Of a stretch of DNA of 64,000 bases, positions 1 through 64,000 are shown one piece after another. The stretch covers positions 8,684,687 through 8,748,686 of the forward strand of contig NC_082598.1 of NCBI RefSeq assembly GCF_030936135.1. Reading direction: 5' to 3'. The notes below the pieces were generated by a model. The model saw only the letters and a list, made by a program, of their open reading frames with translations. It searched no databases and was not told where the DNA came from. Each line of letters opens with the position of its first letter. Position 1 is the first letter of the stretch. This DNA comes from Gavia stellata (Eukaryota; Chordata; Aves; Gaviiformes; Gaviidae). A program made the position numbers and the translations under genes.

Positions 1-412
1 AGAAGAGCCAAATGGAAAAGCAAGATAACATACAGATGCTCAAAAAATCTCCCTACTTTGCTGTTGGTCTGCAGGTGGACAACTGAAATTATGGACACAA
101 TGTGGGGGGGAAATCAGTAAAATCTTGCTTAACTATTTATAGTTACTTGAGGATAGCACTGCCTTTGGCTATTTTTTCTATTGAAAGGTTTTATAAAAAA
201 ATCTGATAGACATAAATTAAAAGTTAAAAAAGAAGTCACACAAATTAATTGTATTTTTACATAAGTTTGGTCCAGAGAGTATGTAGACCAACCACAACTT
301 AGAGAACAGTCTTCAACTTTGCTTAAGCTTTCTTACTATTAACAGTTTATGAATCAAGCTAATCTCTCAAATTTAAAAGAAACTTCCTCTAAAACAGTTT
401 GCACAAGACTAC
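1..412 (-). other. SLBP: SLBP 3' untranslated region (partial)
   Basis: This stretch lies directly downstream of the SLBP stop codon on the minus strand. I see no AATAAA on the minus strand in it, so the polyadenylation site probably lies beyond the left edge of the window. No other gene is visible here. Confidence 0.6.
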
Positions 413-3400
413 TTAACTCACAGTATCAAAATCTTTAAGTGGTTCACTCAAACACACTTCCAAGTCAAATTCACCTTCTGCTTGATAGTCAACGTGTCTG
501 ACTTTGGTGGGAGTGCCAGAACAGGTATCCTGGAATACAAAGTCAGTTGATAATTAGCAGTTAAATACAGCTTTAGTTATGCAGTAATTCATTACACTTC
601 TATAATTCATTTCGACCACACTATAACAGAGGCTTACAAACACTTTAAAGGCCATACAATAACCCAAGACTAGTCTTAATATTGAAGAGATTTAAATGAA
701 GGCTTCTGCCCATTCAACCACATTCTAAGATTTCGTGCAGATGTTTTAAGGATCTATATATATATGCATAGATTAAAACATTATACGGATTCAATATTCA
801 ACAGAGAAACAAAACCAGTAAGAAAACCATTACTAGATCTTTACTGAAGATCTCTTTACTGCTCAGCTGTACTAAATGCTTTCTGGATATAAAAAGAGCC
901 TACTTCAAGAAGTCTGAGTGTGCCAAGAAAATTACATCCTATTTTAACATTAGATATTGCAATCTAAAGTAGTACGTCCACTGTACATCACGGTTCATAA
1001 CTGACATGCTTTGAACAGATAAATTTTTTATTTTGAAGGCTATGAAAAATGATAGATCTGTCATTTGAGATGGTCACTTAAGTTCTAACTCGCTGAACTC
1101 AGACTACAGATACTGGCTATAGGTGGGAAAATGTCTGAATTTAAGGATCACTCAGCTTTATAAATAGTCTCTATACACAGCAGATTATGGAATTTCTCAT
1201 GTATTCAGGCTACTCTGAATATAATTTTAAGTAATGGACTGATTATTAACAAATATTTATGCAAATGACAGATATGCTTACATCATTATCTTGGCAGCTC
1301 GTTTGAGATTCAGTAGAATTGCTTCCGACAGATTCTGTCTCCATCTCACCAAGGTCAACAGGACTACTGTAAAATAATTAAAAAGCATACAGCTTAAAAC
1401 AAAGTCAGTTTTTTAGTAGAAAGTTGCACTTTGTAGCTGCAGTTCTGAAAATGATGGCCAAACGAGAGCAAAGAGACCTACAGAGATTATAGGGACAGTG
1501 GTAGCAAACTGCGGACACCAAACAGAATAGCAAGTCAACTCAATACAGCCAAAATGGCCAAGGACTAAATTCAAGTCTTGAGATTGAATATGGCAACTTG
1601 TCAAAGACAAATACCCAACACTGAAACAATGCCTCGATACAAATGAGGACAAATGTTATGGAAGAGCAAGAATTTTTTTTCCCCAGACAAGGTTTTCATG
1701 AATTTGTTTTGCAATATAAGATTTAATATGCACTATACACAGAGCTAGACCCCAGCATCTGAAGATAGACTAGTATTTCAACACCAACGTATACAGTAGA
1801 CTTCAAGCTGAAATACCAACTCCCCTCACATCGACTACAAGTAAAAGGAAGCTAAAACTAAGCCTTTGCTTTTAGGTCCCATTGGTCCACATTGCTTTTA
1901 AAATCAGCATCACTGTTAGGGAAAAAGAGTAGTTTATTACCACAAAGCTTTTTCCTGAGGAATTAGTTACATCTGTGTCCCTTCATTCTGCAGCCCCACA
2001 GTTTTATTTTGGTTGTTCCCTGATCAGCTTTATTGGTTTCTATACAGGGAAGTAACTAGTTACATTATTCTACATCTTCTAGAGCAGAATACCACAGTAG
2101 CCTGGACTGTGAATGCTTGTGGCCATGCTTTTAATTTACCTTGAGATGATTTTACAAGTACTTCTTTCCTCCTCTCTGCTCAAGAAACAAGAATTTATAC
2201 CACTGTTCTTGAACTAGCAAGTCAGAAGGCTACAAGGCAGGTTCTCATACATTCTATTGGTCCAAGCTCAGTATTAATGAGAAGTGTCAATCTGTGAGAC
2301 CTCTCCAGTACTGCTTCTACCACAGATTAACCTGCAGATTGCTCTGAAAGAATCAGCCTGCCTCAGTGGTGCGATATTTTCTTTCATAGAGCACTGCAGG
2401 ATGAGCTCTGATTTCACCCAGCGGGCATACGTTGAAGTAGTAGTGAGGGATATTATGTATGCTGTTCAAGGACACTGGGTAAGTCTAGTCCCACCAACTA
2501 GGTCCAGAAAGCTATTACATACTTTGACCAAGAAGGAACTGAATAGCACTAAGTGTGGACAAGTAACTAATGAAAATATTCAGCGATTGCTAGCTTGTCT
2601 CAAGAGAGCGCTATGCTGGGTTGGTTTTGTTTTTTTGTTTGTGGGGGGTTGTTGATTTTTTTTTTAAAACATGAGATTTTAGAGATTAATTTCTAGAAAG
2701 GTATCTTGAATACTGTATACATACATTTCTTGCAGATCACATCCTTCTTCAGTAGGTGGATCCCAGGAATGCAGTGCAACTTTCCATAGTTTAATTTGCT
2801 GGTCCCATGACCTACGGCTGTACTTCTTAAATTTATTTGGAGTTCTGGGATGAACTCCTGGTATACGATGGCATCTATTCAGATATTAGACATGAAAAAT
2901 TCGTTAGTGTTTTTCACAGAGACATAACAGTTTTAAATGTTAAGACCGACTGCCTGCTACACAGACTTACTGCAAACGCAGCAAATTCTAAGTTATTATA
3001 TTATTTATGAGAAAATACTACTGCGCAATTCCAGCACTCAAGTGAAAAGTTGTCTGCTCCATATGAACTTTTTAGTTTTTCTGAGTCAAATAAAAAAAAA
3101 TAAAAATGGATTATTAATCATAGGTCTGAAAACTTCCAGCATGAAATCTCCGAAAGTAACGTATTCCAAACTTAAGAGCAACTGTAGTCTATTTTGTCTT
3201 TTAGTTTACTAATGAAAAAAACTGACTGCAAAAAGCAGTTTCATTTCTTCTAGTTGACAAACACAACTAGAAGAACTTTCACTTTCATTTCTGCAGCGGG
3301 ACAAAGTCTGAAGGGATATTCCTCATGTACCAACTAGTAAAAAAAGAATTTGTCTCATTTGATTGTTAGCGTCACTTATCTGTTAAAAAATGTCTTATAA

Positions 3401-6400
3401 AGTTTAATTTGTGGGTGTCTTCTATTTGAATATGTCTCAGATACCAAATTTAGTATGTTCATATGCTTATAAAGAACAGGTATGACTTACAATCGAACAT
3501 CTAGTTTTCCAGAAACAAAAGCAGCTTACCTAGGAACTTCTTTAATGTATCTATCATATGCAATTGTGTTTTTTCCATAGTTTATCTGTTTTTGTCTTCT
3601 CATCAAAACTACTTCGTCTGTCTCAAGTTCTACGGTCACAGTGGACTCCTTTGAATCAGAACTAAAGAAAAAAAAACATTGTAGATTCAGAACTACTAGA
3701 AAACAAGCAATACTCAAAAACAAAGCCATGTGTAGAAGATTATAAAGAAACATGCTAAAACTTTTCCTCAGCTAACCTAGAAATTCAACCTACCTTCCAG
3801 AGGAGGACTTCCTTTCTCTTGAAAATTCATTTATCAGGAGTTTTCTTCTGTATCTGTAAGAGTTCAAATCAGTATTAAGAATATACATACACCAAGAGAA
3901 CATGTAAGGCTGCACTGTCACAGCTGATTTTACTTCTCAGCTAAGGAGCAGTCTTGAAGTCAACCCAGACACTGTAAACACCTTTCCACTATAGAATGAA
4001 TGTTTCAATTTTCCCCTAAAAAAAAAAAATAACCTGAGGACTTTCTTTTCCTAAGTCTTTTCCCTAAAAATCTTCTTATAGCAATGATATGCAAAAACAA
4101 TAATTAGCGAAAGGACATTCAGAGTAATTCAATTTAAGAGGTTCAGGGAAGGTTTCTTCCAAACGGAGATACTTAGTGATAGCATACTCTCTGGAGAGTT
4201 GATGTGTATGTCATTCCTGCAGGACTTAAGCCAAAGCTGACCTAAGAGCAGTAGACAAGAAGCCAAGATTGGTCTCATTTTACTACCATGGTGAAGTTAA
4301 AAATAAAAATCAATACAGATTCTACAAGACAACTACCATTACCCCTCCTTTCCCCACTTCATCTTAAACACCGCTGCGTACCTTGCAATTTCTTTGTTAA
4401 CACTGGTCCTCATTTCATCTTCTTCCACTGCAGTTCCCCAGTCTGAACACCGGGAAAGGGGTCCAGGGCCTTCTGGTGTTGTAAAACTAGAAAGAAAAAA
4501 AAAAGAACAAAAAAAAGCCCCTACATTACAATTTTATATTATTGTATTTCCCACCCCACCCCCAGCATCTCTCCCATTCACAGCTTGATAGCTATTTAAT
4601 ATATTCATTTATAGTACTTACAGTCACTGTGAAAATCTTGTATTATTCCATTAAAATGTCACCATTGTAAAATTATGCATCAGTTGAGAGTTCCACCTTG
4701 AGGCTGTGTGGTTTAGGGTTTGTTTGTTGTTGTTTTTCATTAAAAAGTTTGTGTCAATATCTATAGAAACATACCACTGTAGCATGTAACCTAGCCTACA
4801 CTTTCAATAACTTTAAGCTGGTGTCCTTCAGAAAATGGTATGTGAAATACCAACTTTACTCATTTAGTCACTTATTTTCACTCCACTAAATGAGTTAACA
4901 AATATTTATTCTTTCATGATTGCAAACTCATTAGCTATGTAAGAGACAAAAGTTAGCTGTACAATTTAATTCTGTGTTCTAATTAATTAAAATTACACGA
5001 TAGCACCAGGAGTTTCTCCATGTGAAACTACACCTAGTAGAGAAGGCAAAGGCACAAAAAATGCAGTCAGTTTTCAGCTAGTAAACCGAGATTTGCTATG
5101 ACTTTGCAAACTGGTATTTAACAACTTTATTGTAGCCCATTAGCATCACGAGCAGATTCAGACTGTTGCAGGGGAATAAGCTTATATCCCTTCCCAGCCA
5201 ACAGTAGTTGCCTACGTTCAGATTATTGAACATGTTTTCCAGTTTCTGTTCTCCTGATGACTGATTTTCCTCAAGTACAAACTCAAAACTGTACCCTACA
5301 GACCAGAGCTTTTTCAGTAGATCTGGAAACGCTCTGGAGACTTACCAGGATCCTGTGCAAAGAAGTCCCTTCAAGTCAGGGAATTCGATTCATCTGCGCT
5401 AAAACCAGTTCCAACTCCCTCCCTGCTCAGAAATGGGCTTGTGCTACTTTGAAGTTTTTGTTAAACTCAAACTAAAAGTTCTTTTTAGATGAAACCCAGT
5501 TACCAACTATGAAAAATTAAAAATCCATAGCAAACAGTACAGGTCTCTCTGCAAGTATCTGTCCAACCTCCAATGACTTTTAGCATTTGCTTATATTGAT
5601 TTCTAACTTTGCAGAAAACGCAGGCCACATTCAGTTATTGCTCTCCCATGGTAGAGAACAGCGTGATCCCAGAAGCGCCTGGTTAGTCCTGAGCTTTTTC
5701 CATCTGAGCTTTTTCCTCAACACCCTGTCCCACCTTTTTGTACTTGTTTGATTCTGTACTTGTGCTGTGTATACAGAGAATTAGGGAGAACGTGGGAGGG
5801 TCTACAGCTTTTTCTCTCGATGAGTTTGCTCTGTGACAGTACAGGTGCCAGACATACTAAGCTTAGCTGTCTTTCTTCAGACCCTTGTCCCCACGTGCCA
5901 TTTCACACTTGGTGAGAAGCTCTGGTGCTGTGCTAGGACTGCAAATGGTGCTCAAACTCTGCCAGAGGTGCAAAAAAGCAAGGCTGCAGCCCCCCCGAGA
6001 CTGGATCTGTTGTGTGACCCAGCCTCCATCCCCATCCTGTTCCTATTTTAAAATTTTATTTTGACAATGTTGAATTGGCATAAACAAAAAGCAGTTTTAG
6101 CTACTTTTTTGTAGCTAAAGAGAACAACTTCAATCAGAGCTGAATCCAAACTAAGCCAGAAAGTACACCTGTTCAATTCAAAACTGGAAGACACATAAAA
6201 GTATCGCTTATTTAGGTTGAAATCTGTAAATTTTCATCTTTGTACTCCTATTCAAACACACTTCCTGAAACTAATTTCATTTACTCTGGATATTGTAATT
6301 TGAGCCACTGACCAATGTCTTCCCTGCTTGTTGTCAGCAAAGAAAAATGGGTAGTTACAGGGCACAACCCATCTCATTCTAGATTAGAAATCAATTCAAT

Positions 6401-7792
6401 CAACTGGGCTGCAGGCCACAAGTCCCATCCACTGATAAAAGGGACTAAAGGGACAGTGGCATGAATTGCTCAGATGTAGGTAGTGATATAAAATAAGATA
6501 CTCACACTAAACTGAAGTTGACCTGTGCTGGGAAACGGTAAGGAAGGCAGCGAACAGCAGCATGAACAGAGTGAGTGACCTCAGAAGTGGACCCCACCGC
6601 ACATGCGCTGACATACTTAGACACAACTTTTCAAGATGGTCTGTACTGCCTTCAGAAATATGAGGACAGATGACTTTTAGTTTTACCACAACAGTACGTA
6701 CAGCCTGTATCCACAAACAAACATAATTAGCTTGTGCAGTTATTGCTGCATGATAAATGGCAGTAAGCAAGCATGAAATAGGACAGAAAATTATGAAGAA
6801 TGTAATTCAAACTATAAGAATGAAAAATGTTTATTCTTAAGAAGCGACTCCAAGATAAGAACGCTGCACTTGAATCTTCTCCCACCTTTAAGACCAGCTA
6901 TTTATGGTCGACGAGTGATTTATAAATAGGCAGGGCTTGAAAAACCGAGTACCACAGTCCTTCAACAGCTCCTGACGAACACCAGAGCAGAGAGTTGTTT
7001 CTGTCGCACGCGTGGCCTACCTGTCCAGCCTGTTGTCAGAAGACCTGTACTTGTTTTCCTCAAAACCGGATGAATCGGATTCATTCTGCCTTCTCCGCCT
7101 TCCATCTGCGCCACGTTTCCTTCCTTGGGACCAGCGAGGCGGAGGCTGTGGGCTGGCAGCAGACAAGCCGAGACAAGGTGAGCATGCCAGGCGATTTTAT
7201 TTTAGTACCCCCTTCGGAACGCCACCCCGCCCAGACGTCGTGGTTTATTTACGAATTTTACTTCAACAGCTCAAGGGGAGCGGCACAAGCCGGTGCGGGC
7301 CGTGGGGGTCCCTCGGGGGGAGGCTCTCCCACACACAAGTCCCCGCTCTCACCGGCCCCGCAGCCCGCCCCTCACCGCCCGCCCCTGCAGACGACGCGGG
7401 GCACAGGAGACCTGGGCAGTTACGCCCCTTCGCCCCGCGGCAGCCTCAGCCCCGCTGCCCTCCAGGCGGCCCGGCCCGGCCCGGCTTCGCTGTCGCTGGG
7501 GAACCCGCACCTCAGCCAGGGGCGACCGGCCGCCCCGGGGGCGAACATGGCGGACCGCGGGCGGCGGCCGCGCAACGGCCCCGTCGAGGGCGGGGAGGCC
7601 GCGCGCAGGTGCGGGCGGGCCGCGGTTCGCCCCCGCCCCGGCGCGGGGCCCGCCGAGGGAGAGGGAGCGAGGGCGGCTCGCGGGGAGAAGACGGGGAAGG
7701 GCGAGCGCCGGCACCGCCAGCCCTCGCCTCCGCCCGCGGCGGCCCTACCTGCTCTTCGTGCCGCCGTGCGGGCTCCTCTGGCGGAAGGACAT
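413..7792 (-). CDS. SLBP: Histone stem-loop binding protein SLBP, 8 coding exons
   Basis: SLBP binds the 3' stem-loop of replication-dependent histone mRNAs and directs their processing, export and translation. Coding exons by eye: 7749-7792, 7021-7152, 4382-4486, 3794-3853, 3530-3661, 2725-2874, 1282-1366, 413-529. They sum to 825 nt (274 aa plus stop; human about 270 aa) with all splice phases consistent. Visible parts: N-terminus [11 protein letters not shown] in the CpG island, a basic stretch ([12 protein letters not shown]), the TTPEG degradation motif with SRCSDW, a cyclin-docking [10 protein letters not shown] in the 60-nt exon 4, the RNA-binding domain with [18 protein letters not shown], the [18 protein letters not shown] block, and an acidic C-terminus ending LKDFDTVS. 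The start ATG is the only one giving the conserved N-terminus and a phase-2 donor. It lies head-to-tail with an SLBP2-type copy upstream. Confidence 0.96.
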
Positions 7793-8340
7793 GGCGCGGG
7801 GTGTCCCCAGGAGGGCCGGGGGGAGAGCCGGGCGGCCAGGGGACCGGAGCGGACTGCGAGGCGGCGGCGGGCGGCGAGGGAGAGCAGCCGTCCTTCCCGC
7901 TCGGCCCCTTCGCAACTCCCGCCGGCGCTGACTGACACCGCCCGCCCCGCCTCCCCGCGGGGCGCCTGCGCCGGCGCCTCCATGGGGACAGGTCCGCGGG
8001 GCCGGGGGGGAGAGGGGGAAAAGGCAGCCGCCAACCCGCCCCGCCCAGCCGAGCCCGCTGGTGGGCGCGAAGCAAACACGCTCCCCGCCGCGGCGCCCCC
8101 GCCACACGCGGCCCGGAGGACGCTGACCACCACCCCCCCGCCCCGGGCTGGTGTAATGGTTTAGCCCGCTCCCGCCGGCCCCGCCCCGGGGCGTGTTGGC
8201 GGGAGAATCGAGCGCGGCGGCGCGCGGTTTTGGCGCGCGCTGGCCGTGGGGCGGGGCCGGCGTGAGCGGCGGGGCCCCTAACACGGCGAACCGGCGGCCT
8301 GGGGCGTGGCAGCGGAGCGTTGCCCATGTTAAACAACAAA
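7260..8340. promoter_or_regulatory. SLBP: SLBP CpG-island promoter with E2F-like sites
   Basis: A dense GC/CpG block covers SLBP exon 1. Two E2F-like motifs are visible: TTGGCGGGAG at 8196-8205 and TTTTGGCGCGC at 8228-8238. No TATA box is evident. E2F-type control would fit the S-phase role of SLBP, but that is inference. Long open frames on both strands here are by-products of GC richness. Confidence 0.7.
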
Positions 8341-8350
8341 ACGCAGCCAA

Positions 8351-11300
8351 AACTCGAGGAAAAACACAGATCCCCGTGATTTAAAGATGAAGGACTGCAG
8401 TCACCACGTGGCTCTTTAATCCGTGGTGCTTCACCGGCCAGGTCAAAGCCTACAGCAGAGTTACGACAGGAATTTGTATTTTACGAAATGACATCACATT
8501 AAATAGTATTTCACATCAATATTGAATAAGGCTGGGTAATGCCGTGAGGTTGCTGTGCTTTAGTAAGCGGATTTTCCAGGTCTTTTCAGTTGCACACAGG
8601 CGGTGTTTCCACAGACACAGGGCGATCCTGTTCCTCTGGGAGATCTGGTATACGCTGACACTGTACAACAGTAATTTAGAAACAAGCCGGAGAACTTCTA
8701 CAGCAGAACACAAGGCACAGCTTTCAATAAAAATACCTTCGCAGCCCCCCTGGATTTAGGCCGGTGGGACACTTCACAGAGAGATGCAGACAAACTGGGC
8801 GGCGTTTTCTTCTTCGGGCCTGCGTGCTTCTTGGACGCTGAACGCAGCTATCACAGGAACAAGGGCACAGGTGGCAAAGCTGCCTCTAGCTGAAGTGATT
8901 TTATCTCCACAAGCAAGCAAGAACACATATTTAAAAAACCCATTGTTTTTGGAACATAACATAACTGTCAGATTTCTGCCGGTTTGGCATTCAAAATGTG
9001 ATACGGTAGCGACGAGAATGGGATGTTTCTCTCCTTGTAGAACCAGATTCGAGTTTTCTTCCTTTTTTCAAGAGGCATTTTTCTTGCTTCTCAGACCAGC
9101 AAACATATCAACTGTTGTCAGATTAAGGTTAAAACGATCAGCAAAGAGATATAATATTCTCAATTTAACAAAATTTGACATTAGTAAGATATAAAGCAAA
9201 GGAAATAACACTGTTCTCAAAGTAAACTTTTTTTTGTTCTAGAATTCAGCTTCTAAGGTATGCGCTTACCCCTGAGAGTGTTTAATTATATGTTGTATTT
9301 CTGCTTGTTCAGATGCAGTCTTTGCATATTTTGCTGCAGCTCTACAGGAGGTAGTCTGTTTTCAGTATGCTACAAAAAATCCATCATGGTGCCTCAACTG
9401 AAACCTTCAACATTACAAAAAAGTGCCTCCTTCTGCTTGAGTTCACAGAGCAACATGCGAGAGGAGAAAGCCCACAGTCAGGATAGTCATCCTTTTTTCT
9501 GACAAGACACCCAGCGGTTTCATTAAATCTATTTCTTCCCAACACACTTAGGTAGTACTCATTCATCCTGCACTTTCTGGTCCTAAGTTTTCTGCTGTCA
9601 AAAGGTAAGTTCTCAAGAATTACAGGCTTTGCAAGAGCTATCGTCACCTATGGCCATAGTAGCTCTCACTTGCCGTAGAAGCTGGGACAATTTTGCATTA
9701 ATTCTAATAACACAGGTTCTTCTAACCACGTCTCACCTGTGTGTGATGAACTGAATCCTCTGTTGCACTGGCCCAGCTGGCCTCTCCATTACTGGCATTT
9801 GGTTACTGCCCACGGCATACAATTAACTTCTTTTCACTATCCGTATATTCATTGCCTCTTCTTAAAAGAAAATGACCACTGTACAGCAGCTATGATAACA
9901 AAAGTTCAAAAAAACAGAGCAGAATTATAGTCATGGTATCAGGATACAGAAAATAGGATTTTAAACTTAGTTTTAGCAAGCTTTCCTCTGGATCATACAT
10001 GATTTGCATGTCAGTCTATGTTGTTACTGGATCAGCCTAATCTTTCTCTCACAGGTAGCAGAAAGCCAGCAAACCTTGGCTCTGGTTACTTGACAGAAAC
10101 GCAGTTATAAATTCATACCGAATCTAGCTCATAAAAGGTAAACGCATAGAGTCAGTGAAAATAAGTTACTGAGCTCTGGAAACAATACAAAAATTCTGCA
10201 GGTTTCACCAGTAAAGCTTTCTAGTGCAGATGTGGCCTTAGCCCAAAATACTTCTAACGATATTTAGGGATATGAGATTATTTCAAAAGCTGCAATTAGT
10301 TTTTTTTTTTCCCTTTAACTTGTGTGTTTGTTTAGTAAGGTTGCAACAACCCCTGCAGTTCTCAAGAATCTCTGCTCTTTGGCTCAAAGACCAGACGCTT
10401 GAAGAGCAGTAAGGGAAAATTTAACTGTCAGCTGAGCAGGTGCCAAGCAGCCCTGGAGTAGGTGTTTGGCAGATTCAAGAGCATAAACACGTCTTCCAAT
10501 GAACCCGGATGAAATGAACCTAATGTTCATTACTGTGACAGGCTGTATTTGAGTAACACTTGCAAGATCAGCGATGAACTATGTTCGAGGGATCGGAGAA
10601 GTAGCGAACAAAAGTTGTTTGTTTTGTTTGTTTTCTATTTCGAGCAGCTTAACACAAAACCAGTTACCAAAGCCCAGCAACGTTTTTGGGGAGACTTTCT
10701 GAGTACATACTGACAGGTGGTGTTTTGATTTTTTTATGAAGCTACTTCATGCGTAGCAAGGTTGAAGTGTATGTTGAGAGGGAGAATTTGCATCTCTATT
10801 GTAGAAGCATGGTTTCACAAACTACAACTTTCTCATGCAGTTATTTACAGAAATGGAAGTGAAAGATGCCTGCTACTCTGACTTGTGTTTCAGGTCATCA
10901 TTCACACAGGATTGGAGCTCTTGTTGTCCACAAGCTGAGTAGAAGGGACACGGTCAGCAGGCACAGTGGGTGGCAGTACGCACCTTCACGTGCTAGGAAG
11001 AAGGAATTGTCCAAACATAATTGCAGCTGAAACAAGTATGTTGCTTTGGATCCATATTATTTTAAGTAATTAAGATAGTCATCAGAGAAACAGCACCTGC
11101 AATATGCAATACGTATCTTAGTCTTTCTACCTCTTCTTCACCACATGCTCCCACTAATTCCAGGTCTCTCCGACTCAAATCTTGAGTAGTTCCAGGAACA
11201 CATTTGTTTCTTCCTGTTTCCTGATGAATCTTTTTTGGAGAGTTGAAGAGCATGGCCTACAGGAACATCCCAGATGAAGTCTGACAAATAAGCAGGCAGC

Positions 11301-13990
11301 CCTTCTTACCCCTTTCTCGGTTTGTGGATATAAAAAGGGGCTTTCTTGAAGGCTGTGCAAAAGCATACAGCAGAGTATCTACACCTGCTTTTAACTCTGG
11401 GTGTAAGAGCAAGAGTAAGAAGGTAGAAGCCAGGTAAGGGTTCCAGATCAGCAGAGTAACAACTGCTGAATTTTCTTCTACCAGGGATCACCGCAGTATT
11501 AGCTATGCGGTCTTGAAGGCCAAGAGGAAGCACCTGCTCAGTGAAGCTCAGGATTGCTCAGACGTGTTGAAGATCCTCTTCATGGTGAATTCACAAAGCT
11601 CACTGCACGTTTTCTTGTTAAAAGTGGGAGAAATTCACACTATTTTTCCCAAAATGGCACAAATACTATTCAACCACTTGGCTGATTTTTTTTTTTAATG
11701 CAGACCATGGGTAGATGAGTACACACAGACACTCACACTAACTTCCCAGCAAAACTAGCAAAACTAATAGCTTCAGAAATGGAAAGATGACTGCTCCCTG
11801 CCAGCCTGCCTTGGCAACCGCACCAGGCCAGACCAAGAGTCTTCAGACAATACTTCGCAATGGCTTTTAGAAATTAAACAGTTTGTAATCTCAGCAGCTG
11901 GCTTACCTTCTATTGATTCTTTTGCATCAATTTGCTTGACTTTTCATGGGTTTTGCACTTTTTTTTTCCATTTGTGAATGCACCAAATTAAATTGTTTCA
12001 CTTTCACAAATTGCATCTGCAATCTAATTATATGTATGTGTCTCAAAGACTCCTGCTAGGTTCACATTTGGAAATGGTGTTTTAGCTGTTTAATAATGCT
12101 TTTTGGGTAGAATGTCTACAAACTTAGTGCTCCTGGCCAAAATCAGTAGTATTTTGAGAACAGATAAGGGAGAACTGTGTTCACTTCCCATCAACTCAAA
12201 GGTTGTACGCAGATCCTGTACTTTTCTCCTCAGAGACCTCTGTTGCACGATGTTTCCAAAATGCCTACCTTTGGGCGGTAATGGTCAGGCTGGCTCTACG
12301 CTCAGTGAAACACTAAGATCTGAAAACAGTACAGTGTAAAGGATTTACCTTGGAACTTCCTTTCCCTTTGCCTGGCCTTACCGTAATTGTACAAACTCAC
12401 GCATTTTCTGTGTGGCACCTGCATAAACATCCATGCTCCTGCAGGAAAGTTTGCTATGCTAGCACCTCTCCTTTCCCACACACCGCTACAGAAAACAGAA
12501 CTGTGTTCCTGAACCAAGGACATGCTTGAAGTACAGCATAGGTTCAAAACACGTACAAACCAACCCCATTTCCTCCAGCCTTGCTCTAAGATAAGATCAC
12601 TTGAACCGCATGTTTACCTGAACTCATCCAAGCTAGCCAGATAGAGGACAGCTGCAGCCTGGCAGCCATGCAGTACTTTTAGCATAACACTATGTGCAAG
12701 TTAAATTCAGTTTATCAAGCAGAATTGTCTGCTGTAACACAGTTTAGGGATTACAGCTGCCTTCCATCTTTCTGTCCTTGTCAGTGAAGAAAATCCTTCA
12801 GAAAAAGCACTTTCATACCACAGTGGGAATTTTAATGGGAGAAGGAAATAGCCTCATCATTGTGACCTCAAAGGAGCAGTTTTAGAAACAAAACAAAGTA
12901 CACATTGCTAATGGCATTTCAGAACTGGTAGTGAAGGACTTTTTCTACAAGCACAGATAATGTATCATCTGTAAGGAGATTCTCCCAGTGGAAGCATGCC
13001 AACAGAAGATACATGTCACTTCTTGGAAGAATTTTAGATCTAGCTGGTGAAGTTCATTTTGGCTTAATTACAAACTAAACACAGATTTATGCAAAGTGGA
13101 TTTAATTAAAATAGATAAATTTAATGAAAGGCTATCAAATATAAACTGGGGGTGGAATGCCAGACTTCAGCTTTGCTTACCTCAGTTGTAAAATCCTATG
13201 TTGAATAGCCTTGGATAGATAAACAAGTGAATGGATGGATTACAGTCCAGTTTTAACTGCTCTGTTTAGACTGATGAGGTTACCGTTACTAATTAGAAGA
13301 CATTACGATGGTTCTACATCCAGTGGCAGCACTGCATGAAATTATTTTAGCAGACCTCAAACCTCATCTGCTCAGTACCCTCCTTTGTCTGTGCTAGCAT
13401 AGCTTGTCCAAGTGTACAGAACCTGGATTAGGGAATAAATCTGTCCAAAATTTAACTGCCACAGGCAGATTGGTTATTCTGAGTCCAAGTACCTTCAACT
13501 GAGAAATACAAGATCTTTTAAGGACTGCTGAATTACAAATCCCATGGATTTGTGTCCACAAATCTGCTGCAGGCCCCATCCATCAGAAGCAAAAGCTTAA
13601 GGGCTCTGACAGCTGAGCTTAAGTATTTCATGAGGGCCCACTACTCTCACCTAACAGCTCCATTGTCTCCAGGAGGACACCTTTCTCACGGCAGAATGGG
13701 TGCAGGGGCTTCAGCTGCGCCCTTCCACTAGGTTACAATACAATAAATACAAGTTCATGACAAGATGTCAAAATACAAACTGAGGGGTTGGACACAACCC
13801 AAGTTGTAAACTCCCCTCAAGAGTTTGATTTCATCTCTGAAGAGTCCTCCTTCCCCCTTTTAGGCAAGGGCTAAAAAAAAAAAACCACCCCAAAATAAAC
13901 AAAACCCCCTAAAATAAACAAAGGACTACTGAACCCACATATTCCTTTTATAATTAAACTCTGACAACATAACAGCAAAAGCAGACTAAC
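8351..13990. other. Intergenic, no gene recognised
   Basis: Between the SLBP promoter and the presumed 3' end of the SLBP2 locus I find only short, unrelated open frames, AT-rich non-repetitive sequence, and no recognisable transposon or RNA gene. Confidence 0.5.
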
Positions 13991-15386
13991 AGGGATTTTT
14001 AAAGTTAGTCTTTAATTCTTACACATAAGACAAAATGCCAAAAATGTAACACATTCCCTTATTTACAAGCATCATTAAATCACATGGAAGCATACACACT
14101 GGAACAACAAGGTTCTAAATACTACTTCTTAAAAAAGTGCTGTACAGATGTGCTCCTTGTATACACACACTCCGTGCTCTGTGGTGCGTGACTGAGCCAC
14201 CCTTGTCCTGGGACACTACTGAAACCCATGCCTGAGCACGGCTGGAAAAAACATTTTTGGAAGGGAGTGGGAGTAGTTTCTGGGGAAGCAGTTTGCTTTC
14301 ACTTCAGTAGCACAATGGGCTTTTGGCCATTGGAACATTGCCAGCCCCACAGCACAGCTGCTGTGTGTCACCCCTAGCACTCACAGTTCTGCAGTGGCTT
14401 TGCAAAAAGCCAAACTGAACTCCTGCAAAGAGACAATTCCCAGCTCTAAGAGAGATTTGTACCCCAGTACATGCTACATAAAACGCCACAAGGACTGTAA
14501 AAAGAAGTCTTATAACTGGAACATGAATCTGGTCTAAACTCCACTGTAGCCTCAGCCCTGACTTTGACCTTCTGAGCACAGTGCTAGAAAAGTAAAACAA
14601 AGGAGAGCTTATCTCAACACCATCACAACCCTTAGCCTGGACACCCCATGCCCAAGAGCAGCTCCAAACCTGCAAACACTGCTGCTCTCCTGCAATTCCT
14701 GTAGTGACAGCAGGCACTGAACTCATCCTCTTATACTCTCAGCAGTAGACTGGCTCTTCAGGTCAGGCTGCAACATACATAAAAGCAAAATCCAGGTATT
14801 TAGGCTGTGTTGCTGTTCAAACAGTCACTCATCCCCTCAAAGAGATGGAGCCGATTTTGATAAACCATCTACCTTTCTTTTCTCTCACTAGGCTTAGGCA
14901 AATGCTAGCTTAATATATCTTATCTCAGAGAACGGTAAATAAGCCAAATGGATGATCACCCAGTCCAAAAGCTAAGAACAGTTTGTCTTTAACAACTGCA
15001 GAAAGGTTGGTATTATCTACATTCTTTTCAAGCAGTTCTTCAGGTTGGATGTACAATTATGGTCCAGTAGAGGAAACAGGGTTTAAGTCCTTGGTTTAAG
15101 GGGTGGCATTCTTCAGTCTGACTCGATATTGGACCAATTCACCAGCATAACATTAGCGCACTCTAAGCAGCATGATCTCCAAATGGCAACAGCAGGATCC
15201 ATCAACTGAAGTAGCCTTTACAATATTGATGCACGTCATCTGTTAACGCAGGTAAAGCAGAAGCATTCTCACAAAAGCTTTAAGGAACATCCATCATCAT
15301 TGTAGCACAGGCTTAATGAAAACTGAAGTTTTACACTTGAGGCAGAGCTTGCAGAAAATAATCTATCCTTAAAGATCTGGAGAAAC
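13991..15386 (-). other. Possible 3' exon/UTR of the SLBP2 locus
   Basis: On the minus strand a good acceptor (pyrimidine tract then TTTAG) ends at about 15387. An ATTAAA hexamer on the minus strand near 14010 could be a polyadenylation signal. No conserved coding frame is visible; a 140-codon frame at 14304-14726 resembles nothing known. Assignment to the SLBP2 locus rests only on position and strand. Confidence 0.25.
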
Positions 15387-15941
15387 CTAAATGAAAAGGT
15401 AGATAACAGTGTTTTATAAATATGATGTATCTTGTAATTAACAGCAAAACATTTACTCTCTTAAGTTGTAGTGTTACAGTAGTAGTAAATGAAACAGAGC
15501 ATTGCGTATGGTGAGCTTAAAGCACAGCATAAAAGACAAAGCCATATAGGCCATACTAAAGAAAGTGTTACAGATAGTATGAACACTTTGAGAACTTAAG
15601 ATACTGGAAAAGGAAAGAGAGTACTACATACCCTATATTGCTAAATTATTTGTCAAAGAGAAAATGAAGTAGTTGAGCCTATCTTTCCCAACCTCTTGCA
15701 TCACTTTCACTTAAATGTCATTATTAATTCATAAAATACATTTTTCTCTCAATTCCAATTAACACATTCCTGCCATATCTTAGGTTTCCTACTGACTAAG
15801 GTTTTTTCCTTTAAAAAGCAACCAAAAGATACATTCAAACTTGTAGACATTTAACCGGGCTCCAAACAGCTACATTTATTTTTCCTGTTTAAGACAAAAA
15901 TTTTCTTCTGGCAAAATGGCAGGTGGTGTGGAGTTCTACCA

Positions 15942-16015
15942 CTATCTAGTCTTCAAGTAACATTCATTTTCCACAAATGAAGTTCCTGCCGTTTGAGAGT
16001 TAGAGCTCATCACAC
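15942..16015 (-). other. Candidate terminal coding exon of SLBP2 exon array
   Basis: After an acceptor (T-rich then TAG) a phase-1 frame reads MSSNSQTAGTSFVENE and runs to a stop at 15942-15944. It resembles SLBP exon 7 ([14 protein letters not shown]) weakly. It could be the end of an extended SLBP2 transcript or a relic; support is thin. Confidence 0.25.
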
Positions 16016-16322
16016 CTAAAAAACACGGTTAAAGGCAGTGTCTCTCAAATATTTATCTTTGCATCCCAGGAAACCAATGTGTTGCTTCACAGAGAAGCTA
16101 TTTAATTCACTTTCTACATTTTACATATCACAAAGATAGTTTTTCAATTAGAATGAGTGATTAGGAACCCACTGAGTATATACATTCCTTATTAGAGCCT
16201 TATTTACAATAAAGACAACTGCAAAGCAGCTAAATATCAACTGACTATGTAGAAGACCAGAAAGGCTCTCTTAACTGTGATGTATAGAAGCATGCTTCTT
16301 TTACCTGCACATTTCACCTTAC

Positions 16323-16479
16323 GTTGATTGCACATATGCTGACTGTAAATCTCTTCCTCTTTCAGTGCAGGTTTTATGTGACTGCACCAGTTGTCCACGA
16401 CTTGATCTGCTGATCTCAGACTATATCCCTATTCTTCAAATCATTTTCTGTCACAGGAGAAAGTCCTTCTTCAGTACTT
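16323..16479 (-). pseudogene. Decayed SLBP exon-3-like cassette
   Basis: Minus-strand piece between a TATATAG acceptor and an AAC|GTAAGG donor. The first part reads STEEGLSPVTEN, like [10 protein letters not shown] of SLBP exon 3. After a frameshift it continues with DNWCSHIKPALKEEE and CNQRK, like the SDW...EEDEMRT...NK part of that exon. There is also an in-frame stop, so it looks decayed. Confidence 0.35.
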
Positions 16480-17271
16480 CTATATACAAAGAGAGACTAG
16501 ATATTTTCAAATATTGAATTAGCACTTTAGAAAAGTGAATCCATATTAAGTCTTATTCATGCTCAATGAATTTAAATTAAAAATCAATAAAGTCAACAGA
16601 AAAAATGCCATTAGCACCATTTTTTTAAAAGCTCTACCTGCCTTTTCCTCATATTGCTAGGATTCAAAACTTAAGTAGTGTAAAACTAATTGTGTGCCAT
16701 ATTCTTAATGAGTTTTATTATGCAAAATATTACAAGATCACTGTTAAACAGACATTTATCTCCTAGTTTGTAATGTTTCAGAGCCTGCATTAAGTGTAGA
16801 TCAGACAATCAAATTACACAACAGACTATCGGTTAAAAAAAAAGTGTTTGACTCAAGATACTACCCATGCTATTAATGCACCACAGGAATCTACAGTTCA
16901 AAAGAAAATTTTCATTGAAATCTATTGCTGCAAATGCCAAGTTGTGACTTAGTCACAAGAATATTAAGAGGCAGAAAAGCTGCTACTGAAATAATTAGAA
17001 AAATTGGCACTTTTCATTTGGGTGATAAGATGAAATACATTATGTTTTCTGGCTGAACAGGTAAACATTTCAATTTACTAAGTCTGAAGTATTAGATCTT
17101 TTAATTAAGGTGCTGCATTAAATACAAGAGAATGGGATAAAATACTAATATAATAAAGGAATAAAAGGAGAAACTGATCTGCTTGAACTGAACAGTTAGG
17201 TTCTGTAGAACAATACTGCATATGGGCTACTGAAACAGAATAGGTAAAATAAGTAGTCAGCATGAACTCAC

Positions 17272-17370
17272 CTTGGTATTTAAATTTTTTTCCTCATTAT
17301 TCTATCTTCAGCACTTGCACTTCCCCATCCCCTTTCAGGGTATTCTGACTGATGTCCTTCCCATAAACTG
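17272..17370 (-). other. SLBP exon-3-like cassette with stop (array member J)
   Basis: A 99-nt minus-strand exon-sized unit, acceptor TTTGTAG and donor AAG|GTGAGT, phase 2 at both ends. It reads SLWEGHQSEYPERGWGS then SAEDRIMRKKI and stops at 17280-17282. It parallels array member H (SLTESGHQ...) and SLBP exon 3 ([12 protein letters not shown]). The stop near its end could be the natural end of an extended SLBP2 reading frame or a sign of decay. Confidence 0.5.
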
Positions 17371-17684
17371 CTACAAAGTTTAAGCCTACAAATAAAACAA
17401 AACACAAAGACTAAGTAACTTTATTATGGTAACCTTTTTATACTAAATACAGCTACAACCTGCTATTTACTCTAATACAGACTATGACACGAGAACATAA
17501 GGACAGAGTTTTACCACACAAAATATAAATATTGGCCAACACATCCCTAAGAAGAATAACAGAAGAAAAATTTAAAAATCCATGTTTATAATAAAAGCTT
17601 GGATTGAAACACAGCAATAAGGCAACTATGTTTCTAACTTAATAGGGAAAAAAAAGTCCCCAACTGATGAGCTGCATTTTATAC

Positions 17685-17798
17685 CTCTCCAGCCTGCAGT
17701 CTGTTTCTCTGCAAGTTCGGCTGTCAGGAAGAAAGAAGTTGTTTTTTTTCTGTTTCTGATTGTTCCATCCTGAAGAACAACTGGCTGGAATTGGGTCA
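17685..17798 (-). other. SLBP exon-2-like cassette (array member I)
   Basis: A 114-nt open minus-strand unit with acceptor ATATGCAG and donor GAGAG|GTATAA, phase 2 at both ends. It reads SDPIPASCSSGW...KQKKNN...DCRLER. Like SLBP exon 2 it has a proline-rich start, a tryptophan, a basic patch and an ending of the type LER/LDR at the donor. No stop interrupts it. Confidence 0.55.
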
Positions 17799-18219
17799 CT
17801 GCATATAAACAAATAACTATCACTGTTGTCAGCTACAAAACAACTCAATCTCTCAGGAGACAGAGAAGAAACTTTCAGCTCCTAGGCTTAGCAAGTGAGA
17901 GGCTAGTAACAACCACGGGGACCAATCCTGTCAAATGCCACTGCTTTCCATAAGACAAAGAGGGTGAAAGGGGCTCAGCATCTTCCAGCATTACTTAATG
18001 GCAGAAGCAACAGAAAGCAATAGATGGAGAGTCAGACTGGAAAAAGCCAAGCAAACTCAAAGAACAAAAATAACAACCAAACATACTACATGTTGGAGGA
18101 AGTGTAAGGAGGAAAAAGAAGTAGTATTAAACAGTGAAGGAAAAAGAAGATAAAGCCAAGGACACCTTCGCAGCACAAGCAATAAACAGAAACAACATCA
18201 TAATCATGATGGTATTTAC

Positions 18220-18327
18220 CTTGTTATTTCTATACCATGTTGTAGTGTCCTTACTTCGTCATTTTCACCAAAGGCTTCCCACTCTGAGCACTTTGAAAAA
18301 GCCTCCTGATGTCCTGATTCAGTAAGG
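18220..18327 (-). other. SLBP exon-3-like cassette (array member H)
   Basis: A 108-nt open minus-strand unit with acceptor CTTTCTAG and donor ACAAG|GTAAAT, phase 2 at both ends. It reads SLTESGHQEAFSKCSEWEAF, then ENDEVRTLQHGIEITR, matching the layout of SLBP exon 3 (TTPEG...SRCSDW...[15 protein letters not shown]). The TTPE degradation motif has become LTES. Confidence 0.6.
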
Positions 18328-19410
18328 CTAGAAAGAAAGTGAAAAGGTCTGAAACCATGGACCTTTGTATCACAGTTCCTCTTAATTCTTCTGAAGATAA
18401 GGGGGCTAAGTAGAGAGAAAAAAACCACACCCGTATAAACATTTTTACTAAGGTTAGTATGAAAAGTCTACTAAACCCCCAAAAACTTAAATCATTGTGC
18501 CAGTTTTCTTGTGGTTCTGACAAAACTTTGTATAGAGTTGAACCACGCTCTCCTCTACATAGCCTGTCATTTCCCATTTACAGGAAAACTTTCTATACAG
18601 CAGCTAGGAAAGGGGGAAAAAAGAACTATGATTAAAACCAATTGCTAGGGGAGTAGTTTAATTCCTGAACAACTTAGAATAAAGAAGGTGTTAGCCTGAA
18701 AAAAATCTACCCTTCTGTTATCCATTTTTTAACATTAGCCTCACTTTGTCCCAGTCCCAGGCTAGGTGACCAATTCCTTGTTGTTCCAACAAGGATTTTC
18801 TTCCATACCATCTTTCATAAGGCAGGAAAAAGCTTAATCAAAATACACAAAGCTTCTTTCACATCCCTTCATAAATACATACTCTCTTTAATACCTGTAG
18901 CAAACATAACATTGCAATAATTAAACAGGCAGCGAGTTTCAGTATTCACTGACAGACTTCTGAGTGCACACTGGGCTCTATTCCTTTACTGTAATGTTCA
19001 TCAGTTTGTATACACTCTGCATGCCAAAGAGCAGAATGCAGTGCATGTAAGAGGTATGGGAAATAACTATGGCAGACACCTAACAATTTCAGAATTACAA
19101 CCTCTGAAGCAGAAACCAGGTTCCATGAGAAACCAAGAACACCACATTAGTGTTGCCTAATTCTACACTCAAAAAATAACCTATGTTGTGTCTTCTGACA
19201 CTGAAGTTTCTTCACCTTTGCAATGGACCGCCGTGAATGTTCGCTATCATACAACACCATTACTCTGCCATGATTTCCTTACCTCATTAAATTGCACACA
19301 CATTTAGATAAAATTAAAGCTATTAACAAATGGAAGGATAAACATCAGTCATACTCCAAAAGTTGGTTCATAATTATGAATGAATCTCCATATGGGGAAT
19401 CATTTCATAC

Positions 19411-19527
19411 CTTTCCAGTGTTTGGTATGTGTGCACACAATGGTTTTTGCTCTTTGAAACCAGAGAGGAGTCAGAATTGTTTCTTTTTCTGCGTTTCCAT
19501 ACTGGAGAAGAATCAGGAGAACGGGGA
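19411..19527 (-). other. SLBP exon-2-like cassette (array member G)
   Basis: A 117-nt open minus-strand unit, exactly the length of SLBP2 exon 2, with acceptor TTTGTAG and donor GAAAG|GTATGA, phase 2 at both ends. It reads [20 protein letters not shown] then SSLV...QTLER. SLBP exon 2 has the same order: P-rich, W, basic patch, NDSDS-type serine/aspartate stretch, final LER/LDR. Confidence 0.6.
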
Positions 19528-20201
19528 CTACAAAAAGAAGACATAGATTTTACACACGCAACATTTTTCATCTGGGTTTAAACGCTTATCAGAGTTCTGC
19601 AAAATAATGTCACGTGCTACACAGGAAGACATTTTGAAGTATGATTCTTCAGTCACAACAGAGGAAAACAGAGAAAACAGCTCAAATTTTGGTAACAACT
19701 CCACTGTATTTTGAAAAGTGAACCCAGTCACAATCACACAAGAAACTTGGAAGCAGAACCATTTTCAGCTCCACACGCATACCCCCACATCAAGATATCT
19801 CAGTGAACAGGGAAGTGCATGAGGTGCTTCACTGTTAGTCTCCCTGCCGCAGACAGGCATTAACACTGTTAATTAAGGATGGTCACTCTTGCTTCTGAAA
19901 AAGGTATCCTATTTTCAGCACTTGCAAACAGTGGTTAAAGAAACCCCAGTACTCCACTGTATAAACAAAGAAGTTGAAAAAACACTGCCTTTTTCTGCTG
20001 TTAATCATGCAATTCTGTAATGCTGGTAATTTTTCCACATTCAGTGCTCTGTACCAGGATTACAATCAACAGCAAAAGTGCCAAACTCCGAAGCTGAGCA
20101 TTAACTGCCCTCCCTCATCAAACATTTCCTACAAAAAACTGACAGCATCAACACGTATTAAATTATTTCAATAAGTTAACCACAGAAGTTTTATCTCATA
20201 C

Positions 20202-20339
20202 CTCTCTGGTGTGTAGTCAGGCTGTCTACAGTCATCTTCACACTCACTTCTCTTCTGCTTTTCGTCAAATACAAAGGAGCCAGAAACATCCTGATCTTTG
20301 CAGAACCATTCCTGGGAACTGCCTGAGGGTTCTGTACTA
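20202..20339 (-). other. SLBP exon-2-like cassette (array member F)
   Basis: A 138-nt open minus-strand unit directly downstream of the SLBP2 RNA-binding exons, acceptor TTTTTAG and donor GAGAG|GTATGA, phase 2 at both ends. It reads [18 protein letters not shown], then [10 protein letters not shown] and ends DYTPER. The [10 protein letters not shown] part parallels [10 protein letters not shown] of SLBP2 exon 2. Its start also loosely recalls SLBP exon 7, so it may be a composite. Confidence 0.55.
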
Positions 20340-21123
20340 CTAAAAACAGGGAAAAACAAAAAAGGATTTAAAACACTACCTATCTGGCTTACTGCTCCAA
20401 GCAGAAGACAGTTACGCTGCAGTAATAATTAACAGTTCATCCCATATGACATCCAAATGGTGCAAACAACGGCAACTTCCACAGCTGAAACTATTTACAC
20501 AATACAGTTACAGAGCTAATAGAATTCCATTCACTCTTTTCCTCCCAATTTATTAGTCTAAATCTTGTAAAGTACTAGGTGGTGTCAATTAGCAGAGCTA
20601 GCCTTGTTTCAGAAATTCAAAGTTCTGAAAAGATAAAAAAAATTTCTCTCTTGAACACAGTTACAACTCTCCTACAAAGAGCACAGAAACGTCCCTCTAA
20701 TCTCCTTACACTTCTCAAATCCTCTAACATATTGTTACTGCAGGAGAAAGGTGGTTCCACTGATATCAGAAAAAGGAAATATGGAAAGGTTATCAAGGTC
20801 CAGGAACAGTAATCACCCAATTTCTGCTTATGCTTATCCCTTTCTAGAAAAATAATTTTACCTTGTGCTCACCAGTGTAAACACACAGAGGAAGGGAGTG
20901 TACTACTGTAGACAGACCAAATGCCTTCCTCCCCAAAGCACCTTATTGGAGATGAATTTAGACTAAATAATGGGAATATCTTGAGGCCTAACAGAATTCA
21001 AAAGGAAAACAAGGCATTCAAGGAGATTCCCATTTTGGAGCCTGATCTCCTCTCTTGCTCCCAGTTAGAAATGCTCCAAAGGAAATACAGAGTCCTCCTG
21101 TGAAGCAAGAGTCATGTGCTGGC

Positions 21124-24100
21124 TTAATTCACCCATACACACACTGGCTGCAGATCCCAGGTTTCTTCAGTAGGAGGATCCCAGGCATGCAGTGCTATCT
21201 TCCATAGCCTGATCTGCTGGTCCCAGGATCTACGGCTGTACTTCTTAAATTTGTTGGGAGTTCTAGGATGAACTCCTGGTATTCGCTGATTCCTGTAGGT
21301 ACAAAGTAACATTTATTATTCCAGAACATGATTTTCATTCTTAAAAAACAATCCTCAGTCCATCAGACCACACAGGTATTGGTGGCCTAATAAATAAAAT
21401 TTTCATATTTTGAAACACTTAACTGAAATGCATATATTCTAAAACACTGTCAAAAACAGACCACACAAGCAACAACTAAGAAAAACACACTGAGTCATAC
21501 CAGAGATTCATCCAGTCCAACACTCTGACAGCTGCCAAGAGCAGATCCCTACTGCCCATGGACAAATATGAAACAGAAGCAGCATAACTCATACCCCTAC
21601 AACAGTATCCTAGCCTCCAACTACTTCTATCTCAGTTTTTCCAAGTCAGGTGCAGTTTCTTTGTATTTAGTATTGTACTGAGTCTGGCTGGGATGGAGTT
21701 GACTTCCTTCATAGCAGTCCCTGTAATGCTGTGTTTTGGATTTATAGCTAAAACAGTGCCGATAACACACTAATTTTTGGCTACTGCTGAACACTGCTTG
21801 CACAGTTTCAAGGCCTTCTCTTCTTCCCCACTCTGACCTGCAGCCACTAAGTTGAGGGTGGACATGAAGGTGAGAGGGGAAATCGCTGGGACAGCTGACT
21901 CGAGTTACCCAAAGAGATATTCCACAACATATAATGTCACGCACAGCAATAAAAACGAGGGCAGAGGAAGAAGGGGAGGTGTCTTCCCAAGTAGTCACTG
22001 CTCAGAGACTGCCAGGGCACCAGTGCGCTTGTGTGAGGTAGTGAGCGATTGCATTTGCATCACTTGCTTTTTCCCTCCTTTCTTTCCTTCACCTATTAAA
22101 CTGCCCTTATGTCAATCCATCAGTTTTCCCGCTTTTGCTCTTCCTATTCTTTCCAATCCCACTGGGGAGAGGGAGGGAGAGAGCAGAGCTTGGCTGCTGG
22201 CAGGGGTCAAGCCACAAGTTATCTTCCATCAACTTTTATTTCACTATTGTCTGTGCATTATTACCACAGGCATTGCTGTAATTCTAAATGGTATTTGCCT
22301 TTTCGGAGCACAGAAAAACGAAGCACCTCCACTCTCTGGGTAAAACGTAAATGATACACCTTTCTACTGAATGTGCACTGGGCAAATACTGTAACAATGC
22401 TGTCTGGGATCACCCCACAGCTGGAAGTGCTATTTCTCAGATGGTATCCCAAACCCAGATCCTGCCTATCAGAGGTTACTGGAGGGCTAACTCACACCGT
22501 ATCTTCAATACAAAATAATCCTGTTTATAGTCGTACCATACTGGAGTCAGCTCTATGCCTGGGGGGAAGCATATTACAATAATATTTCAAATCATACCTT
22601 GGTCTCAGGTATACCAGCTTCACAGATCAATGTACTTAGCCCTAACATTTTTTGCAAGATAAACAGATCCTTGCTAAGAAATAGTATTATAAACTACCCT
22701 GTTAAAATGCCATCCAGCACATTTTTTTTTTTAAAGTTCATCCCATGTTTTTTCTGAACTTTCTTCTCACCCTTCCCTATTCTCCACCTATTATTTAACT
22801 GATCACAGCACAGCTATGCAAGTGCCAGGCATCACCGTAAGACTGGCTGCAGTCCTGCCATTGATGACAAAGCTACAAGCAAAATTACAATTCACAAAGC
22901 AATCCAAGATTCTTTGCAGAAAAAAGTGTTACTGCAGATGTGACCATGATATTGTGTGATAGCTGTAATCATTTATGATATCTGTTGTTGATTTTTAGTC
23001 ATCTAGTCTTATCTTTCGAGTTTTGCTCAACAAAAAGCTTGCAGTGTCCACTGCACTTGGCGGGCAATTTTCACAACAGACTCTTACAGGCAGAATGCAT
23101 AGAAAGCTGGCAATGATAAGTAGCAAGCCATATTTAGAAAAACACCTATAAAAAAACCCCTCAAAACAAACAAAAAAGAATACAAATGCATACCCACACA
23201 TTAGTACAGACTAGCTTCTGAATCTTGACAGCTCTGCAGTAAGCAGAGGGGGCTGGCTAAGAAATCTTGACTTAAGTGCCACAATTCACAGATTCTGAAG
23301 CCCAATATGGAATGACAGAGAAAGCAAGAAATTCAGGTTTTGATTTGTTAGTTACTGATGAATCATTGAAGACTGGTTTCCCTTACCAATAGTTAAATGC
23401 AAGGCTTTATTCAGTCCTCATTCAAAGCTGTCATTTCCTGGTGTCAATTAACTTCACACTGGCCTACCAACACAGTCACCAAAACCATCACAGGGAGCTG
23501 ATTCATACAGAATTTAGTAAAAGTATATTTGCTACTAGCAACGGGGATACACAAAAGTAACATTTAGCTTTAAATTTTCCCTACCTAAATTTGCTCGTAT
23601 GCAGAAAATACCTGGCTTCTCTTTGATAAAAATCAATTTATTTAGGTTTTCTTCACTTACTGTTTATATAATTTTAAGAGAACTAAAGCTGTGTGCTGAT
23701 CTACACACGTCAGGAACAAATAAGATTTTATTTGGCAATGTGCAACATAGTGCAACTTACTTTGGAACTTCTTTAATGTATCTGTCATATGCAAGGGTAT
23801 TCTTTCCAAAATTGATCTGTTTTTGTCTTCTCCTCAGAACCACTTCATCTGTTTCCCTTTCAGCTGGATTAGCAGAATCACTTGAAACAGAACTTAAAAA
23901 TAAAAATTAGAATTAAGTTGAAAAGAACCTTAATAACTTTACAACAAGTTATATAAACACATACTCTAGAACTGCTTGTATTCTCGCTCTGATAGACAGT
24001 AAGCACAACTCTTCACTAGTTTACAGAAGTGAAAGTTGCGCTAACCAAATGAATCACTACAAGAGTAGGTTTTGCAAGTTCATGCCATTGCTCAGGTTTC

Positions 24101-27100
24101 TAACAAGTAAACATACACCTGAGGGTACCAGTGCTAGAGCTGCCTTACTAGCAGCTTATAGCTAGCCCTACAACAAGCAAATCAAATGGTACATGATTAT
24201 CGCATATGTGTGTAACAACCTCCTAATATAAATATGAAAAAGCTTAAACTCAATAAAACAAAGAGGGATAATATAAAGGAGGCTAGCTTGAATGATCTAA
24301 TAGCCATTTCCCTCTCCAAGCCTTGATGGCTGGTTTTAATTTTTCCTTTCACTATTCCAGTATTTTCTCTTATGGGAAGTTGTAACTAATATGCAATCTA
24401 AGCTGAAAAAGAAGAAAATCTGAAGTGATGATACAAGTAGCTTTTAAGGTAAGACTTCTCAGCACTACTCTGTCCTTAAGGCTTCCTTCAGGCTTGATAT
24501 AAAACAGGCTGGCTGTGTTTCAAATCTTCATGAATGCATGTAAAGTAGTTGAAGATCATTAGATGGCTATTGCTAAAACCAGCACAACAATAGTTAATAA
24601 TTGTTCAATACCTACTTTGTCATTTTTTTATTTGATGTCCTCATTGTTTTGCCTTCTTCAATTCTACCTTCCCAGTCGGGGCAACTAGAAAGAGGCCTAG
24701 AATGTTCTGGTGTTGTAGAGCTGGAAAATAATGAGAACTCAGTATGAACATCTGTTGCTCATAACATATTTAATGAACAGAAACTTCAATAATGGACAAA
24801 ACCAGCTCCACAACTGTAACACCATGGGCATGCCGCTACTCTATTTCAGTTCAAAGTCAAACAAATTAAAACATTTCAGCTCCAGTCACCTTCAGCAGTG
24901 AGGCAAGATTATCAGTTTTACTTAACAGGGAAAGAAAATGGTCATGAAGTGAATTTCATGTCAGAACACAGACCTGACAACCTCTTAAAATACTCCCAGC
25001 TCAGCCAATACAAACCCTTCTCTCTACTACTTGAGGACCTTCTCAATACTGCAATTCCATCAAAGAACACAATGAAACTACTTAAGGTCAAAAATCAGTC
25101 TAGTCACTGCTCTCTGTCTTCAGCTAAGGACTTCGTAAAGGACCCGGCTTACAGAATCACAGAATCCCTAAGGTTGGAAAAGACCTGTAAGATCATCAAG
25201 TCCAACCTAAAAAAAAAAAAAAAACACCCAAAACAAAAAAAACCACAACACACCAAAAACCAACCCACCCAACACCACACAGCACCATGCCCATCAAGCT
25301 ACATCCCACAATGCCACATCCACATGCTCCTTGAATACCTCCAGGGAGGGTGACTCTACCACCTCCCTGGGCTGCCTGTTCCAGTGCTCCACCTCTCTCT
25401 CAGTAAAGACATTTTTCCTGATATCCAGCCTGAACCTCCCCTGGCGCAACTTGAGGCCATTTCCTCTAGTCCTGTCACTAGTCACTTGGGAGAAGAGACC
25501 AACACTCACCTCTCTGCAACCTCCTTTCAGGTAGTTGTAGAGAGCGATAAGGTCTCCCCTCAGCCTCCTCTTCTCCAGGCTAAACAACCCCAGCTCCCTC
25601 AGCCACTCCTCATAAGACTTGTGTTCCAGACCCCTCACCAGCTTCGTCGCCCTTCTCTGGACACACTCCAGCACCTCTATGTCCTTCTTGTAGTGAGGGG
25701 CCCAAAACTGAACACAGTATTCGAGGTGCGGCCTCACCAGGGCTGAGTACAGAGGCATGATCACCTCCCTGCTCCTGCTGGCCACACCATTTCTGATACA
25801 GGCCAGGATGCCATTGGCCTTCTTGGCCACCTGGGCACACTGCTGGCTCATATTCAGCCGGGTGTCGACCAACACCCCCAAGAGAAAATAGAAAAATGTC
25901 CATCACATGAGCAGAACTAACATTTTGTCAGACACCATCATATCCCAACATAATCATTTCGAGAATGTAAACTCTGCTGTGTGAAGGCAGTAAGGGTGTC
26001 AGGAAGCTCTTTCTTAAATAATCAGTTGGATCACTGATGTTCTCTGAGTGAAGAAACACTTACCAGTTCCCCATTAAGTTAAAAAATATTCTGAAGCGCT
26101 GAAAACGTCTCCTTTCAGTCTGTTCACTTCTTTCAATGTTAATGCCTCAACATTTAACATAAGTATTAGAGAAGTAGATTTAGCTTATAGTCTTACTTTC
26201 CCTAAACAGTTTCACATCCACAGATGAAATTACCATCCGTGCTGCCAATGTAATTGTAACACATGACATAAAGATTTTACACTAAGAAGGAACGTATCTA
26301 CTCAACAAAAGAGAAACACAAAATGCTACTAGCACATCCAGTTTGACTCACAATCATAACATACTGTTAATATTTTTTATGATAGCATCAAAGACATAGA
26401 AAACACTCCTGAACACGAAGTCTTTCCTAAGCCCTTCAAAAGATTCATTTATTAACTGAAGCAATATTAAACACCATCAGAAATTACAATTGCCTTTATA
26501 TAATGTAATACTCAGAAATGTGTAAATTATATTAAAAAAGATTTCATGTGTTGTCAGTAAAATATTTCATCTCTTCTAACTTACATTCCACCCAGTTTTC
26601 TGCACATATCCAAGCACTCACCACTTTTCATACTTCCTGTTGGACATTAACATACCAATCCCAACCACTTCCTCCACCTGAGGTCTTTAGTCTAGAATAC
26701 CCAAAAGCAAAGCAAAATACTCCTAAAACTACCTACCTATAAAATTTGATCTCATTTCAAATTGTCCTTGGTACTGGACTACAAAAAAACCAAAAAAGGT
26801 ATTTACTAAAAACTGCAGTACAGCTGAATATGCCAAGTGAAGAGACAAACATGTTTTGCTCAGACTTATGCTATAGAACACCCTGGAACACAAGGTCAAA
26901 AAAGAAGTGGAAAGAATGTAAATACACACATAGTATTAGATGTTTAAAGATAGAAGCTGTCTCCTCTAGTCAACAATAAACACAAGGATGAACTCTAGGA
27001 AAATAAAATAGAGGGCCAAAATAGTATCTAGAGGCGAACTTAGCTAATTAGAATAGAAAAATCCTAGCTCACTTTTATGTCTTTTATATGTAAATGAGTT

Positions 27101-29658
27101 AGAGCACATGCAAATGTTTTATGTTGTTTAAGTTAGAGTCAGCAATTTTTACACCCAATCATTATGAAGTATGCTAATTAGTTATGTGACACAAGCTGCA
27201 TGATTAAGACAAGGAGGTGTGCTGGCTGTGTGAGATGCCTGGCACCCATATCTGCACGCAGTTTCGTAATAAACTGGGTATCTCAACTCCGTGTGTAGTA
27301 ATTGGCTTTTTGCACACTAGGTGAAGAAGCCAGATTTGGGATAAGACTTACACATAAACATGCGTAAGCAAAGCATAAAAAGTAACAGCATATTGCTTCA
27401 ATGGGAGGTTTATACTAATATTGAAGATTTCAGCAATAAAGGGCTTAAACTACTGCATCAGGATATACCATTTCTCTCTGTCATATGCAATACTTGCTAA
27501 TATTATGGCATGTATTTCAATTAGTCAAACTGAATGGTCTACTCTTGCATAATGCAGGTATCATTTGCTAACTCTGTGCTACAGAAAACATTCTATTTAA
27601 TCACGTCCAAGGTTTTGTTGGATTCCTAAAGAAAAGAGTGCGGCAAAGCGAAGATTTAAACAAACTTCACATTTAATCCTTACCTCTCCAGCCACTGGTC
27701 TAAATGTCTACATTGATATTCATCAAGCACTAAAGAATCTGAATCATTCCAGCTTCTACATTCCTCTTCTTGAGGCCAGCAGTGTGGCTGTTGCACTGAA
27801 CTAGAAAATAAGAATTTTCATCAGAAATCAAGTCACTGGTAGTCACTGAACATTGCCTATACAAAACAAATGTGGACCATCTGAGTATCATAATTTATAG
27901 TTACAAAGTCCTGATTTGGCATAGATATGTGATTTGCATCAATTTACTCATTCATGCAACACTAACTTAACAAAGGTGATAAGACAACGCAGTTGCTGAG
28001 AAAAGGTCTTTGACTAATGCAATTAAGATACTAGAATTTTAAAATAAACCGTTAATATTTAGACAGTCAAAAGTATATCCTTTCTCTATTTGCAAACAAG
28101 GAGGAAAAAAAAAACAACTGAGGACTATCACCGGTGTTTATGGAACTGCTGACATGTGCCAACATTCATAGACTGTCCTCTGTCAGCAATGCATTATTTG
28201 GCATTTATATACCATTCTATCCAGCGCTAAACTCACATAAGAGGCAAATACAGAAACATTACCTCAACACAGGAAAACAGCATGTCTAAGGAGAAGTAGG
28301 TCAAACATTTATGTGAAAACACTTTTACACAGGAACTTCTTTACCAGACACTGCTGTGGAGTTCTCAAAAGTAAGCAATGGACAAGGAGCTAGAGTGGGG
28401 TGCTTGCAACACGCTGGAAGGACAGTCAGAGATTGCTTAAGGATTAAGAGTTATCTACTCTTTCTTCCTCAGTTCTGGCAGCTTTGACATCTTAAATGAT
28501 AGGTTACTAAACAAAACACTGTCACAGCATCTACTAACATTAGGCCTGGCTTCTGGGCTAAGGATCACACCTGCAGATCAGCCACCACCAGCCTGAGAGA
28601 ATGATCCTGTATTGCAGAGTCCACACAGTAAACACACTGTTGTTCGGTATGTGTGAGTAAACAGTAAATATACTGTTCTGTACGTGCGAAGTCTCTGCGC
28701 TTTTAAGTCAACAAGTGAGAGGGAAGTAAGGTTTTTAATCCTGGATTAACAACCTACATTTTCTTTCCCTTCCTCCTCCACTCTGACTGGCTTTGGGAGT
28801 TCCCTGCTCCCAGAGGGCTCAGTTACTGACACAGAGCACAAATAGCTTACTTCTAACCATGGATCTAAGCAAAAGGACTCTTTCAACACATTTGGTTTTT
28901 GCAAAGGCAGTGAACGGATAAAATCTTTCTCTAACCACCCTCAACAACAATTACTCAATTTAAAGACTTGAAAGAAAGGGGGGCGGGGAGAAGCAAAACA
29001 CCTAGCATGCCTTAAGTACAATAGTATTTGAAAATCTAGGGAAAAATGCTAACCAAAAATTATGCCTTTTAGAAGTACTCCAGTGTTCTTTATCTCCAGT
29101 GCTTTGCACTCCCACCCACTTCAGCATCAGCCTTAAGGCAAGCCCCAGCGAGCCCCAGCCGGACTCACGGCGTTTCACCCGAGCCCACACGCTTCTGCCT
29201 GGGCTGCGGCGCATCTTTCACCCCGAGCCCGGCTCCCTCCCCGCTGCCAGAAGAGACCGAAGCAACCTCGGCAAGGACACCCCCTCAGCGAGGGCGCCTG
29301 CCCGCGGGGCGCAGGAGGAGGAGACGTTTGGTGGAGGGCGGCAAGCTGCCAGCAGCTGCCTCTCCCCGCTACCCCTCGCGGGTACCGAGGAGGACGAGGC
29401 TGAAGGAGAGGACGGGCGGACGAAGCCCACCCTGCGACCTCCCCGCCGTCCACCCCCACAAGAGGCGTCCTGGGACAGGCAGCACCACACCCCCGCCCCG
29501 CCCACACACCGGAGCGCCAGGAGCTCTACAGACGCCCTGAGGAGCAATACCCCCCACGCCCCAGCCGCCCCAGCCCTCCGCGGTAGCTCCCACCTGCGCA
29601 GCCCGCCCGGCTCCCCGCCGCCGGCGTGGCGCGGCAGGCCCCGCTGCCCGCGGAACAT
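21124..29658 (-). CDS. SLBP2: SLBP2-type histone stem-loop binding protein paralogue
   Basis: A second, diverged SLBP gene, presumably binding histone mRNA stem-loops. Oocyte-specific SLBP2 is known in Xenopus and fish; the assignment is by similarity. Coding exons: 29594-29658, 27684-27800, 24616-24720, 23761-23892, 21124-21292. Read to the stop in the last exon they give 588 nt (195 aa). Exons 3, 5 and 6 match SLBP exon lengths (105, 132 and, at the homologous donor, 150 nt). The RNA-binding domain is intact: [19 protein letters not shown] (Y to F in INYGKN), [28 protein letters not shown] is kept in exon 3. The 60-nt exon carrying the YRRKL cyclin-docking motif is not found between exons 3 and 5, and skipping it keeps phase. 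The second of two nearby ATGs was chosen because only it reaches the donor in phase 2. A homologous phase-2 donor (GT|GTGTGT, exon end 21143) would instead join the cassettes at 20202 onward. Confidence 0.88.
21674..22216 (+). mobile_element. Solo LTR, avian ERVK (class II) type
   Basis: The sequence begins TGTACTGAGTCTGGCTGGGA and ends near GTCAAGCCACA. In between it follows the widespread avian ERVK-type LTR: TGCTGTGTTTTGGATTTA, GATAACACAC, GATATTCCACA, GCATTTGCATCACTTG and TATTAAACTGCC (polyadenylation area), then CCCACTGGGG. No internal retroviral region follows, so it is a solo LTR. A short AGT(T)AT flanks both ends imperfectly. It is clearly diverged, hence not recent. It lies in the locus of the SLBP2 copy, opposite to the gene's strand. 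Confidence 0.8.
25152..25883 (-). mobile_element. CR1 LINE fragment, 5'-truncated
   Basis: The minus strand carries the C-terminal end of CR1 ORF2 in one 195-codon frame (25294-25881; [56 protein letters not shown]). It is followed by the usual CR1 3' tail (the GATTCTGTGATTCT end at about 25155). It sits in the SLBP2 intron between exons 2 and 3, same strand as the gene. An A-rich run at 25210-25260 interrupts the 3' part. Confidence 0.93.
27000..27316 (+). mobile_element. Possible old solo LTR
   Basis: The block ends with a polyadenylation-like GTAATAAACTGGG and GGCTTTTTGCACA, typical of LTR ends. CTAGG occurs immediately outside both ends (26995-26999 and 27317-27321). The expected 5' TG is not visible, so family and exact start are uncertain. 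It lies in an SLBP2 intron. Confidence 0.4.
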
Positions 29659-30100
29659 GGCTGAGGCGAGCGCCGCTGCCGTCGCGGAACATGGCTGCGC
29701 CCCCGGCGCGGCGCGAGGCAGCGCGCAGGCGCTGCCTTTCCTCCCGAGAGGAGAGCGCTGTAGGTAGCGCGCATGTGCGGCTTTCTAGTGGGGTGGGGGC
29801 TGCGCATGCGCACAAACTTCCTTTAGGTGGTGGCACGGTGCTACAGCCGGAGAGCTGGAAGGGGCGGGGGGGCCCGAGGCGTTAGTAAGGCTGGAGGAGA
29901 AAGATGCTGTCCTGTTAAAAAACTGATCGGGGAGGCGGGAGGAAGGAGGAAAGCGTCGCGTCCTGCAGCCCGCGCTGCTGTGAGGCGGCAGAGCGCAGCG
30001 TCCCTCACGCTAAGGGCACGGCTTCTCCCGCCGCCTCTCCCTCGCCCCCAGCCAGCGCGGGGGGCGGCAGGACCCCCAGGCCCTCTCAGCTAACCTGGCA
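29210..30100. promoter_or_regulatory. SLBP2: SLBP2 CpG-island promoter
   Basis: A GC/CpG-dense block surrounds the SLBP2 start codon (29656-29658) and exon 1 donor (29593/29594). Two nearly identical GAACATGGCTG stretches lie in tandem at about 29653 and 29688, each giving a minus-strand ATG. Only the downstream one leads to a phase-2 donor. A second gene leaving to the right was looked for and not found. Confidence 0.65.
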
Positions 30101-33100
30101 AAAACCCGGCCTGACATCGGGGCGTTACCCCACTCATCAGCCAACGAGTCGGTTTTGGCCAACTTAGGCTTCTGCTAGGTGTGATGAGAGAAATCAGCTC
30201 ACCAAAGGGGAATGACAGGCACCACAACGTACGCGCCGGAGAAACCTGTCCCGCGTCTCTTACCGTTAATACAATGCACTACGTTCTTCTATTGCCTGCG
30301 CTTCTTAACGTACCTAAGGAATGCCACAACAAAAAAGTTGGTTTGTACAGAGCACATCATTGTGCACATGCCGGCGCTCCCCTGGAAAGACAAATCTCTA
30401 GTCATTGCCACTGCTGATTTCACGACATGCAGTGTCATTCCTTCCGCCCTGACAGCTACGGAAAGTATTTGCCTTTTTTTTCCTGAGATACATAGATTTT
30501 ACGCACCTTTTTTCATCTATGCAAACTTCTGCATTCAGGTTATAGTAGAAAAATTAATCAAAGCAGGAATTATCAGATGCATCTTCAGGAGAATTTAAGC
30601 TCTCTTTGTATTCACATGTTCTCAGCTGATAAGTCAGACTGATTTCCACCCGTACAAAGTTTTAACTGGTAAACATAACTTTAAAATGAAAACCAGAAGT
30701 CTTACACAAAAGCAATTGTATTTTTATTCAGCTCTTCAGAGAGTTTTAAGATTAACTACATGTATTCATTAAGCCTTTTCTTTAAAGGCTATCCAAATAA
30801 CACTGTCCGTTTTAAAACAGGTAAGCTATCTAGGGGAAAAAAAAAGCAACCACAAATAGCAAACCCTGTGGTATATCTTTGGAAAAAAATGTCCTGTAAT
30901 GCATGTAAGAGTTTAAATATTTATATCTCAACTCCTTAAATACCTCAAAGTTAGCATTTCTTAAGAAATGGCACTCAGAACTTCAGTCAATTATGTCTTA
31001 CTGAGGTTTAGCCTGACTGGAACGGTACATAGCTGCAGTCTACCAAGTTTAAACACAATAAAAACACTCATACTGAAGAGATCACATAATAACCTGGTAT
31101 TTTGGTTTCAAGTTATGGCAAGCCTCATGGTAAAAAGATGCATTCATATAATGGATCCAAAATATATCCTGCTTGGACAAAATGCCTTTTTTGGGTTAGC
31201 AAACTATGCTAACCTAAAAAATCAACGGATAACATAATTTTGCCAAGATTTTTCTGGAATGCTACAATTACAGAGATAACACAACTGTGGAAATAAATAA
31301 TATAGCCACAGCCCGTGTTTTCAGAAACACCTATTCAGCTGCAGCACATATGGAAATTTGGGCTACACGTGTATACATACATATGGGGTATACTGACACT
31401 GTGCACCCACACATAGATTGTCTTCTTGTAATGACGTTACATTTATATAACGTACTTCAGTTTACTAACATTGGCTACCCACAAGTCAGTGATGTGGAAA
31501 AGAGCATACAGCCAGCTGAAAAAGCAACGCTAAATCACTAATAATTCAAGAAAAGTCTTTAAGTAAATATTTTAGCCCCTCACATTACTTGGTTAATTTT
31601 TTTCTTAGAAAAGTGCTGTAAAAAGACTGATTCTAAACGCTACCCTTGTTTAAGAAATGCATCAAGACTGAGTGGGAGGCAATGTATTTCTTTTTACTGC
31701 AAACAGAGATCATCTCTAGAAACAGCCCTATACGTGCATGTGGTTCTTCAGATGATGACCTGAAGCTATCACAAAGACAAATGGCTATTTTTATACTCAC
31801 GGTCACAGTTTCTCCTTCTACTGTCTCTAAGAAGAATACGTCATATGGATTTTTAACAAGTTGGTTCTCTAACACAGCCTTTAAGAAGCTTACAAACTCT
31901 GGAGGCATGCCAGATTACTTTGAGAATTTAAACTTGGAAAAAAAAAATGCGTGTTGAAAGGAATTTAAGCCAGGCACTATTATTAACATAAATCATAATT
32001 TTATTTTGGTAATTATTACTAAGTTTTCTAAGAGGCACTTCTGTGGATAGAGTACTACCATTAAAAGATGCAAGAGTATTATACATTTATGACTGTTACT
32101 TTGCTGTACTTTTATATTGGCAAAAGAAATGAGATTAATAAAAGCAAAATTCCACTGAAATGAAAACTTCCAATCAATTCAAAGTAGATTTCTATAAAGA
32201 ACAACTCCACCGCACAGGCAATGAGGAGACTAAAGCTCTTATTACATGAGATGCTATTGGCAACTGACCTGTTTTTCTGGTATAAAACCATCTGCAACTA
32301 CATATATCTACTATCTAAGTTTCTCAAGGCCTTTAGGATGTTAACTTCACCCATCTTTACAATAAATATTTTTATTCCTAACAGGAAAAGAGCTGTAGAA
32401 ATTGAATGTCTGTCAGTGGCAAAACCACAACTCCAAAATCCTACCCTCTCTTCTGCAACTATTTCAAGGACTGCATCCCTTGTATCTGTGCTATGTTATG
32501 TAAACTTTCCAGAAGTAAATGGTACAAAATGGTTATTTGTAAAGGCTGCTGTGCAGTGGGGAGGTGCATGTCAGATGACACCACCTGCCCCTGTAAGAAT
32601 CTTCCAAAGGTTACAAAATCCTGCAGAGACCATTTCAAACTCCCAAATAACTTTCCCACAGAAGTACTGGAAAATGTTTTAAATTCAGTCATTGATCAGT
32701 TCCTTGATTTTTTATTAGTTTTCAGACTTGTCAACAAATCTGACTGAAACTCAGGAACTCAATTTAATCCTATTCAGATGCCTCTTAAGATCTCTTTGGG
32801 AAAGAGAGATTAATCCAGTCTCAGTGTCAAATTTTCACGCTATACAATGCAAAACAACAGGTAATGAAAAGCAGAAAAATCACCCTTATTAATAGGTAGT
32901 ACAGATAATTGCATAGTAAATGTTGTATATGTAACAAGCATATTGCTCAAGCAATCAGTGTCCTTAAACCCAAATAGTCTGGACTTTTGTCAGCGCATGT
33001 TATTAAGAAAACCCAAACAAAAAACCCAACACCAACAATATAACATATACGTTAGTCCTCAAATGATGCTGTCAAATCTGTTCTCAATTCCTTATCCTTC

Positions 33101-34747
33101 TCCAAAATACAGCTTGCAGCCACATTCGTAACCACTTCCTGGCTGGCTGGCTCTAAGCGCAGTGTGGTGCATTCACCACGCAACCTGTAGCTAGGCTCAG
33201 ACTAATGCAATCTTTCATGGTTGTGCTTCCAGTACTTGTACCGTTTTTAACATCCTGCCACCTATTTCTGCTCAAAGCAGTTCTCCCTAGCATGGTAATC
33301 AAGATGTTTTCAGTTAACCACTGGCATGTCATCTATGCTAGTGATTTACTGGTAAGATCCTTCTGATTACACAGGTGGGAGGTATTAGGACTTTTATTTT
33401 CCTGGACCAAAGCATTAAAATATTGCTTTCTCTCGCTGTTTGACCCACCTGTTTGCCAGAGGTTACTACCCCTCTACAATGAACAACCCAAGCAAGCAAA
33501 TACCTGCATCTCAGCCCCTGCAGTGCACAGGTCAGTGTAAGAACTCACACATTGTCCAGCAGCTTGAGGCTTTCCACCAAGCAGTATGCCAAATGATTGT
33601 TCAATGAAGGATGTGATGGACAGCTATAACACTAAGCACTGCATTTAGGTCTATGAGTAGGGCTCTCTTAGATGTCTGGAAATTGCTTTGATTTTAATTT
33701 ACAAATTATTCTGATGCAGATCAAGAAGTGTGCATCAGTACCCTATAAATATTTAAACAGTGACTACTGCTTATGATCACTCTTTGAAGTGCAAGCCTGA
33801 AAAACTTCCATTAATGATGGTCATTCTTGGGCCATCGAGCATGGCAACTTACACCTTTGTGATCCTGGCATCTCTTTCAGGGGAAAGGTTACCCTCGGAA
33901 AAAGCTCACAGGCTTTGAAATAGTTAAGCATTCTGTCAGAGTAATTAGGCAGTTCAGATGTTTGCTGTGCTCCTTTCAAATGTATTAAAAAAAAATCCAT
34001 CCCCTAAAGAGCATTGAAAACCTAAGCAATGTAGCTTCTGGAAACCAACAGAGTTAACTATGTATAGCACTAGCAGTGTAGGTAAATGGGGTATGTTTGT
34101 GAATCCTTCTGTTGTTTGAAATAAATACATCCATCAAAAAACAAGCTAGAGGCAGATTAATGAAATAAAAGGTCCCTACAGGAGTTGTACATCTTCAGGG
34201 ATTAAATTCCTTAGCCTACAGAAACCAATCCCCTTTATAAGTGGAGGGGACCACGAGAAGGAACACAACTGGTATACTTGCTTGGTGAACACTTGCAAAG
34301 ATTAGTAAGAACTTTACAAATGGATTAAAGAAGAACAAAAGTATCAGTGAAGTCTAACCAAAGTAGCCTCAGTTAGCCCTTTACTATAGAATCAAACCCC
34401 AAGTTCATTTAAAAATTTAAAGAATTTAACCTACGTTAAAACTTGAAAAATGAATAGTACTGCAGATATAGAGGGATGCCCTTATTCCATTAAAGACATA
34501 AGAAAGCAAAATAATGGGTTAAAAAAAAAATCCAGAAACTGACATCTGGTGAATAAAAACCAAAGATACCAGTAAAAGTTAAGAGGAACTGAGAAGATTT
34601 ACAGCTGTTTTCAACACTGTAAAAGAAAGCTTTGGAGTCTGCACCCCTGTAGAACGTGAAGTCTCAAACAAATCAAACAGGCCTTTTAGCCAAATCCATT
34701 ATGAAATACATTCAAATTTAAAAAGTTAAGACATACCCAAGTATTAT
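30101..34747. other. SLBP2-TMEM129 spacer and TMEM129 3' UTR
   Basis: No recognisable gene or transposon apart from one orphan exon-like frame at 31801-31908. The right part is probably the TMEM129 3' untranslated region on the minus strand: AATAAA on that strand occurs near 33393, about 1.35 kb after the stop. Overlapping open frames at 32221-32747 on the plus strand have no family resemblance. Confidence 0.4.
31801..31908 (-). other. Orphan exon-like reading frame
   Basis: A 36-codon minus-strand frame starts MPPEFVSFLKAVLENQ, continues KNPYDVFFLETVEGETVT, and ends exactly at a strong donor (ACC|GTGAGTAT). Its composition looks protein-like, but I do not recognise the family and find no partner exon nearby. 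It may be a lone first exon, a relic, or chance. Confidence 0.25.
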
Positions 34748-37700
34748 TCATCGTATTATGCAAACATCTAAAATGCAAAATTTGGCTCGGCAAGTCGGAC
34801 AAGGCACTTGGCTCGACAGCCAGGTCTCTGGGTGCTGCTGATCCTGTCGGCTGGCAAACCATTTGCCCATGCAGGTGAGGCACCACATGGGACGACAGTA
34901 GCATTGCTGGCATTCCCCTTCGTTTGGCTCCTGGCAGTTCTTGATAAGCTTGATGTTAGCGATAGTCTGCATACACCCTATGCATGGCTCCAGCTCCTAA
35001 AGGAGAAGAAAAACGTCAAAATCATGAACTGCACAGAATGGTTTCTGTTACTGCTCTTCAAAGGCTTTTAGAAAATTATCTGCGCACAAGCATAGCAGGA
35101 ACCTGAGTTGGGTAGAGCCTCAAGGCAGAACTGCCCCACCAGAAGATACCAAATGGTTTCAATCTCCAGAGCCCTGTTTTACAGAACACCCTCTAATGAA
35201 TGAGAACAAAGTATCTCTTTAAACAGAAAACCCAGAACTGCTGCATGAGACTGATTAAACAAAAATAACTGAAAATAAACATTCTTTCTCTCTCTGAAGA
35301 GCTCTGTTTCCAGAGCACCGCAGCCAGAGCAAGGTGAGCCATCTTTATCATTCAGACATACTATTTTTCAAAAAACATACCAATATAAAGTAAGAAAAAT
35401 AAACAAAGCAAACAGTTCTTACCACTTACTACAGCAAATGGCTGTTCCTATCTTCCATCTTTATAAGTAACAGAGGAAATCGAGGCTCTACTGAACACAG
35501 TGGGCACTCATCTTGAAGGACCAGAGATTTACTTAATTTTTCTTTGATAATATTGGAATAATTTATATTTCCCGACTGTTAATTATGCCACATGAACTTG
35601 CAGTTGCATATAGGGAGATCATCTTGCTATGAAATGTTTTACAATTAATAAACAATAATTAGCATTTCCCATGTGTCTTCCTGTCAAAGCTCTCCAAGAA
35701 CTTGACAAAGTTCAGAAGACAACACAGGCATGGAGACCTGAATCCTATTCATACTGCTGTCAGTGTAACAAAAAGCAGCTCTGCTTTGTGGTCTCTAGTT
35801 CCCACCTCCAGTGTCTCCTCCCTTGTCAGCTCAAGCATCTGTTGAACCACACTGGCAGCTTGACTGTGGAGTGGATCATCTTTCTTTGTCTCTTTTCACC
35901 CCCATCATTTCCCCCAATCAGGTTCACCACAGACAGTGTCTTGTGTCAACATGGGGATGTGGAGAGAGCAGGAAGCAGAACTACTCCTTTCAGAAGCTGT
36001 ATCAGCTTTAACTTGCGAAATTAGGGCTTATCATAGTATTTAGGCAGGAAAAACTGTAGCACGGAAAGGTTAACTAACTTTTTCAATTTATTCATGGAAC
36101 TTCAGAATAGGGAAAAATCCCATGTTGTATTTTTAATGTCCGTATCATAATTTCTGATGTTATTTATCACTCAATGTCAAACCAAAATTCAGTAGCTTAG
36201 CTGACACTTAAATGTGTCAGAAATTAAAAGCCCTGCAAGAAAGCAACTCTCTCAAATAAATAGTATCTTCTCTTTATTTTGAACATCTCTTTTCACTGTA
36301 CTCTGGCACTGCAATCAGAACGCGCAATCACATTAGGTGCAGACATATCTGATCCAGTTTTATTTTAGCTAGTTCATGTAACCATACAGTGAAGACACCA
36401 TATAAGCTGCATGATACTACCAAAGATATCAAGTACTCACTCCATTGGCTGGAACATCTGACACAGACTCACTGCAAGGTCACCAGAACTAGTGTAATTA
36501 GTTACCTCTGGTACATTGAACAGTGCTCTAGTCACACTTCCGATTGCAGCACAGGTATAATAATGACCAGGTCTCCACAAATATTGCTGAAGGAAGGACT
36601 CCATGGTGTTATTTACAATTAAAGCAAGCCCTAATTAAGAATCATTAATTTATTTCAGCAGAAGATCCAGCAAAACCTGGCTGTCTAGAAAAGCAAGCTG
36701 TAATGGAGCAATATGCCAAAAGAACAGTAACGAGAGCTGTGATTCTAGCTCCCCATAAACTTTCTGGAAATGTAACCTCATTTCCAAATGTTTTCAAGTA
36801 AAATTTTTATGGAAATGATTATAGGGGACTTTCTTCCATTCTGCTATTTCTCATGTCTCAAAAATGTAATGTTCACAATACAGTTCATCTCCTCATAGAA
36901 GGAAAAGAAGCAGCAGCCAGAACTACATTTATTACATGTTTACTGAAATGGAACGTGATCTCTTAAGACAGATGGACCCACCCTGACTGAATGAACAGCA
37001 CTTTGGTTCAGGCATCACCAACAAGGAGGCCTGACTGAAGTCAGCTCTGCTGTGCAGACCTTGAGAAATTGTGCTGGCCACATCTTCTCAGGAAGTTAAG
37101 GAATTTCAGCTATGTCTTATCACAAGTTAACGGTGCCAGCCTGTGCTGGAGCTAGATGAAACTAAAACTGCTACAGCTGCACACGCTCCCCAAAGGGGAG
37201 TCTGACTACAAGTCAATCACTTTATGCTATAAATATCTGTCACACCCCTAAGCCCATTGAGCTCTCCTGCATGGCAGTGGGCTGCATGGCAGTGATCTCC
37301 CCTTGGGTAGGATGCGTCTCAAGGTTACTCCTTGAGGTTGAGAGATCCCTTACCTGGCATCTGTTATCTACAGCGAGGTAAGTGATGTTTTATATTAGAT
37401 CTAAAGCACATTGTATATAAGCTAGCTTAATTATTACAAATGCAGTAAGTAGTAGTGTGTTTGATTGCCATTTAATTACAATTTAATTATTGTTTAATTA
37501 GCATTTAATAATAATTTAATAAGTATTATTTAATCATTTTTTAATTATCACTTAATCATTGTTTAATAAAACCTTTTGGTTAACCTCACAACTTCTAGTA
37601 ATTCACCTGCAACAAAAACTGGCATAGTCAGCAGGATAGCAGGTTCAATCACTGACTACTTACGGGGGCACGGACTTAGCCCTTCACTGAAGTTTTCAGA

Positions 37701-40700
37701 AGATTTGGTACATGAAAATTAGGATAATTGGAATAAGACAGAGGAGCAGTTAAACCTCACAAGAGGGAAAAGAAAAGGGAATAATATGCAAAATGTTGGG
37801 AACACGTTTGGAAGCAGCCTGTCAGTATAAGGAATGCAAGGAAAGGGAAATGCAAATGTTACAAGATGAGGTTGAACAAAGAAAGCAACAAGAAATGCTG
37901 TTATCTCTGCAAATAGACCAATTGCTGAAAGAACTGGGGGAGGGAAAAGAGAAATGAAGGATGGTAGAGGATGAACTAGAATTCATGATTACTTGGGCCT
38001 GCAAGCCCCCAGATCCTGTAAAAAATCTGTAAACTAATCATATCACCGGAAGACTGGGACAGAGATATTTGGGAGGACCCTGATCCAGAACTTAGCGAGG
38101 CGAGTGAATTAGATGAATCAGAATTTAAGGTAGCCCCTCATATTAAGACTAAGGTATCTGCTGGATCCCAAGGGGGCAACCAGAAAAACATCACAAGGAC
38201 CATTTCATGGGACCCCCTTCAGCTGGCCAGTCTGCAAGAAAAATACAAGTGGAAGCCTGGCAAGAGCGAGACTGAGTATCTGTGGCGCGTCTCCTTAACT
38301 GAAGGAGACCATATTATGTTAGATCAAGGCGAAGCGGATGGCTTTTGGGGACCAGGAGTGTTCTTGAAGGAGGGACCAGACCCTAACACTGAGCGACACT
38401 CTGTCACGCGATGAATGGCATATTGGGCAGGGGGCACAGACCTTCGGGATAGAGGGGAGCCCACTGCTATACAAGTAAGATCATTAAGCAAACTTTCTAC
38501 TGCCATTACAAAAGCAGCCTGCCTTCAGGCTATGAACAACAGGCGTGCACATGGTAGTTACCCTATTGCTGCCCCTGTAGACCCTCCGGCTATGAAACCA
38601 CTAATAAGGGGAGCCCCTGCTATCTTAAAACCATACCTCATTGCAAAAAGGGATGAAATAAGACAAAACATAGAGCATAACACCCAGGAGGGTCAGGACA
38701 GTGAACTGTGCCTCTGATCCATCCTGACCTGGGCAGAACTGTTGCATGGCATTGTCAGTCATAGCTGAGAGATGGGGTGGGATGAACCGACATCAACTGG
38801 GCAATCCCGAGCTGAAGCAGACACCTTCCCCGACCTCATAAACGTCCTGGTAAGGTACTGGACCCCCAAAAAAGGCATAATGAACTATGGAGAAAAGCCT
38901 TAGTGCTAGGCATACCTCAGGTAGCCATACAGGGCCAACCGACGGGGACTATACTTAGTCTGATCAAGGCTTTCCAAAAACAAGGGGTATCAGGGAATCC
39001 AGAACAAACCAAACAACCGTCTGCCCCCAAAGACCCTGCAAATAACCCTTTTAGACCTCTTAGGGAGGAATTGCAAACCTTGCAAAGAGTAAGTCCTAGA
39101 CAGCAACTTGGGCTGCCTGTCCAGAGGATTGAAATTTATCAATGGGATAACACAGACAGCCCTCACATTTATGTCCCAATCAGCCCCCAAAGACAGCTAG
39201 TAAATTTTTTATTTGACACAGAAGCTCAAATTTCAGTAACTTCAAGTTTGAATGCCCAAAGAATTTACGTTAAGCCCGGTCAATGGAGGGTTAAAATAAC
39301 AGGATTTACCAGCAAAAGTAAAACATGGCCCATAGCTAAAATAAACTTGTTATTGCCGGGACAGAAAATGATATCAAGGCAACAATTAGCAGTAGTTTCA
39401 GGGAAAGAAAATGTGTTAGGTGTTGATGTATTACAAGGATGAGTTTGGAAATTGCCAGGCGGTGGTGTTTGGTTTTTGGCTGCCTGGAGTGTCCTTGGTT
39501 AGCTGAGTGAAAATTAGCAGCTGTTCACAGGCATCAGTGAACTGCTGTAGTTTGCTTACTGCGAGCTGCACCCACGCTGCCTGACTCGAAAATAATTAAC
39601 TTCCCTCAGTATGCTAGCTCTGCTGCTGCCCGGACGGGTATTGCGGAGGTCATAGGTGACCTAGAAAAACAGACACTTTATCTCCCGGATGCACTCCCCA
39701 TATAATTCCCCAGTGTGGCCAGTTAAAAAAACAGACAGGAGGTTGCACCTAATCATAGACTATAGAAAGTTAAATGCAAACACTGGCCCTCTCATGGCCA
39801 CCATCCAGGGTGCCGCTCACCCCTGGATAGTGGTACTAAATGTAAAAGATATGGTTTTTTATGGTGCCGCTGCAGGAGGAGGATAAAAAAAGTTTGCTTT
39901 TACCTAGGATGGGATACAATTTACTTTTAATAGACTTCCTCAGGGCTATAAGCATTCACCCACTATAGCTCGGTGGAGCTAAACATTGTATTAGCGCTAG
40001 GTGGATATATCCTAGCTATTTCTCAAACATATATAACTTATGGTCCTTTTCTGGGTTAAGTAAAGGTGGCCTGTCCACCTAGGTAAGGCCAGTAATTGGT
40101 GTCTGCAGGAAAGATGACGCATCATGATACTGAGTCCCTTTTCATCCCTACATACTATCAGGCCTCTCCCACCTCTCCCCTTCACTCCTTATTGGGGTCC
40201 AGCTCCTGCCTTAGAAAAAAAATAATTTATTTACAGTCAATTAAGATTTCACAATAGCTCTTGCTTGGCTCATGAATATATGTTGTGGTGGGTTGACCTT
40301 GACTGGACACCAGGTGCCCACCAAGTTGCTCTGTCATTCCCCTCTTCAGCGGAATAGGGGAGGGAGAAAATAAGACGGGAAAAAACCTCATGGGTCAAGA
40401 TAAAGGCAGGTTAATAAAACGAAAGCAAAGGCTGCATGCGGAAGCAAAGGAATATGAAAGATTTATTCCCTACTTCCCATCAGCAGGTGATGTCCAGCCA
40501 CCTCCCGGGAAGTAGGGCTTCAGTACATGTAGGCGGTTGCTTGGGAAGACAAATGTTGTAATAACGAATGCCCCCCCACTTTCTCTTGGCTTTTATTGCT
40601 GAGCAGACATCATATGGTATGGAATATCCCTTTGGTCAGTTTGGGTCAGCTGTCCTGGCTATGTCCCCTCCCAAGATCTTGCCCACCCCCCAGCCTACTG

Positions 40701-43700
40701 GTGAGGGGGGAATGTTGGAGAGACGGCCTAGATGCTGTGTGAGCACTGCTCAGCAGTGGCCAAAACACTGGTGTGTTATCAACACCTTTCTAGCTACCAA
40801 TACAAAACACAGCGCTATGAGGGCTGCTATAGGGAAAATTAACTCCATCTCAGCCAGACCCAATACATATGTACAATGTCCATAGATGTAAATAAAGCCC
40901 AATACAAAAGACAACGGGCAACCTTCTCTTGCCAGAAACTTGAGAGTCCTAATTCTGCTAGTAGTACATAATTGCCCTCATACCACTTCCCTCGTGCACC
41001 TATAGGAATCATAGAATGGGTTAGGTTGGAAGGGACCTCCAGCGATCATCTAGACCAACCCCGCCCGCAATGCGCAGGGACGTCTTCAACTAGACCAAGT
41101 TGCTCAGAGCCCTGTCCAATCCGACCTTGAATGTTTCCAGGGATGGGGCATCTACCACCTCTCTGGGCAACCTGGGCCAGTGTTTCACCACCCTCATAGT
41201 AAAAATTCTTCCTTATATCTAGTCTAAATCTACCTTCTTTTAGTTTAAAACTATTACCTCTTGTCCTTTCACAACAGGCCCTACTAAAAAGTTTGTCCCC
41301 ATCTTTCTTATATTTCCTAACTTTCTCAGCCACTGCATCAGCAAGTGATGCTGGGGTACTCTCATATCTAACAGTTAAGTCCACCACAAAAGCCTGAACT
41401 CCCTTGACAAATATCAGGTCAGGTTTATATAATTAATTTTGATGATCTTTTAAAAGAAGTGGCTCCTGAAATATTACCCATTCTTTCTTTTTAGCTTCCT
41501 CTGCCAACAGTTCACATAGTTGCTTGTTTCTCTTATTCTAGCATCTTGAACCACAGGGCAGTATCGAATAATATGTCAGCAAGTTCCTCTCTGCTTGACA
41601 ATGCCAACAGCTCTTAATTTGAGTGTCCTGCCTACCCCTTGCCAAATACTCTCTCGTGAGGTAGGCATTAGCTCTTAACTGTAATGCAGTAATGAGCTTT
41701 CTGCGAGGAATGTCCCTGTAATATTCAATCCCTAATTTATCCTTTCCAAAGTTAGTAATCCCATGGCCCTGGGACAGCAACTTGATCCAATTCAAAAATT
41801 CCTGCTTTTGCCAGTCACAGGGTCTCAGAAAGATGACCTTTGGAGTGGACATCTCCCATTCCAAGACTGGTTCCTCACCACTCACAACTTCTGAGATGAC
41901 CATGACTGCTCTGGGGTCCCAAATAGATGGATTTTTCTCTTCATCCCCACCTGCCGCAATCCATAGCTTTTCAAACTCTTTCTCTATCCCTTCTTCCCAC
42001 ACAACAGATCTTATAGTGTCATCTGATGACTGAGCAATTTGGTGCAGCCTACAGGCCTGCACACTAGGAATTAGTCCAGAGAGTCTGGTAATACCCAGCC
42101 CTTCATCCCAAGTGCTGGAATACAAAATCGCATCACGAGTACTTGCAGGTAGATGTAACTAATCCTTGACGGCTGCTTGAATTGCCAAATCAAGGGTCTG
42201 TAGTTACATGGCTTTCACATAGGCTTGGTCTGCTAAGTAAATCAATTGTGAGATAGTATATCCCTTTAAGATGTCAACTTTCTGAAATGGCTTCAGTGGA
42301 GCCTGCCCAATCCACCTTAAGCATTTGTTCAGTTTTTTTCTAACTTAGATATTCCAATCCATGGGTCTATACAAAGTCCCAGCTATTTTTCCAAACTACC
42401 TGGGTCAATCATATTGAGGGGTGTGCCATTTATTGTCCATGCCGGACAGCCATCGACCATGTAAGAGTCCTTCGTAGGCTGGATGTAAAATACATGGCAC
42501 TTCTCCCCTTGTGTTTTGAGGCCTGTCAGATTGCAAAAGGCCTCTAAAATGGCAACATTTTTCTGCATTCCATCCCAGGATTCAATTAATAGGATCAAGT
42601 TGTTTGCAGAGGCCACTAGGCAGATATATCCTAGCTACTAACTAAAAGGGGTAACCAGTCTGGAGTGACCCTGCCGAGACTTGTGTTATTTTCTCTTTCC
42701 AGGAACGGTACCCGGAATGATACTGGAATGCCTCCGTTGGAGATCAGATTGGTCATCAGAGGAATATTTATCCTTCTTGCAGGAGTAATCATTGCCAATG
42801 TGGACCAGATCCAGTCTACACCTCAAAAAGCCCAGTGCACAGGTTGGAGGCCCTCACTTCTTTTATTTGTGCTAATCCATATGGTAAATGTAGTAATTTC
42901 TGCATCATACATGTTTAAAATTGATGGAAGTACAGGAATATTGGGAGAACCAGCAAAAAAACTAACAATGACAATTACTGGTAATCACACAATTGTAAAA
43001 GCAACTAAGAGTCGCCTTATTTCTGCTACACCATGTGACAGAATCTCTATTGAATATAACGTGACAAATTATTCATAGAATCATAGAATTGTTTAGGTTG
43101 GAAAAGACCTTTAAGATCATCAAGTCCAACTGTTAACCTAGCACTGCTAAGTCCACCACTAAACCATGTCCCTAAGTGCCTCATACACATTCTTCTAAAT
43201 ACCTCCAGGGATGGTGACTCAGCCATGCCCCTGGGCAGCCCGTTCCAATGCCTGACAACCCTTTCAGTGAAGAAATTTTTCCTAATATCCAATCTAAACA
43301 TCCCCTGATGCAACTTGCAGCTATTTCCTCTTGTCCTATCACTTGTCACTTCGGAGAAGAGACCAGCACCCACGTCTCTGCAACCCCCTTTCAGGTAGTT
43401 GTAGAGAGCGATAAGGTCTCCTCTCAGCCTCCTCTTCCCCAGGCTAAACAACCCCAGCTCTCTCAACTGCAACTCCTAAGACTTGTGCTCCAGACCCCTC
43501 ACCAGCTTCATTGCCCTTCTCTGGACACGCTCCAGCACCTCAATGTCCTTCTTGTAGTGAGGGGCCCAAAACTGAACACAGCATTCAAGGTGCAGCCTCA
43601 CCAGGGCCGAGTACAGGGGCACGATCACCTCCCTGCTCCTGCTGGCTGCGCCGTTTCTGATACAGGCCAGGATGCCGTTGGCCTTCTTGGCCACCTGGGC

Positions 43701-46700
43701 ACACTGCTGGCTCATATCCAGCCGGCTGTTGATCAACAGCCCCAGGTCCTTTTCCACTGGGCAGCTTTCCAGCCACTCGTCCCCCAGCCTGTAGCGTTGC
43801 ATGGGGTTGTTGTGACCCAAGTGTAGGACTTCACACTTGGCCCTGTTAAAACCTCATATAATTGGCCTCAGCCCATCGATCCAGCCTGTCCAGATCCCTC
43901 TGCAGAGCCTTCCGACCTTCCAGCAGATCAATACACCTGCCCAACTTGGTGTCGTCTGCAAACTTGCTGAGGGAGCACTCAATCCCCTCATCCAGATCAT
44001 CGATAAATATATTAAACAAGACCGGCCCCAAAACTGAGCCCTGGGGAACACCACTTGTGACTGGCTGCCAACTGGATTTCACTCCATTCACCGCAACTCT
44101 TTGGGCCTGGCTATCCAGCCAGATTTTTACTCAGCAAAGAGTGCGCCCATCCAAGGCATAAGCAGTCAGTTTCTCCAGGAGAATGCTGTGGGAAATGGTG
44201 TCAAAGACTTTACTGAAGTCTAGGTAAACAACATCCACAGCCTTTCCCTTATCCACTAAGTGGGTCACTTTGTCGTAAAAAGAAATCAGGTTAGTCAGGC
44301 AGGACCTGCCTTTCATAAACCCATGCTGACTGGGCCTGATCACCTGGTTGTCCTGTACGTGCCATGTGATGGCACTCAAGATGATCTGCTCCATAACCTT
44401 CCCTGTCACCAAGGTCAGACTGACAGGCCTGTAGTTCCCTGGATCCTCCTTCCGGCCCTTCTTGAAGACAGGTGTCACATTTGTTTATATCCAGTCAACT
44501 GGGACCTCCCCGGTTAGCCAGGACTGCTGGTAGACGATGGAAAGTGGCTTGGTGAGCACTTCTAGCAGCTCCCTCAGTACCCTTGGGTGGATCCCATATG
44601 GTCCCATAGACTTGTGGATGTCTAAGTGGTGTAGCAGGTCACTAACCATTTCCCCTTGGATTGTGGGGGCTTCGTTCTGCTCCCTGTCCCTATCTTCCAG
44701 CTCAGGGAGCTGGGTATCCACAGAACAACTGGTCTTACTGTTAAAGACTGAAGCAAAGAAAGCATTAAATACCTCAGCCTTTCCCTCATCCTTCGTCACT
44801 GTGTTGCCTACTGCGTCCAGTAAAGGACGAAGATTCTCCTTAGCCCTCCTGTTGTTGCTAATGTATTTATAGAAACATTTTTTGTTGCCTTTTATGGCTG
44901 TCGCCAGGTTAAGTTCTAGTTGGGCTTTGGCCCTTCTAATTTCCTCCCTGTAAAACCTCACAACATCCTTGCAGTCTTCCTGAGTTGCCTGCACCTTCTT
45001 CCAAAGGTCATAAACTCTCTTCTTTTTCCTGAGTTCAATCCAAAGCTCTCTCTTCAGCCAGGCCGGTCTTCTTCCCCACCAGCTTGTCTTCCGGCACATG
45101 GGGACGGCCTGCTCCTGTGCCTTTAAGGCTTCCTTCTTGAAGAGTGTCCAGCCTTCCTGGACTCCTTTGCCTTTCAGGACTGCCTCCCAAGGGACTCTGT
45201 CCACCAGGCTCCTAAACAGGCCAAAGTCAGCCCTCCAGCTGACTGAAAGGCAAACACCTACATGTGTCAGAAAGATAAATCTAACTCAATCAAAAAGCAG
45301 AGTAGGCTGCCCCTCATGCCCCAATTTTATAATTAGTTTCCTCTTTAATGACACAACTATAGAAGCAGTGTGCCTGTGGACAGATAAAGGGAGAGACAGT
45401 GAAAATGGACTATCCTTAAAGGTCACGCTAAAGTCTACTCCCAGACCTCACACTATACCAACAACTACCCCTACTACCTGTCAACCCACTCCCTATCCTA
45501 TTACTCCCACAACCGACCAAGCTACATATCCACACATTTCTACAGTTGGACCCTACACTGTTAAATGTACAGGACAGCAACAAGTCATATTTAACCTGTC
45601 CTGGTCCCGGAAAGGGGTAGAACTGTCCATGTCTGCTGATCTGTAAAAGAACCCTTTGTGAAGACTTAACTGTTGATAGAAATTTTACCAATAATGTGTC
45701 CAATCAACCAAATGTATGTGTTTGTAACTTTGTAAACATTACTGGATGCAACTTTAATTACAGAGCCCCAGTGACCTCATACAGACTGTTAAAGGAAAAC
45801 TACACGCTGTATCAAGACCGTTTACCTTCCCCCATCAGAATGAACTTGATGCTCTTTCACAAGCTACTGAAACATGAAGACTTCAGGCCTTATTACAAAA
45901 AGTACAACAACAAAGCAAAAACACATTAATAACTGTACATCATGACGGAGAAGAAATACACTGTATAGTAGGAAGAGTGAAGAAGGATGTGCAACACCAC
46001 TGGTGGGAAACCCTATTAGGATGGTCTCCAACAGCAACAGGTGTATTGTACGCCATGTTACATCCTGTGGTAATGTTTGCCCTTCTGGTAGTTTATATTG
46101 CTGTTATTGTTTTTTTATATATTCAAGTCTGGGTTTTGGCCCGATCAGTATATCTCATTGCAAAATGTACAGAGTATCTTGCTACTGATTGTGTGGAACT
46201 ATCTTATAATTAACCTTAATTAATATTGTATTTATCGCTTAATCGTCCAGTAGACAACATGATGCTATTACCACCTCATATTTATAGTACAGAGGCAAGA
46301 GGTGACCGTACCACCACTCTGTGAAGTAAAGTGATTTGACTGGAGTCACTGGGTGGAGTGTGACAGATGGACCCACCCTGACTGAATGAACAGCACTTTG
46401 GTTCAGGCATCACCAACAAGGAGGCCTGACTGAAGTCAGCTCTGCTGTGCAGACCTTGAGAAATTGTGCTGGCCATATCTTCTCAGGAAGTTAAGGAATT
46501 TCAGCTATGTCTTATCACGAGTTAACGGTGCCAGCCTGTGCTGGAGCTAGATGAAGCTAAAACTGCTACAGCTGCACACGCTCCCCAAAGGGGAGTCTGA
46601 CTACAAGTCAATCACTTTATGCTATAAATATCTGTCACGCCCCTAAGCCCATTGAGCTCTCCTGCATGGCAGTGGGCTGCATGGCAGTGATCTTCCCCTT

Positions 46701-49700
46701 GGGTAGGATGCTTCTCAAGGTTACTCCTTGAGGTTGAGAGATCCCTTACCTGGCATCTGTTATCTACAGCGAGGTAAGTGACATTTTGTATTAGATCTAA
46801 AGCACATTGTATACAAGCTAGCTTAATTATTACAAATGCAGTAAGTAGTAGAGTGTTTGACTGCCATTTAATAATTGTTTAATTACAATTTAATTACCAT
46901 TAATAATCTTTGTTTAATAATTTTCATTCAATCATTTTTTAATCAGTGTTTAATAAAACCTTTTGGTTAACCCCACAATGATGACTTCTCTTAGTAATTT
47001 GCCTGTGACAGCCCTTAGTAAACAGTTATCAATTACACAGTAGTCACAGGCTCACCTATATTGAAAAGTATAATTATTACAGTGGATAGAAAGTCTCACC
47101 TGAGTGCTTGGAACAGGGTATGTCTGGTTAATTTCCACCAGAGATGTAAAGGTTTCTAGAAACAAATCACTAAGGCTTTGATGGATCACAACATTAGCTG
47201 CATTGCTGATGGGAGCACGGAGCTTTTCTCGGAGCTCCCCATACTCTGCAGAGTTCAACCTGAAGAAGAAAAGATGGAACAAAGTGTTATCTTGATTATC
47301 CATTCAAATACCTTGATAGTACATTGCAGAGGTTAACATCAGAGAAGTGAATCCACAGAAAAGCTATTTAGGTTGGCACATACTAGTCAGAGTAAATACA
47401 TGGTGAGCATTTTGCTTTCTTTTGCTGTTTAGTTGTTGGTGGTTTTGACAAAACTTAGACAACAGAACACGCTGTCCTCCTTCATATCTGTGTCAGACTG
47501 CTGACAGGATATGCCAGAGATTAGCTAAAATATCATAAAAAAATAAATGAAGGCTTTTGAAGTAATCAGCATGAACAAAAGCAGTGCAGGTACATAAATC
47601 ATGCATGAACTGTAAAATATTGCATGCACAGTTTCTGTCCACCTTTTTAATGCCTATTTACTTACACCATATCTAAATTCTAGTTTATAAACTCCTGAGG
47701 ACAGAGATTAAGAGTTATATCATGTGGCACATATCACATAGTGATATAGCACATGTAAGTATTAGAAGAATGTCAATCAGTATCAGTTTCTGTGACTTCA
47801 TGATACAATTTCAGATAAAACCTGAAATCTCAAAGGTTACAAACAGCTGCTGAATGTGACTTACACTTTGATTTAAGGCTGTAACAAGCTGCATTTCACA
47901 CTAGGTTGCTTCTGCTAAAGTAAGTCTCTCCAAGCGAGGCCCACAGACCTCAAGTGGTACATGAGACCTTGTGCAGATCCTGTAGTGACACATGACTGTT
48001 GTTACCACTTTTTAATGTAACAGTTCTGAACTGTAGATTCAGAACTCCCCAGCTTGATGTTTCCACTCATTAAACAGCTTTCATGGAGAAGCCCTGGGAA
48101 CGTCGCCCTGAAATGCCTCGTTCTTCCTGCCACTTGCTGAGCTCCCCGAGCCCACTGGAGCCCAGTACAATGCAACGCTGGCTTAGCTTTAGCTCCCAGT
48201 GGTCTCGATTGTTTTAACTACTATAGGACAATGTTGCTTGTTAACCGATAATATCTGTGCAAATAACAGACACCTTTGTATCCAGAGGAAAAATTCACCT
48301 TGAACATGCAGGGAAACTTGGCCTTGCCTACACAAAAGCATTTTTCTTTCAAAAACATCCCACTGTATCTAATTCTGATTCTGGATATATATAATGATCC
48401 CATATCCTTAATAGGGGAAATTTGTCCTGTGGCACTTTTCTTAAATCCTGTATGACTGCATTCTAGCAGAGATTTGCTATTTCTGACACATCTTATTACA
48501 AGAACTTTTAAATACTCTTCTCAGTGCTGTTCTGTTCAGCCACAAAATAAAATTTTGGGATTTGGATTTTTTTCCCCTAATAGGAATTGCCAAAGAAGCC
48601 ATGATTTTCTCAGCTGGGGATGTAGTTTTATAACTCAGGAACTGAAACACTTACAGAAGAAAATCATTAGTTGTTTAATACTTACTTGGTCACCACTCTC
48701 ACAGGTCTACGAAAGTCTCCCCTTTTCTTAGGATTGTCACGCTTACCTTAACGAGAGTTAAGGTAACTTAACTCAGAACCTCTCGTTCTGAGCTCTCTTC
48801 ACCTGGATATCTAACACAATCACCTCTGTACCTTCCTCATACTTGCCAGGACCCCTCTGCTCACCTACAAGTCTGGTGATCTGCCTACTTTTAGTTACCT
48901 AGTAAATAAATGCTGCTGACACACAACTTTGCAGCAAACAGACACCCAAATGCGTTTTCAAAGATATAGTTGTAGGAGCACCAGCATGGCTCTGTGTACT
49001 CCTTTTAATGACACAATGACAACAAAGACTTTAGCACTTGTACTTTTGCCTAGCTACACAGAGAGACTGCTGAAAAAATACACGAGTCCTTGGAAAACAA
49101 GCCCTAACAGTTCACAGCACGTCTGCTATGATTTACTGTTACAAGAATGCATAAATCAGAAATGGACCAAAATTACTTCCTTGCTTTAAGGGCCGTTAGC
49201 TTGCAGCAGCTCTGTGAGAACTCTTCTGAGCAGCGATGGAATTATGAGCCACCTTTCACCTAAGTTTTCCCAGTTACTTCTTTCGGCATCCAGCACAATC
49301 CTCTTCCTAAGAATGAATCAAACAGAGCAGTCCCTCTGTTTAACCATTGTGCATTCAATACCATAGTTTCCAAACTTTTTTTTCACTGCGCTGCATGGCA
49401 GAACTGCACAGAGCCTCTCTGAACACCAGGCAGGGAGAAAAATGGGTAGGGATGAGACCCAAGGAGTCTTCAGATCTGCCACAAAAGCACTCCATTAGCA
49501 CTATCAAATAGCACATATGTAACATAACAGGGTAGTTGTTTTACCGTATATCAAATGCCTTCACGTAGGGATTAATACTGGCAACACGGATGGTGAGGAA
49601 CTGCACAGGCATATTTGAGTCTGGGGTGAGTTCATGCTGTCTGGAGTCTGTCACTGTCAGATGAATGTCCTGCTGCTGAGCAACGTGTAAACAGTAGGTG

Positions 49701-50896
49701 GTCACTTTAATCACCCACGTGTCTGTAACAATAACCCTCGCTCCTGGTGCTCCGGTAGCAAATTTGTCGATTCTCCTAAATTCTGTATTGATGGAAGAAG
49801 CTACTGCCCTCCAACCTGACTGTGGGAGAGCATGAACAGCGAGTGTTCGGGCTAACGGATGATTATTCCAACCTTTCCGTGACCAGTAATATGCCAGGGC
49901 GCTGGTGACTGCTGGAAAGAGAACAGCGAAGAAGAAGAAAGTTTTCCATCCTTTTGAAGCCAGGTAGAAAAAACAAAGATGTTTTTCAGGTGCAGCAAAG
50001 CACATACCAAGGTAATAACCTGCAAGGAAGAAGACATACTTTCAGAAAGCAATTAAGTACATGCATAAACACATACCCCTGACTCATATAGTTATCTAAC
50101 CAGTGAGCTCACCTCCAGGGAGCTGTTGTACTTCTGGATGATAAGTCAAATTCAAGCCTCTTGTCCTAAGCAATCTGAGGTAAATTCTTACTTGTCACTG
50201 AATTTTACCATAATTATGTAGCTAAATGAAGCCGATTTGAATTTGCAGGTTAAATAAAATTGCCTGTAAGATGACACTTACTTTTAGCGGAATTGTATGG
50301 CTAAAGGAAGCTGATTTGAATTTGCTGGTTAAATAAAATGCTATTCCTTTGTAATTGCATGTACTCCGATGCAGCTAACTAGTTATAAAGCTTAGGGTGC
50401 ACATTACAAAGAAGCTTGAGAGATACTAAAACACTGTATTTCCCAGATGTATACCGTAACCTGCTTCACCCACACCTGCGTGCACCCCACATGCAGACAC
50501 TGCTGAGGAACCCCCTCGCTCCCGCCCGGCCGGCGATGACGCCGGGCACAGCAGGTCCCCGAGTGCAGGCTCACCCCGCCTGCGGGTTTGCCTGTCACAC
50601 TCGCCAGGCTGACGGCTGCCGTCTCCCCCCGGTGACTTGCCCGTGGGGACCCCCGCCCGGGCCCTCCCACCCGCCGCCGGCCGGGGCTCACCCAGGGGCA
50701 GGAGGGAGTGAGCCAGCAGCGTGCCGGTGCTGCGCCGCAGGTGGTACTGCACGAAGGCCGCGTCCTCGCTGCCCAGCCAGGCGGCCAGCAGGCTCTGCAC
50801 CGTCAGCCCCGCCGAGCGCACCTCGTCGGGCGGGAAGACGAAGCAGACGGCAAACACCAGGTAGGCCAGCGTGAAGGTCACCGCCGGGCTCTCCAT
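34748..50896 (-). CDS. TMEM129: TMEM129, ER membrane E3 ubiquitin ligase, 4 exons
   Basis: TMEM129 is an ER-resident E3 ligase of ER-associated degradation, known as the ligase hijacked by cytomegalovirus US11 to destroy MHC class I. Exons: 50692-50896, 49545-50019, 47100-47259, 34748-34996. They total 1089 nt, giving 362 aa, the same length as the human protein, with phases 1, 2 and 0 at the junctions. The start [19 protein letters not shown] matches human. Hydrophobic segments lie at about residues 7-27, 57-77 and 95-115. The middle holds the conserved [19 protein letters not shown] and [11 protein letters not shown]. The last exon encodes the atypical C-terminal [43 protein letters not shown]. 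Intron 3 (34997-47099) is about 12 kb and filled with nested retroelements. The gene is divergent from TACC3. Confidence 0.97.
36966..37614 (+). repeat. 5' LTR of the HERV-I-like element
   Basis: Pairs with 46361-47010. It contains a TATA-like GCTATAAATATC at about 37228, a duplicated GCATGGCAGTG motif, and near the 3' end an AT-rich array of TTTAAT-type units running into TTTAATAAAACC, a polyadenylation signal. Confidence 0.88.
37615..39441 (+). other. ERV leader, gag- and protease-like remnant
   Basis: Plus-strand remnants between the 5' LTR and pol. Gag-like sequence lies at about 37800-38720 and a protease-like region at about 39150-39440 ([12 protein letters not shown], retroviral aspartic-protease context). 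Treated as a broken fossil. Confidence 0.6.
39685..39996 (+). other. ERV reverse-transcriptase remnant
   Basis: Plus-strand pieces matching the fingers/palm part of retroviral RT ([32 protein letters not shown]). The NANTGPL and QGYKHSP wording is typical of HERV-I-like elements. The remnant ends close to where the R2 element inserted. Confidence 0.75.
39997..40018. repeat. R2 target-site duplication, left copy
   Basis: A 22-bp sequence (CTAGG, then TGGATATATC, then CTAGCTA) that recurs at 42616-42637 with 20 of 22 bases identical. The two copies bracket the R2 element exactly. The motif is nearly palindromic. Confidence 0.75.
40284..40867 (-). mobile_element. Solo LTR, avian ERVK type, nested in R2
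   Basis: Minus-strand LTR starting TGTATTGGGTCTGGCTGAGA and ending CAACCCACCACA. It has the avian ERVK-type landmarks GATAACACACCAG and GGCCACTGCTGAGCAGTG and is related to the LTR at 21674-22216. A 5-bp duplication TATGT sits exactly outside both ends (40279-40283 and 40868-40872). It interrupts the R2 coding end: R2 reads SMDIV on one side and [11 protein letters not shown] on the other. Confidence 0.88.
41007..41285 (-). mobile_element. CR1 LINE 3' fragment nested in R2
   Basis: A short CR1 3' end on the minus strand ([34 protein letters not shown]; 3' terminus ATTCTATGATTC at 41007). It lies between R2 endonuclease residues [10 protein letters not shown] and GARGKWYEG, so it inserted into R2 coding sequence. 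About 20 R2 residues expected between those points are missing. The subfamily differs from the CR1 copies at 25.2 and 43.1 kb. Confidence 0.88.
42616..42637. repeat. R2 target-site duplication, right copy
   Basis: Second copy of the 22-bp repeat (CTAGG, CAGATATATC, CTAGCTA), adjoining the truncated 5' end of R2. It differs from the left copy at two positions. Confidence 0.75.
42690..46212 (+). other. ERV envelope-like remnant, split by a CR1
   Basis: Envelope-like sequence lies at about 42690-43075 and again at about 45245-46212. The second part ends with a transmembrane-subunit tail ([20 protein letters not shown] followed by a long hydrophobic segment). The CR1 copy at 43076-45243 lies between. 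Broken fossil. Confidence 0.65.
43076..45243 (-). mobile_element. CR1 LINE, 2.2 kb, 5'-truncated
   Basis: Minus-strand CR1 ORF2 from the linker before RT to the 3' end, in five successive open pieces. 44485-45204 (239 codons) has [20 protein letters not shown] and [18 protein letters not shown]. 44131-44478 has [18 protein letters not shown] and [19 protein letters not shown]. 43846-44091 has [18 protein letters not shown] and the RT core FADDTKLG. Then come 43476-43820 and 43047-43472. The 3' tail ends with the GATTCTATGA-type CR1 terminus at about 43076. A few frameshifts and one stop separate the pieces. Inserted into the ERV envelope region. Confidence 0.95.
46361..47010 (+). repeat. 3' LTR of the HERV-I-like element
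   Basis: Begins TGACAGATGG and ends CCTGTGACA, giving TG...CA ends. It aligns with the 5' LTR throughout and has the same TATA-like and polyadenylation motifs. The AT-rich TTTAAT array differs most between the copies. Confidence 0.88.
50187..50340. repeat. Diverged tandem direct repeat
   Basis: Two units of about 65-75 bp follow each other (50187-50262 and 50277-50340). Both share GATTTGAATTTGC, GGTTAAATAAAAT and GCTAAA(T/G)GAAGC. They lie in TMEM129 intron 1. No known family recognised. Confidence 0.65.
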
Positions 50897-51250
50897 GCTG
50901 CGCCCCGCCGGGCAGGGCACAGCACGGCCCGACCCGCTCCCGCCGCGGCCCGACCTGACCCGCCACCCCGCGGCTCCCTGGGAGCGGTAGTTCCCGCCGC
51001 AGCCCCGGATGGACGGCGCGGCCGCGGGAGGGGCCGGCCCGGCCTGGGCGCTGCCGGGCTGGCAGTTCCGCCGGGGCGGAGCCGGCCGCGGCCGTCCGCG
51101 GGGTGGAGGCGCGGCCCCGCGAATATCAGTACCAGGCGGGACCGTGGCGCTGGTGGGCTCCGGCGCGGAGCCCCTCCACCCCGGCCTCCCCGGGGGGGGC
51201 CCTCGAGGCCACGGCCCCACTCCCGCCGGGTGCCAACCGACTCACTCCCT
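50480..51250. promoter_or_regulatory. TMEM129: TMEM129 CpG-island promoter
   Basis: GC/CpG-dense block surrounding the TMEM129 start codon (50894-50896) and exon 1. No TATA box seen. Open frames on the plus strand in this block are GC-rich shadows of exon 1 and its flank. Confidence 0.7.
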
Positions 51251-52320
51251 GTCTCCCCAGAGCTGCCCAGGACTCAAATCTCCCAGTAGCCGACCCTCCC
51301 CGTGGCCTCAGGCTTTATAAACTTGTAAGGTCATGCTTCACGGGCCTGGCCAAAGAAACTAATCCCAGTTCTAAACCTGAACGAGCTCTGTTGGATGAGG
51401 GCAGCCTCCTTCTGAAGTAGGCAAAAGGCTTGTTTTACTTAAGGGTCTGAAAAAACTTTTCTGTGCTTTTCCTGGTGTGTTTTATGTAATGTTTTCTTCA
51501 GAGGATGATCAAGACAGGGATGTAAGATCTCAAAAGGCCTTAAAGGGAGATACACTTTAAGATATCTTTGTACATTCCCAAACACAGTAAAGGGAGAGGC
51601 CTGACGGGGATCTCTGGTTACTATTGAAGTACAAACAATAACTAATAGCCACAAGAATTGCTGTTTCTCTTAAAATGCAACAAAACCCCTGTTTGCACCC
51701 TGTAATAACGTAAACTGCAGTATTTGTCTCTTTTAGAGAAAGGGGAAATTACATAATGGGAGAAGCACGGCAGAGGAAGCAACATGCAATGTTACACGTG
51801 ACTAGTGACGGGGAACTAAGTCCATAGGAAATGCCGCCCCGGAATGTGAAATCTTACGCTGGCGGGTGGCTGACGTCTTACTGTTGTTGATGGAGATCGG
51901 GAATTCATGGTGGTTTAGTGAGTCTCGAGTAAGACAGTTGCATCAGTAAAATTATGCTTGGATTATGGGCATCTGTTTTCATTCTAAAAGACCTCATTGT
52001 TAGAAAATTTATTAACAATCATTTCATTGTTGCTGCCTAATGATTCAACTGTAAGGACTGTTTTAATTTGCAGAATGGACTATGAAGTTCAATAATAAAA
52101 ATCAGGTTGTGAAGCAGCAAGTCTTCGTTCTGTGGTTTTATTCAGAAGATTGTTGAAGCAGAGTAACTGAGAGGTTGTGGATGTACTTGGGGCTACAGGG
52201 GACTGATGGGTTTATGTTGTGAGGGGGGAACAGAGGCAAAACACTCTAACAGCCACACAGGACAGCTGTGCAAAAGTCCTGAAGATGATGGAAGTTCATG
52301 TGGATGTATTTGTCAACATG
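51251..52320. other. TMEM129-TACC3 spacer, no gene recognised
   Basis: Contains an E-box-like CACGTGAC near 51796 and a CRE-like TGACGTC near 51871. No coding similarity was found. The sequence is not obviously repetitive. Confidence 0.4.
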
Positions 52321-52324
52321 GACC

Positions 52325-52991
52325 TGAAACAACGAAGTCGGTACCGAGCCCGCGATCGGAATGGTTTTCCGAGATGAATGACTCAATAACAACTAGTTTG
52401 TTATTAAGCAGGCATTCTTTAATACAGCGCTGGGCAGCACTGGGGATTCGTCCACCACGAGTGCTCCAACAGGTTAGCAAAGCACCTCAGTTCATATACA
52501 GAAAAATCATACATATTCATCAGAATTCTAAAAAGGGCGGTCTTATGTGGATGAGTTCCCGGAATTCATTTGCATAGTCCAAGCATGCGCAGTAAAATTA
52601 GGGTTAGGGTCTTTTCACCCTCCGGTGGTCGTTCATAGTCTTCCTCACACTGTCCGCTAGTTGAACTTCGGGTTTCCATTGTCCATACATGGTCATGGAA
52701 TTGGCTCATCCATCCTTTGGCCTCAGAATGTTACAAAAGGGTCAGTTTGAACTAGTTCTTTAGCACTTATCTTGACAGAAACGTCTCGAGTCCCTGTTAT
52801 CAATGATATACTCAGGAGGCATAACGAGCTACCTCAAGGCCCATTTGATCTTGCCAGGAAGGGAGTTACACGTCTTGAAACATCCTATTATCAACTCTGC
52901 TCAGCAAATAATTAAAACTATGCAAGTAAAGCTTTTATGTATCGCAGCAGGGTCTCAGCCAGGGACCGTCAGTGATTTAACCCTTCATTCA
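52325..52991 (-). mobile_element. Solo LTR with 4-bp target duplication
   Basis: On the minus strand the element starts TGAATGAAGGG and ends CGTTGTTTCA. GACC lies exactly outside both ends (52321-52324 and 52992-52995). A TATTAAAGAATGCC polyadenylation-like stretch precedes the 3' part, as in an LTR. A 4-bp duplication is typical of class I (gamma-like) retroviral integration, so an ERV1 solo LTR is the best reading. No internal region is present. It contains two tandem TTAGGG units, which I do not read as telomeric. Confidence 0.78.
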
Positions 52992-53311
52992 GACCTCTGA
53001 ATGGAACTAAAATTTAAATGTGGACCTTCTTCTTCCAAAAGCTTTCCAGCTTCTGAGCTGATCGTGCCTTAATTTGGGTATCAGCAACTTTCATTTCCTT
53101 CAAAGAGTCCTGATGGTATCAACAGTATTTCATGAACTCACCACAGGACCGAGTCTCACGGGACATGCCAGATTTACTTATACTGACCTCTTTTACAAAG
53201 CCCAGCCCAGCATAGGCCTCAGACCTAATTCCTCCATAGCAGGCACCTACAAGAATAATATTGGAGTCTACAACTCAAATTCTGGCCCAATTTTGCTTTG
53301 CATGGAAATCA

Positions 53312-53327
53312 GTGTGTGTGTGTGTGT
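53312..53327. repeat. Short GT dinucleotide microsatellite
   Basis: Eight uninterrupted GT units in the spacer upstream of TACC3. Confidence 0.9.
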
Positions 53328-53689
53328 AGCACTGAACAGTGAGAATGGGCAAGTACCTGCCTGGCCTTCCCCTGGCCGCAAAGCAAGGTGAGGGAGAGGC
53401 TGACATCCAGGAGGTACAGTAGGGTCTGTAAAAATCCATATGGGACTTCAGCGCTTTGTCCCTTGCTCTCTTACTTCACTCCTTCCATGGCAAAAGGGTT
53501 TTAGGTATTGAGAATTTGCTCTTCTAAAATTTCATACCAAAAGGTGGAATTATTTACCTCAGGATTTGCAGACACAAGTCTCTGCCCGCAGAGACAATTA
53601 AGTCCTGTGGGGCCTGACCTCGCGCTGCTGGCAATACCACAGGTACTTCACATGGTTCTTCCCGAAGAACACCAAACACGCAGTTTTAC

Positions 53690-54190
53690 CCCCAGAGCCG
53701 GTATGCGCTTCCCCGAGCGTGTGTCCGAAGCAGGACTTCGCTGCCGGCCGCCCCCGGGCTGAAGCATTCAACCGTTGTTCACGGCAGCGCGACGCCATGG
53801 CGAACCCACGCGCACTACACTTCCCAACATGCCTCGCGCAGGAGCGCACTCCCGCGGGGCTCATCGGCCAAGGGTCGCGGCTGTCCCCGCCCCTCTGCAG
53901 ACCGCTTTTCTGATTGGCGGACGGGTTCCGAATGCTGCTTCCTCATTCGCGGACCGGGGCTGCCGTTGAAATTTGAAATCCTGTGGCGGCGGTGGAGGGG
54001 GCGCTGCCCGGCGGTGGCTGTAGCGGCGGGGCGTTTGCGCCTGCTGGGTCCCGAGCATTGCCTCAGCCGAGCGCCTTGTGGGCTCGCACCCGGGCCCCGC
54101 CGGCAGGTAGGGGTCCTTTGGGGTGCTGGGGAGGGGACAGCTCCGATCGTCTACGGAGCTGCGGGCTGCCCCGCTGAGTTTGGGTGAGGG
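53690..54190 (+). promoter_or_regulatory. TACC3: TACC3 CpG-island promoter with CCAAT and CHR-like sites
   Basis: GC-dense block ahead of TACC3. An inverted CCAAT box (ATTGG, 53913-53917) lies about 55 bp before a CHR-like TTTGAA (53972-53977). Genes peaking in G2/M commonly use CCAAT plus CHR elements bound by NF-Y and the MuvB/DREAM complex. Applying that here is inference. A probable non-coding exon 1 ends at 54106 (GGCAG|GTAGGG). Confidence 0.6.
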
Positions 54191-57100
54191 AGGGCCGGGG
54201 GGGGGGGCTCGGGGACCCCTTCTGTGAGTTTGGGGGTGGTGTGGGGCTGGGAGGGGGGGAACACAGGCTCGGGGACCCCCTCTGTGAGCTTGGGAGTGGT
54301 GTGGGGCTGGGGGACGACGACAGGCTTGGGGATGTGGGGCTGAGGTAGCCCCTGTCGAGGGGTCTCAGGGGCGCTTTTGTGAGCTTGGGACTAAGAGATC
54401 TGAGTGGATCCTCCGTGAGTTTGGGGATGAAGCGGAGCTGAGAGCTTGGGGGTGATGGGGAGGAGGGTCGGGGGTGAGGGGAGTGGAGGTCAGGGGCTCC
54501 CCCATGAGTTTAGGGGTGAGGTGGGGCTCAGGAGGATCTTGGGAGCTTCTCTATGCGTTTTGAGGGTGATAGGGGTCAGAGGGGGACGTCGGGTCGCCTC
54601 TGAGTGTGGGGGGGCGAGGATATGTGGGTGGCTCTGGGGGCTGTATGGGGCTGAGGGAGGCTCTGGCAGCTCAGATGGCTGGGGGTTGCTGAGGGCACCC
54701 CGCTGAGTTTCGAGGTGGGTGATGTGGGGCTGTCGTGGCATAGGGTGACTCAGGAGTGTTGGGGGCACCCCGGTGAATTGGGGGGCTGGGGGAGGGCTTG
54801 GGGTTTTGGTGTGGGGTTTTTTTTTTTTTACTTAAAGCATGGCTAGGTGCGATGATGGGCAGGGACGGTGCTTTCCTGGAAAGCCTGTAAAGCCTTCCCC
54901 GGCCTTACTGCTCCTCCTCTCCCATGCCCGGCCCGGAGGAGCCCCACATCGCCGGCTCCCGCCCCCAGCAGCTGCCTCTGACCCAGCCGCCGAAGGCCAA
55001 GGCCATCTTTTGTTCCCCTGCAACAAGCTGCGGGCCCCGAGTGCCTGCTCCGGGCGTTAACGAGGCCGGCTGGGCCGGGGCTCCACATCTGCTGCCTCCC
55101 AAGCTTGATTTCTACTAAAACTGCTGCCCATTCCCCTTCCTCAAACGGTCTGTTGAGAGCTGGGTGACTTCTGTAGTCAGGGGAAGGTTGTGATTATGAA
55201 GGGGTAGGTTAGCCAGAATAGTGTTTATTTGTTCTGAATTAAGGTGTTGGCACTAAAAAAATACATAGCAGTCAGCTCTGTGTCAGTTTGTATGGAAATA
55301 TTCACAGCACCTAGTAAGTTACTTGGTGAGCAAATGCTCTGCAGCTTAACACTGGAGGAGTTCAGAAAGATAATTCAGTAGAAAAATTCCATCTTTGCCC
55401 TGCATGTTCAGTGGCTTTTTAGGTATTTGAGATCACACTGGTGTTTTGGACGTTGTGCCCTTGTGATTATTAAACAATAGGTAATTGCCATGAAGCCCTC
55501 AATTTACAAATGATAGGTACCTGAGGTTTTATTATTGATGTAATTGAATTTATGTTCATTCTCAAATACAGAATGACAGACTGCTTGGATAAATAGTCTT
55601 CTAAAATGTGGAGCAGTTTCATTTTTGTGAGATTTGATGGGCCATAGCGGGAAAACTTGCTGCCTTTCACAATACTCGCAGGCATTGGACAATGACTACT
55701 TTAAACAAAAAGATGTTTTTAATAAAGCCTCCATTCCCCTTTCACTTTATCACACTACTAGCTAATGAACTTGTGAAATAGAATTTAGATCAAATCATGG
55801 CTGCAAATATTTTAAGTAAATGCTGAACTACTTTAAATCATTTAATCCTAGAAGGGAGTTTGATTTTTAAATTTAATGTCTAAAATGCTGGGCAAATGTG
55901 GTGTGTGTATGTATATGATGTCAATTTATTGGATATTGTAATGATCTGAATCTGGTTTAGCAATGGTGCACAAGTAGCTCCATGAAAAACCTGAGGAAGT
56001 CTCCAAACAAACCTCCCATGCTTATGGAGCTTGCTTTAGAAGGTGTTGCCAACTTTTTCATGTCCTAGGCTTCATTTCTAAAGTAATTATGCTAAATGAC
56101 TATAGTATGTAAAGATCCACTTGATCTGTTGACTCAGTTTTAGTTTGGAATGAAGGAAAGCAGTGATGTTCGCTTCAAGTTCTACAAGTTTTTTTATGTA
56201 AAAATACTTCATGTATAAAATAACTTAAGCTAAAGTATGAATATGATGAAGAATAAAGAAGGAATGAAAAAATAGCTAATACAGCCGTGCTTTGCTTGCC
56301 ATTGCTTCTGTAGCCATTGTTTGCATTCCATTGCTGATTAAAAGTGCTGTTGTCGGGCTTGCAGACAAAGCAGCTGAGCTCAGTGGAGAGATGAAATGTG
56401 TGCAGAGACTTAAATACAGAAATTTGAATATATAAAGGCAATGAGATTGAAAACATGACTTAAAATTTTCAGTGGGAGTGTTCTTGTTACCTCTTATGAC
56501 AATGAAGACAATGATTTGGAGTTGTCTTCAGCTGATTTTTCTGGATTAATCTTGACTGCATGATGGGGGATGGAGAAGTAAGCTAAGGATTGGCTGTTTG
56601 GTCAAATCAAGCATTTGAGATCTGGAATGATTATCCATTACAGAAAGCCAACATCTCCTCCACTTGATGATACTGATTATCTTGCATAGGTGGTACAAGA
56701 TAACACATCAGTTCTTATGAAAGAAATAGCTTTGTTAGTGGTTTGAACGATAACTAACTGTGCTTCTCAGGGGTCATCTTCGTGGACAGTGGTTATGCCT
56801 AGATCTTGCTTAACATGCCTTCTGTACTCTGGTCTTTTTTGTTTTTTGTCTGTTTCTCTTTTAAAGAAACAGCAGTAGCATCACTGAGTATTAAATCTTA
56901 ATCCTGTAAGAACAGTGGAGACTCCAATGGGAATAAAAGGTAGACAGAGTTCAAGTACCTATAACATGGTGGCTTGTCTGGGATACTTGAAATGTGTTCC
57001 TTCTCCATTTCTAACTTGTTTTCATCCTTAATCCTAGATGTGATGCAAGCTTGAGCTTAAAGTCCTTCACACTTGAAATCCACTATAAGATTAGATCAGC

Positions 57101-57825
57101 CTATATGGTCTACTAAAGCTTGTCTATGTCCAATGTAAGAACAATATTTAAGAAATACCTTTTTAATTATATTTTTTCAGATTTCCATACCAATAATGAC
57201 TATGCTGCAAAGGATTCTTGAGTACCATGTGTCTTACAAAAGCAGCACGTGCTCAGACAGTGCAGGAAAAAGCTAAATACTTTTATTCAGGACTCTGATC
57301 CTAAACACACCCTAACTAACTGAATTTGTTTTTTGCTGCTTGCTGATGTACAATGTAGTAATAAACCATGTGAATAAAATGGAGGAATTATTGTCATCAG
57401 CCCCTTGCAAAAGCTGTAATTTTGCTTGGGTAGATGCCCTATTACAAGAGATGTGACTATACCTCACTACTGACTTTAAGGGGTTGGGAACGAAGAAACT
57501 TGCAAATGACAGACTCGCCTTAAAGGATAGGTGTCTTAATTAGTAAGGTTATAACATTAACTGTGGAAAGTGTAATATCAACAATTAACTTACTAGACCC
57601 CTAACAAAAGCAGAGGGGCTGTGCAGTGCTGCATTTAGATGTTTTCAGAGTCTTCTGAGATATAACTTTTCATATGAAGATTTTCAATACTTTTAAAACT
57701 TCTTTTGAAGCTGTTAATCTTTGCTAGCCAGTGCCAGGCTTCCAACTTCTTTGATTATCTGAAAGTGCATCTGGCTGACCACACCCTCTCATTCATGCTG
57801 CGATGTTGTATGTGTTGATGTTCTA
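54107..57825 (+). other. TACC3: TACC3 intron 1
   Basis: Runs from the presumed non-coding exon 1 donor to the exon 2 acceptor. Apart from the G-rich repeat at its start and GC-rich sequence to about 55100, it is AT-rich and I see no gene or transposon in it. Introns 58292-60712, 61811-63013 and 63105-63559 likewise show nothing recognisable. Confidence 0.6.
54180..54830 (+). repeat. G-rich degenerate minisatellite in TACC3 intron 1
   Basis: Degenerate units built on GTGAGTTTGGG, GGTGTGGGGCTGGG and CTCGGGGACCCC recur from about 54180 to 54800. The clearest two copies are about 60 bp apart (around 54215 and 54275). The plus strand (TACC3 sense) carries very many runs of three or more G. Confidence 0.75.
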
Positions 57826-57827
57826 GA

Positions 57828-60800
57828 ATGAGTCTGCAGATTTTAAATGCAGAAAATGGAGAAAACGGAGGAAACATCAATGATGATCTAACAGCGGAAG
57901 ACTGTGGCTTTTTCTTCGCACTACCGGAACCTACAGGGAGACCTTCTATTCTACGCCTGTCCCAGAAAGAAAACTTGCCACCAAAAAGCGTGGCAAAAGC
58001 TATGAAGGTAAACTTTTGCTTTTGTATTGATTATATTCTTTTGCCTTCTATGATGTCTGCTACTGAATGCATATGCTATTTGGAGCTTGAAAATATTGTG
58101 GTGTTTATGTTCTTCCTTTTTCTTCCCCCTGCCCCTTTCTTAAAGGTAACCTTTCAAACTCCTCTAAGAGATCCTCAGACTCGAAAAATCTTAAGTCCGA
58201 CTATGTCGGACAAACTTGATACTACATTCACGCTTGATGATTGCAGTGAGGCCTTGGTGGATGATCTTTTATCTGCACCTGTCAATGTTGAGTAAGTAAC
58301 ATGTTCACTGCTAGTAGTATTAGCAATGTGGGACATACTCAAGTTAATTTTTCCCCATTATAAACCTGTATGGTTAAAATGTAATTTTGTATTTTATAAC
58401 AAGATGTAAACTGCACAAAAGGACCAAAATTAATGCTGACTTTGTATGAACTCTTTTTCAAAGATAAAATTTTCTTAAAAGTAATGACAGTTATCTTGGT
58501 TGTAATGTTGAATACTGAACTCTATTTTTGCCTACTCAGTAACTGATTTCATAGAGGTGACTTATGATATGGATAAATAGTTTAAGAGAAAAGAGATGTT
58601 AGGCAAAACGTACAAAACCGCTTCCTATAATAAGGTTTTCATGTGAGACTATAGCTATTCTGAAGCTAATCCTTAAAGCTAAGCCTTAATTTCTTCTCTT
58701 GTATGTTAAGTACAGTTTTATCTCTTAAGATTTTTCTCCTTAAGATGCATCTTCTGAAGGGTTAGCTTGAATTGACACCTTGAGTCAATGAGTATTAAGA
58801 TTAAAGAATATTTAGCAACACAAAGTGAATATAACATCAATCCCAAGCATGAACAAGTTTGTGCGCCTTTACAGTCTAGCGGCTTGGGTCTCAGTGGTTT
58901 ATGGTAGCTGTGTAGAGAAGGGCATAAAAGTCTACAGTGTTCCAGTTAGAGGTTTTGCAACTCTGCTTTACTAGAAATATTGTTATAATGGTATAATAAT
59001 GTTATGACAATGTTATTTAATAGGCCTCAATGCATATTTTAGTTACTGACTTTTTTAGCCCCTTTTTAAACTTGTGTAAATATGACATCTATAATTCCCA
59101 GTGGCAAGAAGTCTCAATCTTAGCTTTGTCTTCTGCAAGAAAATACGTCCTTTTGCTTGTTTTTAACTACCCAATACTTTCATTTGACCCCTATTCTTGT
59201 TTTTGGGAAGGGTAGAAGGGAAGAAGATGGGAACACTTAAATGTTCTTCAAGTGTATAGATTTTCTTCAACTCTTAACTTGCATGTATACTCTAGAAAAG
59301 TACTTCTGAGATAGCCACTGCAATTAAAAGGCTTAATTGTATTTATGCCCCAAACTTACTGCTCACACAAATAAATGAAGATTTAGTACATACAAGGTTC
59401 AATTGAGTTAAAAGAGCTAGCACTGAATTGGTTTTCGTTAGGGCATAAGTACGTGTCAAGATACAGCTTCTACTGCACATGTCCTTTCTACTTTTAAAAT
59501 GTAAGCATTTGTTTGTAGCAAATAAGCTAAAGGACTGGGTGTTGCTGAAGGGTGTCACTTTTGACTAGTCTCAAGGAATTAAGTTTCAAGCAGGTGTCTC
59601 CCTCTCGACTGGCATTTATTAGGTTAAGCACTGAAGGAGAATGGGAGGGGCCTGAGTAGTTGAACAAGCCTGGGGCTGAACTGTTGCAGGGAAGAGGCAC
59701 TCAAACCGGGTGAGAAGGACTTCCTGAACTCTTATCTCCCGCCTTTGCTTTCGGGTTTATCAAAGTGGTGTTTTTAGTGAGTGGCTTTTAATCGTGTTCT
59801 GTTCTACAGCAGATATGGATGGCACATAGAAATAATAACTTTACGAAGGGACAAAACAATGGGAGGAAATCCTGTTTCAGGAAGTAATGGCTTAACTCTC
59901 TGTAGTCTGAGGCTAAGCCTCAAAAGTTGAGTAGAGCTTGGGGAAATAAAGTGGAGGGCGATAACTTGTAGAATACTTAGCAATAGTGAGTACACAAACT
60001 CTCTTTAACCTGTTTCTTTTGCTATAGAATCTTATCTTTCTTTTACTGGAGAAGTACTTTCTTTTTTACTACTTCGCTCTTCAGATCTGCTGTTGTACAG
60101 AGTTTATTGTACCTGAAGTCCAGGTTCTGTTTTGGTATGTGGGCCCTCATAGACGAAATGCTGGTGCATACTTTCAGGGGAAAAATAACTGCCAGAATGA
60201 CTAGACAAAGTAATGACTAGAATGGGAGAACCAAGCTCAGTTTGGTCCTAGACTTGTGAGTCTGTCATGACTCATAGATGAATCCACATGAAGATGTACT
60301 ACTAGTCGTGCCTGTGTTTGAGCTGCTTACTATTAATAACTCCTCCTAAACAATGTATATTTCACTATCTAGTGAAATGGAAATCTCCATATGCTGTAGT
60401 GAGTAGAGCAGTCTCCGGTGATGACTGGTGTAAGGTAACGTAGCTGTGTAGAACAGATAGCTTAAGAATACTGACTAGCTTCAAGGATTGATCTCCTTAT
60501 AGTTCGTATGTACTACAGCTCATAACTTCTGACTGTTTAGCTGGCAACTGAATTCTTGCTGTTAATGATATTCTTTCGCTGTCAGCTGCCTTATGTCAAA
60601 TCAGATTACTCTGAGCATGCAAAGCTACTTGTGCAAATATCTTTCTAAAGATGATTTCAAATGATGTCTAAAAAAAGCCATAGCATGTGTGATCTCTTTT
60701 TTTTAAATGCAGCACACGTCAACAAGAGACTGATGCTGAAGCAAACAATACAGTGATAAATACACAAATGCCAGAGAAGGCCAGCACAACTCCTTACCCA

Positions 60801-63752
60801 GATGATGAGATGCCAGTGAAAAGTCGAGGTTCCTACAATCTTGATTTTGATAACTTAAATGACATCAATCCTTTTCAAAGTTCAGTGCAGTTGCAGCATT
60901 CTCCTGGAAATCTGCAAAAGGCTCCTGTCAGAGTATCTAGCAGCCCTGAGAAAACTTCTGAAAAAAGTAATGATTCTCTTCTGCTGGATGATACAGCTCC
61001 TTTTGCTTCAGCCACAGCAAGTACAGAGCGCTCAAGTGAAGAGGAGAAGACTCTTTTCTGTGGAAAAGAACCTGTATTGAGAGAGTTGGAGCCTAAAAAA
61101 TCCAAGATGTCCCCTAAGCAAGCAATCAGAGACTCTGTGCAGGATGTGAAGTCTGCTTCCACAGATGTGACCCAAATTGATAATTCAGTGGGATTAGCAG
61201 AAGCACCTGCACCACCTGTACAGTTATCTGGCAACTTAGGTCCCAGTAGTTCTGATGTAACTAATTCTTTTAAAACTGGGGAATCGAAGCTGCAGAACGA
61301 TTCAGTAGCAGAAAAAGCCTCTGCAGAAGAGTTGAAGCCTGCAGAAGAGCTGGCCATCTCCAAAGGGGTACCTGCAGAAAAGCCTGGTGTCACCAAGGCT
61401 GGACCGGTAAAACTGGAGTTTGACTTTGATAATACCATGGCTAGAAAGCCACCTCCTAAGAAACTAGGTAAAAGACCTGGAATTAAGCCACCTTCCAAAA
61501 AAATTCCTGTTACCAAAACAAAAACAGAGAATATTGAAGTGCAAAATAAAAGTAATGTGGAAGATGAAATTCCTGTTCCCAAAGCATCTTATAAGTTTGA
61601 CTGGGACAAACTTGATGATCCAAACTTTAATCCATTTGGAGGAGGCTCTAAAATTTCCAGCTCCCTCAAGTGTTCTAAACCTAGCCTTCAGAAAGTTCAC
61701 CTGCAAGAGGAGCAGGATAGTACTTCATCAAGAAGGGAGCCTCTTTCAGTGGAGCAGCACAACAGACCAAGTACCTGTGAAACTCTTGAGAAAAGAGAAC
61801 CCCAAAATCCGTAAGTAAATCTGTAGCTGAATGTAGAAACACCTTGAACTCATGTGAGGGAAAGATAGTTAGAGGGTATCTTTAACTAGTTCGTTCCTAC
61901 CTCCTCCGTTTCCTCCCTCTGAGGTTGGCTGTGTCAATTGCACTTTGTAGCCTTTAAAACAGTATGTTGCAACAGCAAAGATCTCATTGGGGAAACCATG
62001 CGGAGGTGACTAGCTCTGGGCAAAAGGTGTTCTTAAATCTGGAGGAGTGAGAGGCAACAGGCTTATATGTGAAGAGCATTACATTAGTACCTTGGTCAAG
62101 TGTCGCTTTCCCCACTCCTCCAAGATTAGAGTAAAATGTGGAGAATCAGCTGACTGCTGCTGTCTTTCAAAAAAACAGGTAAGTGGGCGGCAGTGTTGCA
62201 CATCATGCAGCGTGTGAGGGGACTAGGCAATTCTGTTACCTGCTTAGTGTGTTGGCTGAACTCTTGAGGTGCTGTTTCTTCCTTGTGTGTGCTTGGTATC
62301 TGAAGGCTCTCTCCAATAAAAAGGCCTGTCACTGAAGTTGCATTTTTTTTTGGCACCACATAAAGCTTTTTATTTGAGAATCTGAGATTTTGTGTTGCCT
62401 TTCCTAGAAAGTCTAACTATTAAAATGTCAGCATATAGGTAGCCAGGTGCTTACCAGAACTAGACTGGCACAAGCTGTTCATTTGACAGAAATGTTTGCT
62501 CTCTTGCTCCCTGTGTAATGTGATCAGCTACTGTTTACCAAGATGAAAAGTTAAGTTTGTCCTGTTAGCAGTAACTAAAGTATTGGACTTCATTAGAGAA
62601 GTTTTGTGCTTTACACCAATAATCACTGCATTACTTTGGGAAGAGTAGCAGGCTGCTTGTAATTCTGTTCTTAATTAAACAAAAAGCCTATCTTTAATTA
62701 AAAAAAAAATGAGCTTAACAAATGGAAGTAAGAGAACAGTGTTAAGTGAATAGGAATAAGTGATACTGTTGTGACTTTCTGCTTCCCATATAACACTGCT
62801 TCTGATGGAGGGAGAGCTTTCTGTCATTTAAGTTGTCACCAGGCAAGACAGTGAATTTACATCCCCACCCTCTATAAAGCTTCCTGTACTGTGGCGGTAG
62901 AAACTCTCAAAGAAGCTTACTTTGTTCAATGCTTCGGTATATCTGGTAATATAGAATTCAGAACTGTCTGTGTGACTTGGATTTTGATTTTTTTTTTTCT
63001 TTATGGAAATCAGCAAGCAGAGTGTGGTAGAAGACAAGCCAAGAACTCAAGAAGACAAGCCAGGAGTTCAAGCAGAAGCTGAACTTCCAGGAGAGATAGT
63101 CATGGTAAAGTATAGGAAAGATAGTCAGTTTTTACAAAGTGTTCCATGAAACAGAGTTCTTTGACTTAACCTTGTCAAACCCGCATTTGATATTTTTGTC
63201 TAAGTATTAGTGTTTTTATGCATCTTTAGCAGCTCTAGAATGAATATCGACTGTGCAGACTTGTCTTTTGAAGGTAACATCAGAGACAGCCAAATTGTTA
63301 ACTTGGTATTTAGTATCTTTTTTTGATCAGGCAGTCACATATAAGGACAAACATAAGGGTGTGGACTCTAAAAAAGTGACTCCTGTATAATATGAGCTGT
63401 ACTCAGTGTTGGTAGTTTAGTTTCTACGCCTGTTTACTCTTGGTTTATTATGCTGGCTGCCCAGCTAGTTTATGAAAAACCAATTTGATCATTATTGTGA
63501 TTTTCATTGCATTTAAATCATTATTTTAACAGTAAAAAGGATTGTGTTTTTCTCATCAGGAGAAGCAAATGAGCCCATCTAAAATGTCTCCAGCTAATGT
63601 CCCCCCTCAAGATAATTTGGTTTCTGCTGACAGTGGAAGAAAGTCAATGTCTGCAGAAGAAATTAAACCTAGTTCCCACAGAACTGAAATAACAGCAGAT
63701 GAGCAGACAGCTAACACTGAACCTGAAGAGCTCTTCAGACCATCATCAGAAG
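57828..63752 (+). CDS. TACC3: TACC3, transforming acidic coiled-coil protein 3 (5' part)
   Basis: TACC3 acts at the mitotic spindle with clathrin and ch-TOG/XMAP215. In-window coding exons: 57828-58007, 58146-58291, 60713-61810, 63014-63104, 63560-63752. They give about 569 codons with consistent phases (0, 2, 2, 0, 1). The start MSLQILNAENGENGG matches human MSLQVLN. LRLSQKENLPPKSVAKAMK and VTFQTPLRDPQTRKILSP are strongly conserved. The large exon 4 carries SDP-type motifs: GSYNLDFDNLNDINPF (about residues 148-163), PVKLEFDFDN (about 340) and ASYKFDWDKLDDPNFNPFGG (about 399-418). The C-terminal TACC coiled coil lies beyond the right edge. The ATG lies two bases after the exon 2 acceptor (TTCTAG|A). 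The gene is transcribed away from TMEM129. Confidence 0.95.
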
Positions 63753-64000
63753 GTAAGGGCATTTCTTTAGAACAGACTGAAAAGATAGTGTTACAATAAC
63801 TTCTGTGTATGTACTTCTCTACTTCAGTTTTGGCATTGATTCTAGTTTTGTCTCTCATCTCGCTCTTCTGAAAGCACTGTAAAACCTACAATGACTAGCA
63901 GGGTTGGGAAATGTACCTAAGCATATTTCTAACTTTCTCTGGATTAAGCTAAATTCAAAAAGCTGGCTATTAGCATTCAGCTGCCTGGAAGGGTGAAATT

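Follow-up and report, generated by a model that had tools for sequence, protein, structure and literature searches.

R2 retrotransposons are found in most species, including the zebra finch and the white-throated sparrow, at their rDNA site only (as described in excerpts of PMC11371274), and because of this specificity avian R2 proteins are under development as gene-insertion tools. The DNA analysed here (the window, 64,000 nucleotides in its entirety) carries an R2 copy inside an old endogenous retrovirus in an intron of TMEM129, which raises the question of how it arrived there. We consider it very probable that the copy arose in the germline by off-target target-primed reverse transcription carried out by R2. 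Its edges, like those of several more strays in this genome, suggest that the R2 machinery occasionally inserted elsewhere, often where a few bases are common with the normal target. Such natural strays reveal germline traces of off-target R2 insertion. With them, questions of R2 specificity, second-strand cutting and age can be put to the test in the genomes of other birds. Stray copies, unlike those in rDNA, should escape homogenisation by rDNA turnover.

Identity and anatomy of the R2 copy

The C-terminal coding part and the 3' UTR of an avian R2, previously claimed from the sequence-only reading, were both recovered on the minus strand. The interval 40019–42615 represents the 3' portion of an avian R2, present as a dead copy whose 5' truncation removed the N-terminal part (three zinc fingers, Myb); over all pieces, protein identity to the zebra-finch R2 (R2Tg) ranged from 56 to 71%. 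Its parts, in the 5' to 3' direction of R2, are as follows.

41307–42615, minus strand: R2 coding remnant, from an FADD-like motif of the RT through the thumb and the zinc knuckle to a motif (LYKPDL) of the RLE; R2Tg residues 650–1091
41002–41272, minus strand: CR1-like 3' fragment inside R2, which aligns to a CR1-like copy at 43075–43342
40868–41001, minus strand: R2 C-terminal coding remnant; R2Tg residues 1112–1159, 56% identity, PDB match with E 8.5e-11
40284–40867, no strand assigned: LTR-like repeat inside R2, TG...CA, 584 bp, with a second, inverted copy at 21661–22240
40241–40283, minus strand: R2 C-terminal tail ARAIVKS and stop codon TAA
40019–40240, minus strand: R2 3' UTR of 222 nt, which contains a GAAAAG hinge and runs to the 3' terminus of R2, as placed by a primer match and a terminal alignment

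The pieces within 41307–42615 showed 67.5, 63, 59 and 71% identity to R2Tg, with E values of 2e-64, 6e-34, 6e-9 and 6e-11 for their PDB matches. Among solved structures, a set in which R2 was the only RLE-type LINE clade compared, only R2 chains matched the window pieces with E < 0.01, the next after R2Tg being 9nl2_A; assignment to another LINE clade was set aside. A protein search with a 206-aa R2 piece returned 11 relatives, which permitted no clade decision. With regard to the 3' end, a published R2Tg 3'-UTR primer matched 40070–40046 at 24 of 25 bases, the 3'-terminal alignment with R2 extended through a TAGC, and 40019–40283 was 86–87% identical to two further copies in the bird's own genome. 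The features of an avian A-clade R2 are therefore present as RT–RLE protein homology and as the 3'-UTR tail with its terminus; insertion at the 28S target site was not found, since the flanks are proviral and share TAGC alone with 28S. The copy is thus R2 by sequence, not by site. It resembles the zebra-finch element (R2Tg/TaGu, A-clade) in protein sequence, GAAAAG-hinge tail and 3' terminus, and differs in being dead, 5'-truncated, outside rDNA and bordered by a 22-bp duplication.

The two nested insertions had been missed previously and are a correction. Both are later than the R2 copy, and because they lie within it, R2 proper amounts to approximately 1.74 kb. The LTR-like insert is flanked by a 5-bp duplication, TATGT (40279–40283 and 40868–40872), and 34 bases beside the CR1-like fragment (41273–41306) were not assigned base by base. 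Both inserts are putatively classed, as CR1 and LTR elements respectively.

Target-site duplication, host provirus and empty site

The location within an endogenous retrovirus in a TMEM129 intron, as originally proposed, was borne out by a pair of LTRs and by flanking exons, with the host intron being the last of the gene. A tblastn search with the human TMEM129 protein matched 50896–50690, 50020–49547, 47288–47100 and 34996–34751, and Pfam confirmed TMEM129 for 49547–50020 and 34751–34996, the two stretches submitted. The elements framing the R2 copy are:

36967–37609, plus strand: aligned part of the host provirus's 5' LTR, which agrees with the 3' LTR at 602 of 631 aligned bases
39997–40018, minus strand: copy of the target-site duplication next to the 3' end of R2, beginning TAGC
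42616–42637, minus strand: copy of the target-site duplication next to the 5' edge of R2, beginning TAGC in R2 orientation
46362–47005, plus strand: aligned part of the host provirus's 3' LTR, placed by alignment to the 5' LTR

Re-measurement reproduced the 22-bp duplication with its exact bounds: the two 22-mers agree at 20/22 positions and differ at two adjacent bases only (TG vs CA). Chance repeats were rejected, as 396 random pairs of 100-bp window stretches yielded no 22-base match better than 18, and the composition-based probability of such a match at fixed borders was 2e-10. Decay of one CpG would fit the TG/CA difference; this idea is neither supported nor excluded, since the related provirus described below has TG at those bases.

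The TAGC at the start of the repeat represents the first four bases of 28S past the canonical R2 site, a match that had been overlooked and is a further correction. The refuting conditions set out with the original claim, as far as they were put to the test, did not turn out against it. Rfam at gathering scores found no rRNA in the whole window, and a 28S reference gave only chance-level matches of 11–15 nt (E >= 0.7) there. Upstream of the site, at −25 to −19, 3 of 7 positions match 28S, with T at −20. A five-feature site score that singled out the window site from 127,920 positions was disregarded because its thresholds were fixed after the site had been seen.

A related provirus in the same genome (L011) holds the left flank, one 22-mer-like stretch and the right flank contiguously; across the site 86 of 100 aligned bases are identical, and the alignment scored 129, whereas 250 shuffles reached at most 31. 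Its 3155 bp contain no second 22-mer-like stretch at >= 14/17. Its single stretch is shortened, with 4 of the 22 bases missing and 14 of the remaining 18 matching, and has TGGC in place of the TAGC of the window. L011 is hence an empty site, paralogous and imperfect, and as regards the question of whether relatives lacking the element carry both 22-mers, this paralogous provirus carries one. None of 13 further relatives aligned clearly across the insertion site, and neither the empty site nor the R2 tail gave a match in scans of viral contigs.

Other R2 copies in the genome

The genome contains 12 R2 copies outside 28S with a readable 3' end, that is, the window copy and 11 others, which had also been overlooked. 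Loci without a readable 3' end were left out of this set (C1:28.76M, C2:40.98M, C10, C17:12.27M and C20; 1.5-kb flanks were viewed for C10, C17 and C20, and 2.5 kb more for the first two), as were C17:17.45M, with an incomplete tail, and the pieces L048–L051 on C854, C245 and C1002. Exact TAGC follows the 3' terminus in 5/12 strays and TAG in 7/12; the chance of TAGC is 0.0033 per site (binomial 3e-10). The remaining 7/12 do not show exact TAGC, with C1:110M matching at 2/5 positions and C22 at 1/5. Matches to 28S among the 12 strays numbered 9, 11, 9, 8, 6, 4, 5 and 1 at positions +1 to +8, where similarity falls to background by about +8, and averaged 24% over +13 to +45.

In five further R2 loci, 28S sequence is retained next to the 3' end, and four of the five have similar junctions. 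The four such loci that were scored match 28S at 36–37 of 40 positions from +6 to +45, compared to 5/40 beside the window copy. At C2:7.05M, 9 bases of 28S remain, and 17 of these 40 positions match. The stray C2:16.05M is 87–91% identical to a 28S-flanked copy on C854, whereas R2 pieces longer than 60 bp from the other copies reach 65–83%; C2:16.05M therefore seems to have leaked from the rDNA lineage; the remaining strays are of greater age.

Duplications were found at 2/12 strays, the window copy and C3:100.65M. At the latter, an approximately 51-bp duplication starting with TAGCC agrees at 45 of 51 aligned bases and scored 67 against a null maximum of 24. None convincing was seen at C44, C22, C4:51M or C1:28.06M, where an R2 edge is visible, nor, in the DNA analysed, any above shuffles at C2:7M, C3:57M, C2:16M, C32 or C1:110M, whose 5' edges are not all fixed. 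Candidates at C32 (11/12, some 130 bp away from where R2 ends) and C2:7M (10/12, outside demonstrated R2) were rejected as not above shuffles. C22 shows a marginal match away from the junction (25 vs 24), C1:28.06M an 8/9 match 72 bases off the R2 edge and C19, where no duplication was found, an apparent CR1 3' end adjoining the 5' edge.

Origin of the stray copies

Target-primed reverse transcription at a new site, as first suggested, is supported by the duplication, the R2 3' terminus and the paralogous empty site; these, the R2 identity and the TAGC are observed directly, and some of the other strays show the same 3' signature. An avian R2 ribonucleoprotein acting in the germline at a non-ribosomal site would have nicked the endogenous retrovirus immediately ahead of TAGC, on the strand opposite to R2. 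The exposed primer would then pair with the UAGC downstream of R2 in a 28S co-transcript, reverse transcription would start from the R2 3' terminus, and a cDNA ending in the RT region would leave the copy 5'-truncated. Cutting of the second strand 22 bp downstream would account for the 22-bp duplication. We infer R2 protein as the agent, the primer pairing and the agent of second-strand cutting.

Several observations run against this reading. The canonical R2 second-strand nick lies 2 bp upstream (PMC12180492, excerpts), unlike a cut 22 bp downstream; duplications appear at only two of the 12 strays, and seven of them have no exact TAGC; the empty site is imperfect, with the 13 other relatives unclear across it; at −20 the window site carries the HEK T, yet C3:100.65M has A; and a simple fold of the R2 3' tail is no more stable than shuffles (z −0.55). 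A wider proposal is evenly poised in our judgement: that avian R2 repeatedly leaked from rDNA and left strays as a lasting fossil record, with sites set mainly by 4–5-base primer complementarity and with the second strand open to cutting 22–52 bp downstream, an arrangement that insertion into rDNA does not employ.

Descent of the strays from an R2 sublineage with lost target specificity, rather than leakage of rDNA-R2, appears improbable. At least 12 non-28S copies are present, and R2NS families of this kind are published for planarian and liver fluke (PMC5035012, excerpts), which as R2 relatives without 28S flanks resemble the strays; however, the enrichment of TAGC indicates a 28S-derived tail or target preference, and C2:16.05M is close to a 28S-flanked copy. 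While the R2NS family, as described there, lost its specificity, five 28S-flanked R2 loci exist here and 5/12 strays keep TAGC; these loci may or may not share a sublineage with the strays.

Copying of R2 RNA in trans by another retrotransposon, such as CR1, is very unlikely: CR1-like copies lie nearby, but the junction shows the R2 terminus followed by TAGC, recurring at other loci, and no CR1-type 3' end was seen at the R2 3' junction. Slightly less likely again is an interrupted rDNA piece moved by recombination whose 28S flanks were lost or decayed. Kojima et al. took non-rRNA flanks of bird R2 as such remnants (PMC5035012, in part), and this may hold for C2:7.05M with its residual 28S; against it at the window locus stand the border duplication, the paralogous empty site and the low 28S match at +6 to +45. 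A direct repeat already in the provirus, for which it speaks that the 22-mer contains an inverted repeat, if an imperfect one, is the least credible origin of the border repeats, given that the window holds no third copy above 16/22 and the empty site one 22-mer-like stretch.

With regard to known systems, off-targets of engineered R2Tg in human cells match the donor's 3' homology over 4–5 nt downstream (PMC12222951, excerpts) or have little in common beyond primer-complementary sequence (PMC11371274, likewise). The strays agree with this 4–5-nt rule, and the window TAGC provides four nucleotides of downstream 28S homology at the 3' junction of a non-rDNA site, as in those studies; unlike them, it concerns a native element that inserted naturally in the germline and is found in an assembly, with a readable duplication. 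Non-28S copies of rDNA-specific elements are also described for Drosophila R2 and R1, where R1 strays with both junctions show 2–14-bp duplications (PMC2718515, excerpts), in contrast to the 22- and ~51-bp duplications of the bird R2 copies.

An avian R2 copy inside a provirus

The R2 remains (around 1,742 bp of R2 proper) were located on the minus strand, bounded by 22-bp repeats at 42616–42637 and 39997–40018. Searches of the translated pieces against the Protein Data Bank matched three R2 chains, with 9nl3_A and 9dou_A first and 9nl2_A next, and no non-R2 chain at E < 0.01, which confirmed the avian R2 identity proposed in the sequence-only reading. We take 9nl2_A to be the turtle R2 of PMC12180492. 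The chain 9dou_A carries the name R2Tg, assigned to zebra finch in PMC12222951. The element's sequence is that of an ordinary avian R2, and the copy is dead because stops and frame shifts interrupt its reading frame. Pfam gave zero matches for the four R2-bearing pieces, and Rfam over 39000–43700 returned only one sub-threshold CRISPR model.

Features of the R2 copy, its nested insertions and the host provirus
R2Tg residues 650–729: R2 piece, 54/80 identical (tblastn)
R2Tg residues 749–789: R2 piece, 26/41 identical (tblastn)
R2Tg residues 808–997: R2 piece, 114/193 identical (tblastn)
R2Tg residues 1050–1091: R2 piece, 30/42 identical (tblastn)
R2Tg residues 1112–1159: R2 piece, 27/48 identical (tblastn)
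40264–40241, minus: C-terminal tail ARAIVKS and stop
Directly after the stop, minus: R2 3′ UTR, 222 nt
41002–41272: CR1-like 3′ fragment, nested in R2
40284–40867: TG...CA element, 584 bp, with a 5-bp duplication; relative at 21661–22240
36967–37609 and 46362–47005: proviral LTRs, 602/631 aligned bases identical

The CR1-like fragment and the 584-bp element are later insertions into R2; the names CR1 and LTR for them are our assumption. A longer CR1-like copy (43077–45285) lies within the proviral env-like region, and a Pfam RVT_1 match at 44131–44484 is a reverse-transcriptase remnant inside it.

The provirus is antisense to TMEM129, in its last intron, and R2 is in sense orientation relative to that gene. 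Since R2 is nested in the provirus, it should postdate it. The RT-like and env-like proviral parts were read by eye and are thus putative; Pfam gave only sub-cut-off protease matches on the provirus and none on the RT-like piece 39665–39886. The aligned 3′ LTR end (47005) is about 95 bp from a TMEM129 exon match (47288–47100).

Junctions, target-site duplication and empty site

The R2Tg 3′-UTR primer, printed in PMC12222951 together with the junction to 28S, matched the window at 24 of 25 bases, the second-best place reaching 17. The junction alignment reached the R2 terminus and then extended across TAGC, beyond which 28S reads TAGCCAAATG and the window TAGCTAGGAT. Because the 5′-side repeat copy likewise starts with TAGC, these bases are part of the target.

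The two 22-bp repeats are identical at 20/22 bases; when 100-bp stretches were paired at random 396 times, no pair exceeded 18/22. The two mismatches are adjacent (TG vs CA). They would be compatible with a single CpG that decayed on different strands, which remains a guess because L011, a related provirus of the same genome lacking R2, has TG at those bases.

The genome searched was a 1.32-Gb assembly of 1,185 contigs (window, C5:8684687–8748686). The right proviral flank gave 17 matches, the window's own included, and 14 of the 16 others were compared across the insertion point. L011 crosses this point without R2, with 86 of 100 aligned bases identical and an alignment score of 129 (at most 31 in 250 shuffles), and therefore the proviral DNA join there predates R2. 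The single 22-mer copy anticipated at a site without R2 was found in this paralogous and imperfect form: one 22-mer-like stretch, with 4/22 bases missing and 14 of the remaining 18 matching. The other 13 relatives gave no clear alignment across the site (scores 19–61, the top one confined to the right side). Both the earlier observation and its reading, R2 outside rDNA with a 22-bp duplication, hold.

By eye, the host provirus switches from RT-like to env-like sequence at the R2 site (39900–40018 / 42638–43078). Much of pol seems to be missing, a loss that predates R2, as L011 has the same join.

R2 copies elsewhere in the genome

The 3′ tail gave 17 matches in the genome, and the RLE-region protein 31. 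Together they yielded 12 non-28S copies with a readable R2 3′ terminus, the window's included; this count is a lower bound because both searches score best candidates only.

Five bases following the R2 terminus in the 12 non-28S copies (contig and position in Mb); termini were placed by local alignment and may be off by 1–2 bases where decay is greatest (C32, C22, C1:28.06M)
C5, window: TAGCT
C3:100.65M: TAGCC
C44:38.24M: TAGCC
C2:7.05M: TAGCC
C19:5.15M: TAGCC
C3:57.59M: TAGTG
C2:16.05M: TAGAC
C1:28.06M: TAAGC
C4:51.26M: TAACA
C32:0.33M: CAGCT
C1:110.46M: CAGAA
C22:5.68M: ATACA

Across these copies, matches to 28S at positions +1 to +12 numbered 9, 11, 9, 8, 6, 4, 5, 1, 3, 2, 3 and 3 out of 12, and the mean match at +13 to +45 was 24%. 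This contrasted with five 28S-keeping loci (two on C854, and C245, C1002 and C1:27.85M), of which the four scored had 36–37/40 matches at +6 to +45; junctions on C854, C245 and C1002 were all alike, and one C854 copy was 94% identical to 28S over 169 bases. The locus at C1:27.85M, useful as a contrast to the stray copies, is probably a dispersed rDNA-derived copy: it lies on a large contig and has one R2 3′ end, which runs into at least 45 bases of 28S-like sequence. The 28S-flanked copies on the unplaced contigs C854, C245 and C1002 resemble degenerate rDNA units; for one of them, upstream 28S was not found in a further 3 kb, and weaker R2-like pieces occur 4.6 kb away.

The stray copy at C2:16.05M is 87–91% identical to a 28S-flanked copy on C854, the other stray copies being more distant; this resemblance favours leakage from the rDNA lineage, rather than a relaxed lineage, as its origin.

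A second clear duplication was observed at C3:100.65M (52 vs 51 bases, 45/51 aligned bases identical), starting with TAGCC and adjoining the R2 5′ edge. None was found in the other ten stray copies, some with unfixed 5′ edges, and therefore long duplications are one outcome and not a rule, in agreement with the variable 5′ junctions of engineered R2 (PMC11371274).

Published R2 insertions and a proposed mechanism

Bird R2 with fragmented 28S or non-rRNA flanks has already been published and interpreted as remnants (PMC5035012), and non-rDNA R2 is present in five of the surveyed Drosophila species; stray R1 with both junctions shows 2–14-bp duplications (PMC2718515). Non-specific R2-like families have also been described (PMC5035012; PMC7650587; in sponges, PMC13188248). 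No paper on target-site duplications at natural avian R2 insertions, or on the TAGC rule, was found in a limited survey of open-licence literature. What is new here is where the copy sits, its duplication and the TAGC pattern across the genome.

Most likely, the R2 protein would nick the target just before TAGC, and the primer may pair with an R2 co-transcript at its 28S-derived end, or do no more than support initiation at the R2 terminus. The 22-bp duplication would require a second cut 22 bp downstream, whereas the second nick in rDNA falls upstream of the first, by 2 bp (PMC12180492); either R2 placed differently or host repair might make the downstream cut. The target 22-mer (39997–40018) is an imperfect inverted repeat, CTAGG...CCTAG, a symmetry that might have guided the second cut.

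For off-target sites in human cells, PMC12222951 describes a 4–5-nt downstream match, another match 19–25 bp upstream that has T at −20, and a stretch rich first in T/C and then in T/A. The window site has TAGC, T at −20 (3/7 at −25 to −19) and CCCCTTTTAGTTAG; at C3:100.65M, TAGCC is present but position −20 is A.
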